Source: Streptomyces sp. NBC_01268
GTDB taxonomy: Bacteria > Actinomycetota > Actinomycetes > Streptomycetales > Streptomycetaceae
Direction: 5' to 3'
NCBI RefSeq assembly: GCF_036240795.1
Contig: NZ_CP108454.1
Coordinates: forward strand, 5,022,001 to 5,086,000
DNA: 64,000 bases
Shown: piece after piece, positions 1 through 64,000 of the stretch
Layout of the letters: each line of letters starts with the position of its first letter
How positions within the stretch are numbered: the stretch's first letter is position 1
Translations under genes and position numbers: made by a program
Notes under the pieces: model-generated
Seen by the model: only the letters and a program-made list of their open reading frames with translations
Told to the model about the DNA's origin: nothing
Databases searched by the model: none

Positions 1-1
1 G

Positions 2-1036
2 CTGTACGCGGCGGTGGAGGGCGGCTCGCCGTTCCGCCGCAGCTCGCCGATCAGCACCATGCAGGCCGTGGTGACGGAGGAGCCGCCGTACCCCGAGAAG
101 GCCGGCCCGCTCGCGCCGGTCATCGTGGCGCTGCTGCGCAAGGATCCGGAGCAGCGCCCTCGCGCGGACGAGGCCGAGCGGATGCTGCTCGACGCGATGG
201 AGGGGCGTTCGCCGCAGGCCGCGCAGGCGTACGTGCCGACACAGCGGGTCCAGACGGAGGAGCTGGTCGCCGCCGCCCCCTCGGCGACCGCACAGCTGCC
301 CACGCCGTACGACGAACCCGCGGCCGGCCCCGTTCCCGCGTCGGCGGGGCGGCCCTCCGCCGGTGCCACCGTTCCCGGGCTGCCGGGCGGCTCCGTCGGC
401 GGCCGGGGCCGCTGGCGGGCGGCGCTCCTCGCGGCCGTGGTCGCCGGGCTCCTCGCGGGCGGCGCGGTCTTCGCCGCGATGACCCACATGGGCGACAAGG
501 GCGACAAGAAGGGCGGCACGCCGGTCAGCCAGGCGACGGGCAAGGACGCCAAGGACCCGACCAAGGGCGCGGTCCCGGTCGGCTGGCAGCGGGTCGACGA
601 CCCGGAGGGCTTCAGCCTCGTCGTCCCCAAGGGCTGGAAGCGCCGGATGGACGGCGACCAGATCGACTACACCCCGGACGACGGACGCCACCGCATCCGC
701 ATCAGCATCGACCGGTCGCCCGACTTCGAGAACCCGTACATGCACATGCTCGATCTGGAGAAGATCGTGGCCAGGCGGGCGGAGTACCAGCGGATCCGGC
801 TGACCCAGAACACCTTCCGCGACCAGGTCAACTCCGCCATCTGGGAGTTCACCTGGATCGAGAAGCAGACCTTCCCGGGTCCCCGCCACGCCATCGACCA
901 GGTGTACTACGACGACGACGGCGTCGAGTACGCCCTGTACATGGCGTCGCCGGAGGAGGGCTGGGAGCGGACCCGCGAGCAGTTCGACATAGTGAAGAAG
1001 TACTGGCGGGCCCCGGGTGACGCCGTAAGCCCCTGA
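2..1036 (+). CDS. Serine/threonine protein kinase, C-terminal part (truncated by window edge)
   Basis: The frame is open from base 2, so the gene begins before the window. The first ~65 visible residues match the end of a bacterial Hanks-type kinase C-lobe (LLRKDPEQRP, the conserved arginine before the last helix). A Pro/Ala-rich linker, one membrane segment (WRAALLAAVVAGLLAGGAVF, about residues 134-155 counted from the first Met at base 14) and a ~180-residue extracellular domain follow, beginning GWQRVDDPEGFSLVVPKGW. This is the layout of a one-pass receptor kinase. The extracellular domain is not PASTA; it resembles the C-terminal domain of the protein at 48005-48895. Ligand and substrates cannot be inferred. 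The ATP-binding lobe and catalytic loop are outside the window. Confidence 0.88.
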   Translation: MYAAVEGGSPFRRSSPISTMQAVVTEEPPYPEKAGPLAPVIVALLRKDPEQRPRADEAERMLLDAMEGRSPQAAQAYVPTQRVQTEELVAAAPSATAQLPTPYDEPAAGPVPASAGRPSAGATVPGLPGGSVGGRGRWRAALLAAVVAGLLAGGAVFAAMTHMGDKGDKKGGTPVSQATGKDAKDPTKGAVPVGWQRVDDPEGFSLVVPKGWKRRMDGDQIDYTPDDGRHRIRISIDRSPDFENPYMHMLDLEKIVARRAEYQRIRLTQNTFRDQVNSAIWEFTWIEKQTFPGPRHAIDQVYYDDDGVEYALYMASPEEGWERTREQFDIVKKYWRAPGDAVSP

Positions 1037-1049
1037 TCAGGACTTATGT

Positions 1050-1065
1050 GCCAGCAATCGCTGGC
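1050..1065. terminator. Short hairpin after the kinase gene
   Basis: GCCAGC-AATC-GCTGGC is a 6-bp perfect stem with a 4-base loop, 14 bases after the kinase stop and without a T run. It is a possible weak terminator. Confidence 0.35.
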
Positions 1066-1127
1066 GCGGTTGTGCGTGCCTGGTGAAAACGCGTTACTGA
1101 CGGGTACCCAAAGGCGGGAATGCGGCC

Positions 1128-1133
1128 TACCCT
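1128..1133 (+). promoter_or_regulatory. -10 hexamer for a probable leaderless mRNA
   Basis: TACCCT ends exactly 7 bases before the ATG at 1141, and no Shine-Dalgarno sequence is seen before that ATG. A TANNNT box 6-8 bases before the start is the usual signature of leaderless transcripts in actinobacteria. Confidence 0.45.
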
Positions 1134-1140
1134 CGGGCTC

Positions 1141-2769
1141 ATGACGGACTCGCAGGCGCTCACCGCAACGGCCCCCGCCCCCCTCGGTACCAACCCCGTC
1201 GCCCCCGTGCCCGCCCGGGCACGCACGGCCGCCGACGTGGTCACGCCCGAGCTGGTCGCCCGGCTCACCCGCGGGGTCGCGGGCTCCGGCCGTACCGCCA
1301 ACCACACCCCCTTCACCGGGGCGAAGCTGGCGGACCTGCCCGAGTCCACCCCCGAGGACGTCGCCGAGGCCTTCGCGCGCGCCCGCGCCGCCCAGGGCGC
1401 CTGGGCCGCGACGCCCGTCAAGGTCCGCGCGGCCGTGCTGCTCCGCTTCCACGACCTGATCCTCCAGCGCCAGGGCGAGATCCTCGACCTCATCCAGCTG
1501 GAGACCGGCAAGGCGCGCCTGCACGGCCACGAGGAGGTGCAGTCGGTCGCCGTCGCCGCCCGCCACTACGGCCGCAAGGCCCCCGCGTACCTGCGCCCCA
1601 AGCACCACACGGGTGTCGTGCCGACCCTCACCAAGGTCACCGAGCTGCGGCAGCCGCGCGGGGTCGTCGGCCAGATCGCGCCCTGGAACTACCCGCTGGA
1701 GCTGTCCGTCGGCGACGCGCTGCCCGCCTTCGTCGCCGGCAACGCCGTCGTGATGAAGCCGGACACCGAGACCGCGCTGACCGCCCTGTGGGCCCGCGAC
1801 CTGCTCATCGAGGCCGGTCTGCCCGCCGAGGTCTTCCAGGTCGTCATCGGCGAGGGCCCGGTCGTCGGCCCCGAGGTCGTCCGCCACGCCGACTACGTGT
1901 CCTTCACCGGCTCCACCCGCACCGGCCGCGAGGTCGCCCAGGGCGCCGCGGCCCGGCTCATCGGCGTCACCCTGGAGCTCGGCGGCAAGAACGCCATGAT
2001 CGTCCTCAAGGACGCCGACATCGAGAAGGCCGCCGCGGGCGCCGTCCGCGCCTGCTTCTCCTCCGCGGGCCAGCTCTGCATCTCCATCGAGCGGCTGTAC
2101 GTCCACGAGTCGATCGCCGACGCCTTCCTGGACCGCTTCGCCGCCCGCACCAAGGCCATGCGGCTCGGCAACTCCCTCGCCTACGGCTCCGACATGGGCT
2201 CCCTCGTCGGCGAGCGGCAGCTGGAGACCGTCACCCGGCACGTCGACGAGGCCGTCGCCAAGGGCGCCAAGCTGGTCGCCGGCGGCGTCGCCCGCCCCGA
2301 CATCGGCCCCCTCTTCTACGAGCCGACCATCCTCGACGGCGTCGAGGCCCCGATGGCCGTGTGCACCGAGGAGACCTTCGGACCGGTCGTCTCGATCTAC
2401 CGCTTCACCGACGAGGACGAGGTCGTCGAGCGGGCCAACGGCACCCCGTACGGTCTGAACTCCTCCGTGTGGACCACGGACGCCCGCCGCGGACACGCCC
2501 TCGCCGCCCGGCTGCGCACCGGCACCGTCAACATCAACGAGGGCTACGCGCCCGCGTACGGCAGCGTCCGCGCCCCCATGGGCGGCATGAAGGACTCCGG
2601 CCTCGGCCGCCGCCACGGCTCCGAGGGCATCCTCAAGTTCACGGAGGCGCAGACCGTCGCCCAGCAGCGGCTGATCCCGCTCGCCCCGTCCTTCGGGATG
2701 GACGACGAGAAGTACGCGGCCTTCATGAGCACCTCCCTGAAGGTGATGAAGGCCCTGCGCCTGCGCTGA
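1141..2769 (+). CDS. Succinate-semialdehyde dehydrogenase (NAD(P)+ aldehyde dehydrogenase)
   Basis: 542-residue aldehyde dehydrogenase predicted to oxidise succinate semialdehyde to succinate, feeding GABA or polyamine carbon into the TCA cycle. Visible landmarks are PWNYP (about 181-185) for cofactor binding, FTGSTRTG (255-262), the general-base motif LELGGKN with Glu279, and the nucleophile motif SSAGQLC with Cys313. The length suits the longer actinobacterial GabD2-like group. An ATG 21 bases further upstream is possible, but the start used here sits 7 bases after a -10 hexamer, suggesting leaderless translation. The GMC flavoprotein follows 65 bases later on the same strand, probably co-transcribed. 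Substrate assignment is by family resemblance; another semialdehyde is possible. Confidence 0.85.
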   Translation: MTDSQALTATAPAPLGTNPVAPVPARARTAADVVTPELVARLTRGVAGSGRTANHTPFTGAKLADLPESTPEDVAEAFARARAAQGAWAATPVKVRAAVLLRFHDLILQRQGEILDLIQLETGKARLHGHEEVQSVAVAARHYGRKAPAYLRPKHHTGVVPTLTKVTELRQPRGVVGQIAPWNYPLELSVGDALPAFVAGNAVVMKPDTETALTALWARDLLIEAGLPAEVFQVVIGEGPVVGPEVVRHADYVSFTGSTRTGREVAQGAAARLIGVTLELGGKNAMIVLKDADIEKAAAGAVRACFSSAGQLCISIERLYVHESIADAFLDRFAARTKAMRLGNSLAYGSDMGSLVGERQLETVTRHVDEAVAKGAKLVAGGVARPDIGPLFYEPTILDGVEAPMAVCTEETFGPVVSIYRFTDEDEVVERANGTPYGLNSSVWTTDARRGHALAARLRTGTVNINEGYAPAYGSVRAPMGGMKDSGLGRRHGSEGILKFTEAQTVAQQRLIPLAPSFGMDDEKYAAFMSTSLKVMKALRLR

Positions 2770-2834
2770 CCCGCATCCCGTCTCGCCGTCCCGTTCGCCG
2801 TCCCTTCGCCGTTCCTTTTCGCACGAGGAGAGCC

Positions 2835-4658
2835 ATGACCGCGGTACCCCCTGCCCAGAATCAGGCCGAGGACGGCTCGTCCGACGACGCGTACGACTAC
2901 GACGTCATCGTCGTCGGCTCCGGTTTCGGCGGGTCGGTCACCGCCCTGCGCCTGACCGAGAAGGGCTACCGGGTCGGCGTCCTGGAGGCCGGCCGCCGGT
3001 TCACCCGGGCGACCCTGCCGAAGAACTCCTGGGACCTGAAGAACTTCCTGTGGGCCCCCTCGCTCGGCCTGTACGGCATCCAGCGCATCCACCTGCTCGG
3101 CAACGTCATGGTGCTCGCGGGCGCGGGTGTCGGAGGCGGCTCCCTCAACTACGCCAACACGCTGTACGAGCCGCTCGCGCCGTTCTTCGAGGACGCGCAG
3201 TGGAAGGACATCACCGACTGGCGGGACGAGCTCACGCCGTACTACGACCAGGCCAAGCGGATGCTGGGCGTCCGGCTCAACCCGACGATGACCCCCTCCG
3301 ACGTGCACCTCAAGGCCACCGCCCAGGCCATGGGCATCGGCGACACCTTCCACATGGCCCCGGTCGGGGTCTTCTTCGGGGACGGCCAGGACGCGGGCGG
3401 CGCGGAGCGGGCCAGGGCGAAGCCCGGCGGCGAGGTCGCCGACCCGTACTTCGGCGGCGCGGGCCCGTCCCGCAAGGCCTGCACCGAGTGCGGCGAGTGC
3501 ATGACCGGCTGCCGTCACGGCGCCAAGAACACCCTCAACGAGAACTACCTCTACCTCGCCGAGAAGGCGGGCGCGGTCGTCCACCCGATGACCTCGGTCG
3601 TCGCCCTCACCGAGGACTCGCGCGGCGGCTACGCCGTGAAGACCCTGCCCACCGACAACCGCAAGAAGGGCGCGGGCCGCACCTTCACCGCCCGCCGGGT
3701 GGTCGTCGCGGCCGGCACGTACGGCACCCAGACCCTGCTGCACCGCATGAAGGACACCGGCCTGCTGCCCCGGATCCCGGACCGGCTCGGCGAGCTCACC
3801 CGGACCAACTCGGAGGCGCTGGTCGGCTCGCAGACCACCGACCGCCGCTACCGCAAGCGGCACGGCAAGGACCGGGTCGACTTCACCAAGGGCGTCGCGA
3901 TCACGTCCTCGATCCATCCGGACGAGAACACCCACATCGAGCCGGTCCGCTACGGCAAGGGCTCCAACTCGATGGGCGGCCTCACCGTCCTCCAGGTGCC
4001 CTACGGCGCGCACCGGGTCCGCAACTGGCTCGCCGAGCTGGTCAAGCATCCCGCGCTGGCCGTGCGCTCGCTCTCCAACCGGCGCTGGTCGGAGCGGACC
4101 ATCATCGGCCTGGTCATGCAGTCCCTCGACAACTCGCTGACCACCTTCCGCAAGCCCGGCGGCCTCGGCAAGGGCCTGCTCACCGCCCGCCAGGGCCACG
4201 GCGCGCCCAACCCGACGCAGATCGAGGCGGCCACCCGGGCCGCCGCCCTGATGGCCGAGGAGATCAACGGCTTCGCCGGATCCAACATCGGCGAGCTGAT
4301 GGGCACCCCGCTCACCGCGCACTTCCTGGGCGGCTGCCCGATCGGCGCGGACGCGGAGTCGGGCGTCATCGACCCGTACCACCGCCTCTACGGGCACCCG
4401 GGCATCTCCGTCGTCGACGGCGCGGCCGTCTCCGCCAACCTCGGCGTCAATCCTTCGCTGACGATCACGGCGCAGGCGGAGCGGGCCATGTCGTTCTGGC
4501 CGAACAAGGGCGAGGAGGATCCGCGGCCGCGGCAGGGGGAGGCGTACGTGCGGCTGGCCGCGGTCGAGCCCAAGTCGCCGGCGGTTCCGGCCGAGGCCTT
4601 CGGCGCGCTGAGGCTGCCGTTCCTGGGGATGCCGGCGGTGCCGCCGAAGAAGGACTGA
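2835..4658 (+). CDS. GMC-type FAD oxidoreductase (cholesterol-oxidase-like)
   Basis: 607-residue flavoprotein. The N-terminal dinucleotide-binding motif is GSGFGGS (28-34), with the ribose-binding Glu51 at the end of beta-2. The C-terminal half carries the FAD/substrate closing motif ending GVNPSLTITAQAERAM. A compact cysteine cluster, CTECGECMTGC (Cys216, 219, 222, 226), lies in the middle; it is ferredoxin-like, so an iron-sulfur centre is possible. No signal peptide is visible, so the protein is probably cytosolic. Start ATG follows GAGGAGAGCC. Related proteins are often annotated as cholesterol oxidase, but no steroid catabolism genes are nearby, so the substrate (a sterol or another alcohol) is unproven. 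It lies 65 bases downstream of the aldehyde dehydrogenase, which suggests alcohol-to-acid coupling. Confidence 0.82.
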   Translation: MTAVPPAQNQAEDGSSDDAYDYDVIVVGSGFGGSVTALRLTEKGYRVGVLEAGRRFTRATLPKNSWDLKNFLWAPSLGLYGIQRIHLLGNVMVLAGAGVGGGSLNYANTLYEPLAPFFEDAQWKDITDWRDELTPYYDQAKRMLGVRLNPTMTPSDVHLKATAQAMGIGDTFHMAPVGVFFGDGQDAGGAERARAKPGGEVADPYFGGAGPSRKACTECGECMTGCRHGAKNTLNENYLYLAEKAGAVVHPMTSVVALTEDSRGGYAVKTLPTDNRKKGAGRTFTARRVVVAAGTYGTQTLLHRMKDTGLLPRIPDRLGELTRTNSEALVGSQTTDRRYRKRHGKDRVDFTKGVAITSSIHPDENTHIEPVRYGKGSNSMGGLTVLQVPYGAHRVRNWLAELVKHPALAVRSLSNRRWSERTIIGLVMQSLDNSLTTFRKPGGLGKGLLTARQGHGAPNPTQIEAATRAAALMAEEINGFAGSNIGELMGTPLTAHFLGGCPIGADAESGVIDPYHRLYGHPGISVVDGAAVSANLGVNPSLTITAQAERAMSFWPNKGEEDPRPRQGEAYVRLAAVEPKSPAVPAEAFGALRLPFLGMPAVPPKKD

Positions 4659-4680
4659 GGGCGTTCCAGATAAGTGGAAA

Positions 4681-4712
4681 GGGCGCTGCACCCCCCTCCG
4701 AGTGCAGCGCCC
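4681..4712. terminator. Terminator after the GMC oxidoreductase gene
   Basis: GGGCGCTGCAC and GTGCAGCGCCC form a perfect 11-bp stem with a 10-base loop, 22 bases after the stop codon. Confidence 0.75.
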
Positions 4713-4789
4713 CTCCAGCTTCTGGGTGGTGCTGCATAGATGACCGGTGACCTGGGGGATTGGTTGTAGCGTTCTCACGAGATCTTCAT

Positions 4790-4803
4790 GTGACGCGCGT
4801 CAC
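4790..4803. promoter_or_regulatory. Crp-like palindrome GTGACGCGCGTCAC
   Basis: A perfect 14-bp palindrome that fits the Streptomyces Crp consensus GTG(N6)GNCAC. It lies in a gene-free gap and no adjacent coding start is positioned to use it. Confidence 0.4.
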
Positions 4804-4825
4804 GTATGTGGAGGCCGGGCAACGC

Positions 4826-4868
4826 AGGGGCCCCGCGTCGCGATTCCGGTCGCGGTCGCGGGGCCCCT
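4826..4868. repeat. 12-bp inverted repeat
   Basis: AGGGGCCCCGCG (4826-4837) and CGCGGGGCCCCT (4857-4868) are perfectly complementary around a 19-base loop. It could be an RNA hairpin or a second terminator. Confidence 0.6.
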
Positions 4869-5225
4869 GGGGAATGCGGCGCCGGGGGAGTGGAGTGCGC
4901 CGCGGGGGAGGGAAGCGGAAGTGGGGGGAGAGCAGAGGGCGTGGGGAGGGGGACGGTGGGGGGATCTCGGATCGGTCGGCCGGGTGCGGCCGGCCCCGGG
5001 CGTCCCCGGGACCGACCGCCCTTTCTGGGTGACCGGGCTGCTGTCCCCTGCCGTCCGGTCACATGCGCTGGTGCGCGGTCCCACGACGCACCAGAGGTAC
5101 GTCACACGCCCCAGCGAAGCCACGCGTGGTCTTGTTGCGGGCCCGCCCCTGGCTGGCACGGACAACACGACCAACGAAGCGGCGCCCGGCCCGGTCACGC
5201 GCCGTACGGGTGAGGACGCGACCGA

Positions 5226-5260
5226 ACTCGGGTGCGGGGGTGCACCCCCCGCACCCGAGT
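5226..5260. terminator. Strong bidirectional terminator
   Basis: ACTCGGGTGCGGGGG and CCCCCGCACCCGAGT form a perfect 15-bp stem around the 5-base loop TGCAC. It sits 77 bases after the end of the convergent chorismate mutase gene. Confidence 0.82.
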
Positions 5261-5336
5261 CGGCCCGGGACGGGCGTGCGGGACGACGTGCGGGGCGGGT
5301 GGACGGGGCGGCGTACGGGCCGGGTGTGCGGGACGG

Positions 5337-5657
5337 TCAGATGCGGCCGCGGCACAGCTCCAGCATCGTCATCGCGAGCGCCGTGCCCGGCTTGCCGAGC
5401 GCGTCGCGGTAGTGGGCGAGGACCTCCATCTCGCGGGCCAGGTTCACCCGGCGCCCGCCGGAGGAGATCCGGGCCTCCTGGATCACGGCCGAGACGGCCA
5501 CCCGTTCCTGGATCAGGCCGATGATCCGGTCGTCGAGCGTGTCGATGCGCTCCCGGGCGTCGCCGATCAGCGCGGCCGCCTCGTCGGTACGGGCACCGGT
5601 CTTCTCGGTCGGGGTCGGCGCGGTCTGGGCGACGGCGGTCTGGGTCATGGCGGTCAT
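5337..5657 (-). CDS. Chorismate mutase, AroQ type
   Basis: 106-residue all-helical AroQ-class chorismate mutase, rearranging chorismate to prephenate for phenylalanine and tyrosine. The long first helix (RERIDTLDDRIIGLIQERVAV) and the AREMEVL segment hold the expected arginines and glutamate of the active site. No prephenate dehydratase or regulatory domain is attached. The start ATG follows CGGAGCCCCGAC; a second ATG three codons later (5648) is equally possible. The gene is monocistronic and is preceded on its own mRNA by a 23-residue leader peptide rich in Tyr/Phe and a terminator-like hairpin, so transcription attenuation by aromatic amino acid supply is likely. Confidence 0.85.
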   Translation of the reverse strand: MTAMTQTAVAQTAPTPTEKTGARTDEAAALIGDARERIDTLDDRIIGLIQERVAVSAVIQEARISSGGRRVNLAREMEVLAHYRDALGKPGTALAMTMLELCRGRI

Positions 5658-5715
5658 GTCGGGGCTCCGGGTGGTGTCGGGAGGCCCACGGGCGCTACGG
5701 CCCGGAAACGACAGA

Positions 5716-5742
5716 CGCCCCGGGCCTTGTCGGCCCGGGGCG
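5716..5742 (-). terminator. Attenuator hairpin upstream of chorismate mutase
   Basis: Read on the minus strand, CGCCCCGGGCC-GACAA-GGCCCGGGGCG is a perfect 11-bp stem followed by TCTGTCGTTTC. It lies between the leader peptide stop and the chorismate mutase start, where a classical attenuator would be. Confidence 0.65.
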
Positions 5743-5766
5743 CCTGGGAAGTCGCTTGTCAGTTGC

Positions 5767-5838
5767 TCAAGCAGCACGACCATGGCAGCCGGTGGGCCGG
5801 TTGCCATAGGTAAAGACGTAGGTCGTGAGCTTGCGCAT
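5767..5838 (-). CDS. Aromatic leader peptide for chorismate mutase (attenuation)
   Basis: 23-codon frame starting ATG at 5838 and ending TGA at 5767. The product begins MRKLTTYVFTYGNRPTG and has Tyr-Val-Phe-Thr-Tyr at positions 7-11. An AAAGGGG stretch lies about 15 bases upstream of the ATG. The aromatic codons sit immediately before a hairpin formed by the next codons (5782-5807), and a terminator-like hairpin follows further on. This is the arrangement of leader peptides in which slow decoding of Tyr/Phe codons changes the RNA fold. The gene it would control makes prephenate, the precursor of both amino acids, so the logic is consistent. It has not been matched to a named leader family. 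Confidence 0.65.
   Translation of the reverse strand: MRKLTTYVFTYGNRPTGCHGRAA
5782..5807 (-). promoter_or_regulatory. Pause/1:2 hairpin inside the leader peptide frame
   Basis: On the minus strand ATGGCAACCGG-CCCA-CCGGCTGCCAT forms an 11-bp stem with one mismatch and a 4-base loop. Its 5' arm begins within the last Tyr codon of the Tyr/Phe cluster, so a stalled ribosome would melt it. Confidence 0.55.
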
Positions 5839-5919
5839 GGGGACAGTATGGACCCCTTTGGGCGCGGTGGAGCAATCCGGGTTCGGATGGTGAGACGAAA
5901 ACCGGCCGCGGCTCGCCGG

Positions 5920-5949
5920 TAGAATCGACAAATAGCCCCCCTTCGGGGG
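5920..5949 (+). promoter_or_regulatory. Probable guaA promoter -10 and UUCG hairpin leader
   Basis: TAGAAT (5920-5925) is a good -10 element. It is followed by CCCC-TTCG-GGGG, a stable UUCG tetraloop hairpin (about 5938-5949) in the leader, 30 bases before the GTG start of guaA. No clear -35 or known riboswitch fold was seen. Confidence 0.4.
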
Positions 5950-5979
5950 AACCGCTCCTACCGCCGGAAGGCCGCCGTA

Positions 5980-7572
5980 GTGTCATCAGCGACCCCCGCT
6001 GCCGCGCCCGACGTCACCAACCCGGACGTAGTCCTCGTTGTCGACTTCGGCGCCCAGTACGCCCAGCTCATCGCCCGCCGCGTCCGTGAGGCCCGGGTCT
6101 ACAGCGAGATCGTCCCGTCCACCATGCCGGTGGCCGAGATGCTGGCCAAGAACCCGAAGGCGATCATCCTCTCCGGCGGCCCCTCCTCGGTGTACGCCGA
6201 GAACGCCCCGCGCCTCGACCGCGCGATCTTCGAGGCCGGTGTCCCCGTCTTCGGCATGTGTTACGGCTTCCAGCTGATGGCGACCGCGCTCGGCGGCACC
6301 GTCGACAACACGGGCGCCCGCGAGTACGGCCGTACGCCGCTGCACGTCTCCAAGGCCGGTTCGACCCTCTTCGAGGGCACCCCGGTCGAGCAGTCGGTGT
6401 GGATGTCGCACGGCGACGCCTGCTCCGCCGCCCCCGAGGGCTTCAGCGTCACCGCGTCCACCGACGTGGTGCCCGTCGCCGCCTTCGAGAACGACGAGAA
6501 GAAGCTGTACGGCGTCCAGTACCACCCCGAGGTGCTGCACTCCACGCACGGCCAGCAGATCCTGGAGCACTTCCTCTACCGCGGCGCCGGCATCGAGCCC
6601 AGCTGGACCACCGGCAACGTCATCGAGGAGCAGGTCGCGGCCATCCGCGCCCAGGTCGGCTCCAAGCGCGCCATCTGCGGTCTGTCCGGCGGCGTCGACT
6701 CCGCCGTGGCCGCCGCGCTCGTGCAGAAGGCCATCGGCTCGCAGCTCACCTGCGTCTACGTCGACCACGGCCTCATGCGCAAGGGCGAGACCGAGCAGGT
6801 CGAGAAGGACTTCGTGGCCGCGACCGGCGCCAACCTGGTCGTCGTCGACGCCCAGGAGCGCTTCCTCGACGCGCTCGCCGGCGTCTCCGACCCGGAGACC
6901 AAGCGGAAGATCATCGGCCGCGAGTTCATCCGCGTCTTCGAGCAGGCCCAGCTGGAGATCCTCCAGGAGGAGGGCCCCGAGGTCGCCTTCCTCGTCCAGG
7001 GCACGCTCTACCCGGACATCGTCGAGTCCGGCGGCGGCACCGGCACGGCCAACATCAAGTCCCACCACAACGTGGGCGGCCTCCCCGACGACATCGAGTT
7101 CGAGCTCGTCGAGCCGCTGCGCCAGCTGTTCAAGGACGAGGTCCGGATGGTCGGCCAGGAGCTCGGCCTGCCGGAGGAGATCGTCCAGCGCCAGCCGTTC
7201 CCCGGCCCCGGCCTGGGCATCCGCATCGTCGGCGAGGTCACCAAGGAGCGCCTGGACCTGCTGCGCGATGCCGACGCCATCGCCCGCGAGGAGCTGACGG
7301 CCGCCGGTCTCGACCGCGAGATCTGGCAGTGCCCGGTCGTGCTGCTCGCCGACGTCCGCTCCGTCGGCGTCCAGGGCGACGGCCGCACCTACGGCCACCC
7401 GATCGTGCTGCGCCCGGTCTCCTCCGAGGACGCCATGACCGCGGACTGGTCGCGCCTGCCCTACGAGGTGCTCGCCCGCATCTCGACCCGGATCACCAAC
7501 GAGGTCGCCGACGTCAACCGCGTCGTCCTCGACGTGACCAGCAAGCCGCCGGGCACCATCGAGTGGGAGTGA
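5980..7572 (+). CDS. guaA: GMP synthase (glutamine-hydrolysing)
   Basis: 530-residue GMP synthetase, converting XMP to GMP with glutamine and ATP in the cytosol. The N-terminal class I amidotransferase has nucleophile Cys94 in GMCYGFQLM, and His182 and Glu184 in QYHPEV. The ATP-pyrophosphatase domain has the P-loop SGGVDS at 236-241. The C-terminal dimerisation domain ends with [13 protein letters not shown], as in all bacterial GuaA. Start is GTG after CCGGAAGG. Full length with all key residues present. It is monocistronic, with a clear terminator 33 bases after the stop. Confidence 0.98.
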
Positions 7573-7604
7573 CCCCTCCCCGCGCCCGCGCGTGAGCGTG
7601 TGAG

Positions 7605-7640
7605 ACCGCCGTCCCCGTACGTCACGGGGGCGGCGGTTTC
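7605..7640 (+). terminator. guaA terminator
   Basis: ACCGCCGTCCCCGT-ACGTC-ACGGGGGCGGCGGT is a 14-bp stem with one mismatch, followed by TTCGCTTT. Confidence 0.8.
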
Positions 7641-7683
7641 GCTTTGGCCCGTACGGGCTCTGGTGACTTGCGGGAGCGGGCGT

Positions 7684-7689
7684 TACCTT
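7684..7689 (+). promoter_or_regulatory. -10 hexamer for a probable leaderless mRNA
   Basis: TACCTT ends 7 bases before the ATG at 7697 and no Shine-Dalgarno sequence is present between them. Confidence 0.45.
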
Positions 7690-7696
7690 CCGGCGC

Positions 7697-8485
7697 ATGA
7701 CCCAGACACCGGCGCCGGTCCCCGTCGAGCAGCTCCATTTCGCCATGCCGCCCGTCCACGCGACGGCCGCGGAGGAGCGCACCCACCGCAAGCAGCGACT
7801 CGCCGCCGCGCTCCGGGTCTTCGGGCGGCTCGGATACGAGGAGGGGGTCTCCGGACACATCACCGCCCGCGACCCGGAGCTCGCCGACTGCTTCTGGGTG
7901 AACCCCTTCGGCGCCCCCTTCGCCGAACTCACCGCGAGCGACCTGATCCTGGTCGACGGCGACGGGCGGGTGGTCTACGGCGCCCACCACGTCAACCAGG
8001 CCGCGTTCACCACGCACGCCGAGGTGCACCGGGCCCGGCCCGACGTCGTCGCCGTCGCCCACACCCACTCCGTGCACGGGCGGGCACTCGCCGCCCTCGG
8101 CGAGCTGATCGACCCGATCACCCAGGAGGCCTGCGCCTTCTACCAGGACCACGTCCTCTACGACGCCTACACCGGCGTCACCGTCGACCCCGAGGAGGGC
8201 CGGCGGGTCGCGGTGGCCCTCGGCCTCTTCAAGGGGATGGTGCTGCGCAACCACGGGCTGCTCACCGTCGGTTCCTCCGTCGACGCGGCGGCCTGGTGGT
8301 TCATCGCCATGGAACGCTGCGCCCAGGTCCAGCTGACCGCGCGGGCGGCGGGCCAACCGGTCCTGATCGACCACCGGGACGCCGTCGCCACCCGCGAGCA
8401 GCTCGGCAGCGATCTGGTGGCCTGGATCAACTACCAGCCGCTGTGGCGCCGGATCAGCCGTACGGAGCCCGAACTCCTGTCGTAG
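7697..8485 (+). CDS. Class II aldolase/adducin family protein
   Basis: 262 residues with a complete class II aldolase fold. The catalytic/metal residues are visible as Glu109 (THAEVH), His122 and His124 (AHTHSVH) and His186 (RNHGLLT). Family members are zinc-dependent aldolases such as L-fuculose- or ribulose-phosphate aldolases and epimerases, but actinobacterial members of this branch have no assigned substrate. No sugar kinase or isomerase is nearby to suggest one. Translation is probably leaderless. Confidence 0.85.
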   Translation: MTQTPAPVPVEQLHFAMPPVHATAAEERTHRKQRLAAALRVFGRLGYEEGVSGHITARDPELADCFWVNPFGAPFAELTASDLILVDGDGRVVYGAHHVNQAAFTTHAEVHRARPDVVAVAHTHSVHGRALAALGELIDPITQEACAFYQDHVLYDAYTGVTVDPEEGRRVAVALGLFKGMVLRNHGLLTVGSSVDAAAWWFIAMERCAQVQLTARAAGQPVLIDHRDAVATREQLGSDLVAWINYQPLWRRISRTEPELLS

Positions 8486-8496
8486 AAGGCGCCGTT

Positions 8497-8510
8497 ACGT
8501 CAATGTGATG
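8497..8510 (+). promoter_or_regulatory. Shared 14-mer ACGTCAATGTGATG (copy 1)
   Basis: The same 14 bases occur again at 40458-40471, each time in the short region upstream of a multi-pass membrane protein gene. Here it lies 103 bases before the chosen start and contains GTCA-N6-TGAC. It is a possible operator. Confidence 0.4.
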
Positions 8511-8612
8511 ACTCTTCAATCACTCCCGCGCGAGGTGTGCACGGCCCTCCGGACACCTGCTCGGTGCGGCACAATTCCCAGGAATCAACTGCGAGTTGAC
8601 GAGGACCGGGAA

Positions 8613-9863
8613 GTGGGCGGCGCCGTGGCGGTGCAAGAGGCGAGACAGTGCGGGGCGGACGCGGACGGCGGAGGCTGTCCGCACTGCGAGGGCTCCGGGC
8701 ACCGGCGTGCCGTCGCCGCCTTCCTCGCCCGCCGCGACGAGCTCGCCACGGGCCACGGCGTGCCGGCCGCCCTCGCCCACTCGCCGGTCGCCTCCCGCCA
8801 GTGGGTCTCCGACGAACTCGCCCAGTCCGCCCGCACCGTCACCGCGCGCGGCCGGGAGACCGGCGCGGCCCGGCTCGGCCGGGTGCACCGCGGCACCCTC
8901 GGCGTCGTGTGGGGCGCGGTGCTCGCCCTGCTCCTCGGCCAGGCCCTCACCGCCGTCGGCACGGGCTGGACCGGGACCCGCACGGCCGCGCTCGGCGCCG
9001 CCGTCCTGCCCGCCCTCGCCCTCACCGCGGCAGCCGGGCTGCACCGCGACCGGGGCGGCGTCCTCGCCCCGCTCGTCGGCGAGGACCGGCGGTTCTCCAC
9101 CTCCCGCACCGTCGCCGCCGGCTGGCTCCTCCTCTGCGTCTTCGCCGTGCTCCAGCTCTCCCTCCTGCTGGCCATCGGCGCGCCCGGGGTGGACCTCGGG
9201 CTCCAGCGCGGCGCCGGGCTGCTCGCCGTCTTCGCCCTCGCCTCCGGCGTCACCGTCACCGCCCGGCTGATCGTCTCGCTGCGCGTCGCGGCCCGGCGCC
9301 TGCAGAAGGTGTGCGCCGACCGGCCGCGCCCCGCCGACCTGCTCTGCGACGACGACGGCCGCGCCTCCCTCGCCGACGTCCAGTACGTCCTGGTCTCCGG
9401 CGCCGTGCTCCTCCTCGCCGCCGTCCGGCTCGGCCGCACCCCCGACCGGCTGCCCGGACTGCCCTGGGCCCTGGTCCTCCTCCTCGCCGTCTCCGCCGCG
9501 GTCTACCTCGCCGCCAAGTGCGCGGAGGGCGGCCGGCCGAAGGTCTTCTCGGTGGTCCGGGCCCGCGAGGCGGGCGACCTGGACGCCCCCATCCGGACCG
9601 GCGACGACATCGAGATCCGCGGCTCCGGCTTCGTCCCGGCCGGGGCGGCGGGACCCGAGCCGCTGACCCGGCTGGTCGTCCGGATCGGCGCCGTCCACGC
9701 CCACGTCCCGCTCGTCCCGGTCCCCGGCGGCTTCGCCAACCCGACCGGCACCACCCTGACCGTGCCCCTCCCGGCCGACGTCGAGCCCGGCCGGGTCGAG
9801 GTGTCGGTCGTGACGGCCGCCGGGGTCGAGACCAACCGGGTCACGATCGACGTCGTCGACTGA
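8613..9863 (+). CDS. Multi-pass membrane protein with C-terminal IPT/TIG-like domain
   Basis: 416 residues of unknown function. The N-terminus is cytosolic and has a small CxxC pair (CPHCEG) followed by a helical stretch. Several hydrophobic segments follow (starting GTLGVVWGAVLALLLGQAL). The last ~90 residues form a beta-rich domain (DDIEIRGSGFVP ... VSVVTAAGVETNRVTI), typical of immunoglobulin-like IPT/TIG folds. The start is uncertain: GTG 8613 has GAGGACCGGGAA before it, while an upstream GTG/ATG near 8505 would add 36 unlikely residues. DoxX follows 92 bases downstream. Confidence 0.7.
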   Translation: MGGAVAVQEARQCGADADGGGCPHCEGSGHRRAVAAFLARRDELATGHGVPAALAHSPVASRQWVSDELAQSARTVTARGRETGAARLGRVHRGTLGVVWGAVLALLLGQALTAVGTGWTGTRTAALGAAVLPALALTAAAGLHRDRGGVLAPLVGEDRRFSTSRTVAAGWLLLCVFAVLQLSLLLAIGAPGVDLGLQRGAGLLAVFALASGVTVTARLIVSLRVAARRLQKVCADRPRPADLLCDDDGRASLADVQYVLVSGAVLLLAAVRLGRTPDRLPGLPWALVLLLAVSAAVYLAAKCAEGGRPKVFSVVRAREAGDLDAPIRTGDDIEIRGSGFVPAGAAGPEPLTRLVVRIGAVHAHVPLVPVPGGFANPTGTTLTVPLPADVEPGRVEVSVVTAAGVETNRVTIDVVD

Positions 9864-9955
9864 GGCGACTGCCCGTCCACAGGGAATCCGGGGAGAATCG
9901 TTCCGCGGACCGTGTGGTGCGGACAGTGGCGTGGGGCGTGGAGAGGCGGCCGGAG

Positions 9956-10570
9956 ATGGCGGGACGGGCGGACGACGGATCGACGGGTTCGGGCGGCGTA
10001 CCGGGTACGGGCTCCGGGCCGGGCTCGGACCCGGGCTCGGGCCCGGGTTCCGGATCGGGGGCCGGGGCGGGCCGGGCCGTCGGCTTGGGCGGCTTCGGCG
10101 GGGACGGCAGCTGGAAGGCGCTCGCCTCCCGCTACGCCCTCGTTCCGCTGCGGATCTTCCTCGGCGTCACCTTCATCTACGCCGGGCTCGACAAACTGAC
10201 CACGCCCGGCTTCCTCGCCGACACCGGCCCCGACTCGATCGGCGAGGTCATGCGGGGCGTCCGGGACACCTCCGCCCTGCCGGCCCTCGTCGACGTGGCC
10301 CTCAAGAACCCCGTCGGCTTCGGCTACGCCATCGCGCTCGGCGAGCTGCTGGTCGGCGTCGGGACCCTGTTCGGCCTGTACGCCCGGGTCGCCGCGCTCG
10401 GCGGGGCGCTGATCTCGCTGAGCCTCTGGCTGACCGTGAGCTGGCAGGTGAACCCGTTCTACCTCGGCAACGACCTCGCCTATCTGATGTCGTGGCTTCC
10501 GCTGCTGCTCGCCGGGGCCTCGGTGCTCTCGCTCGACGCCCTGCTCTCCGAGCGCCGGCGTATTCCGTAG
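9956..10570 (+). CDS. DoxX family membrane protein
   Basis: 204 residues. A Gly/Ser/Pro-rich N-terminal tail of about 55 residues precedes a DoxX domain with four predicted membrane helices (first LRIFLGVTFIYAGLDKL, last LMSWLPLLLAGASVL). DoxX proteins are linked to quinone or redox functions in the membrane, but the precise role is unknown. The start ATG overlaps a GGAG; the GTG 30 bases upstream (9926) is an alternative. The 3' end overlaps the convergent gene at 10480-10740 by 91 bases. Confidence 0.82.
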   Translation: MAGRADDGSTGSGGVPGTGSGPGSDPGSGPGSGSGAGAGRAVGLGGFGGDGSWKALASRYALVPLRIFLGVTFIYAGLDKLTTPGFLADTGPDSIGEVMRGVRDTSALPALVDVALKNPVGFGYAIALGELLVGVGTLFGLYARVAALGGALISLSLWLTVSWQVNPFYLGNDLAYLMSWLPLLLAGASVLSLDALLSERRRIP

Positions 10571-10740
10571 GCGGTCCAGGTCGCGAGCGCGGCGACCACG
10601 AGGGCACCGCTCAGCACCGGGAACACCACGTACCAGGGGACCGACCAGCGCCCGGCCGCGTCGCCCGCGTAGAGCGCCGCGAGGGCGAGTGCGGCGAGGC
10701 CCAGGACCAGGCGGCCGGGGCGGAACTCATGAACCAGCAC
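10480..10740 (-). CDS. Small two-helix membrane protein downstream of PspC
   Basis: 86 residues with two hydrophobic helices (RLVLGLAALALAALYAGDAA and VVFPVLSGALVVAALATWTA) and a polar Ser/Arg tail. The GTG start overlaps the end of the PspC gene by 14 bases, so translation is probably coupled. The Ser-rich tail is encoded opposite the end of the DoxX gene. Function unknown; the context suggests an envelope-stress accessory. Confidence 0.65.
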   Translation of the reverse strand: MLVHEFRPGRLVLGLAALALAALYAGDAAGRWSVPWYVVFPVLSGALVVAALATWTAYGIRRRSESRASSESTEAPASSSGSHDIR

Positions 10741-12190
10741 GGATGACCTCCACCTGTCCGAGTCCGACCTTCAGGAAGAGGTCGATGGTGCCGCCCGGGG
10801 TGACGCCCGGCGACGGGGGGAACGTCCGGGTCTCGTCGAGGTCCGGGGCGATGTCGATGTCGTCCGGCGAGCTCGGGTCCGCGGGCCGCGGGGACGGGGG
10901 TGCCGGCGGGGACGGCTGCCGGGACGCCGACGGCGCCGGGCCCGTGGGTGCCGCGGAGGGCGGCAGGGGTGCCGTGGGCGCCCCCTGCTCCGGCAGCTGG
11001 AGGTCGCCGAGGCCCGCCTGGGCCCGCACCTTCAGCGTCACGTTCCTCGGGACGATCACCTTCAGCTGTCCCGCGCCGACCTCGCCCTGCGTCACCACCG
11101 TCGTCCCGGCGGGAACGGCCAGACCCGACAGGTCCAGCGTGCCGACCCCGAGACCCAGCTCGTAGCGCGGCTGCACGGCCGCGACGCCCGCCGGACGCCA
11201 GGTCTCGCGGATCCACTCGGTCGAGATCTCCTTCGGCAGCGACGAGGCCGCCGCGAGCAGGCCCGCCGTCACGACCGTGAGGAACACCGTGCCGAAGCCG
11301 GTCCTGCCGATCAGGCTGCTGACGACCAGGCCGAGGCCGAACACCGCGAGCGCGGCGACCAGACCGATCTGCAGGCTCGTGCCCAGCGGATGGCCGTGCC
11401 AGGAGAGCCCCGTGCCGAGCCCGCCCGCCACCAGAGCGAGCAGGAACACCAGACCGCCGATGGACGGGGGACTCGTCCGCACCCGTGTCGAGGGCGTGGG
11501 CCGCTCGGGCACGTCGCGCGGCGGACCCCACTGGCTGCCCGGCGTCGGCACCACGCCGTCGATCTTGCCGTCCTCGTCGAGGACGCCGTGCGGCCCCCAC
11601 ATGTAGCCGATGGCGACCTTGCCGGTGGAGCCGTCCTTGACGATCGGGTCGCGCCACCAGGACGGGAACTCGACCAGCGGCGGGGCCTTCGTCTCGGGCG
11701 GCGCCTCGGCGACCGCGAGCGCGGCGGCCGCGTCTATCCGGCCGCCCTCCTCGGCGGTCGCGGCGACCGAGGGGCGCCGCTGCGACCACACCGCCGCCCC
11801 GCTCACCGCGACCGACAGGACCAGCGCGAACGCCAGCGTCCCGCCGTTGTGCAGCATCGACAGGAAGATGCCGCAGCCCACCAGGGCCGTCAGCACCGCC
11901 GTCAGCGAGGAGCCGGACACCCGGCCGGTCAGCAGCCGGCGGCCCTCGCTCTCCTCCTCGCCCGCGAGCGGGACCAGCAGCCAGGCGAAGCCGTAGAAGA
12001 GCAGCCCGACGCCGCCGGTCACCGCCAGCACGCCGAGCGCGATCCGGAAGATCACCGGGTCGAGGTCGAAGTGCCGGCCGAGGCCGTCGCACACGCCGGC
12101 CACGACCTTGTGCCCGCGCGACCTGCGCAGGGGCGGGGCGGCCTCGGCCGGCGGCGGGGCCTCGTGGTGCGAAGGCGTCGAACTCGTCAT
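10727..12190 (-). CDS. PspC-domain membrane protein
   Basis: 487 residues. The N-terminal PspC domain (about 22-78: HKVVAGVCDGLGRHFDLDPV and its following helix) is followed by several membrane segments and a C-terminal extracellular beta region rich in Val/Gly (YELGLGVGTLDLSGL), resembling the LiaF/toastrack-type domains found with PspC. PspC proteins sense or respond to membrane stress. It is divergent from a second PspC protein fused to a histidine kinase, 167 bases away. A Pro/Ser-rich insert lies near the C-terminus. Confidence 0.82.
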   Translation of the reverse strand: MTSSTPSHHEAPPPAEAAPPLRRSRGHKVVAGVCDGLGRHFDLDPVIFRIALGVLAVTGGVGLLFYGFAWLLVPLAGEEESEGRRLLTGRVSGSSLTAVLTALVGCGIFLSMLHNGGTLAFALVLSVAVSGAAVWSQRRPSVAATAEEGGRIDAAAALAVAEAPPETKAPPLVEFPSWWRDPIVKDGSTGKVAIGYMWGPHGVLDEDGKIDGVVPTPGSQWGPPRDVPERPTPSTRVRTSPPSIGGLVFLLALVAGGLGTGLSWHGHPLGTSLQIGLVAALAVFGLGLVVSSLIGRTGFGTVFLTVVTAGLLAAASSLPKEISTEWIRETWRPAGVAAVQPRYELGLGVGTLDLSGLAVPAGTTVVTQGEVGAGQLKVIVPRNVTLKVRAQAGLGDLQLPEQGAPTAPLPPSAAPTGPAPSASRQPSPPAPPSPRPADPSSPDDIDIAPDLDETRTFPPSPGVTPGGTIDLFLKVGLGQVEVIRAGS

Positions 12191-12357
12191 GGGTCCATGG
12201 TGACCGCCCGTGACGCCCGGCGGCACCGGGACCGACCCTGCCTTGACCCTGATCTTCCGCCGGCCCCGGACCCCCAACCGACCCCGAGGCGGTTCCGGGG
12301 CCGATATCCGGGCGGACCCTGATGCCCCGGGCGGCCCCGGCGTGTGACGATCCATGC

Positions 12358-13626
12358 ATGTCCGCAGCCACCCGTGTCGCAGAGACCGACGAACCGCCCG
12401 CCCGCAGGCTCTACCGGAGCGCCGACGGCCGGTGGCTCGGCGGTGTCGCGCGCGGTCTCGCCGGACACCTCGGGCTGCCGGTGATCTGGGTCCGCGCGTT
12501 CTTCGTGGTCCTGCTCCTCACGGACGGACTCGGTGCGCTGCTCTACGCGGTGTTCTGGATCGTCGTCCCCCTCGGGGTCGGCGGCCGGGCCACGCCCCGG
12601 CCCGTCTTCGAGACCACCCCGGACGGCCGCAGACGCCTCCGCAAGCCCGACAAGGGCCAGGTCTTCGCGCTGGTCGCGCTGGCGGTCGGCATATCCGCGT
12701 TCGTCGGCAGCATCAACGTCGACAAGCAGGCGGGGCGCTACGTCTGGCCCTCGCTGCTCATCGGGATCGGCGTCGTCCTCGTCTGGCGCCAGGCGGACAA
12801 CGCCCGCCGGGCCAGCTGGACCGACCCCGGCCGCAAGCGCCGGGTCCTCCAGCTCGTCCGCGGACTCGTCGGCGTCGCGCTGGTCGGCACGGGCCTCGCG
12901 GTCTTCCTCGTGGTCCGCGGCTCCGTCGCGCAGCTCGGCACGGCGCTCACCGCCGCCGTCGCGGTCCTCACCGGCATCGCGCTGCTCGCCGGGCCCTGGC
13001 TGGTGCGCATGTCGCAGGACCTCAGCGAGGAGCGCACGCTGCGCATCCGCGCCCAGGAGCGCGCCGAGGTCGCGGCCCACGTCCACGACTCCGTCCTGCA
13101 CACCCTGACCCTGATCCAGCGCAACGCCGACGACCCGGGCGAGGTCCGCCGGCTGGCCCGCGCCCAGGAGCGGGAGCTGCGCAACTGGCTGTACAAGCCG
13201 GAGGGCACCGGCAAGGACGAGGACGAGGAGCCGGCCACCGTCGCGGAGGCGGTCAAGCGGGCCGCCGCCGAGGTCGAGGACAAGCACGGAGTGCCGCTGG
13301 AGGTCGTGGTCGTCGGCGACTGCCCGCTCGACGAGAAACTGGGCGCGCAGATGCAGGCCGCGCGCGAGGCGATGGTCAACGCCGCCAAGTACGGTGGCGA
13401 GGGCGGGGCGGTGCAGGTCTTCGCCGAGGTGGAGGGCCGGACGGTCTTCGTCTCGGTGAAGGACCGCGGTCCGGGCTTCGACCTGGACGCGGTCCCCGAC
13501 GACCGCATGGGCGTACGAGAATCGATCATCGGCCGGATGCAGCGCAACGGCGGATCGGCGCGGCTGAGGTCCGTGCCGGGCGGGGGCACCGAAGTGGAGC
13601 TCGAGATGGAGAGGGCGGACGGATGA
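12358..13626 (+). CDS. PspC-domain sensor histidine kinase (NarL/LiaS-like family)
   Basis: 422 residues. A PspC domain at about 18-75 (SADGRWLGGVARGLAGHLGL) precedes further membrane helices, a dimerisation helix with probable phospho-acceptor His243 in AAHVHDSVLHTL, and an HATPase domain with N box REAMVNAAKYGG and G box DRGPGFDLD. Such kinases monitor membrane state. The stop overlaps the start of the response regulator (ATGA), so the pair is co-translated. The start is chosen because MSAATRV gives a normal PspC N-terminus; 12 upstream codons are possible. Confidence 0.88.
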   Translation: MSAATRVAETDEPPARRLYRSADGRWLGGVARGLAGHLGLPVIWVRAFFVVLLLTDGLGALLYAVFWIVVPLGVGGRATPRPVFETTPDGRRRLRKPDKGQVFALVALAVGISAFVGSINVDKQAGRYVWPSLLIGIGVVLVWRQADNARRASWTDPGRKRRVLQLVRGLVGVALVGTGLAVFLVVRGSVAQLGTALTAAVAVLTGIALLAGPWLVRMSQDLSEERTLRIRAQERAEVAAHVHDSVLHTLTLIQRNADDPGEVRRLARAQERELRNWLYKPEGTGKDEDEEPATVAEAVKRAAAEVEDKHGVPLEVVVVGDCPLDEKLGAQMQAAREAMVNAAKYGGEGGAVQVFAEVEGRTVFVSVKDRGPGFDLDAVPDDRMGVRESIIGRMQRNGGSARLRSVPGGGTEVELEMERADG

Positions 13627-14333
13627 GCGACGGGACCGGGACCGGGAGCGGGGCGGCGGCGCAGGGTACGGAGCGCCGGGTGCGGGTCGTGCTCGTCGAC
13701 GACCACCGGATGTTCCGCACGGGGGTGCAGGCCGAGATCGGCCGGACCGACGTGACGGGCGTCGAGGTGGTCGGCGAGGCCGCCGACGTCGACCAGGCGG
13801 TGACGGTGATCACCGCCACCCGCCCCGAGGTCGTCCTGCTCGACGTGCACCTGCCGGGCGGCGGCGGGGTCGAGGTGCTGCGCCGCTGCGCCAGCCTGAT
13901 GGCGGCGGCCGAGGACCCGGTGCGCTTCCTGGCGCTTTCGGTCTCCGACGTGGCCGAGGACGTCATCGGGGTGATCCGGGGCGGCGCCCGCGGCTACGTC
14001 ACCAAGACGATCACCGGCACCGACCTGGTCGACTCGATCTTCCGGGTCCAGGAGGGCGACGCCGTCTTCTCCCCGCGTCTCGCGGGCTTCGTCCTCGACG
14101 CCTTCGCCTCGACGGACGCGCCGCCGGTGGACGAGGACCTGGACCGGCTGACCCAGCGGGAGCGCGAGGTGCTGCGGCTGATCGCCCGCGGCTACGCCTA
14201 CAAGGAGATCGCCAAGCAGCTCTTCATCTCGGTGAAGACGGTCGAGTCCCACGTCTCGGCGGTGCTGCGCAAGCTGCAGCTCTCCAACCGGCACGAGCTC
14301 ACCCGCTGGGCGACCGCCCGCCGCCTGGTGTAG
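13623..14333 (+). CDS. LuxR-family response regulator
   Basis: 236 residues. The receiver domain has acidic pocket LVDDH (25-29), phospho-acceptor Asp74 in LLDVHLPGG and Lys in GYVTKTI. A linker is followed by a LuxR-type HTH (LTQREREVLRLIARGYAYKE, then SVKTVESHVSAVLRKL). It is the partner of the overlapping PspC kinase, and the likely target is the divergent PspC operon at 10480-12190. Confidence 0.93.
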   Translation: MSDGTGTGSGAAAQGTERRVRVVLVDDHRMFRTGVQAEIGRTDVTGVEVVGEAADVDQAVTVITATRPEVVLLDVHLPGGGGVEVLRRCASLMAAAEDPVRFLALSVSDVAEDVIGVIRGGARGYVTKTITGTDLVDSIFRVQEGDAVFSPRLAGFVLDAFASTDAPPVDEDLDRLTQREREVLRLIARGYAYKEIAKQLFISVKTVESHVSAVLRKLQLSNRHELTRWATARRLV

Positions 14334-14337
14334 CCGC

Positions 14338-15426
14338 TCACCCGACCCGGGTCGCGCCCGCGAACGGCATCTCGTCGATGGGGGCGACCCGGACCGGGGC
14401 GCCCGGCCGCGGGGCGTGGATCATCTGCCCGCCGCCGATGTAGAGGCCGACATGGCTGATCCCGGAGTAGAAGAAGACCAGGTCGCCCGGGGCCAGCTCG
14501 GAGCGGGAGACCCGGCGGCCGGCGTTGATCTGGGTGTAGGTGGTGCGCGGGAGCGAGACCCCGGCCGCGCGCCAGGCCGCCTGGGTGAGCCCGGAGCAGT
14601 CGTAGGCGGAGGGCCCGGTCGCTCCCCACACGTAGGGCTTGCCGAGCTGGGCCTGGGCGAAGGCGATCGCCTCGGTCGCGCGCGCGTTCGGCGCCGTGAG
14701 GGGCCCGCGGATCGCCGAGGAGCGGTCGGCCCTGGCCACCGTCGCGGAGCCGCCGGGGACCCCGTCGGCCCCGCCGTGCCCGCCGGCGGCGACGGCCGCC
14801 TCGTAACGGGCCCGTTCCTCGGCGGTGAGCCGGGCGAGCAGGGTCCGCGCGGCGTTCAGCTTCCCCTGCACGGTCGCCTTCTGGCGCCGCAGCTCCGCCT
14901 CCTGCGCCCGCAGCTCCCGCAGCCGCCCCTCGGACTCGCCGCGCAGCTGCCGTACGGCCGCGAGCTCACGCCGTACGGCGGTGACGGCCGCGGCCTGCCG
15001 GTCCCCGGCCTTCTCGGCCAGCGCCGCCCGCTCCAGGTACTGGTCGGGGTCGGAGGTGAGGGCGAGCTGGATGGCGGGGTCGAGCCCGCCGGAGCGGTAC
15101 TGCGCGGCGGCGACCGCGCCCAGCGCGTCCCGGGACCGGTTCAGCCGCTCGGTCCTGCGGGCCGCCTCGTCGCGCAGCCGGTCGAAGGCCGCCCGTGCCC
15201 GGTCCGCCTTCTCCTTCGCCCCGTTGTACTTCTCGGTGGCGGCCTCGGCCTGCTCGTAGAGCCGGTCGACCTCGGTCTTGACCTGCGCGGGGGTCGGCCG
15301 CGGCGCGGCGTGCCCGGAGCCCTCGAAGACGGTCGCGGTCGCCGCGGAGGCGAGGGCCAGCGTGACGGCCGTGCGGGCCGCCTGGCCGCCGAGGGGGGAC
15401 TGCTTGGGCTTGCGGTGCGCTGCCAC
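14338..15426 (-). CDS. Secreted NlpC/P60 peptidoglycan hydrolase
   Basis: 362 residues with a signal peptide (hydrophobic segment about 18-33, Ala-rich cleavage region), a long coiled coil (about 45-205) and a C-terminal NlpC/P60 domain. The catalytic triad is visible: Cys277 (YDCSGLT), His325 (SHVGLYIG) and His337 (MIHAPR). The family cleaves D-Glu/mesoDAP-type bonds in stem peptides; the coiled coil normally keeps the domain inhibited or anchored. GTG start. It is 4 bases from the convergent response regulator gene. A close paralogue lies at 16147-17325. Confidence 0.92.
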   Translation of the reverse strand: MAAHRKPKQSPLGGQAARTAVTLALASAATATVFEGSGHAAPRPTPAQVKTEVDRLYEQAEAATEKYNGAKEKADRARAAFDRLRDEAARRTERLNRSRDALGAVAAAQYRSGGLDPAIQLALTSDPDQYLERAALAEKAGDRQAAAVTAVRRELAAVRQLRGESEGRLRELRAQEAELRRQKATVQGKLNAARTLLARLTAEERARYEAAVAAGGHGGADGVPGGSATVARADRSSAIRGPLTAPNARATEAIAFAQAQLGKPYVWGATGPSAYDCSGLTQAAWRAAGVSLPRTTYTQINAGRRVSRSELAPGDLVFFYSGISHVGLYIGGGQMIHAPRPGAPVRVAPIDEMPFAGATRVG

Positions 15427-15754
15427 GAGGGCGGGTCACATCCTCTCCCTGTGGGGGACGCTGCCCGCCGGGGCCGGCGACGGTCCGCACAGGGGGACGG
15501 ACCGCCGCCGGTCTTTCTCGGCGGGGGCGACCGGCAGCCGCCGGAGTGGCGGAGGTGGGGAGCCGGTCACCTGGGGGAGGACGCTAAACCTGGCCGCCGT
15601 ACGGCTGCGGGGAGTTGACCGCTACTGGCACCAGTTGATGCTTTCCGACCGTTCCCGTTCGCCGTGGGAGAGGGTCGGGCGGTGCTTGCGGCGGCCGCTG
15701 ACCGAAGCCCGGGACAAGGTGGACCCGCCCGGCGGCCGGTGCTATGGCCCCGGT
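15427..15754. other. Divergent intergenic region
   Basis: About 330 bases between the NlpC/P60 gene and the small membrane protein. On the minus strand the hexamer TAGCGT (around 15583) lies in a context also found upstream of the second NlpC/P60 gene (TAGCGTGCTCGCCCAGG, around 17470), which suggests a common promoter. I looked for a c-di-AMP (ydaO) leader and did not see one. Confidence 0.4.
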
Positions 15755-15760
15755 TAGGCT
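15755..15760 (+). promoter_or_regulatory. -10 hexamer for a probable leaderless mRNA
   Basis: TAGGCT ends 7 bases before the ATG at 15768, with no ribosome binding site in between. Confidence 0.5.
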
Positions 15761-15767
15761 CCGCCTC

Positions 15768-16121
15768 ATGGACGCCCTCATCAATGTCTTCGTCGCCCTG
15801 CACATCATCGGGATCGCCAGCCTCCTCGGCGGCTTCCTCACCCAGATGAAGGCGATGGGCGCGGGCACCGCCCGCTTCGTGCCGGCGATGCTGCACGGCG
15901 CCCTGACGATGCTCGTCACCGGCATCGCCCTCGTCGGGCTCAACCAGGCCGACGACCACACGGTCAACAACCTCAAGGTCGGCATCAAGCTGGCCATCCT
16001 CGTGGTGATCCTCGGCCTGGTCTACGTCAAGCGCGACGAGGAGAAGGTCGACAAGGCCGTCTTCGGCGCCGTCGGCGGCCTCACCATGGCGAACATCTTC
16101 ATCGCCACCCTCTGGGTCTGA
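15768..16121 (+). CDS. Small integral membrane protein
   Basis: 117 residues with four predicted helices (INVFVALHIIGIASLLGGFL, MLHGALTMLVTGIALVGL, VGIKLAILVVILGLVYV, AVGGLTMANIFIATLWV). Conserved-looking, but with no domain I recognise. The start is fixed by the -10 hexamer 7 bases upstream. Confidence 0.75.
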   Translation: MDALINVFVALHIIGIASLLGGFLTQMKAMGAGTARFVPAMLHGALTMLVTGIALVGLNQADDHTVNNLKVGIKLAILVVILGLVYVKRDEEKVDKAVFGAVGGLTMANIFIATLWV

Positions 16122-16146
16122 CCCGGAGGCGGTCCGGTGCGCCCGG

Positions 16147-17325
16147 TCAGACCGGGCGCACCGAGCCGTAGAGCGGCATGTAGTAGATCGACTCCTCGCG
16201 CACGTACGCGCCGGGCTTCGGCGCGTGGATCATCTTCCCGCCGCCGATGTAGATCCCCACGTGGCTGATGTCGTCGTAGAAGAAGACGAGATCGCCGGGG
16301 AGCAGGTCCGCCGTGGACACGCGGGTGCCGACCTTCACCTGGTCCCAGGTGGTCCGGGGCAGGTCGACGCCGGCCGCGCGCCAGGCGGCCTGGGTCAGGC
16401 CCGAGCAGTCGTACGAGCTCGGGCCCGTCGCCCCCCAGACGTACGGCTTGCCGATCTGGGCGCGGGCGAACGCCAGGGCCTGCTCGGCCTTGGCCGCGTA
16501 CGTGGAGCCCGACGGGGGCGGCGCGGGCGTGGTCGGCTTCGTGGGGTCGGGCGTCGTCGGGGCGGGCTTCGCCGCGGCCCGGCGCCGGCGCTCGGCGGCG
16601 GCCGCCGCCTCGGCCTCGGCCCGCTCCTCCGCCTTGCGGCGCGCCTCCGCCTCCCGCTTGCGCTCCAGCTCCGCCAGCCGGGCCTTCTCCTCGGCCGTCA
16701 GCCGCGCGAGCAGCGTCCGCGCCTCGGCCAGCTTCCCCTGCACCGTGCGCTTGCTGGTCCGCAGCGCCGTCTGCGAGGCGGTCAGCTCCGCCAGGCTCCG
16801 GGTGGCCCGCGCCCGCTGTCCGGCCGCGGCGGCGCGCTGCGTCTCGTACGAGGCGATCGCGGTGTGCTGCCGGTCCGAGAGCCGGTCCATGAGGTGCGAC
16901 TGGTCGAAGTAGTCCTGCGGGCTGTCCGCGAAGATCAGGGTGGCGGTCGGGCCGACGGCGCCCGCGCGGTACTGGGCCGCCGCGTACGAGCCGAGGGCGC
17001 GGCGCGAGACGTTGATCGTCTCCGTGCGCCGGGCCACGTCGTCGAGGAGCCGGCCGACCTCGCGTCGCTTCCGGTCGGTGGCCTCCTTGGCGCGGTCGTA
17101 CTCCTGGGTGGCCGTGCCGGCCTCCTGGTACAGCCGGTCGACCTTCGCGCGGACCTCCTCGACCGTCGGCCTGGGGGCCGTCGGCGCCGTCGGCGCCGCG
17201 GGCGTGGCCGGCGCGGCCAGGGCGCTCTGCGCGGACAGCAGGGTGACGGAGGCGAGGGCCGCCGTCGTGACGCCGACGGCGGGGGAGTGGGGGCGGGTGG
17301 TGCGCGGCTTGCGGTGGGACGCCAA
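16147..17325 (-). CDS. Secreted NlpC/P60 peptidoglycan hydrolase (paralogue)
   Basis: 392 residues with the same plan as the gene at 14338-15426: signal peptide, coiled coil, Glu/Ala/Arg-rich helix, Pro/Thr linker and NlpC/P60 domain with Cys307 (YDCSGLT), His355 (SHVGIYIG) and His367 (MIHAPK). The C-terminal domains are nearly identical, so the pair arose by duplication. A TTG start at 17325 is preferred: AAGGAG is 9 bases before it, and it gives MASHRKP, matching MAAHRKP of the paralogue. The ATG at 17334 directly abuts AAGGAG and is too close to use it. Confidence 0.88.
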   Translation of the reverse strand: MASHRKPRTTRPHSPAVGVTTAALASVTLLSAQSALAAPATPAAPTAPTAPRPTVEEVRAKVDRLYQEAGTATQEYDRAKEATDRKRREVGRLLDDVARRTETINVSRRALGSYAAAQYRAGAVGPTATLIFADSPQDYFDQSHLMDRLSDRQHTAIASYETQRAAAAGQRARATRSLAELTASQTALRTSKRTVQGKLAEARTLLARLTAEEKARLAELERKREAEARRKAEERAEAEAAAAAERRRRAAAKPAPTTPDPTKPTTPAPPPSGSTYAAKAEQALAFARAQIGKPYVWGATGPSSYDCSGLTQAAWRAAGVDLPRTTWDQVKVGTRVSTADLLPGDLVFFYDDISHVGIYIGGGKMIHAPKPGAYVREESIYYMPLYGSVRPV

Positions 17326-17618
17326 GACCGGCATCTCCTTCCGTGGACGCCGAGGTCCACCGACGGCCGTGGGGGAGGACCGGGGGTGACCGGGGTGCGG
17401 CGTGGGCCGCCCGCTCGGCGCGGTGCGCCGACGGTGGGGAGAGCGGGGGACGGGCTGCCTGGGCGAGCACGCTAGCGAGCCGTGGGGCGGCTGGGAAGGC
17501 CGGTGTTCGATATGCCCGATACATTTCCGTGACCTGGCGCCCGGCCCGCCGGGACGCTCACCCTCCGCGCTTTCCCGGTCACTTCCGGAGGCGGCAGCGG
17601 ACTGTCGGTCCGGCGTCC

Positions 17619-17624
17619 TAGACT
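17619..17624 (+). promoter_or_regulatory. -10 hexamer upstream of pcrA
   Basis: TAGACT lies 9 bases before the ATG at 17634. Any leader would be only about 2-3 bases, so translation is leaderless or nearly so. Confidence 0.45.
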
Positions 17625-17633
17625 CGTGAGGCG

Positions 17634-20084
17634 ATGAGCAGCCTCTTTGACGACAGCTTCCTGGCGAGCCTCCAGAACCACTCCTCGGAGGAGCCCCCGC
17701 CCCCGCCCGAGGACCACGAGCCCGGCGCCCCGGCCGCGGAGGAGGTCCCGCACGCCCTCTTCGGGGAGCACTGGGACGCGCCCCCGCCCGAGCGGGACGC
17801 CTACTACCGCGACGGTGCCCACCGGCCCGTCGTGGACGCCGCCGCGCTCCTGGACGGGCTGAACGAGCAGCAGCGTGCCGCCGTCGTGCACACGGACACG
17901 CCGCTGCTCATCGTCGCCGGCGCCGGCTCCGGCAAGACCCGGGTGCTCACCCACCGCATCGCCCACCTCCTGGGCACCCGGCACGTCCACCCGGGTCAGA
18001 TACTGGCGATCACCTTCACCAACAAGGCCGCCGGCGAGATGAAGGAGCGCGTCGAGCAGCTCGTCGGCCCGCGCGCCAACGCCATGTGGGTCATGACCTT
18101 CCACAGCGCGTGCGTGCGCATCCTGCGCCGCGAGTCGAAGAAGCTGGGCTTCACGTCCTCCTTCTCGATCTACGACGCCGCCGACTCCAAGCGCCTGATG
18201 GCGCTGGTCTGCCGCGACCTGGACCTCGACCCGAAGAAGTTCCCGCCGAAGTCCTTCAGCGCCAAGATCTCCAACCTGAAGAACGAGCTGATCGACGAGG
18301 AGACCTTCGCCGACCAGGCGGCGGACGGTTTCGAGAAGACCCTCGCCGAGGCCTACCGGATGTACCAGGCCCGGCTGCGCGAGGCCAACGCGCTGGACTT
18401 CGACGACATCATCATGACGACGGTCCACCTGCTCCAGGCCTTCCCGGACGTCGCCGAGCACTACCGCCGCCGCTTCCGCCACGTCCTCGTCGACGAGTAC
18501 CAGGACACCAACCACGCCCAGTACACCCTGGTCCGCGAGCTCGTCGGCACCGGGTACGAGGACCTCGGCCCGGCCGAGCTGTGCGTGGTCGGCGACGCCG
18601 ACCAGTCGATCTACGCCTTCCGCGGCGCGACCATCCGCAACATCCTCCAGTTCGAGGAGGACTACCCGGACGCGACGACGATCCTCCTGGAGCAGAACTA
18701 CCGCTCCACCCAGACGATCCTCTCCGCCGCCAACGCGGTCATCGAGCGCAACGAGTCCCGCCGCCCGAAGAACCTGTGGACCAACGCGGGCGCCGGCGCG
18801 CAGATCACCGGCTACGTCGCGGACACCGAACACGACGAGGCGCAGTTCGTCGCCGACGAGATCGACCGGCTCACGGACACCGGGGCGGCCAAGGCCGGCG
18901 ACGTCGCCGTCTTCTACCGCACCAACGCCCAGTCCCGCGTCTTCGAAGAGATCTTCATCCGCGTCGGACTGCCCTACAAGGTCGTCGGCGGCGTGCGCTT
19001 CTACGAGCGCAAGGAGGTCCGCGACGTCCTCGCCTACCTGCGCGTCCTCGCCAACCCCGAGGACACCGTGCCGCTGCGCCGCATCCTCAACGTCCCCAAG
19101 CGGGGCATCGGCGACCGCGCCGAGGCGATGATCGACGCCCTCTCGCTGCGCGAGAAGATCACCTTCCCGCAGGCGCTCAAGCGCGTCGACGAGGCGTACG
19201 GGATGGCGGCCCGCTCCTCCAACGCCGTCAAGCGCTTCAACACGCTCATGGAGGAGCTGCGCACCATCGCCGAGTCGGGCGCCGGCCCGGCCGTCGTCCT
19301 GGAGGCGGTCCTGGAGCGGACGGGATACCTGGCCGAGCTCCAGGCCTCCACCGACCCGCAGGACGAGACCCGCATCGAGAACCTGCAGGAACTCGCGGCG
19401 GTGGCCCTGGAGTTCGAGCAGGAGCGCGGCGAAGAGCCCGCCACCCTCGCCGAGTTCCTGGAGAAGGTCGCCCTCGTCGCCGACTCCGACCAGATCCCGG
19501 ACGAGGACGAGGAGGGCTCCGGGGTCATCACCCTGATGACCCTGCACACCGCCAAGGGCCTGGAGTTCCCGGTGGTGTTCCTCACGGGCATGGAGGACGG
19601 CGTCTTCCCGCACATGCGCGCGCTCGGCCAGACCAAGGAGCTGGAGGAGGAGCGCCGCCTCGCCTACGTGGGCATCACCCGCGCCCGCGAGCGCCTCTAC
19701 CTCACCCGCTCCTCGATGCGCAGCGCCTGGGGTCAGCCCTCGTACAACCCGGCCTCGCGCTTCCTGGAGGAGATCCCCGCCGCGTACCTGGAGTGGAAGC
19801 GGACCGGCCCCATGGCCAAGCCCGCCGGGCCCACCTCGGGGATCACCTCCTCGCTGTCCTCCTCGCGCTCCCGCTCCGGCCCCTCGGGCTTCGCCACCCG
19901 GCGGACCAGCGACAAGCCGGTGATCTCGCTCCAGGTCGGCGACCGGGTCACGCACGACCAGTTCGGCCTGGGCACGGTCATGGCCGTGACGGGCGTGGGC
20001 GCGGACGCGCAGGCGACGATCGACTTCGGCGACGAGAAGCCCAAGCGCCTCCTGCTGCGGTACGCGCCGGTCGAGAAGCTGTAG
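17634..20084 (+). CDS. pcrA: ATP-dependent DNA helicase PcrA/UvrD
   Basis: 816-residue superfamily 1A 3'-5' helicase acting in DNA repair and replication restart. After an acidic/Pro-rich N-terminal extension of about 70 residues come the Q-motif LNEQQRAAV, Walker A AGAGSGKT (95-102), the TFTNKAA motif, Walker B VDEYQDTN (about 286-293), GDADQSIYAFRGA, and the C-terminal motifs TLHTAKGLEFP and RLAYVGITRARE. The last ~60 residues form the small Tudor-like PcrA C-terminal domain that contacts RNA polymerase (DRVTHDQFGLGTVM). All helicase motifs are intact. Confidence 0.97.
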   Translation: MSSLFDDSFLASLQNHSSEEPPPPPEDHEPGAPAAEEVPHALFGEHWDAPPPERDAYYRDGAHRPVVDAAALLDGLNEQQRAAVVHTDTPLLIVAGAGSGKTRVLTHRIAHLLGTRHVHPGQILAITFTNKAAGEMKERVEQLVGPRANAMWVMTFHSACVRILRRESKKLGFTSSFSIYDAADSKRLMALVCRDLDLDPKKFPPKSFSAKISNLKNELIDEETFADQAADGFEKTLAEAYRMYQARLREANALDFDDIIMTTVHLLQAFPDVAEHYRRRFRHVLVDEYQDTNHAQYTLVRELVGTGYEDLGPAELCVVGDADQSIYAFRGATIRNILQFEEDYPDATTILLEQNYRSTQTILSAANAVIERNESRRPKNLWTNAGAGAQITGYVADTEHDEAQFVADEIDRLTDTGAAKAGDVAVFYRTNAQSRVFEEIFIRVGLPYKVVGGVRFYERKEVRDVLAYLRVLANPEDTVPLRRILNVPKRGIGDRAEAMIDALSLREKITFPQALKRVDEAYGMAARSSNAVKRFNTLMEELRTIAESGAGPAVVLEAVLERTGYLAELQASTDPQDETRIENLQELAAVALEFEQERGEEPATLAEFLEKVALVADSDQIPDEDEEGSGVITLMTLHTAKGLEFPVVFLTGMEDGVFPHMRALGQTKELEEERRLAYVGITRARERLYLTRSSMRSAWGQPSYNPASRFLEEIPAAYLEWKRTGPMAKPAGPTSGITSSLSSSRSRSGPSGFATRRTSDKPVISLQVGDRVTHDQFGLGTVMAVTGVGADAQATIDFGDEKPKRLLLRYAPVEKL

Positions 20085-20094
20085 GGGCGTCGAA

Positions 20095-20168
20095 GCCCCG
20101 GGGTGTGGCCCCGGGGCGCACGCCCACGCGGAAGGGGCCCCTGCCGGATGTCGGCGGGGGCCCCTTCC
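20095..20168. terminator. Tandem terminators between convergent pcrA and M23 genes
   Basis: Two hairpins: GCCCCGGGG-TGTGG-CCCCGGGGC (about 20095-20117) and GGAAGGGGCCCC paired with GGGGCCCCTTCC (20130-20168, 15-base loop). They would serve pcrA in one direction and the peptidase gene in the other. Confidence 0.78.
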
Positions 20169-20184
20169 ACGTACGCGGGTGGTG

Positions 20185-21735
20185 TCAGCCGGTCGGGTCG
20201 AGACCGCGGCTGAGCAGCCAGGGCAGCGGGTCGATCGCCGCGCCGCCGTTCGGCCGGACCTCGAAGTGGAGGTGCGGACCGGTGGAGTTGCCGGAGTTGC
20301 CGGAGTACGCGATGACCTCGCCGGCCTTGACCTTGCCGGAGCGGATCTTGGTGCTGCTGAGGTGGCAGTACCAGGTCTCGGTGCCGTCCTCCATGGTCAC
20401 GATCGCCATGTTGCCGTAGGCGCTGTTCCACTGGGTGCGCACGGTGCCGTCGGTCGCGGCCATCACCGGAGTGCCGTACTGCACCGGGAAGTCGATGCCC
20501 GTGTGCACGGACATCCAGTTGACGCCGGACTGGCCGAAGCGCGCGCTGAGCTGGTGCAGCTTGACCGGGAGCAGGAACTTCGGCCGCAGGGCCTCCTTGC
20601 GGGCCGCCTCCTCCTCGCGCTTCTTCTTCTCCAGCTGCTGGCGCTGCCGCAGGTCGATGCGCTCCTGGGTGCGGCTGGCGCGGTCGCCGAAGTCGCGGGC
20701 CTCGGCACTGAGCGCGGCGAGCTGGGTGTCCAGCTCGCTGTTGGCGGCGACCTGCTTGACGGAGGCCGGGTCGGCGGCGGCGAGGGACGTCGTGTCGTCC
20801 TTCGTGTCCGCGCCGGGGTCGGTGAGCCCGCCGACCGAGGCGGCGGCGATACCGGCGACGCCCATGACGCAGGCGGACGGGACGGCGACCGTGAGGAGCG
20901 CGGACCGCTTGGCGGGCGTACGGCGCCGGCCGCGGCTGCCGCCGCCGGAGGAGCGGCGCGCGGGGCGGGCGACGACGGGCGGGAGCTCGTCGGCGGCGGC
21001 CTCGGGGAGGACTTCGAGGCCGATCATCGTCTCGGCGTCGTGGAAGGCGTGGAGCTCGGGCTCCGGCTCCCCCTCGGCCTCCGTCTCCGTCTCCGCCTCG
21101 GCCTCGTGGCCGAGGTCGTACGCGGGGACCTGCATGGTCTCGGAGTAGGCCGGGACCTGCGCGGTCTCGGAGTACGCGGAGTACGCGTCGAGGTCGAACT
21201 CGAACTCGGCGGTGTGCTCGGGGCCCGGCGTGTACTGCTGGGGGACGACCGGCTCGGGCGTCGCGCCCTGGTTCCAGGCGGTCGCGGCGGTCATGTCGGT
21301 CACGGCGGTCATGTCGTAGGCACCGGTCTCGAAGCCGGGCGTCGTCCACTGGCCGGTGGTGTCGTACGAGGCGAAGGCCGCGGCCTCGTACGGGCCGGTC
21401 TGCTGGGCCTCGGTCCAGGCGGTGGCGTCCCACTGACCGGTGGTGGTGTACGAGCCGTAGGAGCCGGTGTCCCACTGGCCGGTCTGGACGCTCTGGTCGG
21501 TGTGACCGGCGTAGCCGCCGTACCCGTTCGGGTCGGGCTGGCCGGCGTACTCGGCCTGCCCGGCGTACGCGGTGTGACCGGTGTGCTCGGCGTAGTCGCC
21601 GTACATGCTCTGACCTGCGCTGTGACCTGCTGCGTAGCCGGCGTCGTAGGTGCCGAACAGCGGGTCGACGGTGAAGCTCCCGGTGGTCTGGGTGCCGTCC
21701 GTGACGTACCCGGCGTGGGGATGCTGGTCGTTCAC
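20185..21735 (-). CDS. M23 (LytM) family metallopeptidase with long disordered N-terminal tail
   Basis: 516 residues. The first ~230 are a Tyr/Gly/Thr/Gln-rich, later Glu-rich, low-complexity cytoplasmic tail with repeated TGQWD/TGSY elements. A basic stretch, one membrane helix (LLTVAVPSACVMGVAGIAAA), a coiled coil (DFGDRASRTQERIDLRQRQQ) and a C-terminal LytM domain follow. The zinc ligands are seen in HTGIDFP and GPHLHFEV, with the catalytic HLSS region, so it should be an active peptidoglycan endopeptidase outside the cell. GTG 21735 is preferred because GAGAGAGAA lies about 7-9 bases upstream; two TTG codons just before are less likely. Confidence 0.87.
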   Translation of the reverse strand: MNDQHPHAGYVTDGTQTTGSFTVDPLFGTYDAGYAAGHSAGQSMYGDYAEHTGHTAYAGQAEYAGQPDPNGYGGYAGHTDQSVQTGQWDTGSYGSYTTTGQWDATAWTEAQQTGPYEAAAFASYDTTGQWTTPGFETGAYDMTAVTDMTAATAWNQGATPEPVVPQQYTPGPEHTAEFEFDLDAYSAYSETAQVPAYSETMQVPAYDLGHEAEAETETEAEGEPEPELHAFHDAETMIGLEVLPEAAADELPPVVARPARRSSGGGSRGRRRTPAKRSALLTVAVPSACVMGVAGIAAASVGGLTDPGADTKDDTTSLAAADPASVKQVAANSELDTQLAALSAEARDFGDRASRTQERIDLRQRQQLEKKKREEEAARKEALRPKFLLPVKLHQLSARFGQSGVNWMSVHTGIDFPVQYGTPVMAATDGTVRTQWNSAYGNMAIVTMEDGTETWYCHLSSTKIRSGKVKAGEVIAYSGNSGNSTGPHLHFEVRPNGGAAIDPLPWLLSRGLDPTG

Positions 21736-21933
21736 CAACAACTTCTCTCTCGCCTCGGCAGCAGGGGGTCAAGCAGTGGCGTGACTGTACCCGGCGGTAT
21801 GCGCGCCCGACAATCTTCCGCGGGTTTCGAGCCGCCAGGAAACGGGCAATCGGCCGTCTTTCGGTGGGTAGCGGAGAGAGCTTTGGCTCTGTGTTCGAGG
21901 AACGTTCGAAGAACGGGGCCCGGCGCCCGTACC

Positions 21934-22761
21934 TCAGGCCACGGAGCTGGCCCCGGGGGCGGCGCCCGCGGCCCCGGCGGCCGGGCCGTCGTCGTCCAGC
22001 GCGTCGAGGACGCCGGCCGCGACCGTCGGGTGCACCGGCAGCGCGAGATGGCCGATCCCGCTCACCCGCACGTTGTGGACGATCAGGTCCGGGTGGTCCA
22101 GACGGGCCGTCTCGACCGGCACCATCACCTGGTCCAGCTCGCTCCAGAAGCTCACGAAGCGGGTCCGGACGCCCGGAGCGGGCCCGGCCAGCTCGCGCAG
22201 CACCTCCGAACCGGGACGCATCTGGCGCACCAGGGGGTGCGCGTCGGCCAGCGGCACGACGGTGGTGCCGGAGTGCGGGGTGCCCAGCATGACCAGCGTG
22301 CGCACCCGAGCGTCACCGCCGAGCCGCTGTACGTAATAGCGTGCGATCAGACCGCCCAGGCTGTGGCCCACGAGGTCGACCTCCGCGTGGCCGGTCCGGG
22401 CCTGGATCTCCGCCACCCGGCGCCCGAGCAGCTCGGCGGCGGTCCGCAGGTCGCCGGTGAGCGGGGAGTAGTCGAACGACTCGACGCGGTCCCGGCCGTG
22501 CCGGGCCAGGGCCCGGCGGAGCAGGACGAAGACCGAGCGGTTGTCCACGAAGCCGTGCAGCAGCACGACCGGGCGGCCGGCGGCGGCCCCCTCGGCACGC
22601 GGACCACCCCCGGTGCTCCCGGGGCCGGCGGCCACCGGGCCGCGCGGGCGACGTTCGGCGACGAGCCCGGTGGGGTAGAGGACCAGGTGTCCGGCAAGGA
22701 CCGCCAGCTCCAGGGCTGCGGCCTTCACGCGGTCGGCGACGTCGGTGGGGATGAGCTCCAT
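21934..22761 (-). CDS. Alpha/beta-hydrolase (lipase-like)
   Basis: 275 residues. The fold is shown by the oxyanion-hole segment VVLLHGFVDNRS, the nucleophile elbow GHSLGG with Ser134, a downstream TPHSGTT and a late His in SGIGHLALP. The family includes triacylglycerol lipases and esterases. No clear signal peptide is present; the N-terminal helix (VKAAALELAVLAGHLVLYP) could associate with the membrane. The start ATG has GGAGG 6 bases before it. That GGAGG lies within a 20-bp palindrome which can form two alternative hairpins, so translation may be controlled. Confidence 0.83.
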   Translation of the reverse strand: MELIPTDVADRVKAAALELAVLAGHLVLYPTGLVAERRPRGPVAAGPGSTGGGPRAEGAAAGRPVVLLHGFVDNRSVFVLLRRALARHGRDRVESFDYSPLTGDLRTAAELLGRRVAEIQARTGHAEVDLVGHSLGGLIARYYVQRLGGDARVRTLVMLGTPHSGTTVVPLADAHPLVRQMRPGSEVLRELAGPAPGVRTRFVSFWSELDQVMVPVETARLDHPDLIVHNVRVSGIGHLALPVHPTVAAGVLDALDDDGPAAGAAGAAPGASSVA

Positions 22762-22767
22762 CGTCGG

Positions 22768-22803
22768 CCTCCGTCCCGGGACGGAGGTGCGCCGCACCTC
22801 CGT
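22768..22803 (-). promoter_or_regulatory. Alternating ACGGAGG/CCTCCGT half-sites hiding the lipase ribosome binding site
   Basis: On the lipase mRNA the order is ACGGAGGTGC-GGC-GCACCTCCGT-CCCGGG-ACGGAGG, then CCGACG-ATG. The middle CCTCCGT can pair with the first ACGGAGG (10-bp stem) or with the second (7 bp, extended by CCCGGG to a perfect 20-bp palindrome), and the second holds the Shine-Dalgarno. The two hairpins exclude each other. As DNA it is also a three-half-site operator candidate. Confidence 0.55.
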
Positions 22804-22985
22804 GCCGTGCGGCTGGCGGCGCGGTGATACGGCGACCCCGTGGCGGCTCCTCCGCGGAGCGAACGATGTCCCACGTGTGATTTCCCCCTCGCTGTCCACC
22901 GTGAAACGGCCGCTTGCGGGATGCTGGCGATAACGTTCGTTCACTTTCCCGCGGCCAGGCGCGGGGGTCGCATGTGGAGGCACTG

Positions 22986-23393
22986 ATGGGTGTGACCGGT
23001 CCGATCCGAGTGGTGGTGGCCAAGCCGGGTCTCGACGGCCACGATCGCGGGGCCAAGGTGATCGCGCGTGCGCTGCGCGACGCCGGTATGGAGGTCATCT
23101 ACACCGGGCTCCACCAGACGCCCGAGCAGATCGTGGACACCGCGATCCAGGAGGACGCCGACGCGATCGGCCTCTCCATCCTCTCGGGCGCGCACAACAC
23201 GCTGTTCGCCAAGGTGCTGGAGCTGCTGAAGGACCGCGACGCGGAGGACATCAAGGTCTTCGGCGGCGGCATCATCCCCGAGGCGGACATCGCGCCGCTG
23301 AAGGAGAAGGGCGTGGCCGAGATCTTCACCCCGGGCGCGACGACCGGCTCCATCGTGGAGTGGGTCAACGCGAACGTCCGCGTGGCGGCGTAA
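22986..23393 (+). CDS. icmB: Cobalamin-binding small subunit, isobutyryl-CoA mutase type
   Basis: 135-residue stand-alone B12-binding domain. The lower-axial ligand motif DxHxxG is present (LDGHDRG near residue 18), followed by LSILSGAHN and FGGGIIP, as in methylmalonyl-CoA and isobutyryl-CoA mutases. Its length equals that of IcmB, which pairs with the catalytic subunit IcmA to interconvert isobutyryl-CoA and n-butyryl-CoA in Streptomyces; the large subunit is not in this window. The start has GGAGG about 5 bases upstream. It could serve another acyl-CoA mutase. Confidence 0.82.
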
Positions 23394-23468
23394 CGGCGCC
23401 GACGGACCCGAGGGCCCGGGGCGGGCGGCGCGTGGGACGCGCCGCCCGCCCTTCTCGTGCCCCCGGTC

Positions 23469-25061
23469 TCAGGCCTCCGTCAGCTCCGCGTGCATCGCCG
23501 CCCGCAGCTCCAGCGTCGCCACGAGCCGCTGGAAGGCCTCCGACCAGTAGCCGCCGGCGCCCGGGGAGGCGTCCTCCGCCTCGGCCGGAAGAGTGGTCAG
23601 CGCGGCGAGCTGCGGCACGGTCTCCGGGGAGAGGCAGCGCTCGGCCAGGCCCATCACCCCGCTGAAGCTCCACGGGTAGCTGCCCGCGTCCCGGGCGATG
23701 TCCAGGGCGTCGACCACCGCCCGGCCCAGCGCCCCCGACCACGGCACCGTGCACACCCCCAGCAGCTGGAACGCCTCCGACAGGCCGTGCGCCGCTATGA
23801 ACGAGGCCACCCAGCGGGCCCGCTCCTCCGCCGGGAGCGTCGACAGCAGCTTGGCCCGCTCCGCGAGCGAGGACGTGCCCGGGCCGGTGGCCTGCGGGGC
23901 CGCCGGGGCGCCCAGCAGGGCCCGCGACCAGTCCGCGTCCCGCTGCCGCACCGCCGCCCGGCACCAGGCGGCGTGCAGTTCGCCCTGCCAGTCGTCCGTG
24001 ACCGGCAGCGCCACGATCTCCTCGGGCCGCCGCCCCCCGAACCGGGCCGGCCAGCAGTGCAGCGGCGCGGCCTCGACGAGCTGGCCGAGCCACCAGGAAC
24101 GCTCGCCCCGGCCCGTCGGCGGCGTGGCCGTCACCCCGTCGTGCTGCATGCCCGCGTCGCACTCGTGCGGCGCCTCCACGACGATCGCCGCCGCCCCCTG
24201 CGTGCGGTCCAGGGACACACACGACGCGGCCCGCTCCGCCATCCGCGCGGCCAGTGCCGACCCCGGCAGGGCCGAGAGCAGCTCGGCGGCCGTCGCGCGC
24301 ACGTTGCGGCTGCGGTCCGAGAGCGCCGCCTCCAGGAACTCCTCGTCCGCCCCGGACAGGCCCGCGCGCAGCGAGTCCAGGAACATCAGCCGGTCCTCCG
24401 CCCGCTCGGCCCCCCAGGTCGAGGCCAGCAGCGCGCGGCCCGCCGCCGGGTCCTGTGCCCGCACCGCGGTCAGCAGCGCCACCCGCTCCGCGAACAGGCC
24501 CTCCTCCCACAGCGCCGACACGGCCTCCGCGTCCCCCGGGTCGGGCAGCGCGCCACCGCCGCCCGCACCGCGCAGCGCGAACTTCCACTCCGGGTTGAGC
24601 CGGGCCAGCCACAGCCCCCGGGGCCCGGCGAAGGCCAGCGCCTGGGGCCGCAGATCGGTCCGGGCGCGGGCGGCGTCGAGCAGCGCGGGCAGGGCCGCCG
24701 CCGGAGCGCGGTATCCCCGCTCGTGCGCCGCGGCAAGCCACTGCGGCAGCAGCTCCGTCAGATCCGGTGCCGACCCGCGCCGCCCCCCGGAAGGCGCGGG
24801 CGCGGCCCGGCCCGCGAGCAGCCGGGCCAGCCGGCGCCGGGCCGCCTCGGGCAGCGGTCGGCGCCCGTCCTCCGGCGCGGCCTCCAGCGGAGCCGCCGCG
24901 GGCCCGGGCCGCAGCCCCGCCCGGCGCCGCACCGTGTGCGTCGCGGCGGCGCCGAGCAGCGCGACGGGCGCCGCGTCCCCGGAGGCACCCCCGTGCGGTC
25001 TGCGGTCGGTGCCCAGCAGCGCCGACGTGACGAGCTCTTCCCAGACGTCCTTGGCCACCAT
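23469..25061 (-). CDS. DUF5691 family protein
   Basis: 530 residues, all-helical and HEAT-like in appearance (SDRSRNVRATAAELLSALPG and similar), beginning MVAKDVWEELVTSALLGTDRR, the usual N-terminus of the DUF5691 family. No catalytic motif, signal peptide or membrane helix is seen. The start has GGAGGAGGCC before ATG. It lies 50 bases downstream of the SWIM-domain gene on the same strand and divergent from a MoxR/DUF5682/VWA operon; this five-gene set is a recurring actinobacterial neighbourhood. It is likely a scaffold in that system; biochemical role unknown. Confidence 0.8.
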   Translation of the reverse strand: MVAKDVWEELVTSALLGTDRRPHGGASGDAAPVALLGAAATHTVRRRAGLRPGPAAAPLEAAPEDGRRPLPEAARRRLARLLAGRAAPAPSGGRRGSAPDLTELLPQWLAAAHERGYRAPAAALPALLDAARARTDLRPQALAFAGPRGLWLARLNPEWKFALRGAGGGGALPDPGDAEAVSALWEEGLFAERVALLTAVRAQDPAAGRALLASTWGAERAEDRLMFLDSLRAGLSGADEEFLEAALSDRSRNVRATAAELLSALPGSALAARMAERAASCVSLDRTQGAAAIVVEAPHECDAGMQHDGVTATPPTGRGERSWWLGQLVEAAPLHCWPARFGGRRPEEIVALPVTDDWQGELHAAWCRAAVRQRDADWSRALLGAPAAPQATGPGTSSLAERAKLLSTLPAEERARWVASFIAAHGLSEAFQLLGVCTVPWSGALGRAVVDALDIARDAGSYPWSFSGVMGLAERCLSPETVPQLAALTTLPAEAEDASPGAGGYWSEAFQRLVATLELRAAMHAELTEA

Positions 25062-25111
25062 GGCCTCCTCCAGAAGTGGGTTCCGAGACGGATCGGGGCG
25101 GGTGCCGGGCG

Positions 25112-26461
25112 TCAGACCAGCGGCACCGTCTCCCCGGGGGCGTCCCGGGACCAGGCGGCCAGCGGGGTGAAGCCCTGGTGGCCGCACTCGCCGAAGACCG
25201 TGAGCGGCGCGCCGCCCGACAGGGCCACCAGACGCCACAGGCCCGGCCGGGCCTGGGCGGCGCGGGTCAGCGGCACCGCCTCCCGCTCCGTGCCCCGGGC
25301 GTCCGCCAGCTGCCAGCCGTACTCCGCGCGGGCCGGTACGACCTCGGCCAGGGTCACCGGCCAGGCGTCCAGCCACGGATCGTCGCGCAGCGCGAGTCCG
25401 TACGCGGTGAGCGCCGCGCCGACCGTGCCGCCGCGCGGCGGGGGACCGGACGGCGCGGGGACGCCGAACTGCTCGACCAGCTCCGCGCGGAGCCCGCCCC
25501 CGCCCTCGTACGGCCGCAGCTCCGCGTCGAGCACCGCCCCGACGGGGAAGGCGAGCTGCGGCGCGCGGCCGCCCGCCCCGAAGGAGAGGACCAGCGCCGT
25601 ACGCCCGCTCGTCTCCCCGTGCAGCCATATGCGGCGGGTCGTCAGCTTGGCGTCCGCCGCGTCGTACTGCGCGAGGACCAGCCAGTGGTCCCGCAGCACC
25701 GGGCCGCCCGGCGGGGCCGTCAGCCCCACCCGGGTCCGCACCGTCGCCGCCAGCGGGCCGGGCAGCCGGTCGGCCGACAGCCAGGCCCGGTCCAGGAGAT
25801 GGGTCAGCGCGCACTCCTCCAGGAGCCGCACCGGCCAGCCGGGACCCGAGCCCGCCACCGCCCCCAGCTCCCGCACCCGGCCCGCCAGGCCCGGGGCCTG
25901 CGCGTCGACCATGCGGGCCGCGGTCTCCTCCCACAGCGCGGGCCCCGACCGCTCCGCCGCGGCGAGACCACCGCGCAGCAGATCGGCCAGCCGCTGCTCC
26001 AACTCCAGCGCCCCCGCGCTGATCCGGGCCGCCCGCCGCTCGGCACGGCGGCGCGCCGCCTCCGGGTCGGCCGGCCCCGTCTCCGCCGACGCCGCGGCGG
26101 CCTCCGCCCGGCCCCGCCGGCCCGCGAGCCACGTCTCGGCCCAGTCCGGCGCCCCGGCGGCGCCCGGGCCCGACGGCACGCCGCCGCCGGACCAGAGCAG
26201 CAGCAGCCCCAGCGCGTGCTTGCACGGGAACTTCCGGCTCGGGCAACTGCATTGGTACGCCGGGCCCGTGGTGTCCACGACCGTCCGGTACGGCGTGCTG
26301 CCGCTGCCCTTGCACAGGCCCCAGACGGCCCCCTGGCCGCCGCTGCCCGCGCCGGACCACGGACCGGCCGCGCCCAGCTTGCTTCCCGCTCTGCGTGAGG
26401 CGTCGTCAGGAGCCAGTGCCAGCACCTGATCCGCCGTCCAGAGCGCCCCCTGTTCGTCCAT
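25112..26461 (-). CDS. SWIM zinc finger family protein
   Basis: 449 residues. The SWIM motif CxCx(n)CxH is clear in YQCSCPSRKFPCKHALGL (about 88-105), preceded by the beta-hairpin that normally carries it (STPYRTVVDTTGPAY). The remainder is Ala/Arg-rich helix and a C-terminal beta region. SWIM domains bind nucleic acids or proteins. It is the first gene of the minus-strand pair with DUF5691, and its start is 138 bases from the divergent MoxR gene. Confidence 0.85.
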   Translation of the reverse strand: MDEQGALWTADQVLALAPDDASRRAGSKLGAAGPWSGAGSGGQGAVWGLCKGSGSTPYRTVVDTTGPAYQCSCPSRKFPCKHALGLLLLWSGGGVPSGPGAAGAPDWAETWLAGRRGRAEAAAASAETGPADPEAARRRAERRAARISAGALELEQRLADLLRGGLAAAERSGPALWEETAARMVDAQAPGLAGRVRELGAVAGSGPGWPVRLLEECALTHLLDRAWLSADRLPGPLAATVRTRVGLTAPPGGPVLRDHWLVLAQYDAADAKLTTRRIWLHGETSGRTALVLSFGAGGRAPQLAFPVGAVLDAELRPYEGGGGLRAELVEQFGVPAPSGPPPRGGTVGAALTAYGLALRDDPWLDAWPVTLAEVVPARAEYGWQLADARGTEREAVPLTRAAQARPGLWRLVALSGGAPLTVFGECGHQGFTPLAAWSRDAPGETVPLV

Positions 26462-26598
26462 GTGACCGACCGTACGACCCTCCACTGACAAACGCGCCCA
26501 CCTGCGGATTCCACAGCCGGTCCGGCGGCCGGGCCGATTGTCAGTGGCATGGTGCACCGTGGTTCGCACAGCAGGTCGAACGATCTGGAGGGGGACCC

Positions 26599-27786
26599 AT
26601 GACCCTGCCCGAAACCACCACGGACACCACCGCGAGCGCCGTCGTGAGTACGGCCGCGACCACCGCCCGGGGCATCTCCGCGGACATCTCCGCGGACGGC
26701 ACCGGCGGCGAGGTGCTGCGGCCGCACGCCGAGGACGCCTTCGGCCACGAACTCGCCGCGCTCGCCGCCGCCGACGACCGGCCGCGCCCCACCCGCTGGC
26801 GGCTCTCGCCGTGGGCCGTCGCCACCTATCTCCTCGGCGGCACGCTGCCCGACGGCACCGTCATCACACCCAAGTACGTCGGCCCGCGCCGCATCGTCGA
26901 GGTCGCCGTCACCACCCTCGCCACCGACCGGGCCCTGCTCCTGCTCGGAGTCCCCGGCACCGCCAAGACCTGGGTCTCCGAGCACCTGGCCGCGGCCGTC
27001 AGCGGCGACTCCACCCTCCTCGTCCAGGGCACGGCCGGCACGCCCGAGGAAGCCATCCGGTACGGCTGGAACTACGCCCAGCTGCTCGCCCACGGCCCCA
27101 GCCGCGCCGCGCTCGTGCCCAGCCCCGTCATGCGCGCCATGGCCCAGGGCATGACCGCCCGGGTCGAGGAGCTCACCCGTATCCCGGCCGACGTGCAGGA
27201 CACCCTCATCACGGTGCTCTCCGAGAAGACCCTGCCGATCCCCGAGCTGGGCCAGGAGGTGCAGGCCGTCGGCGGGTTCAACCTCATCGCCACCGCCAAC
27301 GACCGCGACCGCGGCGTCAACGAGCTGTCCAGCGCCCTGCGCCGCCGCTTCAACACCGTCGTGCTGCCGCTGCCCGCCACCCCCGACGCCGAGGTCGACA
27401 TCGTCGCCCGGCGCGTCGACCAGATCGGGCGCTCCCTCGACCTGCCCGCCGTGCCCGAGGGCGTCGAGGAGATCCGCCGGGTCGTCACCGTCTTCCGCGA
27501 ACTGCGCGACGGGGTCACCACCGACGGGCGCACCAAGCTCAAGTCCCCCTCGGGGACCTTGTCCACGGCCGAGGCGATCTCCGTCGTCACCGGCGGCCTC
27601 GCCCTCGCCGCCCACTTCGGCGACGGCGTGCTCCGCTCCGCCGACGTCGCCGCCGGCCTCCTCGGCGCCGTCGTCCGCGACCCGGCCGCCGACCGCGTCG
27701 TGTGGCAGGAGTACCTGGAGACGGTCGTCCGCGAGAGAGACGGCTGGAAGGACTTCTACCGCGCCTGCCGCGAGGTGACGGCGTGA
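26599..27786 (+). CDS. MoxR-type AAA+ ATPase
   Basis: 395 residues with an N-terminal acidic extension. Walker A is GVPGTAKT (117-124). The Walker B/sensor region contains RVEELTRIPADVQDTLITVLSEK, and the arginine-finger region FNLIATANDRDRGVNELSSALRRRFN is intact. MoxR ATPases remodel or activate partner proteins, typically with a VWA protein encoded downstream, as here. Start ATG follows GGAGGGGGACCC. The stop overlaps the next gene's GTG (GTGA). Confidence 0.92.
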   Translation: MTLPETTTDTTASAVVSTAATTARGISADISADGTGGEVLRPHAEDAFGHELAALAAADDRPRPTRWRLSPWAVATYLLGGTLPDGTVITPKYVGPRRIVEVAVTTLATDRALLLLGVPGTAKTWVSEHLAAAVSGDSTLLVQGTAGTPEEAIRYGWNYAQLLAHGPSRAALVPSPVMRAMAQGMTARVEELTRIPADVQDTLITVLSEKTLPIPELGQEVQAVGGFNLIATANDRDRGVNELSSALRRRFNTVVLPLPATPDAEVDIVARRVDQIGRSLDLPAVPEGVEEIRRVVTVFRELRDGVTTDGRTKLKSPSGTLSTAEAISVVTGGLALAAHFGDGVLRSADVAAGLLGAVVRDPAADRVVWQEYLETVVRERDGWKDFYRACREVTA

Positions 27787-30251
27787 CCCGACCCGACGCC
27801 CCGGCGGGGCCCGCCCCCGGGCCCCTGCTGCTCGGGGTGCGGCACCACGGGCCCGGTTCCGCGCGGGCCGTGGCCGCCGCCCTGGACGCCGGGCGGCCCA
27901 AAGCCGTCCTGATCGAGGGACCGCCCGAGGCCGACACCCTCGTCGCGCTCGCCGCCGACGAGGGGATGCGGCCGCCCGTCGCGCTGCTCGCGCACGCCGT
28001 CGACGACCCGGGACGCGCGGCGTTCTGGCCGATGGCCGAGTTCTCGCCCGAGTGGGTCGCCCTGCGCTGGGCCCTCGACCACGGCGCCGAGGTCCGCTTC
28101 GTCGACCTGCCCGCCGCCCACACCCTCGCCGCGCCCGAACCGGCCCCCGACGAGGACGGCAGGGGCCGGGGACCGCGCGTCGACCCCGTCGCCGAGCTCG
28201 CCCGCGCCGCCGGATACGACGACGCCGAGCGCTGGTGGGAGGACGTGGTCGAACTGCGCGGCAGCACCGACCCCTTCGCCCCCTTCGAGGCCCTCGCCGA
28301 GGCCATGGGCGCCCTGCGCGAGGCGTACGGACACGGCGGACACCCGCGCGACCTGGTGCGCGAGGCCCACATGCGGCTGCGCCTGCGCGCCGCGCGGAAG
28401 GAGTTCGGCGACGACCTCGCCGTCGTCTGCGGCGCCTGGCACGTGCCCGCGCTGCGCCGCGCGACCACCGTCACCGCCGACCGGGCCCTCCTCAAGGGAC
28501 TGCCCAAGGTCAGGACCGAGCTGACCTGGGTGCCCTGGACCCACCGCCGGCTCGCCCGGCGCTCCGGCTACGGCGCGGGCATCGACGCGCCCGGCTGGTA
28601 CGCGCACCTGTTCACCGCCCCCGACCGCCCGCTCGAACGGTGGATGACCAAGGTCGCCGGCCTGCTCCGGGCCGAGGACCTGGCGGTCTCCTCCGCCCAT
28701 GTCATCGAGGCCGTCCGGCTCGCCGACACCCTCGCCGCGATGCGCGGGCGCCCGCTCGCCGGGCTCGGCGAGACCACCGACGCCGTCCGGGCCGTGATGT
28801 GCGACGGCTCCGACGTCCCCCTCGACCTGGTCCGCGACCGGCTCGTCGTCGGCGACGTCCTCGGCGGCGTCCCGGACGGCGCCCCCGCCGTGCCGCTCCA
28901 GCGCGACCTCGCCCGGCTCCAGCGCGGCCTGCGCCTCAAGCCCGAGGCCGAGCCGCGCGAGCTGGAGCTCGACCTCCGCAAGGACAACGACGCCGCCCGC
29001 AGCCGGCTGCTCCACCGGCTCAGGCTGCTCGGCGTCGACTGGGGAGCGCCCGCCGCCGGGCGCGCCTCCACCGGCACCTTCCGGGAGAGCTGGCGGCTGC
29101 GCTGGGAGCCGGAGCTGCACGTGCAGGTCGCCGAGGCGGGCGTGTGGGGCACCACCGTCGAGGCCGCGGCCACCGCGAGGGCCGAGGCCCGCGCCGTGGC
29201 CGCGCGGGACCTCGCCGCGCTCACCGCCCTCGCCGAGCAGTGCCTCCTCGCCGGGCTCACCGAGGCCCTGCCCGCCGTCCTCGCGGCGCTCGCCGACCGC
29301 GCCGCGCTCGACAGCGACGTCGCCCACCTCGCCCAGGCCCTGCCCGCCCTCGCCCGCTCCCTCCGCTACGGCGACGTACGCGCCACCGACACCACCGCCC
29401 TGCGCGAGGTCGCCGCCGGACTCGCCGAACGCATATGCGTCGGCCTCCCGCCGGCCTGCTCCGGCCTCGACACGGACGCGGCCACCGAGATGCGCGCCCG
29501 CCTGGACGCCGTCCACACGGCGATCGCCCTCCTCCCGGAGGGGCCCCGACCGGACGCCGCGGAGCGGGGCGACACGGAGCCGGACGCCGCGGAGCCGGGC
29601 GACGCAAGGCTGGGCGAGGCAGAGCCGGACGCCGCACAGCCCGAAGCCACCCTCGCCTCCCAGCCGCCGCCCCCCACCGGCCGTACCAGCCCTACCGCCC
29701 CTACCGCCCCCACTGCCCTCACCGCCCCCACCGCCCCCCTGCTGGTCGAGCGCTGGGCCGGGGTCCTGCGGCGGCTCGCCGGGCGGGAGCGCGTGCCCGG
29801 GGTGCTGCGGGGCCGGGCCACGCGGCTGCTGCTGGACGAGGGGCGGCTCGGGGAGGACGAGGCGGCCCGGCTCATGGGGCTCGCGCTCTCGCCCGGCACC
29901 CCGCCCGCCGACGCCGCCGCCTGGATCGAGGGCTTCGTCGGGGGCGCCTCCGGCGGCGGCCTGCTCCTCGTCCACGACGAACGGCTGCTCGCCCTCGTCG
30001 ACGGCTGGCTCGGCGCCGTACCCGCCGACGCGTTCACCGACGTGCTGCCGCTGCTGCGGCGCACGTTCTCGGCGTACGAGCCCGGGGTGCGCCGCACCCT
30101 CGGCGAGCTCGCCGCCCGCGGCCCCGCGGCCGGCGGCCCCACCCCGGCCGGCGCCGCGACCCCCGGCTTCGCCACCGCCCTCGACCAGGAGCGCGCCGAC
30201 GGCGTCCTGCCCCTGCTGCACCTCATCCTCGGCACGGAGGCCCCCGCATGA
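27783..30251 (+). CDS. DUF5682 family protein
   Basis: 822 residues. The N-terminal half matches DUF5682: LLGVRHHGPGSARAV at the start, KAVLIEGPPEADTL, and VCGAWHVPALRRATTV around residue 220. This arrangement resembles TraB/ChaN-like erythromycin-esterase-type folds with conserved His and Glu, so a hydrolase role is conceivable. The C-terminal half is helical with an Asp/Glu/Ala/Pro-rich insert (about 590-650) containing short APT repeats. The start GTG overlaps the MoxR stop and the stop overlaps the VWA start, so the three proteins are translationally coupled. Confidence 0.82.
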   Translation: MTRPDAPAGPAPGPLLLGVRHHGPGSARAVAAALDAGRPKAVLIEGPPEADTLVALAADEGMRPPVALLAHAVDDPGRAAFWPMAEFSPEWVALRWALDHGAEVRFVDLPAAHTLAAPEPAPDEDGRGRGPRVDPVAELARAAGYDDAERWWEDVVELRGSTDPFAPFEALAEAMGALREAYGHGGHPRDLVREAHMRLRLRAARKEFGDDLAVVCGAWHVPALRRATTVTADRALLKGLPKVRTELTWVPWTHRRLARRSGYGAGIDAPGWYAHLFTAPDRPLERWMTKVAGLLRAEDLAVSSAHVIEAVRLADTLAAMRGRPLAGLGETTDAVRAVMCDGSDVPLDLVRDRLVVGDVLGGVPDGAPAVPLQRDLARLQRGLRLKPEAEPRELELDLRKDNDAARSRLLHRLRLLGVDWGAPAAGRASTGTFRESWRLRWEPELHVQVAEAGVWGTTVEAAATARAEARAVAARDLAALTALAEQCLLAGLTEALPAVLAALADRAALDSDVAHLAQALPALARSLRYGDVRATDTTALREVAAGLAERICVGLPPACSGLDTDAATEMRARLDAVHTAIALLPEGPRPDAAERGDTEPDAAEPGDARLGEAEPDAAQPEATLASQPPPPTGRTSPTAPTAPTALTAPTAPLLVERWAGVLRRLAGRERVPGVLRGRATRLLLDEGRLGEDEAARLMGLALSPGTPPADAAAWIEGFVGGASGGGLLLVHDERLLALVDGWLGAVPADAFTDVLPLLRRTFSAYEPGVRRTLGELAARGPAAGGPTPAGAATPGFATALDQERADGVLPLLHLILGTEAPA

Positions 30252-31417
30252 CCCTCAGCCCCGACCGGCAGGAACCGGACGGCGAGCGCCTGCGCCGCTG
30301 GCGGCTCGTCCTCGGCGGCGGCGCGGCCGACGGCACCGGCCACGCCCTCACCGGCACCGACGCCGCCATGGACGGCGCCCTCACCGCGCTCTACGACCGG
30401 AAGAAGGGGGACCAGGACACCGGCCGCGACCGCTCGGCCGGGCTCGGCGGCTCGGCGCCCTCCGTCGCCCGTTGGCTCGGCGACATCCGGACGTACTTCC
30501 CCGGCTCCGTCGTCCAGGTGATGCAGCGCGACGCGATCGACCGGCTCGGGCTCGCCACCCTCCTCCTGGAGCCCGAGATGCTGGAGGCCGTCGAGGCGGA
30601 CGTCCACCTCGTCGGCACCCTGCTCTCCCTCAACAAGGCGATGCCGGAGACCACCAAGGACACCGCGCGGGCCGTCGTCCGCAAGGTCGTCGACGACCTG
30701 GAGAAGCGGCTCGCCACCCGCACCCGCGCCACCCTCACCGGCGCGCTGGACCGCTCGGCCCGGATCAGCCGGCCCCGCCACCGGGACATCGACTGGGACC
30801 GCACCATCCGCGCCAACCTCAAGAACTACCTCCCCGAACACCGCACGGTCGTCCCCGAGCGCCTCGTCGGCTACGGCCGGGCCTCGCAGTCGGTGAAGAA
30901 GGAGGTCGTCCTCTGCATCGACCAGTCCGGCTCCATGGCCGCCTCCGTCGTCTACGCCTCCGTCTTCGGCGCCGTCCTCGCCTCCATGCGCGCGATCGCC
31001 ACCCGCCTGGTCGTCTTCGACACCGCCGTCGTCGACCTCACCGACCGGCTCGACGACCCCGTCGACGTCCTCTTCGGCACCCAGCTCGGCGGCGGGACGG
31101 ACATCAACCGGGCGCTCGCCTACTGCCAGTCGAAGATCACCCGCCCCGCCGACACCGTCGTCGTCCTCATCAGCGACCTCTACGAGGGGGGCATCCGCGA
31201 CGAGATGCTGAAGCGGGTCGCCGCGATGAAGGCCTCCGGAGTGCAGTTCGTGTCCCTGCTCGCCCTCTCCGACGAGGGCGCGCCCGCCTACGACCGGGAG
31301 CACGCCGCCGCGCTCGCCGCGCTCGGCGCCCCCGCCTTCGCCTGCACCCCCGACCTCTTCCCGGAGATCATGGCCGCCGCCCTGGAGAAGCGTCCGCTCC
31401 CGGTACCCGAGGCCTGA
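30248..31417 (+). CDS. VWA domain-containing protein
   Basis: 389 residues. A helical N-terminal region is followed by a von Willebrand A domain with an intact MIDAS: DQSGSM (about 224-229), the Thr in GGGTDINRAL and Asp in LISDLYEGG. It is the expected partner of the MoxR ATPase. No signal or membrane helix is seen, so the module works in the cytosol. ATGA overlap with DUF5682. Confidence 0.9.
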   Translation: MTLSPDRQEPDGERLRRWRLVLGGGAADGTGHALTGTDAAMDGALTALYDRKKGDQDTGRDRSAGLGGSAPSVARWLGDIRTYFPGSVVQVMQRDAIDRLGLATLLLEPEMLEAVEADVHLVGTLLSLNKAMPETTKDTARAVVRKVVDDLEKRLATRTRATLTGALDRSARISRPRHRDIDWDRTIRANLKNYLPEHRTVVPERLVGYGRASQSVKKEVVLCIDQSGSMAASVVYASVFGAVLASMRAIATRLVVFDTAVVDLTDRLDDPVDVLFGTQLGGGTDINRALAYCQSKITRPADTVVVLISDLYEGGIRDEMLKRVAAMKASGVQFVSLLALSDEGAPAYDREHAAALAALGAPAFACTPDLFPEIMAAALEKRPLPVPEA

Positions 31418-31462
31418 CCGGGGCGGCAGGAGGTGCGGAATCCGTCGTGCGTGCGCCACCCG

Positions 31463-31483
31463 GTCGGGTGCCCGGGACCCGAC
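31463..31483 (+). terminator. Terminator after the VWA gene
   Basis: GTCGGGT-GCCCGGG-ACCCGAC is a 7-bp stem 46 bases after the stop; no T run follows. Confidence 0.45.
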
Positions 31484-31631
31484 TGAGGTCCATATCACAG
31501 TCGCGTCCCGGTACCCCTCACCCCGCGCCCCGGCGCGCCGTGAGGGCCACAACCCCCGCTCCCTGCCTGGCGCAAGGGCGTCCGGGGCACCCGTGGTCCC
31601 CTCCACGGAACGCCCCACCACCCCTACGTTC

Positions 31632-31646
31632 TGTGACCCGTATCAC
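31632..31646. promoter_or_regulatory. Crp/FNR-like site TGTGACCCGTATCAC
   Basis: TGTGA-N6-TCAC matches nine of the ten conserved positions of the classical CRP site, 176 bases before the sucC start. It differs from the Streptomyces GTG(N6)GNCAC form at one position. Confidence 0.35.
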
Positions 31647-31743
31647 CGCTCCGTTGTGATCTGCGATTTAGGGACCAACGGCCCACGGGGATAACCTGCG
31701 AGACGGACATGCCGCGTCCACGGACACCGTGTACGCCTCCCTA

Positions 31744-31759
31744 GTGACAGCGCAGTCAC
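31744..31759. promoter_or_regulatory. Inverted repeat GTGAC-N6-GTCAC
   Basis: A perfect 5-bp dyad with a 6-base spacer, 63 bases before the sucC start and near the expected promoter. Candidate operator. Confidence 0.35.
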
Positions 31760-31821
31760 GTTGCCCTTCGCGGCACGCCCACGCAGACAACGAACCGCGA
31801 TCATCTAGAAAAGGGACGCGC

Positions 31822-33000
31822 GTGGACCTGTTCGAGTACCAGGCGAGGGACCTCTTCGCCAAGCACGGTGTACCGGTGCTGGCCGGTGAAGTCATCGACA
31901 CGCCTGAGGCGGCGCGCGAGGCCACCGAGCGGCTTGGCGGAAAGTCGGTCGTCAAGGCGCAGGTGAAGGTCGGCGGCCGCGGCAAGGCCGGCGGCGTCAA
32001 GCTGGCCGCCACCCCGGACGAGGCCGTCGCCCGCGCGACGGACATCCTGGGCATGGACATCAAGGGCCACACGGTCCACAAGGTGATGATCGCGGAGACC
32101 GCTCCGGAGATCGTCGAGGAGTACTACGTCTCGTACCTCCTCGACCGCACCAACCGCACCTTCCTCGCCATGGCCTCCGTCGCCGGTGGCATGGACATCG
32201 AGGAGGTCGCCGAGAAGACCCCCGAGAAGCTGGCGAAGGTGCCGGTCGACTCCAACAAGGGCGTCGACATCGTCAAGGCCCGCGAGATCGTCGCCCAGGC
32301 GCAGTTCCCGGCCGAGGTCGCGGAGCAGGTCGCCGAGGTCCTCGTGACCCTGTGGAAGACCTTCGTCGCCGAGGACGCGCTCCTCGTCGAGGTCAACCCG
32401 CTGGCCAAGGTCGCCTCCGGCGACATCCTGGCCCTCGACGGCAAGGTGTCCCTCGACGAGAACGCCGACTTCCGTCAGCCCGAGCACGAGGCGCTCGAGG
32501 ACAAGGCCGCAGCCAACCCGCTCGAGGCTGCCGCCAAGGCCAAGGGCCTCAACTACGTGAAGCTGGACGGCTCCGTCGGCATCATCGGCAACGGCGCCGG
32601 CCTGGTCATGTCGACCCTGGACGTCGTCGCGTACGCCGGTGAGAACCACGGTGGCGTGAAGCCGGCCAACTTCCTCGACATCGGTGGCGGCGCCTCCGCC
32701 GAGGTCATGGCGAACGGCCTGGAGATCATCCTGGGCGACGAGGACGTCAAGTCCGTGTTCGTCAACGTCTTCGGTGGCATCACCGCCTGTGACGAGGTCG
32801 CCAACGGCATCGTCCAGGCCCTGGAGCTGCTCGCCTCGAAGGGCGAAGAGGTCACCAAGCCGCTGGTCGTGCGCCTCGACGGCAACAACGCCGAGCTGGG
32901 TCGCAAGATCCTGTCGGACGCCAACCACCCGCTGGTTCAGCGCGTGGACACCATGGACGGTGCGGCCGACAAGGCCGCCGAGCTCGCGGCTGCGAAGTAA
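31822..33000 (+). CDS. sucC: Succinyl-CoA synthetase, beta subunit (ADP-forming)
   Basis: 392 residues. With SucD it converts succinyl-CoA and ADP/GDP to succinate and ATP/GTP in the TCA cycle. The ATP-grasp N-terminus ([37 protein letters not shown]) and the C-terminal CoA-ligase domain ([42 protein letters not shown]) are complete. GTG start after AAAAGGGA. sucD follows after 17 bases. Confidence 0.98.
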
Positions 33001-33017
33001 GGGACGAGGACACAGCC

Positions 33018-33902
33018 ATGGCTATCTTCCTCAACAAGGACAGCAAGGTCATCGTCCAGGGCATGACCGGTGCCACGGGCATGAAGCACACCAAGCTCAT
33101 GCTGGGTGACGGCACCAACATCGTCGGTGGCGTGAACCCGCGCAAGGCCGGCACCTCCGTCGACTTCGACGGCACCGAGATCCCGGTCTTCGGCACCGTC
33201 GCCGAGGCGATGAAGGAGACCGGCGCCAACGTCTCGGTCCTCTTCGTCCCGCCGGCCTTCGCCAAGGCCGCCGTGGTCGAGGCGATCGACGCCGAGATCC
33301 CGCTCGCCGTGGTCATCACCGAGGGCATCGCCGTCCACGACTCCGCCGCGTTCTACGCGTACGCCGTGGAGAAGGGCAACAAGACCCGCCTCATCGGCCC
33401 GAACTGCCCCGGTCTCATCACCCCGGGCCAGTCCAACGCCGGCATCATCCCGGGCGACATCACGAAGCCGGGCCGCATCGGCCTGGTCTCGAAGTCCGGC
33501 ACGCTGACGTACCAGATGATGTACGAGCTCCGTGACCTCGGCTTCTCCTCCGCCGTCGGCATCGGTGGCGACCCGGTCATCGGCACCACGCACATCGACG
33601 CCCTGGCGGCCTTCGAGGCCGACCCGGACACCGACCTGATCGTCATGATCGGCGAGATCGGCGGCGACGCCGAGGAGCGTGCGGCCGACTTCATCAAGGC
33701 CAACGTCACCAAGCCGGTCGTCGGCTACGTCGCGGGCTTCACCGCGCCCGAGGGCAAGACCATGGGCCACGCCGGCGCCATCGTCTCCGGCTCCTCCGGC
33801 ACCGCCCAGGCGAAGAAGGAGGCCCTGGAGGCCGCGGGCGTCAAGGTCGGCAAGACCCCGACCGAGACGGCCAAGCTGGCGCGCGCGATCCTCGCGGGCT
33901 GA
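33018..33902 (+). CDS. sucD: Succinyl-CoA synthetase, alpha subunit
   Basis: 294 residues. The CoA-binding Rossmann domain is followed by the ligase domain with the phosphorylated histidine, His251, in [24 protein letters not shown] and GEIGGDAEE are the standard SucD motifs. Co-transcribed with sucC and closed by a strong terminator 48 bases later. Confidence 0.98.
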
Positions 33903-33949
33903 ATCCAGGCACAGCGGTAGGCGGCCGGTCCGGCCGAGCCGACCGTACG

Positions 33950-34000
33950 CGAGCGGGCCCCGCCCCTCCCGGGAGACCGGGTGGGGGCGGGGCCCGCTCG
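33950..34000. terminator. Terminator shared by convergent sucD and HTH gene
   Basis: CGAGCGGGCCCCGCCCC pairs perfectly with GGGGCGGGGCCCGCTCG (17-bp stem, 17-base loop), followed by TTCT. Confidence 0.85.
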
Positions 34001-34013
34001 TTCTCGCGCGGCG

Positions 34014-35378
34014 TTACTCCGCTCGGGGGATCAGGCGCTCCGGGCCGGGGTTCGGCTCGGACCGCAGCCGGTCCCGCAGCTCCCTGTCCTCCGGGCCCAG
34101 CTTCTGCGGGCCGCCGCGGACCGGGACGCCCTCGACGACCTCGCCGGGCGCGTTCACCGGGATGTAGCGGGTCGGCGCGGTCGACACGGTGAAGGCCGTG
34201 GCGCAGATCAGCGCCGCCGTCACCCCGAAGACGGCCCTGGTCAGCAGCCGGGACCGGCGCTCGCTGCCGCTGCGCACGCTGCGCGCCGCGGGCAGGGTCG
34301 CCGTCGGCGCCTCCGCGACGAGGGCGCTCAACCGTCGCTGCAGGGCCTCGGGGTCGGCCAGACCGGGGACCCGCTGCCCGATGACGGTACGGGCGTGCAG
34401 CAGCCGGTTCCCGGCCGCCGGGGTGCTGGCCTCGGTCTCCGCCGCCGTCTCGGGCAGGTCGAGGCCGAGCCCGTCGTAGAGCAGGACGGTCCGGCGGTAC
34501 GGGGCCGGCAGCTCCAGGAGCGCCATGAGCAGGGCGCGCCGGGAGGCCTCGGTGGGTGCGGAGTCCGGGTGCCGGTGGCGGCGCCGGAAGCGGTGCCACG
34601 GGGAGAGCGCGTACTCGTACGCGGCGGCGCGCACCCAGCCGACCGGGTCCCGGTCGACGGCGACCTCGGGCCAGTGCTGCCAGGCGTGGTGAAAGGCCTG
34701 CTCGACGGACTCGCGGGAGAGGCTGCGGCGCCCGGTGAGCAGGTAGGTCTGGTGCACGAGGCCGGGCGCGGCGTACGCGTACAGCGCGTCGAAGGCCTGC
34801 TCGGGCGTGAGCCCGGGCTCGACGACGAGGGGTTCGGCGCCGAGCGCACCGACGCCGAGCGGCTCGACGCCGAGCGGTGCGTCGGGGTCCGGGGTCTCGG
34901 CCACCGCCGCCCCGGCGGGCTCCGCGGCCGGTTTCAGCCGCTCCTGGTGGGACGCGGGGACCTCGGGGGCCGTCCGGGTGACGCGGGGGGCCTGGCGAGA
35001 GGTGACCGGCTGTGCGGCGGGTGCCGCCTGCGCCGTCGGCGCCGGGGCCTTCGCCGCGGCCGCCGGAGCCGGGGCCGGTGACTTGGGCGGCCGGGCCGGG
35101 CCCTTGGCGGCCGGGCGGGGGCGGGTGGCGGCGGGGGCCGGCCGGGCGGGCTTCTCCGTACGGGGCGCGGTGGGCTCCTCGTACACGCCGAGCAGCTTCG
35201 CGTACGCCTCGCGTTTGCGTCCCCTGGGGGCGCTGCGGCCGGTCTCCCAGGAGCGGACGGTGGCGCGGGTGACGCCCATGGCCTCCGCGACCTGCTCCTC
35301 GCTCAAGGAGAGGGCCTCGCGGAGGCGTCGCTGCTCCTTGGGGGAGGGCAGCGAGACGGTCGGGCTCGTGGGGCTCAT
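34014..35378 (-). CDS. XRE-HTH / sigma-factor-like fusion with C-terminal membrane anchor
   Basis: 454 residues in four parts. An XRE-type HTH spans about 14-60 (LREALSLSEEQVAEAMGV, TRATVRSWETGR). A ~130-residue Pro/Ala linker follows. A helical domain at about 190-345 reads like ECF sigma region 2/4 (ESVEQAFHHAWQHWPEVAVD, DPVGWVRAAAYEYAL, LLELPAPYRRTVLLYDGLGL). Last come one membrane helix (about 380-398) and a ~55-residue outside tail. The combination suggests a membrane-tethered regulator with two DNA-binding modules; the sigma-like part lacks an obvious canonical -10 recognition helix, so promoter activity is uncertain. Start ATG gives MSPTSPTVSLPSPKEQ. Confidence 0.72.
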   Translation of the reverse strand: MSPTSPTVSLPSPKEQRRLREALSLSEEQVAEAMGVTRATVRSWETGRSAPRGRKREAYAKLLGVYEEPTAPRTEKPARPAPAATRPRPAAKGPARPPKSPAPAPAAAAKAPAPTAQAAPAAQPVTSRQAPRVTRTAPEVPASHQERLKPAAEPAGAAVAETPDPDAPLGVEPLGVGALGAEPLVVEPGLTPEQAFDALYAYAAPGLVHQTYLLTGRRSLSRESVEQAFHHAWQHWPEVAVDRDPVGWVRAAAYEYALSPWHRFRRRHRHPDSAPTEASRRALLMALLELPAPYRRTVLLYDGLGLDLPETAAETEASTPAAGNRLLHARTVIGQRVPGLADPEALQRRLSALVAEAPTATLPAARSVRSGSERRSRLLTRAVFGVTAALICATAFTVSTAPTRYIPVNAPGEVVEGVPVRGGPQKLGPEDRELRDRLRSEPNPGPERLIPRAE

Positions 35379-35497
35379 CGGTGTCGACCTCCCGCGATCA
35401 GCCGGTGCAGCTCTGGGCCGAAAAGTACATAAACGTATCTTGAGCGACACAACGGCCATTCGCCTGTTACGCGGGCAAACCGCGTGTCGCTGGCAGC

Positions 35498-37150
35498 ATG
35501 GGCCCCGTGACGCAAGTGACCGAGCACCACCCGCCGTTGTCACCCGACGCCCCGGTCCAGGGAGCCCGTACCGCCGCCCTGGCCACGGCTTTCGTGCGCG
35601 GCGGGGTCGCGGCGGGCCTCGGGCTCGGCGCGCTCGCCGTCCTCGTGACGGCGGCCTGGATCGCCTCCCCGTTCCCGGACAGCGGCCCCGGCGGGGCCCT
35701 GCACACCGCCGCCGGCCTCTGGCTGCTGGCCCACGGAGCCGACCTGCTCCGCACCGGCACGACGAGCGGGGTCGCCTCCCCCCTCGGCGTCACCCCGCTG
35801 CTGCTCACGGCCCTCCCGCTGTGGCTCGCGCACCGGGCCGCCCGGGACACGCTGGACGCCGGCGACGGGCGCCCGGCTCCTTCCACCGCGGGGGCCGTGG
35901 CCGCCGTGTCGGGGGGATATCTGCTGGTCGCGGCCGTAGTCGTGGTCTACACGGAGAGCGGGACGCTGCCCGCCGACCTGCTCGCCACCGGAGTCTGGAC
36001 GCCCCTGTCCGTGGTGGCCGCCGCCTCGGCGGGCGCCTGGACGGCGCACGGCAGGCCGCTGCCGGGCCGGGTGGAGACCGTCGTGGCCCTGCGTTCCGCG
36101 GGACTCGCGCTGGCCGTCCTGCTGTGCGGCGGCGCGGCGCTCGCGGCCGTCTCGCTGCTCTGGCACGTCGGCGACGCCCGGGTCTCCCTGGACGGTCTCG
36201 CGGGGGAGTGGTCGGGGCGGGCGGCCGTCCTGCTGCTCGTCCTGGCGCTGTTGCCGAACGCGGTCGTGTGGGGCATGGCGTACGGCCTCGGCCCCGGCTT
36301 CTCCGTCGGTACGGGTGCGCTGGTCACCCCGCTCGGCTTCGCCGGCACCCCCGCCGTGCCCGACTTCCCGCTGCTCGCCGCGCTGCCCGCCGAGGGCCGG
36401 GGCATGTGGCTGCACTGGACGGCCGCGGTGGTCCCGGTCGCCGCCACGCTGCTGCTCGGGCACCGGGTGGGCCGGGCGGCCCGTGCCTGGCCGGTCCGCG
36501 AGGCGGTCCGGGCCGCGCTCGTCGCCTCGTGGGCGTGCGGGGTGGCGGTGGCGCTGCTCGCGGCTGCGGCCGGAGGCCCGCTCGGCACGGGGCGGCTCGC
36601 CTCCTTCGGCCCGGTGTGGTGGGAGGCGGGCGCGGCGGCGGTGCTGTGGGGGTCGGCGCTCGGCGTTCCGACGGCGCTGGCCGTACGGTCCTGGGGCCTG
36701 CGCGGCCGCGGGCGGGGAGCGGCGGCCCTGGCGGCGGCCAAGGGCGTACCGGTCGCGGCCGGAGCGGCGGTCCTGGCCCTCCTGCCGCTGCCCCTTCCCG
36801 GACCGGCCGAGGCGGTGCAGGACCCCCGGGGCACCGGCAAGGGCGCCGGGTCCGACGACCCCGCGGGCCCCGCCGACGCCACCCGCTCCGCCGCGGGCAC
36901 GCCCGGCGCGGCCCCGCCGGGCGCGCTCGCGGCCCTGGACGCGCTGGAAGCCCTCGACGACCTCGACGAGGGCACGGGCGACGACGCGTACGGCTTCCTG
37001 CCCGCCGCGTGGGAACCGCCGGCGGAGCCCCGGAGCCAGGGGCGGGACCGGGACCGGGACCGGGAGCAGGACCAGGACCGGGAGCAGGACCAAGGCCCGG
37101 AGCAGGGCCCGGAGCAGGGCCCGGAGCAGGGCCCGGAGCAGGGCCCCTGA
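35498..37150 (+). CDS. DUF6350 family polytopic membrane protein
   Basis: 550 residues with about ten hydrophobic helices over the first 430 residues (for example [20 protein letters not shown] and [18 protein letters not shown]), characteristic of the streptomycete DUF6350 family. A disordered acidic tail ends in imperfect Asp-Arg/Glu-Gln repeats and four GPEQ units encoded by a 12-bp tandem repeat. Function unknown. GTG five bases beyond the annotated ATG region is an alternative start. Confidence 0.78.
37045..37147 (+). repeat. In-frame tandem repeats at the end of the DUF6350 gene
   Basis: An imperfect 6-bp block (GGACCG/GGAGCA) is followed by four perfect copies of the 12-mer GGCCCGGAGCAG (37094-37141) plus a partial copy. 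They encode the charged tail and are likely length-variable between strains. Confidence 0.85.
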
Positions 37151-37200
37151 CCCACTCCCCTCCCCCTACTCCCGCAGCCGGCTCCTCTGGCTCACTGCTC

Positions 37201-37899
37201 CTACTCGCGCACTCCGAAGGTGTCCTGCAGCGGCTTCGGCAGCAGGTCGTTGCAGGCCAGCTGGGCCTGCGTGGTCAGGGCGTCGTCGCGGCACTCGTAG
37301 AAGTCCCGGTAGACGAGGTGCATCGCGAAGCCGCTCGCGACGATCGCCAGGGCCACCGCGGACGCGACCAGGCCGCTGATCGCCGAGGTCCGCTTCGAGC
37401 GGGCCGCTCCGGCGGCCGCCGCGACCTGGACGGGCGTCGGCGGGCCGTCGATGCCCTCCGGCGCCTTCACCCGCGCGCGCAGGGCGCTGATCGCCCAGTA
37501 CAGGCCGAGGGCGCCGAGCAGCAGGGCCAGCTCCGGGATGTTGAAGATCGCGAAGAAGAACGCCCACATGCCCGAGAGCACCGCGTACCGCGCCCGCCGC
37601 TGCGCCGGGTCGGTCGGATCCCAGCGCAGGCCGGGGCCCTGGCCGCCCTCGGGCCCGCCCGGTCCGCCGCCCTGCCCGCCCGAGGGCTGCTCCGGGCGTC
37701 GGCCCCAGCCGTCGGAGGAACGCCCGGGCTGGCTGCTGCTCCAGCCCGGACCGGACGTCGGACCCGACGTCGGACCGTCCGCCGGGCCGTCGGCGTGGTC
37801 GGAGCCCTCGGGGCGCCGCGGCTGCCACGGCTGGTCCGGCTGCCCCTCCGGCGGCGGCGCGAACGGGTTGTTGTCGTTCGTGGACTGGCGATCCGGCAT
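37201..37899 (-). CDS. Membrane protein with Pro/Gly-rich N-terminus
   Basis: 232 residues. A disordered N-terminal half (NNPFAPPPEGQPDQPWQPRR, then Ser/Gly/Pro) precedes two close hydrophobic segments (MWAFFFAIFNIPELALLLGA, LGLYWAISAL) and a third (ISGLVASAVALAIVASGFAM), with a short Cys-containing exterior tail (YECRDDALTTQAQLACNDLL). No known domain. Divergent from purN. Confidence 0.75.
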   Translation of the reverse strand: MPDRQSTNDNNPFAPPPEGQPDQPWQPRRPEGSDHADGPADGPTSGPTSGPGWSSSQPGRSSDGWGRRPEQPSGGQGGGPGGPEGGQGPGLRWDPTDPAQRRARYAVLSGMWAFFFAIFNIPELALLLGALGLYWAISALRARVKAPEGIDGPPTPVQVAAAAGAARSKRTSAISGLVASAVALAIVASGFAMHLVYRDFYECRDDALTTQAQLACNDLLPKPLQDTFGVRE

Positions 37900-38035
37900 G
37901 TGCTGGACGTCTTCCCTCTGTCTGTCGTGCGCGGGTGTGGCCTGCTGTGGCGTGGCTGTGGCGTGTCGTCGGACCTTGACGCTACCCCCCGGCCCCGCCC
38001 CCGTCCCGTGGGGGCCGTCCGGTGTGCCGGTATCG

Positions 38036-38063
38036 TTGCTGACGGCCGAGCCCTTCGTAGGGT
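38036..38063 (+). promoter_or_regulatory. Probable purNH promoter
   Basis: TTGCTG (38036-38041) and TAGGGT (38058-38063) are separated by 16 bases and lie 65 bases before the purN start. No riboswitch fold was recognised in the leader. Confidence 0.4.
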
Positions 38064-38127
38064 TCCCCGTATCGCGGGATGCGATTCGTTCGTACGACCG
38101 CACAAACACCACGGAAAGAGTGACCCA

Positions 38128-38754
38128 GTGGCTGCCGCCCGCCTCGTCGTCCTGGTCTCCGGCTCCGGCACGAACCTTCAGGCCCTGCTCGACGCCATCG
38201 CCGCCGACCCCGAGGGGTACGGCGCCGAGGTCGTCGCCGTCGGGGCCGACCGCGACGGGATCGCCGGCCTGGAGCGGGCCGAGCGGGCCGGGCTGCCCAC
38301 CTTCGTCTGCCGGGTCAAGGACCACGGCACCCGCGAGGAGTGGGACCGTGCGCTCACCGAGGCCACCGCCGCCCACGAGCCGGACCTCGTCGTCTCGGCC
38401 GGATTCATGAAGATCGTCGGCAAGGAGTTCCTCGCCCGCTTCGGCGGCCGCGTGGTCAACACCCACCCGGCGCTGCTCCCCAGTTTTCCCGGTGCCCATG
38501 GGGTGCGCGACGCCCTCGCCTACGGGGCGAAGGTCACCGGATGCACCGTCCACTTCGTCGACGACGGCGTCGACACCGGCCCGATCATCGCCCAGGGCGT
38601 GGTCGAGGTGCGGGACGAGGACGATGAGGCCGCGCTCCACGAGCGCATCAAGGACGTCGAGCGCTCGCTGCTCGTCGAGGTCGTGGGGCGCCTCGCCCGC
38701 AACGGCTACAGCATTGAGGGACGAAAGGTTCATGTCGGTGAACGACACCGTTAA
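38128..38754 (+). CDS. purN: Phosphoribosylglycinamide formyltransferase
   Basis: 208 residues. Transfers the formyl group of 10-formyl-THF to GAR, the third step of purine synthesis. Motifs: [15 protein letters not shown] (phosphate loop), catalytic Asn/His in [15 protein letters not shown] and Asp in [15 protein letters not shown] start, with GGAAAG 9-10 bases before. The 3' end overlaps purH by 23 bases, so the two are translationally coupled. Confidence 0.97.
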
Positions 38755-40303
38755 GCCCATCCGCCGCGCGCTGGTCAGCGTCTACGACAAGACGGGGCTC
38801 GAAGAGCTGGCCCGCGGACTGCACGAGGCCGGGGTCGAGCTCGTCTCCACCGGCTCCACCGCCTCGAAGATCGCGGCGGCCGGCGTCCCGGTCACCAAGG
38901 TCGAGGAGCTCACCGGCTTCCCCGAGTGCCTGGACGGCCGCGTCAAGACCCTCCACCCGCGCGTGCACGCCGGCATCCTGGCCGACCTGCGCCTGGAGTC
39001 GCACCGCGAGCAGCTGGCCGAGCTGGGCGTCGAGCCCTTCGACCTGGTCGTCGTGAACCTGTACCCGTTCCGCGAGACCGTCGCGTCCGGCGCCACCGCG
39101 GACGAGTGCGTCGAGCAGATCGACATCGGCGGCCCCTCCATGGTCCGCGCCGCCGCCAAGAACCACCCGTCCGTGGCCATCGTCACCGAGCCCGGCGCCT
39201 ACGGCGCGGTCCTCGACGCGGTCAAGGAGGGCGGCTTCACGCTGGCGCAGCGCAAGCGCTTCGCCGCCCAGGCCTTCCAGCACACCGCCGCGTACGACGT
39301 GGCCGTGGCCTCCTGGTTCGCCGACGCCGTCGAGTACGGGGCCGCGGCGGACGACAGCGGCTTCCCCGACTTCCTGGGCGCCACCTACACGCGCAAGAAC
39401 GTCCTGCGCTACGGCGAGAACCCGCACCAGGGCGCCGCGCTCTACGTCGACGGCACGGGCGGCCTCGCCGAGGCCGAGCAGCTGCACGGCAAGGAGATGT
39501 CCTACAACAACTACACGGACACCGACGCCGCGCGCCGGGCCGCGTACGACCACGCCGAGCCGTGCGTCGCGATCATCAAGCACGCCAACCCGTGCGGCAT
39601 CGCGATCGGCGCGGACGTGGCGGAGGCGCACCGCAAGGCGCACGCCTGCGACCCGCTCTCCGCGTTCGGCGGCGTCATCGCCGTCAACCGCCCGGTGTCG
39701 GTCGCGATGGCCGAGCAGGTCGCCGAGATCTTCACCGAGGTCATCGTCGCCCCGGCGTACGAGGACGGCGCGGTCGAGGTCCTGGCCAAGAAGAAGAACA
39801 TCCGCGTGCTGCGCGCCGAAGGCGCCCCGGCCAACCCGGTCGAGGTCAAGCCCGTCGACGGCGGTGCCCTGCTCCAGGTCACCGACCGGCTGCAGGCCGA
39901 GGGCGACGACCCGGCGCACTGGACCCTCGCCACCGGCGACGCGCTCTCCGCCGAGGAGCTCGGCGAGCTCGCCTTCGCCTGGAAGGCCTGCCGCGCGGTC
40001 AAGTCCAACGCGATCCTGCTCGCCAAGGGCGGCGCCTCGGTCGGCGTCGGCATGGGTCAGGTCAACCGCGTCGACTCCGCGAAGCTGGCCGTCGAGCGGG
40101 CCGGCGAGGAGCGCGCACGCGGCTCGTACGCCGCCTCCGACGCGTTCTTCCCCTTCCCGGACGGCCTGGAGATCCTGACCGCCGCGGGCGTGAAGGCGGT
40201 CGTGCAGCCGGGCGGTTCGGTCCGCGACGAGCTGGTCGTCGAGGCGGCGGCGAAGGCCGGCGTGACGATGTACTTCACGGGGACGCGCCACTTCTTCCAC
40301 TGA
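38732..40303 (+). CDS. purH: Bifunctional AICAR transformylase / IMP cyclohydrolase
   Basis: 523 residues, catalysing the last two steps to IMP. The N-terminal IMP cyclohydrolase (MGS-like) contains [16 protein letters not shown] and [16 protein letters not shown]. The C-terminal transformylase contains [20 protein letters not shown] and [10 protein letters not shown], and ends TGTRHFFH as expected. The start ATG lies inside the end of purN. The stop codon is the first unit of a small tandem repeat. Confidence 0.98.
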
Positions 40304-40334
40304 GCACTGAGCGCTGAGCGCTGAGCAGTGAGCA
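40300..40334. repeat. Five 7-bp tandem repeats at the purH stop
   Basis: Unit CTGAGC(A/G), five copies (the last with a leading G). The first copy includes the TGA stop of purH. Confidence 0.8.
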
Positions 40335-40337
40335 CCG

Positions 40338-40374
40338 AGGGCCCGCCGGTACGCGTCGCGTACCGGCGGGCCCT
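40338..40374 (+). terminator. purNH terminator
   Basis: AGGGCCCGCCGGTACGC-GTC-GCGTACCGGCGGGCCCT is a 17-bp perfect stem with a 3-base loop, followed by TGCTGT. Confidence 0.85.
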
Positions 40375-40395
40375 TGCTGTGCCGTTCGGAATCCA

Positions 40396-40435
40396 CTGAC
40401 AGGCGCTGACAGGCGCTGACAGGCACTGACAGGCG
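40396..40435. repeat. Four 10-bp tandem repeats
   Basis: Unit CTGACAGGCG, four consecutive copies with a single substitution (A for G at the end of copy 3), between the purH terminator and the next promoter. Confidence 0.85.
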
Positions 40436-40454
40436 ACGAGATCGGTGCCATCCC

Positions 40455-40482
40455 ATCACGTCAATGTGATGTCCGTCACATC
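40455..40482 (+). promoter_or_regulatory. Overlapping dyads containing the shared 14-mer (copy 2)
   Basis: ATCAC-N6-GTGAT (40455-40470) overlaps GATGT-N5-ACATC (40468-40482), and ACGTCAATGTGATG (40458-40471) is identical to 8497-8510. The block lies about 25 bases upstream of the probable -10, a typical activator or repressor position. Confidence 0.45.
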
Positions 40483-40506
40483 GGATCATCTTTCGGGTGG
40501 CTCTGG

Positions 40507-40512
40507 TCTAAT
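40507..40512 (+). promoter_or_regulatory. Probable -10 of the DUF2079 gene
   Basis: TCTAAT, 35 bases before the preferred GTG start and downstream of the double dyad. Confidence 0.4.
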
Positions 40513-40547
40513 GGGTTGCTCTTTTGTCGGCGGTCCCTGGGGGCGCG

Positions 40548-41996
40548 GTGTTGGATGTCCGGAACGGATCCCTGGCGGAGACCTCCGCCCCCGAGGCGGG
40601 CGGCGCACCGCCGGGCGGGCTCGCGGTGGCGCCCCTGCGCCCGTACGCGATCCTCGCGGGCGTGCTGTGCGCGCTCTACTTCCTGTACTCCTGGGTCCAG
40701 TACACGCAGTTCCGCAACCCGTCCTGGGACCTCGGGATCTTCGAGCAGTCGGTCCGGGCCTACGCCGAGCTGCGCGCCCCGATCGTCGACATCAAGGGCC
40801 CCGGCTTCCTCATACTCGGGGACCACTTCAGCCCGGTGACCGCGCTCCTCGCACCGCTCTACTGGGTCTGGTCCTCCCCCCTCGCCCTGCTCTTCGCGCA
40901 GGCGGCGCTCTTCGCCGTCTCCGCCGCCGTCGTCGGCCGCACCGCCCAGCAGGTGCTCGGCAGCCGGGCGGCCGGCATCGGTCTCACCGTGGCCTACGGC
41001 CTCTCCTGGGGCCTCCAGGAGGCCGTCAAGTCCGACTTCCACGAGATCGCCTTCGCCGTCCCGCTGCTCGCCCTCACCTGCCGGGCCCTGCTCCTCGGGC
41101 GCTGGACCGCCGCGGCGGCCTGGGCGGCGCCGCTCGTCCTCGTCAAGGAGGACATGGGGCTCACCGTCGCCATGGTCGGCGCGGTCCTCTTCGTGAAGGG
41201 TCGGAAGCGGCTCGGCGCCGCACTGGCCGGTTTCGGGGTGGCGTTCTTCGCGCTCACCGTGCTCGTCCTCATCCCGGCCGCCAGCAAGGTCGGCCAGTAC
41301 GACTACTGGGCCAAGATCGAGAAGACCGGCGAGGGCGCGGACGTCTCCCTCCTCGACTCGGTCCTCGGCGCCTTCGGGCCCGGCGACAAGTGGGAGATGG
41401 TCTTCTTCCTCGTCGGCATCACCGGCTTCCTCGCCCTGCGCTCCCCGCTGATGCTGATCGTCCTGCCGACCCTCGCCTGGCGCTTCCTCTCCCAGGACCC
41501 CAACCACTGGGGCATGGTCTGGCACTACAGCGCCATCCTCATGCCGGTCGTCTTCCTCGCCCTGGTCGACGCCGTCCGTGCGGTCCGCACCTCGCCGCGC
41601 CCCTGGCTCGTCGCGTACGGGAGGGTCGTCGTCCCCGTCGTCACCGCGATAGCCGTCGTGCACGCCCTGGACCTGCCGCTGCGCGAGCTGCTCCGCTCCG
41701 AGACCTACCGCACCGACGCCCGCACCCTGGACGCGCGCCGCGCGGTGGCCGCGGTGCCGGAGGGGGCCAGCGTCGAGACGAACGTGACGCTCATGGCGCA
41801 CCTCACCGCGGACCACCAGGTCTACTGGGTCGGCGGCGCGACCGGCGTCAGCCCCGACTACCTCGCCCTCGACCTCGACTCCGGCTGGTCCCAGCCCGTC
41901 ACCGACCCGGTCCGGCTGGCCTCCCAGCTCCACCCGGAGGCGCGCTACGCGATCGCCGCGCAGTCGGGGCAGTTCGTGGTCCTGAAGCGGGGCTAG
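40548..41996 (+). CDS. DUF2079 family polytopic membrane protein
   Basis: 482 residues with about ten membrane helices and the family's motifs WDLGIFEQSV, GDHFSPVTALLAPLYW, KSDFHEIAF and VKEDMGL. DUF2079 proteins resemble GT-C fold glycosyltransferases, and the acidic residues in WDLGIFEQ and HFSP are where such enzymes bind metal or lipid-sugar; activity is unproven. GTG 40548 is chosen because GGGGGCGCG precedes it; a TTG at 40524 would add eight residues without a ribosome binding site. Confidence 0.82.
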   Translation: MLDVRNGSLAETSAPEAGGAPPGGLAVAPLRPYAILAGVLCALYFLYSWVQYTQFRNPSWDLGIFEQSVRAYAELRAPIVDIKGPGFLILGDHFSPVTALLAPLYWVWSSPLALLFAQAALFAVSAAVVGRTAQQVLGSRAAGIGLTVAYGLSWGLQEAVKSDFHEIAFAVPLLALTCRALLLGRWTAAAAWAAPLVLVKEDMGLTVAMVGAVLFVKGRKRLGAALAGFGVAFFALTVLVLIPAASKVGQYDYWAKIEKTGEGADVSLLDSVLGAFGPGDKWEMVFFLVGITGFLALRSPLMLIVLPTLAWRFLSQDPNHWGMVWHYSAILMPVVFLALVDAVRAVRTSPRPWLVAYGRVVVPVVTAIAVVHALDLPLRELLRSETYRTDARTLDARRAVAAVPEGASVETNVTLMAHLTADHQVYWVGGATGVSPDYLALDLDSGWSQPVTDPVRLASQLHPEARYAIAAQSGQFVVLKRG

Positions 41997-42015
41997 CCGC
42001 CCCCCCCCGTACGCG

Positions 42016-42052
42016 GAAGGGGCCCGGTTCCAGGACGGAACCGGGCCCCTTC
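42016..42052. terminator. Bidirectional terminator between convergent genes
   Basis: GAAGGGGCCCGGTTCC-AGGAC-GGAACCGGGCCCCTTC is a perfect 16-bp stem with a 5-base loop. It is flanked by a further outer repeat CGTACG. Confidence 0.87.
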
Positions 42053-42080
42053 GCCGTACGGGGATCCGTACGGCCGTGGA

Positions 42081-42671
42081 TCAGTACTGCTGGCGCTGGC
42101 GGTTGAACCAGGCCGAGCCGTCGCCCTTGGCGCACATCACGATGATGATGACGCCCAGCGCGAGGCTGACGACGCCCAGCGGCAGCGAGAAGATGCTGAA
42201 CAGCACGATGAAGGCCGCGTACACGATGGAGCAGATGCGCACGCCGTTGCCGCCGGACTTGAACTTGGCGGCGAGGACCATGCCGAGGACGGCGAAGATG
42301 ATCGAGAAGATGCCGACGCCGATCATCAGGCCCTGGCCCAGGTCCGCGAACGCCTCGGCGTCCGCGGTGGACGCGCCGGACTTCTCCAGCTCGCTGTTGA
42401 GCGCGAAGGAGAAGACGATGGCGCCGAGGCCGCCCAGCAGGTTGAGGCCGCCGATGATCCACAGCATCACGCGGGCCGCCTTCACCCCGCCCGGCATCTC
42501 CGTCGGGCCGGCCGGGAAGCCGCCGTACTGGTTGACCGGCGGGGCCGCCGGGTAGCCGTAGCCCTGCTGCGGCGGGACGCCCTGGGGGGTCTGCTGCGGG
42601 TAGCCGTAGCCGGGCTGCTGGCCGCCCTGGGGCTGCTGGCCGTAAGGGTTGTTCGGTTCGCCGAAGCTCAT
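42081..42671 (-). CDS. Membrane protein with Pro/Gln/Tyr/Gly-rich N-terminus
   Basis: 196 residues. A low-complexity cytoplasmic N-terminal segment ([20 protein letters not shown] and on) is followed by a [19 protein letters not shown] helix and two or three more membrane segments. The C-terminus WFNRQRQQY is polar. It is similar in style to many actinobacterial DUF4190-like proteins; no function can be given. Start ATG has GAGGAACCCCTCG before it. Confidence 0.75.
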
Positions 42672-42907
42672 CGAGGGGTTCCTCCGAGGAAGTCGTGCGG
42701 GGACGACGCGGTCCGCGCGGAGGAAGTTGCACCACGTGTTTCACCACATATGAGCGGTTTTGCCCCCCGGCACTGCCCGCGGCACTGCGCGGATCATCGT
42801 CGTCAATGCGGCGACTGCTTGTCCAGTCGATACGCAGCGGAGTTGTGCAAGTGCAACCATCCGTTCCGAATTGGAAACTGCGGGGGGTCATCCGGGAGGA
42901 TGGCCGC

Positions 42908-43768
42908 ATGAGCGCCCAGATTCTCGACGGCAAGGCCACCGCAGCCGCGATCAAGTCCGATCTGACCGCCCGTGTGGCGGCCCTCAAGGAGCGGGGCGTC
43001 ACGCCCGGTCTCGGCACCGTCCTGGTCGGCGACGACCCGGGCAGCCAGAAGTACGTCGCCGGCAAGCACCGCGACTGCGCCCAGGTCGGCATCGCGTCCA
43101 TCCAGCGCGAACTGCCCGCCACCGCCACCCAGGAGGAGATCGAGGCCGTCGTCCGGGAGCTCAACGAGGACCCCGACTGCACGGGCTACATCGTCCAGCT
43201 GCCGCTGCCCAAGGGCATCGACGAGAACCGCATCCTGGAGCTGATGGACCCGGCCAAGGACGCCGACGGCCTGCACCCGACCAACCTCGGCCGGCTGGTC
43301 CTCAACGAGCCCGCCCCGCTGCCCTGCACCCCGTACGGCATCGTCCGGCTGCTGCGCGAGCACGGGGTGGAGATCAACGGCGCCGAGGTCGTGGTCGTCG
43401 GCCGTGGCGTCACCATCGGGCGCCCGATGCCGCTGCTGCTGACCCGCCGCTCCGAGAACGCGACGGTCACCCAGTGCCACACCGGCACCCGCGACCTCTC
43501 CGCGCACCTGCGCCGGGCCGACATCATCGTCGCCGCGGCCGGCGTGCCCCACCTGATCAGGCCGGAGGACGTGAAGCCGGGAGCCGCCGTCCTCGACGTC
43601 GGCGTCTCGCGCAACGGCGAGGGCAAGATCCTCGGCGACGTCGACCCCGGTGTCGCCGAGGTCGCCGGCTGGATCTCGCCGAACCCCGGCGGCGTCGGCC
43701 CGATGACCCGCGCCCAGCTCCTCGTCAACGTCGTCGAGGCCGCCGAGCGCGCGGCCGGGGTGCTCTGA
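42908..43768 (+). CDS. folD: Methylenetetrahydrofolate dehydrogenase / cyclohydrolase
   Basis: 286-residue bifunctional FolD, making 10-formyl-THF and NADPH. Catalytic Lys in [12 protein letters not shown], the signature [10 protein letters not shown] and [11 protein letters not shown], and the NADP-binding [12 protein letters not shown] are present, ending with [14 protein letters not shown]. Start ATG has GGGAGGA 6 bases upstream. The DUF3017 gene begins 2 bases after its stop. Its product feeds purN, purH and, in reverse, glyA in this window. Confidence 0.97.
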
Positions 43769-43770
43769 CC

Positions 43771-44394
43771 GTGCCGCCCTCCGGCACCCCGAAGGAGCCG
43801 ACCGGGGCAGCGGACCCGCTGACCGCGCCCTCGGCGGACGCTCCCGGGCCGGACGCGCCTCCGGCGGGGGAGACCCCGTCCGCGTCCGACGGCTCCGCGT
43901 CCGGCGAGACCGCGTCCGCCGGTCCGTGGCCCGACGGCGACACGCCCGGCGACGCCAGGGACGACGGCGACGCGCCCGAGGGCTCCGCGCCGGTCTCCCG
44001 CCGCCACCCCCGCGCGACGCTCACCACCGGGACCGTGCGCCCCGAGGGCGGCGGCCGGGCGGCGCCCGGGGACGCCTCGGCGCCCGCGCGGCAGTGGCCG
44101 CTGCTGACCGTGCTCGGGCTGGCCGCGCTCGGGCTGCTGATCGTGGGCACCGACCTGTTCCCGCAGGCGTTCCGGGTCGGCACGCTGCTCGTCGGCGCCG
44201 CGCTGCTGACCGGTGCGGTGCTGCGGCGCACGCTGCCGTCAGTGGGCATGCTGGCGGTCCGCTCGCGCTTCACCGACATGATCACGTACGGGGTGATAGG
44301 CGCCCTGATCGTGCTGCTCGCGCTCATGGTGCAGCCGCAGCCCTGGCTGAAGATCCCGTTCCTGGAGGACGTCCTCCACCTCACGGTGACCTAG
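43771..44394 (+). CDS. DUF3017 domain membrane protein
   Basis: 207 residues. About 105 disordered Asp/Pro/Gly/Ser-rich residues precede three hydrophobic helices (LLTVLGLAALGLLIVG, FRVGTLLVGAALLTGAVL, YGVIGALIVLLALMV), matching the DUF3017 family that habitually follows folD in actinobacteria. GTG start immediately after folD, so translation is coupled. Function unknown. Confidence 0.82.
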   Translation: MPPSGTPKEPTGAADPLTAPSADAPGPDAPPAGETPSASDGSASGETASAGPWPDGDTPGDARDDGDAPEGSAPVSRRHPRATLTTGTVRPEGGGRAAPGDASAPARQWPLLTVLGLAALGLLIVGTDLFPQAFRVGTLLVGAALLTGAVLRRTLPSVGMLAVRSRFTDMITYGVIGALIVLLALMVQPQPWLKIPFLEDVLHLTVT

Positions 44395-44418
44395 CGGTCC
44401 CGCCCTCCGCACGCATCG

Positions 44419-44456
44419 CGGCGCCCGTCCTCTCCCCCGAGGGAGGACGGGCGCCG
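44419..44456 (+). terminator. folD-DUF3017 terminator
   Basis: CGGCGCCCGTCCTC pairs with GAGGACGGGCGCCG, about 14 bp with extra G-U/G-C pairs in the inner stem and a 6-base loop. Confidence 0.75.
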
Positions 44457-44704
44457 CTGCGATCAAGGGTCATGTACGTGCCAACACCGTTCAAGGGCTG
44501 CCGGGCCCTTGTGGCACGGAAGTGACCGTTCCGGTACCTGGGTGGCAGTGAGCCGTCCCACAAGGGGTCGGGGATTCGGCAGGGCCCGGGTCGGATAGCC
44601 TGACCGACGGATATCTCTTCACGTCGAGACAAGGATCGATCAAGAGGGGTATCCCGCACCCGGGGCAGGGACCCCCCACCGCCAGCTGTCTTACGGAGAT
44701 CGCC
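44457..44704 (+). promoter_or_regulatory. mdh upstream region
   Basis: About 250 bases without a gene. GATAGCCTG near 44595 is a possible -10. The leader holds TCTCTTCACGTCGAGA, a short dyad. The ribosome binding site GGAGA lies 5 bases before the ATG. Confidence 0.35.
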
Positions 44705-45694
<990 letters not shown>

Positions 45695-45759
45695 GCCGCA
45701 GCCGGACCCGACCGGGCTCCGATCCGCACCTGATCCGAGCCCACCCGGTTCCTTCACCC

Positions 45760-45794
45760 ACGGCGCCCCCGGCCCATTCGGCCGGGGGCGCCGT
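45760..45794 (+). terminator. mdh terminator
   Basis: ACGGCGCCCCCGGCC-CATTC-GGCCGGGGGCGCCGT is a perfect 15-bp stem, followed by GCGTTCT. Confidence 0.85.
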
Positions 45795-45875
45795 GCGTTC
45801 TATGCTGTCCCCTCGCGCGGCCCGGTCGCCAACTTCGTCGCGCGCACGCACAGTTCGACCACCATCGGGGGAGCC

Positions 45876-47612
45876 ATGGCGCAGTCGTTCGTACCTCAGC
45901 AGCCCGGACCACCACCACCCGCCGCCGACCTGCGCGGCGCACCCGCGGGCAGCGAGGCCACCCGGCTGCTGTGCGCCGGCACCTACCTCGACGACCGGTT
46001 CCGGGACGCCGTCATCGACGAGCTCTACGTCCACGAGGAGCGCGTCGCCGCGCCCTCCCTCGGCCTCGACGCCGCCCGCGTCCTCGCCCACGCCCTGCGC
46101 GCCCGCCGGATCGAACTCGGCTGGGCCGCCGCGATCCTGGCCCTGTGGATCATCGCCTTCCCGGTGACCAAGGGCCTGGTCATGCTCTTCGTCCTGCCCT
46201 TCCTGCTGCTCGGGATCGCCCGCTGGGTCCGCGGCCGCTCGGCCCGCGCGCCCTTCTACCGGACCGTCCCGGCCTTCCTGCTGCGCTGGTACGGGCGGCT
46301 CACCCTGGTCCAGTCCGTCCTGCTCCTCCTCGTGCTGGCCCTCGCCGGCGAGGAGACCCGCTGGGAGCTCCTCGGCGACCTCGGCGAATGGGGCGAGCTC
46401 CTCGGCCTCGCCCTCAGCGGCGCCACCCAGGAACTGTGGGGCATCGGGCGCCTGGAGGTCTGGCTCACGATCGCCGTCCCGCTGCTGCTCGCCTGGGCGG
46501 TGGCCACCCAGCGCGGCCAGTTCGCCAGGGCGCTCACCGGCGAGCTGTCGAAGGAGCGCTTCGCCGACGTCGCGGCGGACCCGGCGGAGCAGGCCCAGGG
46601 CGCCCGCTTCCGGCGGCTGCGCGACCGGATCAGGACCGAACAGCACGCCCGGCTCGTGATGTACCGCTCCGAAAACCCGTTCTGCGGCGCGGGCGAACCC
46701 TACGAGCCCTGGTCGCTCTCCGTCGAGCTGCGCCCCCGCAAGAACCTGGACGGCAAGGCCCCCGAACCGCTCGACAACAGCGCGATCATGCGGCACATCG
46801 TCCCCCTCGTGGAGGCCCTGCGGGTGCCCTCCCCGCACAGCTCCCCGCAGATCGCCGCCGCCGTACGGGACCGGCTGCGCCAGCTGGAGATCGACGAGGT
46901 CGTCTTCCTGCCCGTCGACGGCCTGCCGACGCGGGCGGCCGCCCCGTACACCCCCGAGTTCTTCGAGCTGCACCGCTCCTCCGCCATCGAGGAGGGCGGC
47001 GAGCCCCGCCGGCACTTCCTGCGGATCAGGGTCGGCGGCTGGGGCGAGGAGATCGTCACCACCGTGTTCGTACGGGTCCACACCCAGGGCGGCATGCTCA
47101 TGCTGGAGGTCGCCCCGCACGTCCTGCGGCCGGTCGCCCCGCTCTACCGGTACGCCGACCGGATCGCCCACCGCTACCGCCACAACCACCACTTCGGCAA
47201 GGCCGTCTGGGCGCTCGGCCAGGCCCCGAGCTCCGCGGGGCAGGCCCTGATCACGATCGGCCGGGCCCTCGCCCACCTGTGGCGGCAGGCCACCGGCGGG
47301 CACGCGGGAGCCCTGCCCGAGGGGCCGCGGATCTCGGTCCGTGAGCTCGGCTCCGACGACGAGGCCTCGCTGTTCCAGGAGATGGACGTCAGCCGCTACC
47401 TGAAGAGCATCCAGGACCGGGTGGCGAACGGGGTGACCGTCGCCCTGCGCCAGGCCGGTTACGAGACCGCCGAGTTCGAGCAGAAGATCGTGCACGTCGC
47501 CGAGGGCGGGACGTTCATCGAGAACACCAAGGGGAACGTCACCATCGGCGACCACAACACCGTCACCAGCAAGTCCTTCACCACGACGAAGACCGGAGGC
47601 GACCGTGGCTGA
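45876..47612 (+). CDS. Large membrane protein with C-terminal RHIM-like motif
   Basis: 578 residues. After a Pro-rich N-terminus and a short helical region come two adjacent membrane helices (about 82-118), two more (around 140-160 and 195-212), then a ~330-residue cytoplasmic part of mixed alpha/beta character (EEIVTTVFVRVHTQGGMLML). The last ~35 residues read GGTFIENTKGNVTIGDHNTV plus a Thr/Lys tail. The motif V555-T-I-G-D-H-N-T-V563 fits the RHIM core pattern (I/V)-x-(I/V)-G-x-x-N-x-(hydrophobic), and a near-identical motif begins the next protein. No domain is recognised in the cytoplasmic part. Start ATG follows GGGGGAGCC. Confidence 0.78.
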   Translation: MAQSFVPQQPGPPPPAADLRGAPAGSEATRLLCAGTYLDDRFRDAVIDELYVHEERVAAPSLGLDAARVLAHALRARRIELGWAAAILALWIIAFPVTKGLVMLFVLPFLLLGIARWVRGRSARAPFYRTVPAFLLRWYGRLTLVQSVLLLLVLALAGEETRWELLGDLGEWGELLGLALSGATQELWGIGRLEVWLTIAVPLLLAWAVATQRGQFARALTGELSKERFADVAADPAEQAQGARFRRLRDRIRTEQHARLVMYRSENPFCGAGEPYEPWSLSVELRPRKNLDGKAPEPLDNSAIMRHIVPLVEALRVPSPHSSPQIAAAVRDRLRQLEIDEVVFLPVDGLPTRAAAPYTPEFFELHRSSAIEEGGEPRRHFLRIRVGGWGEEIVTTVFVRVHTQGGMLMLEVAPHVLRPVAPLYRYADRIAHRYRHNHHFGKAVWALGQAPSSAGQALITIGRALAHLWRQATGGHAGALPEGPRISVRELGSDDEASLFQEMDVSRYLKSIQDRVANGVTVALRQAGYETAEFEQKIVHVAEGGTFIENTKGNVTIGDHNTVTSKSFTTTKTGGDRG

Positions 47613-48003
47613 CCAGGGCCAGGACCAGGGCCAGGGCCGGAGCAGGCCCGCGGGCGGCATCAGCATCACCAACACCCAGGGCAACGTGACCATCGGCGAC
47701 CAGAACACCGTGTCGTACACGGTGCACGGCACCCAGCCGGAGCGCGACGCCGCGCAGGAGGAGCTGCTCCAGGCCATCCGCAGGCTCCGCGGCGACCTCG
47801 GCGGGGTCGTCGCCTCCGAGCAGACGGCCGCCCTCGACGCCGAACTCTCCGACGCCGAGGACGAGATCGAGGGCACGGGCTCCGCGGGCACGGGCCGGCT
47901 GACCCGGCTCCGCCAGGCCCTGACCGACGCCGGTGCCGTGACCGGCATCCTCGCCTCGGGCGTCGCCGTCGGCCAGGCCGTCGGCGCGCTGCTCGGAGGG
48001 TGA
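47605..48003 (+). CDS. Small partner protein with N-terminal RHIM-like motif
   Basis: 132 residues: a Gln/Gly-rich lead, the motif ISITNTQGNVTIGDQNTVSY (V28-T-I-G-D-Q-N-T-V36 core), a helical region (RDAAQEELLQAIRRLRGDLG and TGRLTRLRQALTDAG), and a Gly/Ala/Val C-terminal helix (VTGILASGVAVGQAVGALLG) that could insert in or bind a membrane. GTG start with GGAGG 5 bases upstream, overlapping the preceding gene by 8 bases. The shared motif suggests that the two proteins co-assemble through it. Confidence 0.78.
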   Translation: MADQGQDQGQGRSRPAGGISITNTQGNVTIGDQNTVSYTVHGTQPERDAAQEELLQAIRRLRGDLGGVVASEQTAALDAELSDAEDEIEGTGSAGTGRLTRLRQALTDAGAVTGILASGVAVGQAVGALLGG

Positions 48004-48004
48004 G

Positions 48005-48895
48005 ATGAGCGGGTACGGGGGAGAGGCGCGCTGGAACGACGAGAAACAGAGCTGGGAGACGGTCACCGGACCCCCCGGCCCTCAGCCGTCCCAGCCCGCG
48101 CCGCAGCCGCAACCGCTCCACATCCAGCCGGTCCAGCCCCTGCCGGTGCAGCCGCAGCTGCCTCCGCAGCCCCCGTCGTACGACCCGACCGTGGGCCCCG
48201 GCCCGGGTCCCGCTCCCGGCTCCTTCACGACGGTGGCGCCCGGCCGGTCGCGGAACGCCGTCGTGGCCGGGGTCGTGGTCGCGGTCCTCGTCGCCGGGGG
48301 CGTCGGCGGCTGGCTGGTGTGGGGCCGTGACGGGAACACGAAGGGGACGGCGGGCTCGCCGGGCACCTCGGTCAGCGCGCCCGGCGATCCGGGGCGGACC
48401 TCGGACCCGGCCTCCGGCTCGCCGTCCGACTCGCCCTCCCCGTCGGACGGTTCGGCCCCCATGGACGACATGCCCCCGCCCGGCTTCCACGCGGTCGAGG
48501 ACCCGGAGGGCTTCGTCATCGCCGTCCCCGAGGACTGGAACCGCACCTCCTCCCAGGAGGGCGTCTTCTACAACTCGCCCGACGGGAAGAGCCTGGTGCA
48601 GATCTTCACCCTCGCGGCCCCGGACACCACGCCGTACGAGTCGCTCCAGCAGACCTCCCGGACCCTCGCCGGGAATCCGGGCTACGAGCAGATCTCCCTG
48701 GAGCGGACCGGCGAGGGCGACACCGCCGAGCTGGTGTACGCCTACGACCGGGAGGAAGGCCGCCGCAAGGTGGTCGACCGGGCGTTCACCGGCACCGACG
48801 GGCGCCAGCACGCGATCCTGGTCGCGGGGCCGGAGACCGACTGGCCGAAGCAGCGGGAGAACCTGACCACGGCCCTGGAGTTCTTCAGGCCGTGA
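48005..48895 (+). CDS. Single-pass membrane protein with extracellular kinase-ECD-like domain
   Basis: 296 residues. A Pro/Gln-rich cytoplasmic N-terminus begins RWNDEKQSWETVTGPP. One membrane helix (about 84-106), a Ser/Asp/Pro linker and a C-terminal domain starting GFHAVEDPEGFVIAVPEDWN follow. The same layout and motif (DPEGFxxxVPxxW, then TPYES...YxxI, then IL/ALY...W...R) are seen in the extracellular domain of the kinase at 2-1036. The start ATG is 1 base after the previous stop, so it belongs to the RHIM-like operon. Last 11 bases overlap the convergent gene. Confidence 0.78.
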   Translation: MSGYGGEARWNDEKQSWETVTGPPGPQPSQPAPQPQPLHIQPVQPLPVQPQLPPQPPSYDPTVGPGPGPAPGSFTTVAPGRSRNAVVAGVVVAVLVAGGVGGWLVWGRDGNTKGTAGSPGTSVSAPGDPGRTSDPASGSPSDSPSPSDGSAPMDDMPPPGFHAVEDPEGFVIAVPEDWNRTSSQEGVFYNSPDGKSLVQIFTLAAPDTTPYESLQQTSRTLAGNPGYEQISLERTGEGDTAELVYAYDREEGRRKVVDRAFTGTDGRQHAILVAGPETDWPKQRENLTTALEFFRP

Positions 48896-49610
48896 GCAGC
48901 CCCGCCGCGAGCTCCCTCGTCCCGGCGAGGGTGCGAAGGAGCAGGCCCTGCCCGAAGGTGATCCGGGTGGCGCCGAGCCGGCCGAGCTCGGCGAAGGACG
49001 GATCGCCGGGCCGGGCGAGGAAGTTGAGCGGCCCCTCGACCCCGGCGGCCCGCAGCCGGGGCAGGTCCCCGGCCGGGGCGAGGATCGGGAAGACGCAGTC
49101 CGCGCCCGCCGCCGTGTAGAGGCGGGCGCGCGCGGCGGCCTCGTCGACGCCCCCGCCGTGCAGGTACGTGTCCACCCGGGCGTTCAGGACGAGCGCGGGC
49201 CCCGCCTCCGCCCGTACCGCCGCGAGCCGTTCGGCCTGTTCGCGGGGGTCGCGCGGGCCGTCCGTACGGTCGGAGTCCTCCAGGTTGAGGCCGACGGCCC
49301 CGGTCTCCAGGACCCGGGCCACCAGCTCCTTCGCGGAGAGCCCGTAGCCGTCCTCCAGATCGGCGGTGACCGGGACGGAGACGGCCCGGACGATCCGGGT
49401 CACGGCCGCGAACATCTCCTCGGCCGGAGTCTGCCCGTCCTCGTGGCCGAGCGCGGCGGCGATGCCCGCGCTCGGCGTGGCCAGGGCGGGGAACCCGGCC
49501 TCCTCGAAGACCCGTGCGGAGACGGCGTCCCACGGCCCCGGCAGCACCAGGGGCCGCCCGCCGGCCGGGACGCCCGCGTGCAGCGCCCGCAGCTCCTCGG
49601 CGCGGCTCAC
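48885..49610 (-). CDS. Isocitrate lyase/PEP mutase family protein
   Basis: 241 residues of the PEP mutase/isocitrate lyase TIM barrel. LVLPGPWDAVSARVFEEAGF is the N-terminal substrate loop; VPVTADLEDGYG and GAVGLNLEDS hold the metal-binding acids; VLNARVDTYL follows. Members cleave or form C-C or P-C bonds of small oxo-acids (for example 2-methylisocitrate or oxaloacetate); the substrate is unknown. GTG start overlaps the CMD stop (GTGA), so the pair is one operon, divergent from a MocR regulator. Confidence 0.85.
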   Translation of the reverse strand: MSRAEELRALHAGVPAGGRPLVLPGPWDAVSARVFEEAGFPALATPSAGIAAALGHEDGQTPAEEMFAAVTRIVRAVSVPVTADLEDGYGLSAKELVARVLETGAVGLNLEDSDRTDGPRDPREQAERLAAVRAEAGPALVLNARVDTYLHGGGVDEAAARARLYTAAGADCVFPILAPAGDLPRLRAAGVEGPLNFLARPGDPSFAELGRLGATRITFGQGLLLRTLAGTRELAAGLLTA

Positions 49611-50119
49611 CGCTTGTACATCCCGGCGGTGTAGTGGCCCGGGGCCATGCGGGTGCTGACGCCGATCCGGTTCCAGGAGTTGATGACCGTGATCGCGCCG
49701 ATGAGGTGGGCGAGCTCGGTCTCGTCGAAGTGCTCGGCGGCCTGCGCGAACACCTCGTCCTTCACGAAGCCGTCGGTGAGGACGGTGACCGCCTCCGTCA
49801 GGCCGAGGGCGGCCAGCTCGCGCTCGGTGTAGAAGTGCCGCGACTCGCGCCACGCGGAGAGCTGCACGATCCGCTGCACGGACTCGCCGGCCGCGATCGC
49901 GTCCTTCGTGTGCATGTCCAGGCAGAAGCCGCAGTTGTTGATCTGCGAGGAGCGGATCTTGATCAGCTCGTAGAGGGTGGGGTCGACGTGCTTCGACGCG
50001 GCGATCTCCAGGCCGACCATGGCCTTGTAGAACTCCGGGTGGAGCTCGGCGAACGCGAGGCGGGGGGCGTGCTCGTGGGCGTAGGCGGTCTTCTCGTTGT
50101 TCTGCGTCGTGGTCGTCAT
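49607..50119 (-). CDS. Carboxymuconolactone decarboxylase family (AhpD-like) protein
   Basis: 170 residues with the AhpD-type active site CGFC (Cys63, Cys66) followed by His70 in NNCGFCLDMHTKDA. Such proteins act as alkylhydroperoxidases or lactone decarboxylases. The start MTTTTQNNEK is chosen; a longer frame would run into the MocR start region. First gene of a two-gene operon with the PEP-mutase-like enzyme. Confidence 0.87.
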   Translation of the reverse strand: MTTTTQNNEKTAYAHEHAPRLAFAELHPEFYKAMVGLEIAASKHVDPTLYELIKIRSSQINNCGFCLDMHTKDAIAAGESVQRIVQLSAWRESRHFYTERELAALGLTEAVTVLTDGFVKDEVFAQAAEHFDETELAHLIGAITVINSWNRIGVSTRMAPGHYTAGMYKR

Positions 50120-50140
50120 GAAGATCACCGTACGGGGCGG

Positions 50141-50161
50141 ATGGTGCCCGGGTATGGTCCA
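50141..50161. promoter_or_regulatory. Probable MocR operator: direct repeats ATGGTGCC / ATGGTCCA
   Basis: ATGGTGCC (50141-50148) and ATGGTCCA (50154-50161) are spaced 13 bases start to start in the 47-base divergent gap. Tandem ATGGT-type repeats are typical targets of MocR/PdxR-type regulators. Confidence 0.5.
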
Positions 50162-50166
50162 TTTCC

Positions 50167-51573
50167 ATGGCAAACGAGTGGGCCACTTTCGGGGCCGACC
50201 TGCATCTGGAACTGGGCGGGCAGGGCCTGCGCGAAGGCCTGATGGACGCGCTGCGGGAGGCGGTGCGCAGCGGGCGCCTGGAGGCGGGGGTGCGGCTGCC
50301 CTCCTCCCGGTCGCTCGCGGCCGACCTGGGGGTGGCCCGCAACACCGTCGCCGACGCGTACGCGGAGCTCGTCGCGGAGGGCTGGCTGACCGCCCGGCAG
50401 GGCTCGGGCACGCGGGTGGCCCGCCGCTCGGTGCCGCGCCGCCCGGCGCAGCCCCGGGTCGGCGCGCCCCCGCACCCCGCGCCCGGCAAACCCACCTACA
50501 ACCTGCGCCCCGGCACCCCCGACCTCGCGTCCTTCCCGCGCGCCGACTGGCTGAAGGCCTCCCGCAAGGCGCTCCTGGCCGCGCCCAACGAGGCGTTCGG
50601 CTACGGGGATCCGCGCGGCCGGATCGAACTGCGCACCGTGCTCGCCGAGTACCTGGCCCGGGCGCGGGGCGTGTACGCGCGGCCCGAGCGGATCGTGGTC
50701 TGCTCCGGGTTCGTGCACGGTCTGATGCTCATGGGGCAGGTGCTGAAGGCGCGGCGGACCCGGGAGGTGGCGGTCGAGGCGTACGGACTCGACGTCCACT
50801 GGGACATCCTGGCCCGGGCGGGCCTGCGCATCCCCGCGCTCCCCTTCGACGCGCGCGGCACCCGCACGGAGGAGCTGGCCGCGATGAGCGGGGTGGGGGC
50901 GGTCCTGATGACCCCCGCGCACCAGTTCCCCATGGGCGGCGCGCTCCAGCCGGACCGGCGGGCGGCGGCGGTCGACTGGGCGCGGGCGTCCGGGGGCCTG
51001 ATCCTGGAGGACGACTACGACGGGGAGTTCCGCTACGACCGCCAGCCGGTCGGTGCCCTCCAGGGCCTCGACCCGGAGCGGGTCGTCTACCTCGGCACCG
51101 CGAGCAAGTCCCTCGCGCCGGGGCTGCGGCTGGCCTGGATGGTGCTGCCGGAGCACCTGGTCGGCGAGGTGACGGAGGCGAAGGGGGCGGTGGACTGGGT
51201 GTCGAGCGTGACGGACCAGCTGACCTTCGCGGAGTTCCTGGGCTCGGGGGCGTACGACCGGCACGTGCGGGCCATGCGCCTGCGCTACCGGCGCCGCCGC
51301 GACCAGCTCGTGGCCGAGGTGGCGGCGCGCTCGCCGGAGACGCGGATCAGCGGGATCGCGGCCGGGCTCCACGCCGTCCTCGAACTCCCCCCGGGCACCG
51401 AACGCTCGGTCACCCGCGCGGCCGCTTTCCAGGGCCTCGCCCTGCAGGGCATCGACCGCTTCCGCCACCCGGACACGCCGCCGGCGTCCGACGCGCTGAT
51501 CGTGGGGTACGGGACACCGACGGACAGCGGGTGGACGGGGGCGCTGGAGGCGCTGTGCCGGGTGCTGCCGTAG
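50167..51573 (+). CDS. MocR-family (GntR-HTH / aminotransferase-like) transcriptional regulator
   Basis: 468 residues. A winged-helix GntR domain (residues 20-85: LREAVRSGRLEAGVRLPSSR, TVADAYAELVAEGWL) is fused to a fold-type I aminotransferase-like domain with PLP lysine Lys314 in GTASKSLAPGLR and the DDYDGEFRYD motif. MocR proteins sense PLP or PLP-bound ligands and usually control the divergent operon, here CMD and the PEP-mutase-like enzyme. Confidence 0.92.
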   Translation: MANEWATFGADLHLELGGQGLREGLMDALREAVRSGRLEAGVRLPSSRSLAADLGVARNTVADAYAELVAEGWLTARQGSGTRVARRSVPRRPAQPRVGAPPHPAPGKPTYNLRPGTPDLASFPRADWLKASRKALLAAPNEAFGYGDPRGRIELRTVLAEYLARARGVYARPERIVVCSGFVHGLMLMGQVLKARRTREVAVEAYGLDVHWDILARAGLRIPALPFDARGTRTEELAAMSGVGAVLMTPAHQFPMGGALQPDRRAAAVDWARASGGLILEDDYDGEFRYDRQPVGALQGLDPERVVYLGTASKSLAPGLRLAWMVLPEHLVGEVTEAKGAVDWVSSVTDQLTFAEFLGSGAYDRHVRAMRLRYRRRRDQLVAEVAARSPETRISGIAAGLHAVLELPPGTERSVTRAAAFQGLALQGIDRFRHPDTPPASDALIVGYGTPTDSGWTGALEALCRVLP

Positions 51574-51610
51574 CGGCCGCCCGACGGGGCCCGGCGCGTC
51601 CCGCCCGGGC

Positions 51611-52468
51611 TCACCCCGCCGGTTCCGCCTCCGGTTCCGGTTCGGGCTCCGCCGGGGCCTCGCCGAAGCGGGCCAGGGTCAAGGAGCCCGCGATCGCGAC
51701 GGCGAAGCCGAGGACGGCGAGCCAGCCGTAGCCCTCCCGGGTCCTGTCCCCGAGCCACACCACCCCCACCACCGCCGGCCCGATCGTCTCGCCGAGCACC
51801 AGCCCCGCGGTCGCCGTCGTCACCGACCCGCGGTGCAGCGCCGAGGTCAGCAGCAGGAACGCCGCCCCGCCCCCGACGAGCAGCGCGTACAGCGCCGGGT
51901 TGGCCAGGTCGATCGAGTCGATCAGCCGCACCGCGACCTCGACCACGCCGAAGCCGAAGCCGGCCGCGAGGCCCAGCGTGAGGGCGCGGGGCCGCTCCGG
52001 CAGCCGTCCCGCCGCCGCGCCGACCGCGAGGACGGCGAAGGCGGCCACGAGCAGCCCCCACTGGAGCGTCGCCGAGTCGGTCCCGTCGTGGCCCTCCCGA
52101 CCGGAGGCGAGGGCCAGCATCGCGAGCCCGAGGCACACCACCCCGACCGCCGTCCACTCGATCCGCCGCAGCCGCACGTTCAGCACGCGCGAGGCGATCA
52201 CCGCGGTCACCGCGAGGCTGGCCGCGAGCGAGGCCCCCACCGCGTAGATCGGCAGGGTCCGCAGGGCGACGACCTGGAGGACGAAGCCGAGGCCGTCCAT
52301 GCCGAGCCCGGCCAGGTACCGCCACTGCCGCAGCGCCCGCCACAGCAGCGTCACGTCGACGCCGCCGCCCGTGCCGGGCTCGGCGGCCCGCGCGCCGAGC
52401 GCCTGAAGTACCGACGCGGCTCCGAAACAGAGCGCGGATCCGAGCGCACACACCATCCCAAGAAGCAC
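51611..52468 (-). CDS. EamA/DMT-superfamily membrane protein
   Basis: 285 residues with nine or ten hydrophobic helices in two similar halves, and a Glu/Pro-rich C-terminal tail. This fits a drug/metabolite transporter, substrate unknown. GTG 52468 lies 7 bases after a TAGAGT hexamer, which fits a leaderless mRNA and gives a first helix VLLGMVCALGSALCFGAA. A GTG 39 bases upstream would place the promoter inside the gene and is less likely. Confidence 0.78.
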   Translation of the reverse strand: MLLGMVCALGSALCFGAASVLQALGARAAEPGTGGGVDVTLLWRALRQWRYLAGLGMDGLGFVLQVVALRTLPIYAVGASLAASLAVTAVIASRVLNVRLRRIEWTAVGVVCLGLAMLALASGREGHDGTDSATLQWGLLVAAFAVLAVGAAAGRLPERPRALTLGLAAGFGFGVVEVAVRLIDSIDLANPALYALLVGGGAAFLLLTSALHRGSVTTATAGLVLGETIGPAVVGVVWLGDRTREGYGWLAVLGFAVAIAGSLTLARFGEAPAEPEPEPEAEPAG

Positions 52469-52475
52469 GAAAGGG

Positions 52476-52481
52476 ACTCTA
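52476..52481 (-). promoter_or_regulatory. -10 hexamer for a probable leaderless mRNA
   Basis: On the minus strand TAGAGT ends 7 bases before the GTG at 52468. Confidence 0.45.
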
Positions 52482-52567
52482 GTGCGAGCGGGATCGGAGG
52501 GTCGCACCGGCCGGGCCTACACTGTGCGATCGCAACAGACATCGGGGAGATCAGGGGAGGACGGGCC

Positions 52568-52867
52568 ATGCGCAGGCTGAGGTCGGGCACGGTGATACTC
52601 GGCGGCGTGAGCGTGCTCGCGGCGACCCTGACGGCGTGCGGTTCGGAGCCGGACCGCCGCTGCGTCGATCCGGTGACGTACAAGGAGCTGCCGGACTACA
52701 AGTGCGAATCCGGCGGCGGCTCCGGCGACGGCAGCACCACCTCCACCGGCCGTTACTACTACGGCGGCTCGGTCAGCAGCGGCAAGGCGAGCGGCGGCAG
52801 CTTCGACCGGGCGGCGGTCGACTCGGGCGGCTTCGGCGGCCACCACTCCGGCTCCGGCGGCGGCTGA
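52568..52867 (+). CDS. Small lipoprotein, YgiB-like
   Basis: 99 residues. Signal peptide with lipobox LTAC (Cys24), then DRRCVDPVTYKELPDYKCES and a Gly/Ser/Tyr-rich tail (RYYYGGS, GGFGGHHSG). The composition and the position directly upstream of a glutathionylspermidine-synthase-like gene mirror the E. coli ygiB-ygiC pair, whose first member (DUF1190) is a small exported protein. Start ATG with GGGGAGGA upstream. Confidence 0.75.
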   Translation: MRRLRSGTVILGGVSVLAATLTACGSEPDRRCVDPVTYKELPDYKCESGGGSGDGSTTSTGRYYYGGSVSSGKASGGSFDRAAVDSGGFGGHHSGSGGG

Positions 52868-52874
52868 TCCCCGC

Positions 52875-54065
52875 ATGGAGCGCCACCGCATCGAGCCCCG
52901 CCCCGACTGGCAGCGGACCGTGGAGGAACAGGGCCTGATCTACCCCCTGACCCGCTACCCGGACGACTCGCTCCGCCCCTACTGGGACGAGAGCGCCTAC
53001 TACTCCTTCAGCCTGCCCGAGGTGGAGGCGCTGGAGGAGGTCGTCGAGGAGCTGCACGCGATGTGCCTGGCCGCGGCGGCGCACATCGTCGAGAAGGACC
53101 GTTTCGCCGAACTCGGCATCACCGACCCCCGGCTCGCCGCGCTGGTCGCCGAGTCCTGGCGCCGCCGGGCCGAACTCCCCACCATCTACGCCCGGTTCGA
53201 CCTGCGCTACGACGGCACGGGCCCGGCGAAGATGCTGGAGTACAACGCCGACACCCCGACCTCCCTGGTGGAGGCGGCGAGCCCGCAGTGGTTCTGGATG
53301 GAGGAGCGCTTCCCCGGCGCCGACCAGTGGAACTCCCTCCACGAACGCCTCGTCGACGCGTGGAGGCGCCAGGCCCACCTGCTGCCGCCGGGCAGCCCGG
53401 TGCACTTCGTGCACACCGACGGCGACGAGCTCGGCGAGGACCTGATGACGGTCGCGTACCTGCGCGAGACCGCCCAGCAGGCCGGCCTCGACACGGCGGC
53501 GCTCTCCGTCGAGCGGATCGGCTGGGACCGGATCTCGGGCCGTTTCGTCGACGACCGGCTGCGTTTCATCCGCGCCTGCTTCAAGCTCTACCCGTGGGAG
53601 TGGCTGGCCACGGACCGGTTCGGCCCGCACGTCCTCGACACCCTGGACAACGGCGGCGGCACCGGCACCACCTGCTGGATCGAGCCGGCGTGGAAGATGC
53701 TGCTCTCCAACAAGGCCCTCCTCGCGATCCTGTGGGAGCTCCACCCGGGCCACCCCAACCTGCTGCCCGCCTACCTCGACGGCCCCCGCGAACTGGCCGC
53801 CGCCACCGGCCCCGGCTACGTGACCAAGCCGCTGCTGGGCCGCGAGGGCGCGGGCGTCACCCTCCACCAGCCGGGCGAGGCGCCCGTCGTGCGGGACGAA
53901 CCCTGCTGCTACCAGGAGCTGGCCCCGCTGCCGGACTTCGACGGCAACCGGGTGGTGCTCGGCGCGTGGACGGTGGGCGACGAGTCGGCGGGCCTGGGCA
54001 TCCGCGAATCCGCAGGCTTGATCACGGACGAGTACGCCCGCTTCATCCCCCACGTGATCCTCTAG
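52875..54065 (+). CDS. Glutathionylspermidine synthase-like ATP-grasp ligase (YgiC family)
   Basis: 396 residues of the GSP-synthase C-terminal domain family. An ATP-grasp core is visible (MLEYNADTPTSLVEAA, TWCIEPAWKMLLSNKALLAI-like, and YVTKPLLGREGAGVTL). No amidase domain is attached. Actinobacteria lack glutathione, so the natural substrates are unknown; a peptide or polyamine amide bond on the exported partner or a cell-wall component is possible. Begins 7 bases after the YgiB-like gene, and its last 4 bases overlap the convergent deacetylase gene. Confidence 0.85.
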   Translation: MERHRIEPRPDWQRTVEEQGLIYPLTRYPDDSLRPYWDESAYYSFSLPEVEALEEVVEELHAMCLAAAAHIVEKDRFAELGITDPRLAALVAESWRRRAELPTIYARFDLRYDGTGPAKMLEYNADTPTSLVEAASPQWFWMEERFPGADQWNSLHERLVDAWRRQAHLLPPGSPVHFVHTDGDELGEDLMTVAYLRETAQQAGLDTAALSVERIGWDRISGRFVDDRLRFIRACFKLYPWEWLATDRFGPHVLDTLDNGGGTGTTCWIEPAWKMLLSNKALLAILWELHPGHPNLLPAYLDGPRELAAATGPGYVTKPLLGREGAGVTLHQPGEAPVVRDEPCCYQELAPLPDFDGNRVVLGAWTVGDESAGLGIRESAGLITDEYARFIPHVIL

Positions 54066-54778
54066 GGCTCCCCGGGCGGGCCCCACTCGCCGACGTACTC
54101 CCTCAGCGGCGCGGGCTCCAGTCCGGCGGCGTCGGCGAGGTCCAGGGCCCGCCGGAGATCCTGCTCCAGGGTCTCGTTGAAGTGCAGCAGGATGATGTCG
54201 CCCGCCTTCAACCGCGGGGTGGGCGGCGTCCACTGGCCCCAGGTGGTCAGGTCGTACGTCCACGTCACGACGGCCTTGGCGCCGCAGGCGCGGGCGGTGG
54301 TCCGGGTGGTGGCGTCGTACACGCCGTACGGCGGACGCAGCAGCCGGGGCCCGTCCCCGAACTGGGCGAGGTGCTGGTCGCGCGCCCCGCAGACCTCGGC
54401 CTTCTGCCCGGCGGCGTCGAGGGTGGTGAGGTCGGGATGGTTGACGGTGTGGTTCTCGACCCGCGACCGCCCCTGGTCGAGCAGGGTGTGGAAGTAGCCG
54501 GAGTCGTACGAGTAGGCGCCCGGCAGCAGGAAGAGGGACGCGGGCACCCGCCGGTCGAGCAGCAGCTTCGCGGCGGCGGGATCGTGGTACCAGCCGTCGT
54601 CGATGGTGATGAAGACGACCGGGTCGCCGGTCTCCACGTGGGAGACGACCGGGACGGGCTCGGGCCAGGCCGCGAGCGGGGCGGCCTGGGCGGAGCCGCC
54701 CAGGCCGCCGAGCAGCGCGACGGGAACGAGCGCGGCGAGCGCACCGCGCAGGACGCGGCGCAGACGTGGTCTGGACAT
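54062..54778 (-). CDS. Secreted polysaccharide deacetylase (NodB domain)
   Basis: 238 residues with a signal peptide (about 1-32). The NodB motifs are clear: FITIDDG with Asp60/Asp61, HTVNH with metal ligands His110 and His114, and RPPYG (148-152). It should be a metal-dependent de-N-acetylase of cell-wall glycans or chitin-like material. Monocistronic. Confidence 0.88.
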   Translation of the reverse strand: MSRPRLRRVLRGALAALVPVALLGGLGGSAQAAPLAAWPEPVPVVSHVETGDPVVFITIDDGWYHDPAAAKLLLDRRVPASLFLLPGAYSYDSGYFHTLLDQGRSRVENHTVNHPDLTTLDAAGQKAEVCGARDQHLAQFGDGPRLLRPPYGVYDATTRTTARACGAKAVVTWTYDLTTWGQWTPPTPRLKAGDIILLHFNETLEQDLRRALDLADAAGLEPAPLREYVGEWGPPGEP

Positions 54779-54858
54779 GGCGAAATCATTGGCCTAGACC
54801 AACTCGGGTGTCAATGGCCGGAGTTGCACCAAAGGGGGATCCGACGAAGACGGCGGGA

Positions 54859-54964
54859 GGGGGCCGGGGCCGGAGGAGGGTGTCCGGACGTGGCGGCGCC
54901 CGTAACGAGCGCAGCGAAGTGAAGGTCGCGGTCCGGACACCCCCACCCGGAGGCCCCGGCCCCC
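54859..54964 (-). repeat. Long interrupted inverted repeat downstream of rocD
   Basis: Two pairs of arms: GGGGGCCGGGGCC (54859-54871) with GGCCCCGGCCCCC (54952-54964), and GGGTGTCCGGAC (54878-54889) with GTCCGGACACCC (54931-54942). A 41-base centre holds CGAGCGCAGCGAAG. It is probably the rocD terminator or a dispersed intergenic repeat element. Confidence 0.6.
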
Positions 54965-55005
54965 GGCTGACGGGGGGTGTTCGTCACCCGGCCACCCCGC
55001 CCCCC

Positions 55006-56214
55006 TCACCCCCCGGCCAGCACCTCCCGCAACTGCTGAAGCCCCCAGTCCAGGTCCTCCTTGCTGATCACCAGCGGCGGAGCGATCCGGATGGTCGACC
55101 CGTGGGTGTCCTTCACCAGCACCCCCCGCCCCATCAGCCGCTCGGAGATCTCCCGCCCCGTTCCTCGCGAGGCCACGATGTCGACACCCGCCCAGAGCCC
55201 GCGCCCGCGCACCGCCTCCACCGCGCCGCCGCCCACGAGCAGCCCGAGCTCCGCGTGGAGGTGCTCGCCGAGCTCCGTGGCCCGCTGCTGGTACTCGCCG
55301 GTCTCCAGCATGGCGATCACCTCAAGGCCCACGGCGCAGGCCAGCGGATTGCCGCCGAAGGTCGACCCGTGCTCGCCCGGCCGGAACACCCCGAGCACGT
55401 CCCGGTCGGCGACGACCGCCGAGACCGGCACCACACCGCCTCCGAGCGCCTTGCCCAGGATGTAGACGTCCGGCACGACCCCCTCGTGCTCGCACGCGAA
55501 GGTCCGCCCCGTCCGCCCGAGGCCGGACTGGATCTCGTCGGCCATGAACAGCACGTTCCGCCGGGCCGTCAGCTCCCGCACCCCGCGCAGGTAGCCGGCC
55601 GGCGGGACCAGCACCCCGGCCTCGCCCTGGATCGGCTCCAACAGCACCGCCACCGTGTTCTCGGTGACCGCCGCCTCCAGGGCGGTGAGGTCGCCGTACG
55701 GGACGATCTCGAACCCCGGCGTGTACGGACCGAAGTGGTCCCGCGCCTCGTGGTCCGTGGAGAAGCTGACGATCGTCGTGGTGCGGCCGTGGAAGTTGTT
55801 CGCCGCGACCACGATCTTCGCGTGCCCGTCCGGCACGCCCTTCACCTCGTACCCCCACTTCCGGGCCGTCTTCACGGCCGTCTCGACGGCCTCGGCGCCG
55901 GTGTTCATCGGCAGCACCGCGTCCTTGCCGCACAGCGCGGCCAGGCGCGTGCAGAACGCGCCGAACCGGTCGTGGTGGAAGGCGCGCGAGGTGAGCGTCA
56001 ACCGGTCCAGCTGCGCCCGCGCGGCGTCCAGGAGGCGCGGGTTGCCGTGCCCGAAGTTGAGGGCCGAGTACCCGGCGAGCATGTCGAGGTAGCGGCGCCC
56101 CTCGACATCGGTCAGCCAGGCGCCTTCGGCGGAGGCGACGACCACGGGCAGGGGGTGGTAGTTGTGGGCGCTGTGCGCGTCCGCGGCAGCGATCTCGTCT
56201 TGCGTTCTCGACAC
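55006..56214 (-). CDS. rocD: Ornithine aminotransferase
   Basis: 402-residue class III PLP transaminase converting ornithine and 2-oxoglutarate to glutamate semialdehyde. MNTGAEAVETAVKTARKWGY, NNFHGRTTT, MADEIQSGLGRTG and PLP lysine Lys255 in ILGKALGGG are as in OAT enzymes. GTG start with GGAGAT upstream. Divergent from glyA. Confidence 0.93.
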   Translation of the reverse strand: MSRTQDEIAAADAHSAHNYHPLPVVVASAEGAWLTDVEGRRYLDMLAGYSALNFGHGNPRLLDAARAQLDRLTLTSRAFHHDRFGAFCTRLAALCGKDAVLPMNTGAEAVETAVKTARKWGYEVKGVPDGHAKIVVAANNFHGRTTTIVSFSTDHEARDHFGPYTPGFEIVPYGDLTALEAAVTENTVAVLLEPIQGEAGVLVPPAGYLRGVRELTARRNVLFMADEIQSGLGRTGRTFACEHEGVVPDVYILGKALGGGVVPVSAVVADRDVLGVFRPGEHGSTFGGNPLACAVGLEVIAMLETGEYQQRATELGEHLHAELGLLVGGGAVEAVRGRGLWAGVDIVASRGTGREISERLMGRGVLVKDTHGSTIRIAPPLVISKEDLDWGLQQLREVLAGG

Positions 56215-56314
56215 GGGATCTCCGATCGTCCTGCGGCCAGGGGCGGGTGTGGCTCCCTTTTCTTATCGTCGCTCGCATGCCGGACGGGGAAACCTGCGCT
56301 GACGGCGCGCCCGC

Positions 56315-56320
56315 TAGGCT
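56315..56320 (+). promoter_or_regulatory. -10 hexamer for glyA
   Basis: TAGGCT ends 7 bases before the first base of the ZTP aptamer P1 stem, so transcription would start at the riboswitch. Confidence 0.45.
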
Positions 56321-56327
56321 GCGAACA

Positions 56328-56409
56328 CGCGTGGCGACTGGCGTACGGGGAAGCGACCCCGGGGGAGCCACGCGCGGCAGACCACACGAGGTGCCGCCCG
56401 CCTGGGCAT
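56328..56409 (+). promoter_or_regulatory. ZTP (pfl) riboswitch upstream of glyA
   Basis: P1 is a perfect 8-bp stem CGCGTGGC (56328-56335) / GCCACGCG (56367-56374). Inside are the conserved GACTGGCG, a GGGG-AAGCGA-CCCC stem and the GGGGAGC segment. The downstream subdomain has the signature CCGCCTGGGCA (56397-56407) forming GCCC-GCCT-GGGC. ZTP/ZMP riboswitches control folate one-carbon and purine genes; glyA is a known target. ZMP (AICAR-P), the PurH substrate, signals 10-formyl-THF shortage. Confidence 0.85.
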
Positions 56410-56433
56410 CACGGGAACCGACCGGGTCCCGTG
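56410..56433 (+). promoter_or_regulatory. Expression-platform hairpin
   Basis: CACGGGA-ACCGACCGGG-TCCCGTG is a 7-bp stem directly after the ZTP aptamer, 62 bases before the glyA ATG, with no T run. Regulation may be at the translation level or through a weak terminator. Confidence 0.5.
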
Positions 56434-56494
56434 TGGCGCCGCGCGAGCGAGCCGTGGCGCTCCGGGACCGTCCACCCGAACCCGGAGCGACGCC

Positions 56495-57775
56495 ATGACA
56501 CCCACCGCCCAGCCCGCCGCGCACCACCCCGCCCTCACGGCCGCCGACCCCGACCTGGCCGCCCTCGTCGGCGCGGAGGAGCGCCTCCAGGCGGAGACCC
56601 TCCGCCTCATCCCGAGCGAGAACTACGTCTCCGCCGCCGTCCTGGAAGCCTCCGGCACGGTGCTGCAGAACAAGTACAGCGAGGGCTATCCGGGCCGCCG
56701 CTACTACGAGGGCCAGCAGAACATCGACCGGGTCGAGACCCTGGCCGTCGACCGGGCCAAGGCCCTGTTCGGGGTGGAGCACGCCAACGTGCAGCTGTAT
56801 TCCGGCTCCCCGGCCAACCTCGCCGTGTACCTGGCGTTCGCGCGGCCGGGGGACACGGTGATGGGCATGGCCCTGCCGATGGGCGGCCACCTGACGCACG
56901 GCTGGGGCGTCTCGGCGACGGGCACCTGGTTCCGGGGCGTCCAGTACGGCGTACGCCACGAGGACGGGCTGATCGACTTCGACCAGGTGCGCGAGCTCGC
57001 GCTCAAGGAGCGCCCGAAGGTGATCTTCTGCGGCGGCACCGCGCTGCCCCGCACGATCGACTTCGCGGCCTTCGGCGAGATCGCGAGGGAGGCCGGCGCG
57101 GTACTCGTCGCCGACGTCGCCCACATCGCCGGCCTGATCGCGGGCGGCGCGCACCCGTCCCCGGTGCCGCACGTCGACGTGATCTCCACGACCACGCACA
57201 AGACCCTGCGCGGCCCGCGCGGCGCCATGCTGATGTCCCGCGAGGAGCACGCGCGGGCCCTCGACAAGGCGGTCTTCCCCGGCCTCCAGGGCGGCCCGCA
57301 CAACCAGACCACCGCCGCGATCGCGGTGGCCCTGCGGGAGGCGGCCCAGCCCTCGTTCCGCACCTACGCGCACGCCGTCGTCGCCAACGCCAAGGCACTC
57401 GCCGAGGCGCTGCTGGCCCGGGGCTTCGACCTGGTCTCCGGCGGCACCGACAACCACCTGATCCTGATGGACCTCACCCCGAAGGAGGTCCCCGGCAAGA
57501 CCGCCGCGAAGGCCCTGGACCGGGCGGGCATCGTCGTCAACTACAACACCGTCCCGTACGACACCCGGAAGCCCTTCGACCCCTCCGGCATCCGCATCGG
57601 CACCCCGTCCCTCACCTCGCGCGGTCTGGACGTCACGCACATGCCGCTGGTCGCGGAGTGGATCGAGCGGGCCGTCACCGCCGCCGGCAAGGGCGACGAG
57701 AACACCCTCGCGACCGTACGGGCCGAGGTCGCGGAGTTGATGGGCGCGTTCCCGGCACCGGGCCTGCCGGTCTAG
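56495..57775 (+). CDS. glyA: Serine hydroxymethyltransferase
   Basis: 426 residues, interconverting serine and glycine and charging THF to 5,10-methylene-THF, the FolD substrate. RLIPSENYVS, NKYSEGYPGRRYYEGQQ, DVAHIAGLI and PLP lysine Lys236 in TTTHKTLRGPRG are all present. Start ATG follows CCGGAGCGACGCC. It is under the ZTP riboswitch just upstream. Confidence 0.96.
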   Translation: MTPTAQPAAHHPALTAADPDLAALVGAEERLQAETLRLIPSENYVSAAVLEASGTVLQNKYSEGYPGRRYYEGQQNIDRVETLAVDRAKALFGVEHANVQLYSGSPANLAVYLAFARPGDTVMGMALPMGGHLTHGWGVSATGTWFRGVQYGVRHEDGLIDFDQVRELALKERPKVIFCGGTALPRTIDFAAFGEIAREAGAVLVADVAHIAGLIAGGAHPSPVPHVDVISTTTHKTLRGPRGAMLMSREEHARALDKAVFPGLQGGPHNQTTAAIAVALREAAQPSFRTYAHAVVANAKALAEALLARGFDLVSGGTDNHLILMDLTPKEVPGKTAAKALDRAGIVVNYNTVPYDTRKPFDPSGIRIGTPSLTSRGLDVTHMPLVAEWIERAVTAAGKGDENTLATVRAEVAELMGAFPAPGLPV

Positions 57776-57833
57776 CCAGGCGGCCTCGGTGCCGGCGGCC
57801 GTCGTGGGTCTCCGCGTCGCGGAATCTGCGAGG

Positions 57834-57866
57834 CGGCGCGCCATTCCCATCGGACATGGCGCGCCG
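57834..57866. terminator. Bidirectional terminator between glyA and the RiPP locus
   Basis: CGGCGCGCCAT-N11-ATGGCGCGCCG is an 11-bp perfect stem between the convergent glyA and glycosyltransferase genes. Confidence 0.75.
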
Positions 57867-57874
57867 GCTGCCCG

Positions 57875-58765
57875 TCAGATCACCGGAGGTCGACCCAGCC
57901 GGGTCATCCGCCAGACCGTCCGCCATTGCATGGGGCGGCGAGGCGGACACGGGACGCGGACGCCTTCGAAGAAACCCGCCCACCACAGCCTGAGCCCGTG
58001 CAACGGGGGCCTCTGCGCCACGGTGTACGCCGCCCACGAAGCGAGGTACAGCGGCACCAGGACAGCGGGAAGCCGGCGTTTGGCCAGCCACACGCGGTTC
58101 CGCCCCGTGTTCCGGTAGTAGACCGCGTGGCGCGATGCCTCGGTTCGCGGGTGGCGCAGCAGCAGGTCCGCCCGGTAGTGGATCTCCCACCCCGCGTCGA
58201 GGGCGCGCCACGCGAAGTCCGTTTCCTCGTGGGCGTAGAAGAAGGCTGTCGGGAACTCGCCCACTTCCTCGATCACGCTCATGCGGATCGCGTGGGCGCC
58301 GCCCAGGAACGTCGTGACGGGCCCCGACTCCGCTGGATCGGCACCACCCAGACGTGGGATATGCCGGCGCTGGGTCCGCCCCTCCTCGTCGACGATCCGG
58401 AAGCTCACCACTCCCAGACGCGGGTTCTCGGCGAAGGCTTCCCGTACGAGTCGCAGGGTGTCGTTCCGTGGCAACAGGCCGTCGTCGTCCAGGACCACCA
58501 CGATGTCGACGCCGCCGTGTTCGCGGAGCCACCACACCCCGGCGTTCCGACCTCCCGGGATGCCCAGGTTCTTCGGCAGCTCGACGGCCACCGCTCCGCC
58601 CGGGACACCGGGCAGCTTCACTCCCTGCCCGATGACCACGGTCGCCGCCGGAGCGCCCTCCTGCGCTGTCACGGACTTCAAGAGCGCACGAAGTTCCAGG
58701 GGACGGTCTCCCATGGTCAGCACGACGACGCCCAGCGTGAGCGCGTCCGCGTGGCGGCCCGTCAC
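57875..58765 (-). CDS. Family 2 glycosyltransferase
   Basis: 296 residues. GT-A fold with the N-terminal strand LGVVVLTMGDRPLELRALL, nucleotide-binding KNLGIPGGRNAG, and the metal-binding VVLDDDGLLP (Asp93-95); the acceptor region contains FYAHEETDFAWRA. A basic C-terminal segment with one possible membrane-associating helix ends the protein. The true start is the GTG that overlaps the TPR regulator's stop (GTGA), giving MTGRHADALTLG; the longer frame upstream is only the regulator read out of frame. The acceptor is unknown; it may act in the neighbouring RiPP pathway. Confidence 0.8.
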   Translation of the reverse strand: MTGRHADALTLGVVVLTMGDRPLELRALLKSVTAQEGAPAATVVIGQGVKLPGVPGGAVAVELPKNLGIPGGRNAGVWWLREHGGVDIVVVLDDDGLLPRNDTLRLVREAFAENPRLGVVSFRIVDEEGRTQRRHIPRLGGADPAESGPVTTFLGGAHAIRMSVIEEVGEFPTAFFYAHEETDFAWRALDAGWEIHYRADLLLRHPRTEASRHAVYYRNTGRNRVWLAKRRLPAVLVPLYLASWAAYTVAQRPPLHGLRLWWAGFFEGVRVPCPPRRPMQWRTVWRMTRLGRPPVI

Positions 58766-60123
58766 GACTGGCCTCGCAGGAGCCCGGTGGCCCGCTGGTC
58801 CAGGCCCGCGGCCCCGGACACTCCGCGCCTCCGCAAGCCGGCGGCCGCCGCCCGGATCGCTTTGATCTGCTGTCGGTTCCGATCGGAAACCACGCCGTCC
58901 ATGAAGTCGATCGCCCGGTTCCACAGGGCGACGGCCTCCTCATGCCGGTGCTGGGCCGCCACCGAGTTCCCGAGGTTCACCATGGTCAGGCCGTGCCCAC
59001 GCTGGTACGTACCGGGGGTGCGGCCCACCAGCGCTGTTCGGTAGTGCCGTTCGGCTGCCGCGTAGTCCCTCATCGCGGTCAGCGTTTTGCCGGTGTGCGA
59101 GGCGACCGTGGCCGCGACAGGCCCGGAACCGGCTGCGTACGAAGCCACGAGGCTCCCTGTGTCCGACAGTGCGTCCTCCGCTGCCAGCAGTGCATGGGCG
59201 GCCTTGCCGCCTTCCCGGCTGCTCCCGTACGCCCTGGCACAGGTGACCAGCAGGAGGGCTTCGGTCTGCCGGTCGACACGCCCCGAAGCGCGCCGTAGCG
59301 CCTCCTCCGCCAGCTCGACGCAGGAGCCCGAATGGCCCAGATCCAGCGCCTGATGGGTCAACGCCCGCATCATCCAGGCGCCGTGGCCGTGCGGGTCGGA
59401 CTCGCACGCCAGTTGGTAGCCGAGCAGGTAGTACTGCTGGGCGACGCCCTCGCGACCGAGATCGTGATGTTTCCACCCGATCAGGCAGGCCAGCTGGGCA
59501 GCGGCCCCGAAGGCGTCTTCGCGCACCGCATCCGACGGGAATCGTGCTTCCAGCATGGGGACCACGGTGTCGGTCAGATACGCGGTGACCGTGGTCAGGC
59601 CGTGGCCGCCGCCGAGCCTGTCGTCCGCGCTCCGGAACACCTCGGTGAGCTGACGGACGGTGGCGACTTCCTCGGCGCCGACACCGCCCCCGGTGCTCGC
59701 TGCCCTCAGAGTGGCGGCGACGGCCTCGTGGTCGTAGGTGAGCGGGAGAACGACAGCGGCCGTGGCGAAGGCGGTGTTGAGGAATTCCCGGCGGCGGAGC
59801 ATCACGGATCTCCCAAGGTCGGTGGCGGTGGCGAGCGGATCGGCGCCCATGGCCTCCCTGATGCCTGCGCAGCCTAGACCGATCTCGGAGACCGTCACCT
59901 TCCTCTTGATCCGTCTCGACAGAGCCTCGGCGATATACGAGCGGGTCTGACCGCTCGGTGTGCCACCGGCGATCCAGTAGGCGATGGCGGAAGGCCCGGT
60001 GCCGAGCCTTTCCCCGGCCTCTGCCGCGATGCTGCGTACTTCGCGCGCCAGCGCGTAGTACGTGACTCCGGCTTCCGCGATGACGGCCGCGAGCTCGACG
60101 TTCGATGTCCGGCTCCCCGCCAA
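58762..60123 (-). CDS. HTH/TPR-type regulatory protein
   Basis: 453 residues. An N-terminal HTH-like region (about 9-85: VIAEAGVTYYALAREV ... YIAEALSRRIKRKVTVSEIG) is followed by RRREFLNTAFATAAVVLPL and a helical C-terminal two thirds with TPR-like pairs (YRTALVGRTPGTYQRGHGLT, NLGNSVAAQHRHEEAVALWN). This is a common streptomycete regulator type found beside RiPP and secondary-metabolite loci. TTG start with AGGAGGCAGGAG upstream. It is divergent from the RiPP genes and likely controls them; tandem repeats lie in its leader. Confidence 0.75.
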   Translation of the reverse strand: MAGSRTSNVELAAVIAEAGVTYYALAREVRSIAAEAGERLGTGPSAIAYWIAGGTPSGQTRSYIAEALSRRIKRKVTVSEIGLGCAGIREAMGADPLATATDLGRSVMLRRREFLNTAFATAAVVLPLTYDHEAVAATLRAASTGGGVGAEEVATVRQLTEVFRSADDRLGGGHGLTTVTAYLTDTVVPMLEARFPSDAVREDAFGAAAQLACLIGWKHHDLGREGVAQQYYLLGYQLACESDPHGHGAWMMRALTHQALDLGHSGSCVELAEEALRRASGRVDRQTEALLLVTCARAYGSSREGGKAAHALLAAEDALSDTGSLVASYAAGSGPVAATVASHTGKTLTAMRDYAAAERHYRTALVGRTPGTYQRGHGLTMVNLGNSVAAQHRHEEAVALWNRAIDFMDGVVSDRNRQQIKAIRAAAAGLRRRGVSGAAGLDQRATGLLRGQS

Positions 60124-60143
60124 CTCCTGCCTCCTCGAAAGAT

Positions 60144-60165
60144 CTTGAACGGCTTGAACGGGTTC
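60144..60165. promoter_or_regulatory. Tandem CTTGAACGG repeats in the divergent RiPP promoter region
   Basis: CTTGAACGG occurs twice head to tail (60144-60152, 60153-60161), and the second copy runs into the dyad GAACGGGTTC (60156-60165). It lies about 20-40 bases upstream of the regulator start and 110 bases from the first RiPP gene: a candidate operator. Confidence 0.45.
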
Positions 60166-60272
60166 CTCGCACCATCAAGGTACCGACACAGCGTGACCGT
60201 CGGTTCACTGAATGCGGACACTCCGGAGCGACGACTACTCCAGGCGGTGCTCCCCGAGGAGAGGAGCGGAGC

Positions 60273-60647
60273 ATGCCCACCCCCGAACACTCCCGTCACA
60301 GGCCCGGAGCCGACAGGCGGCAGTATGCGGTTCCGGACGAACCGTCCCCGGGCGCCCCGAGCTGCGCACTCCGCGTCCGGGCCACCGCAGGATGGGAGCC
60401 CTTCATGCGCCGTGCCGAGGAGCAAGGCGTCCACCCGGTCGGCCCGGACGGCTACGAGCAGCACCCGCTGCTCCACGCGCGAGTCCGCGACACCGCGAGC
60501 CGGGTCGAGGGCGAGCTCACCGCCGTCACGCACGAACTGCACGGCGACGGCCGGGTGGTCCGCATCGCGCACATCCGGGGCGACAACGGCGTCGAGTGGA
60601 CGGCTGCCGCCGCAAACATCCAGGCCGCCGTCCGCCGACCGGTCTGA
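60273..60647 (+). CDS. Small unknown protein, first gene of the RiPP operon
   Basis: 124 residues, hydrophilic, with Cys-Ala-Leu-Arg near residue 32 and a conserved-looking core (EQGVHPVGPDGYEQHPLLHA, VVRIAHIRGDNGVEWTAAAA). No signal peptide, membrane helix or known domain. Start ATG 60273 is supported by GGAGAGGAGCGGAGC directly upstream. The maturase begins 39 bases after its stop. A precursor-recognition or chaperone role is possible but unproven. Confidence 0.7.
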   Translation: MPTPEHSRHRPGADRRQYAVPDEPSPGAPSCALRVRATAGWEPFMRRAEEQGVHPVGPDGYEQHPLLHARVRDTASRVEGELTAVTHELHGDGRVVRIAHIRGDNGVEWTAAAANIQAAVRRPV

Positions 60648-60686
60648 CCGACCCGTACCAACCTCACTCAAGACGAGAGGAGCACC

Positions 60687-61805
60687 ATGCCCAGCCGGAC
60701 ACGGCTCGCACCGGTACCCCGGGCGGTGGTGATGCAGCCGACCACGCTGTGCCTTCCGATGGACTGCACCTACTGCTACCTGCCGTTTCGCCGGACCAAG
60801 CACCTCATGCCCCGGTCCGTTGCGGAGGCCGTGGCCGAGGCGGTCAACGGCTGGGCGGCCCGAGACCCCGCCTTCGAGGTCGTGTGGCACGGCGGCGAAC
60901 CCCTCTCCGCCGGCCGGGAACACCTTTCCGCACTCATGGCGCCGTTCGACGGCGTGAACCACTCGCTCCAGACGAATGCCGCCCTGATCGACGACGCCTG
61001 GTGCGCGTTCCTGCGCGGGCATGACGTGCACGTCGGAGTCAGCATCGACGGCCCCGAGGACATGAACACCCGCCGTGTCACACGTGCCGGCCACCCCGGC
61101 TTCCGCCTCATCATGCGGGGAATCGAGCGATTACGGCGGTACGGCATCCCCTTCTCCGCCATCGCTGTCGTCTCGGACCCCGATCCCGCGCACGCGGCCC
61201 GGTTCTACGAGTTCTTCGTGGAGCTGGGAGTGACCACTCTCGGGGTCAACGTCGAGGAGGAAGAGGGCGTCAACCGGGGAGGCGCGAAAGCCGATCCCGT
61301 ACGGACGGCGGAGTTCTGGCGGGCGCTCGCCGACGCCTGGAGTGCAGCTCCCGTCGTGCGGCTGCGGGAGATGTCGAGGGTGATGAACTTCGCCCGGGCC
61401 GTGCTCGGCGGCCGGGCCCCCGCCGCGACTCCTGTCTCCGCGCCATGGGACCCGCTGCCCACTGTCGCCTATGACGGAGGCGTGGTCATGCTCTCCCCGG
61501 AGCTGGCCGGATTCACCGACGTCCGGTTCGGAGACTTCACCACCGGCAACGTGCTCCACGACGGCTTTGACCTGCTCGTGGCCGAGGCTGAGGAGCGCAC
61601 CCCCTGGATCACCGAGTTCTGGCGAGGCGTGGACGCCTGCCGTGCCACCTGCCCGTACTTCGCCTTCTGCGGCGGAGCCCACCCGGCCAACCGCTACTTC
61701 GAGCACGGCGGCCGGATGGACGGGACCAGGACCCGGTATTGCAGCACAGCAAAAATCGCCCTCATCGAAGGAGTCACCCGTCATGCCGCCGAACACCGCC
61801 ACTGA
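60687..61805 (+). CDS. Radical SAM/SPASM peptide maturase (cyclophane-forming, AmcB-like)
   Basis: 372 residues. The radical SAM domain begins VVMQPTTLCLPMDCTYCYLP; the cluster cysteines are Cys22, Cys27 and Cys30, spaced CX4CX2C rather than the usual CX3CX2C. WHGGEPL (67-73) is the SAM-binding GGE motif. The C-terminal SPASM/twitch region has Cys318, Cys322, Cys328 (CRATCPYFAFCGG) and Cys352. Related enzymes (FxsB/AmcB/GrrM types) join an aromatic side chain to the beta-carbon of the residue two positions on, making three-residue cyclophanes. Leu149 is a TTA codon (61131-61133), so translation probably needs the bldA tRNA. Ribosome binding site GAGAGGAG; the 3' end overlaps the precursor gene by 23 bases. 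Confidence 0.87.
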   Translation: MPSRTRLAPVPRAVVMQPTTLCLPMDCTYCYLPFRRTKHLMPRSVAEAVAEAVNGWAARDPAFEVVWHGGEPLSAGREHLSALMAPFDGVNHSLQTNAALIDDAWCAFLRGHDVHVGVSIDGPEDMNTRRVTRAGHPGFRLIMRGIERLRRYGIPFSAIAVVSDPDPAHAARFYEFFVELGVTTLGVNVEEEEGVNRGGAKADPVRTAEFWRALADAWSAAPVVRLREMSRVMNFARAVLGGRAPAATPVSAPWDPLPTVAYDGGVVMLSPELAGFTDVRFGDFTTGNVLHDGFDLLVAEAEERTPWITEFWRGVDACRATCPYFAFCGGAHPANRYFEHGGRMDGTRTRYCSTAKIALIEGVTRHAAEHRH

Positions 61806-61959
61806 ACTCGTGATGAACTCGGCCGAGGGATTCCGGTCCCTCCTGGAGGCCGCGGGCAGTCAGGCCCTCGCCGCCTTCGACAACCGCCCCACCTGGGACA
61901 ACCCGACACCCGCGTTCGACAACCGTCCGACATGGGACGACTGGAGCAAGAAGTCCTGA
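61783..61959 (+). CDS. RiPP precursor peptide with two FDNRPTWD repeats (multiple-cyclophane type)
   Basis: 58 residues. A leader of about 30 residues (ATELVMNSAEGFRSLLEAAG) is followed by a core containing FDNRPTWDN (32-40) and FDNRPTWDD (45-53), then WSKKS. The aromatic-X-X triplets Phe32-Asp-Asn34, Trp38-Asp-Asn40, Phe45-Asp-Asn47 and Trp51-Asp-Asp53 are where a three-residue-cyclophane maturase would act, giving up to four rings. It is of the type annotated as AmcA. Ribosome binding site GAAGGAG; it starts inside the maturase gene, so expression is coupled. No cleavage protease or transporter gene is seen alongside. Confidence 0.85.
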   Translation: MPPNTATELVMNSAEGFRSLLEAAGSQALAAFDNRPTWDNPTPAFDNRPTWDDWSKKS

Positions 61960-62029
61960 CCCCGCCCTGGCGGGGAGATCCTGCCCGTTCCGGCGAGCAG
62001 GACCTCCCCGGCGCCGCGAGAGGAGCGTC

Positions 62030-62707
62030 ATGGCCGCCGCCCGCAACTTCGGCCGTCTCACCGTCACGACCCCCGACCTGGACGAGCCGGGTCTCTACCT
62101 GTCCCACGTCGAGACCTTGGAGAGCCCGCGCGGAACCCTTCAGGACTTCACGTACGGCGGCGCGGATCTGCGTGCGCTGGACATCGCCGACCTGCGGCTC
62201 GTCACCGGCCGCATCGGCGGCGTACGGGCGCGGCGGACTTCCTTCGAGGCGCTGAACCTGCACGACGTGGAGATCATCGGCAGCGATCTGGGCGCGGTCC
62301 GCTGGAGCGAGAGCAAGCTGTCGCGTGTCCTCGTGCGCGACTGCAAGTTCCTCGGAGCCTCGCTGGGCGACCTGGCCCTGGACGACGTGCTGTTCGAGCG
62401 GTGCAGATTCGACTACGCCACCTTCGACAGGGTCCGTGTCACCGGCCCCGTCGTCTTCCAGGAATGCGTCCTCACCGAGGCCGTCTTCACCGACTGCGAC
62501 CTGTCCGGCGTCGCATTCTCCGAGTGCACGCTCCGGCTCACCGCATTCGGTGCCGGTCGATACCGGGAAACCGACCTGCGGGGCAACGATCTCTCAGCCG
62601 TACGCGGAGTGGCGTACCTCGCGAAGGTACGGATCGGGCCGAGTCAGCAGAGCGACCTCGCCCAGGCCCTCGTGAACGAGCTCGGCATCACCGTCGGGGA
62701 CGACTGA
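62030..62707 (+). CDS. Pentapeptide-repeat protein
   Basis: 225 residues with a right-handed quadrilateral beta-helix signature: repeated A(D/N)LxX-like units, degenerate at first (GGADLRALDIADLRL) and clearer later (KFLGASLGDLALDDVLFERC, DCDLSGVAFSECTLRL), capped by a C-terminal helix. Qnr, McbG and MfpA of this fold protect DNA gyrase by mimicking DNA, and such genes sit in some peptide-antibiotic clusters as self-resistance. Equally it could be a non-enzymatic scaffold. Start ATG has GAGAGGAGCGTC upstream, 70 bases after the precursor stop. Confidence 0.8.
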   Translation: MAAARNFGRLTVTTPDLDEPGLYLSHVETLESPRGTLQDFTYGGADLRALDIADLRLVTGRIGGVRARRTSFEALNLHDVEIIGSDLGAVRWSESKLSRVLVRDCKFLGASLGDLALDDVLFERCRFDYATFDRVRVTGPVVFQECVLTEAVFTDCDLSGVAFSECTLRLTAFGAGRYRETDLRGNDLSAVRGVAYLAKVRIGPSQQSDLAQALVNELGITVGDD

Positions 62708-62724
62708 CCAGGAGGGGACGGACC

Positions 62725-63111
62725 GTGCCTCTGCACGTGGCGGTCGAGGACTTTCGCGCCCTGCGCGCGCGGTGCGAACACAGCACGATCCGGAATGCCA
62801 AGGGCGGGACGCGTTACGAGGACGGGGCCGTGGTTCCGGTGGGGGCCTGGCGGCCGATCACGGAGGCGCAGGCCCGCGCGCTGGCCGCCCCTCCGGGCAC
62901 GTCACCCGACGTGACCGTGGAAATCGTGCGACCTCCTGGGCTTGAACAGCCCGGCTTCGAGCTCGACACCCTGACCGCCGGGCTGGGCGACGAAGACGCT
63001 CACTACCTGGGGCAGGCGCTTGCCGCGCCTGGCATGCCCACAACGACCGTCAACCCGAACGGGGGCCGTCTGCTGGGCCTTCACCTCGACAACTGGGACA
63101 AGTTGATCTAG
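62725..63111 (+). CDS. Unknown protein of the RiPP operon
   Basis: 128 residues. GTG start with AGGAGGGG 7 bases upstream, 17 bases after the pentapeptide gene. The N-terminal half (LHVAVEDFRALRARCEHSTI, RYEDGAVVPVGAWRPITEAQ) is alpha/beta and the C-terminus ends LLGLHLDNWDKLI. I recognise no domain and see no signal or membrane helix. Co-transcription with the maturase and precursor suggests a tailoring or binding role. Confidence 0.65.
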   Translation: MPLHVAVEDFRALRARCEHSTIRNAKGGTRYEDGAVVPVGAWRPITEAQARALAAPPGTSPDVTVEIVRPPGLEQPGFELDTLTAGLGDEDAHYLGQALAAPGMPTTTVNPNGGRLLGLHLDNWDKLI

Positions 63112-63135
63112 AGCGGAAGGGGCAGGGGCGGCGCC

Positions 63136-63449
63136 GTGTCGCACTCAACCTCGGGCCCGGCGCTCGCTACGTCGTCCTTGCGGAGCTGGATGCTCAGGAA
63201 GCCTGCCGGGGCGTCCATCCCCGGGACTTCGCCGCGCGCCATCCTCATACCGACGACTGCCGCGCCTATGTCGCGGCCGCGCGGCGCCCCGTCCAGTGCT
63301 TCCGTATCCGGATCGACCCGGGCGAGGGCTACGTCGCTCCCACCGAGTACCTGCTTCACGACGGCTCCACCGAGGGGCAGTCCCTTCCGTCGGCCATCGC
63401 CTTCTGGCTGGGGCGCTGGCCGTCGGGGGCGCTGCTCTCGCTTCTCTGA
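63136..63449 (+). pseudogene. Broken small gene: start lost by a one-base frameshift
   Basis: GTG 63136 has AGGGG 7 bases upstream, 24 bases after the previous gene. However, the protein-like frame is one base off: from 63138 to the TGA at 63447-63449 it reads ALNLGPGARYVVLAELDAQE ... HPRDFAARHPHTDDCRAYVA ... YVAPTEYLLHDGSTEGQSLP, about 103 residues with normal high-GC third positions. That frame has no ATG, GTG or TTG anywhere from 63000 on. A single missing base just after the GTG would restore one intact gene. Either a recent frameshift or a sequence error. The product looks like a small beta-rich protein of unknown function. Confidence 0.65.
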
Positions 63450-63533
63450 AGTCCGTGGCGCGAGTCGAACAGGCGAGGGGGGCGCGGAGAACCACGCGGC
63501 CGGGCTCGCCGTGATCAAGTGCTTCGAGGGTGA

Positions 63534-64000
<467 letters not shown>

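Follow-up and report, generated by a model that had tools for sequence, protein, structure and literature searches.

Jointly changing tags suggest that a Streptomyces membrane receptor switches on its neighbouring effector by tag-to-tag stacking

Why do two adjacent genes of a streptomycete encode proteins that differ over most of their length and are nearly identical over one short stretch? Fungi and bacteria are known to use amyloid signalling between NLRs and effectors, and animals use it in necroptosis; the locus raises the question of whether tag pairing of this kind couples a membrane protein to its neighbour. The window analysed here is a whole stretch of 64,000 nucleotides of Streptomyces sp. 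NBC_01268 (contig NZ_CP108454.1), to which all positions refer. On its forward strand three genes of the 8.5-Mb genome lie in the same direction. Gene R (45876..47612) encodes a 578-aa receptor-like membrane protein with four predicted transmembrane (TM) segments; gene E (47605..48003) encodes an effector-like protein of 132 aa; and the third gene (48005..48895) encodes 296 aa. Since the tags of R and E change together in homologues, we suggest that R switches on E by stacking of tag upon tag, like amyloid-forming immune proteins of fungi and animals.

The sequence-only reading of this DNA had pointed to near-identical stretches in R and E, and both are present where it placed them. NTKGNVTIGDHNTV of R (residues 550-563, codons 47523-47564) and NTQGNVTIGDQNTV of E (residues 23-36, codons 47671-47712) are identical at 12 of 14 residues. 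The description of the former as the last residues of R has to be amended, as R runs on to residue 578. Profile matches delimit a C-terminal motif of R, GGTFIENTKGNVTIGDHNTVTSK (47505..47573, forward strand, E 2.5e-13), and an N-terminal motif of E, GGISITNTQGNVTIGDQNTVSYT (47653..47721, forward strand, E 4.4e-10). Against the 8.5-Mb genome a motif-class profile, built from 20 sequences with both window copies included, found only the R and E copies above noise, the next best match having an E of 2.53. In AlphaFold2 models the motifs sit in putatively disordered tails with pLDDT<50 (R residues 544-578 and E residues 1-44). Apart from the motifs, the two proteins are not notably alike (the mean local score of their bodies is 40.8, reached over far greater lengths), in keeping with the claim that their remainder is unrelated. 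The match between the motifs is real, and it recurs in homologues.

R and E are also tied together at the level of translation signals. The GTG start of E overlaps the end of R by 8 nt, and a ribosome-binding-like GGAGG (47595..47599, forward strand) lies within the last codons of R, so translation of the two genes is probably coupled. Close homologues of R share a conserved GGDRG tail, encoded by 47595-47612; as these codons coincide with the GGAGG and with the GTG start of E, the tail may be conserved for its role in starting translation and not for what it does in the protein. The genes around the cassette look ordinary. Upstream of R is what we take, by eye, to be a malate-dehydrogenase-like gene, and such an ORF occurs near 75 of the 124 R/E pairs described below; downstream neighbours are PEP-mutase-like, CMD and GntR/aminotransferase genes (Pfam). 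None of the three window proteins passes a curated cut-off in Pfam or NCBIfam, and none matches a PADLOC model (best E 0.066).

The TM region of R (residues 79-211; 46110..46508, forward strand) comprises segments at residues 79-97, 97-115, 140-158 and 193-211, predicted from hydropathy and modelled as long helices by AlphaFold2. Between TM3 and TM4 lies an acidic loop (residues 159-192; 46350..46451, forward strand) that is predicted, from hydropathy and charges, to lie on the extracytoplasmic side. Few parts of R vary as much or contain as many gaps as residues 161-200 (entropy 2.46-2.79, gap 0.52-0.26), and the loop may serve as a sensor. A conserved domain, predicted to be cytoplasmic, follows (residues 212-540; 46509..47495, forward strand). 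The model of R (mean pLDDT 70.1) gave no fold match at E<=0.001, weak helix-grip-type matches being set aside, and R has no PDB sequence relatives at E<=0.1. An NLR receptor was considered and rejected: Pfam scans found no NB-ARC or NACHT match in R, nor in 40 R-family members at E<=0.1, which agrees with the earlier view of an integral membrane receptor that is not of NLR type. PADLOC models gave no match to 40 R-family receptors at E<=0.001.

E is predicted to be a small helical bundle (47749..47994, forward strand), with AlphaFold2 helices between residues 49 and 130. The last of these, at residues 112-130, is a hydrophobic Gly/Ala/Val helix (AlphaFold2 and hydropathy), and the sequence-only reading was right to end E in this way. 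PDB searches with E gave no fold match at E<=0.001 and only sequence matches at E>=0.024. The nearest named family is DUF5955 (PF19380): E-type helical domains of paralogs match it, as do 17 of 40 E-family members at E<=0.1, and one paralog (L199) lies above the Pfam cut-off at 32.9 bits. The difference is that the window E stays below that cut-off (13.0 vs 27.1 bits, E 0.14). A search of open-licence PMC papers found none on DUF5955, and no model named Bell surfaced in Pfam scans of the window proteins and 40 E-family members. A DUF5955 ORF also occurs elsewhere in the window's genome (L153), by eye with no such motif. The third protein has a Pro-rich N-terminus, one TM segment (residues 86-104, hydropathy) and a C-terminal domain with weak resemblance to a T7SS-associated/PsbP-type domain (Pfam, NCBIfam). 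This domain is predicted to lie outside the membrane and the tags inside, the side being inferred. Sensing may fall to the variable extracytoplasmic loop of R, to the third protein, or to both.

Addressing whether the match is more than a local accident, we searched 295 genomes of the window's genus with R and E. E-like matches occurred in 125 genomes, at 131 places, and R-like matches in 166, weak tail included. The 131 E places and nine R places without a listed E gave 140 stretches and 124 usable R/E pairs; 16 loci were dropped, namely L014, L017, L018 and L037, whose stretches contain no R, L098, whose R is too short, and L126 and L137-L146, which have no E, or neither protein. ORFs were read from stop to stop, R and E boundaries were taken from profile matches, and trees were built by average linkage on receptor distances.

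The two motifs change in concert, which is the outcome of the co-variation check suggested for homologous operons. Mean motif scores over the 124 pairs are 71.0 for own partners, 42.6 for swapped partners and 27.1 for shuffled motifs, and in 93 pairs the own E ranks within the best 10% of the row. Jointly changed R/E motifs include ENTKGNVTIGDHNTV/TNTQGNVTIGDQNTV, ESAQGAVGIGDHNTI/GSVRGAFAIGDHNTV, DSVAGSTFAIGTHAQA/GDVSHSTFAIGSHAHA, EQASGAFAFGEHSVANN/GTAKGAFAFGAHSVANN, QAVNHSAFSVGGTNNTN/GDVTGSAFSIGGGNNTN and DMSGGAIATGSHGQA/SMSGGSIATGSHGRA. The cross score drops with receptor-body distance, from 81.7 among near relatives to 37.7-38.9 beyond 0.5. When cluster representatives were permuted, none of 20000 trials at any of five thresholds attained the observed mean; even so, the own E ranks strictly first in its row for only 19/63, 16/43, 12/33, 8/20 and 8/11 of the representatives, because related clades share motif types. 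Independent contrasts were 36 positive, 13 negative and 13 zero (n=62), then 24 positive to 7 negative (n=31), 18 to 3 (n=21) and 13 to 3 (n=16); with few deep clades they were not significant (6 to 4, n=10; 4 to 1, n=5). Genomes with two fetched modules keep them separate, own pairing scoring above cross pairing in 13 of 13, a comparison in which species phylogeny plays no part. Chance similarity is rejected by the own versus swapped and shuffled scores, the permutations, the contrasts and the distant paralogs described below.

Independent loss of one motif had been named beforehand as the observation that would count against a paired function. Scored by a loose RHIM-like pattern (hydrophobic-x-hydrophobic-G-x-x-N-x-hydrophobic), which both window motifs fit, 37 of the 124 pairs carry it in both proteins, 85 in neither, two in R only and none in E only, so the pairs pass that test. 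Being RHIM-like is thus a feature of some clades, and what is conserved is the agreement of one copy with the other. Loci with a single protein do not show one motif lost with both proteins kept. E with its motif is retained at L014, L017 and L018, whose genomes gave no R match, and R with its motif at L126, where no E was found downstream. At ten further loci, for which the top-scoring of several candidate ORFs was taken, the motifs match in L141, L145, L146 and L160 and do not in L126, L139, L140, L142 and L144, and L143 offers no candidate ORF. The unpaired and unmatched loci may have decayed, may be truncated at contig ends, or may rely on partners encoded elsewhere.

The co-variation would be equally well accounted for if the matched tags formed a stoichiometric, non-amyloid contact, by beta-strand pairing or a small beta-arch stack, that docks E on R with no templated polymerisation, and the AlphaFold2 model gives the R motif only short strands of low confidence (residues 546-550 and 553-557). 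We nevertheless regard this as unlikely. The copies match in ungapped segments with a median of 25 residues and 57% identity, as like stacking on like in register would require, whereas a 1:1 contact between different proteins would be expected to favour complementarity over identity. The motifs are also rich in Gly, Ser, Ala, Val, Thr and Asn, and the described amyloid signalling motifs are of similar composition.

The pairing extends well beyond close relatives of the window proteins. With a divergent family member as the query, matches were found in at least 138 of 197 genomes of the order at E<=1e-5. Among the matches listed, 33 distant loci (20 + 13) were picked by receptor similarity alone. 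With the best of several candidate ORFs taken at each locus and loci of other subfamilies as the comparison, the own next gene was the best motif match in 25 of the 33, drawn from 12 subfamilies. Adding all five usable loci of a phylum search gives 28 of 38 (L214, L217 and L222 match; L220 and L228 fail). Some of these motifs are very unlike those of the window, as in GGNQSVGNTGTTQTFG/GGNQSVGNSGTTQTFG (L204), DDNRVYANNNRGTMYAHN/DDNRVYANDNRGTLYAHN (L213) and QGGTSIIGNQAIGAGATA/SGGTHYVGNQAVGPGARA (L197). Eight of the 33 failed: L196 and L199 by 1-2 points, L201, L206, L242 and L244 (one subfamily) and L212 with similarity that is weak by eye, and L233, where a matching E-like ORF is visible by eye and another frame scored higher. 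Receptor relatives in whose next gene no matching motif was found are L139, L140, L142, L144, L220 and L228. Of the 296 genomes covered by the phylum search, nine matched the receptor, and six of the nine belong to the window's genus; in other genera the receptor is therefore either rare or too divergent to be reached with one query.

The effector domain is exchanged while the tags continue to match. In 16 of 35 classified loci, all 16 among the 33 distant ones, the partner is a TIR-like protein of CAP12/Pycsar type in place of the helical one (L202-L205, L207-L211 and L234-L240); PF10137 scored above its cut-off in all four of these partners that were scanned. The other partners read are small helical-looking proteins, some of them DUF5955-related. 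The two TIR-type effectors scanned against PADLOC, those of L207 and L211, match its candidate defence model PDC-S35. Separately, the distant receptor of L213 (3077-5041) has at its N-terminus an FHA domain, which the Pfam model FHA scores at 52.7 bits against a cut-off of 20.7.

Cassettes also occur on plasmids. R matched four of 72,556 plasmid records, and phage records gave no match to R. Two of the four plasmids were examined. NZ_CP054921.1 of Streptomyces sp. NA03103 (L246) carries the whole three-gene cassette in the same order, and its motifs, both shortened, match each other (ETAGAVGVGDHNIV/GEAGAVAIGDYNQV). NZ_CP107767.1 (L247) carries a distant R/E pair with a common motif (SGSIAGGHTVAQTNQT/HGPIAGGYHVQQTNQT). 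The latter pair lies downstream of genes annotated as an AAA-family ATPase and an ATP-dependent endonuclease, possibly a defence neighbourhood.

These loci bear on two further explanations of the matched tags. Both tags could be docking sites for a common third protein, such as the third gene product or a chaperone, and would match because both follow the same binder. A third-gene-like ORF does follow R/E in 107 of the 124 pairs, yet the other 17 pairs, where the search for one came up empty (in some cases at a contig end), match nonetheless, with scores of 55-98 where the 99.9th percentile of shuffled motifs is 50. The pair on NZ_CP107767.1 matches although its next annotated gene is on the other strand, and the third protein's C-terminal domain and the tags are predicted to lie on opposite sides of the membrane; common docking is therefore quite improbable. 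Gene conversion between the adjacent motif sequences could also keep the motifs similar with no function attached. Identical residues share the same codon in 65.2% of cases for own pairs, 62.4% for swapped related pairs and 63.0% for far pairs, with 57.0% expected from pooled codon use. This excess of own over swapped pairs is small, whereas the protein match is strong; the window's own motif contains synonymous differences; and the match persists beside different effector domains. The codon comparison thus disfavours gene conversion as the main cause, and we give it very little credence.

Overall, with a probability of roughly two in three, R and E constitute a membrane signalling module in which R recruits E and polymerises it by homotypic, probably cross-beta stacking. 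We infer direct contact, with the signal passing from R to E. The flexible, cytoplasmic C-terminal motif of R would pair with the matching N-terminal motif of E, and on activation, for which the variable TM3-TM4 loop and the third protein are candidate sensors, clustered R motifs would template the stacking of E motifs. Homotypic pairing of the tags is the firmest part of this proposal and very probably correct; that the E stack takes the form of an in-register cross-beta (amyloid-like) assembly is likely, with appreciable room for doubt. Stacking would concentrate the output domain of E at the membrane. The output domain in the window, a predicted small helical bundle that includes a hydrophobic helix rich in glycine, could plausibly perturb a membrane. 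Distant paralogs have a CAP12/Pycsar-type TIR domain in its place, which could plausibly act as an NADase. For a role in defence or cell death we see about even odds. The motif would then act as a private tag that wires each receptor to its own effector.

More broadly, the balance tips towards the view that there is in actinomycetes a large and so far undescribed class of amyloid-signalling receptors embedded in the membrane. In this class a private, fast-diversifying homotypic tag would wire each receptor to an adjoining effector whose domain, helical membrane-type or TIR, is exchangeable with the tag match kept, and cassettes can reside on plasmids. If so, bacterial amyloid signalling would not be tied to NLRs, and its reach would extend to envelope sensing through a non-NLR membrane receptor family with matched tags and exchangeable effectors. 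As orthogonal pairs provided by nature, the tags would show how amyloid specificity evolves. The 124 pairs allow an old question to be put directly to the test, namely which residues determine specificity in heterotypic amyloid seeding, and how two proteins go on matching while both change. No such non-NLR membrane module was recognised among the titles and abstract beginnings of the open-licence PMC papers listed.

How does the module compare with known systems? Its motif had been called RHIM-like and the three genes an amyloid-signalling module. The motif-paired operon, the non-NLR membrane receptor and the third gene (present in most pairs and in a plasmid cassette) all stand, and RHIM identity does not. 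Likeness to RHIM (RIPK1/RIPK3) and to fungal PP motifs is confined to the loose hydrophobic/G/N spacing seen in the window's clade. RHIM membership is rejected: the strict core (I/V)-Q-(I/V/L)-G-x-x-N occurs in none of the 124 pairs, and the proposed HMM search returned no match of the RHIM and PP Pfam models to the window proteins (RHIM at E<=1). In contrast to the RHIM core as given in PMC7885112, G-(I/V)-Q-(I/V)-G, the window motif has four residues between its glycines and T in place of Q, and the 85 homologous pairs counted above are not RHIM-like at all.

The closest parallel is the NLR/Bell amyloid signalosome of filamentous bacteria. As outlined in PMC7889193, its genes are adjacent or overlap, and a BASS motif is found both at the N-terminus of the NLR and at the C-terminus of the Bell protein, CHAT or TIR proteins being less frequent partners. 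Judged by PMC7889193, PMC9815663 and PMC8086366, the two arrangements have in common a short, diverse motif in adjacent or overlapping genes and their occurrence in multicellular actinomycetes; they also agree in an effector that can be a small bundle of helices, one of them hydrophobic, with TIR or CHAT proteins as the rarer alternative. By the account in PMC9815663, the BASS survey (Dyrka 2020) looked for motifs that recur in neighbouring genes for Bell and NLR proteins, and a module lacking an NLR would have escaped it. R differs in being an integral membrane protein with no NB-ARC/NACHT, the motif is C-terminal in R and N-terminal in E, the reverse of the positions outlined for NLR and Bell, and a third membrane gene usually follows. 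Given the membrane receptor and the reversed motif positions, we class R/E as BASS-like in its working and not as a member.

In Drosophila, PGRP-LC is the membrane receptor of the Imd pathway. Signalling there is RHIM-like (PMC7885112), and R/E would resemble it in that a membrane receptor engages a cytoplasmic adaptor via an amyloid motif, the difference being that Imd is a metazoan immune pathway. In bacterial conflict systems the effector-associated domains (EADs) likewise bring interchangeable effectors to a core system by homotypic contact; as characterised in PMC8195603 they are folded, mostly alpha-helical domains, whereas R and E share a short tail motif. Finally, the TIR effectors of CAP12/Pycsar systems (PF10137) provide the effector domain of distant paralogs of the R/E module, where the TIR domain is coupled to a membrane receptor by a matched motif.
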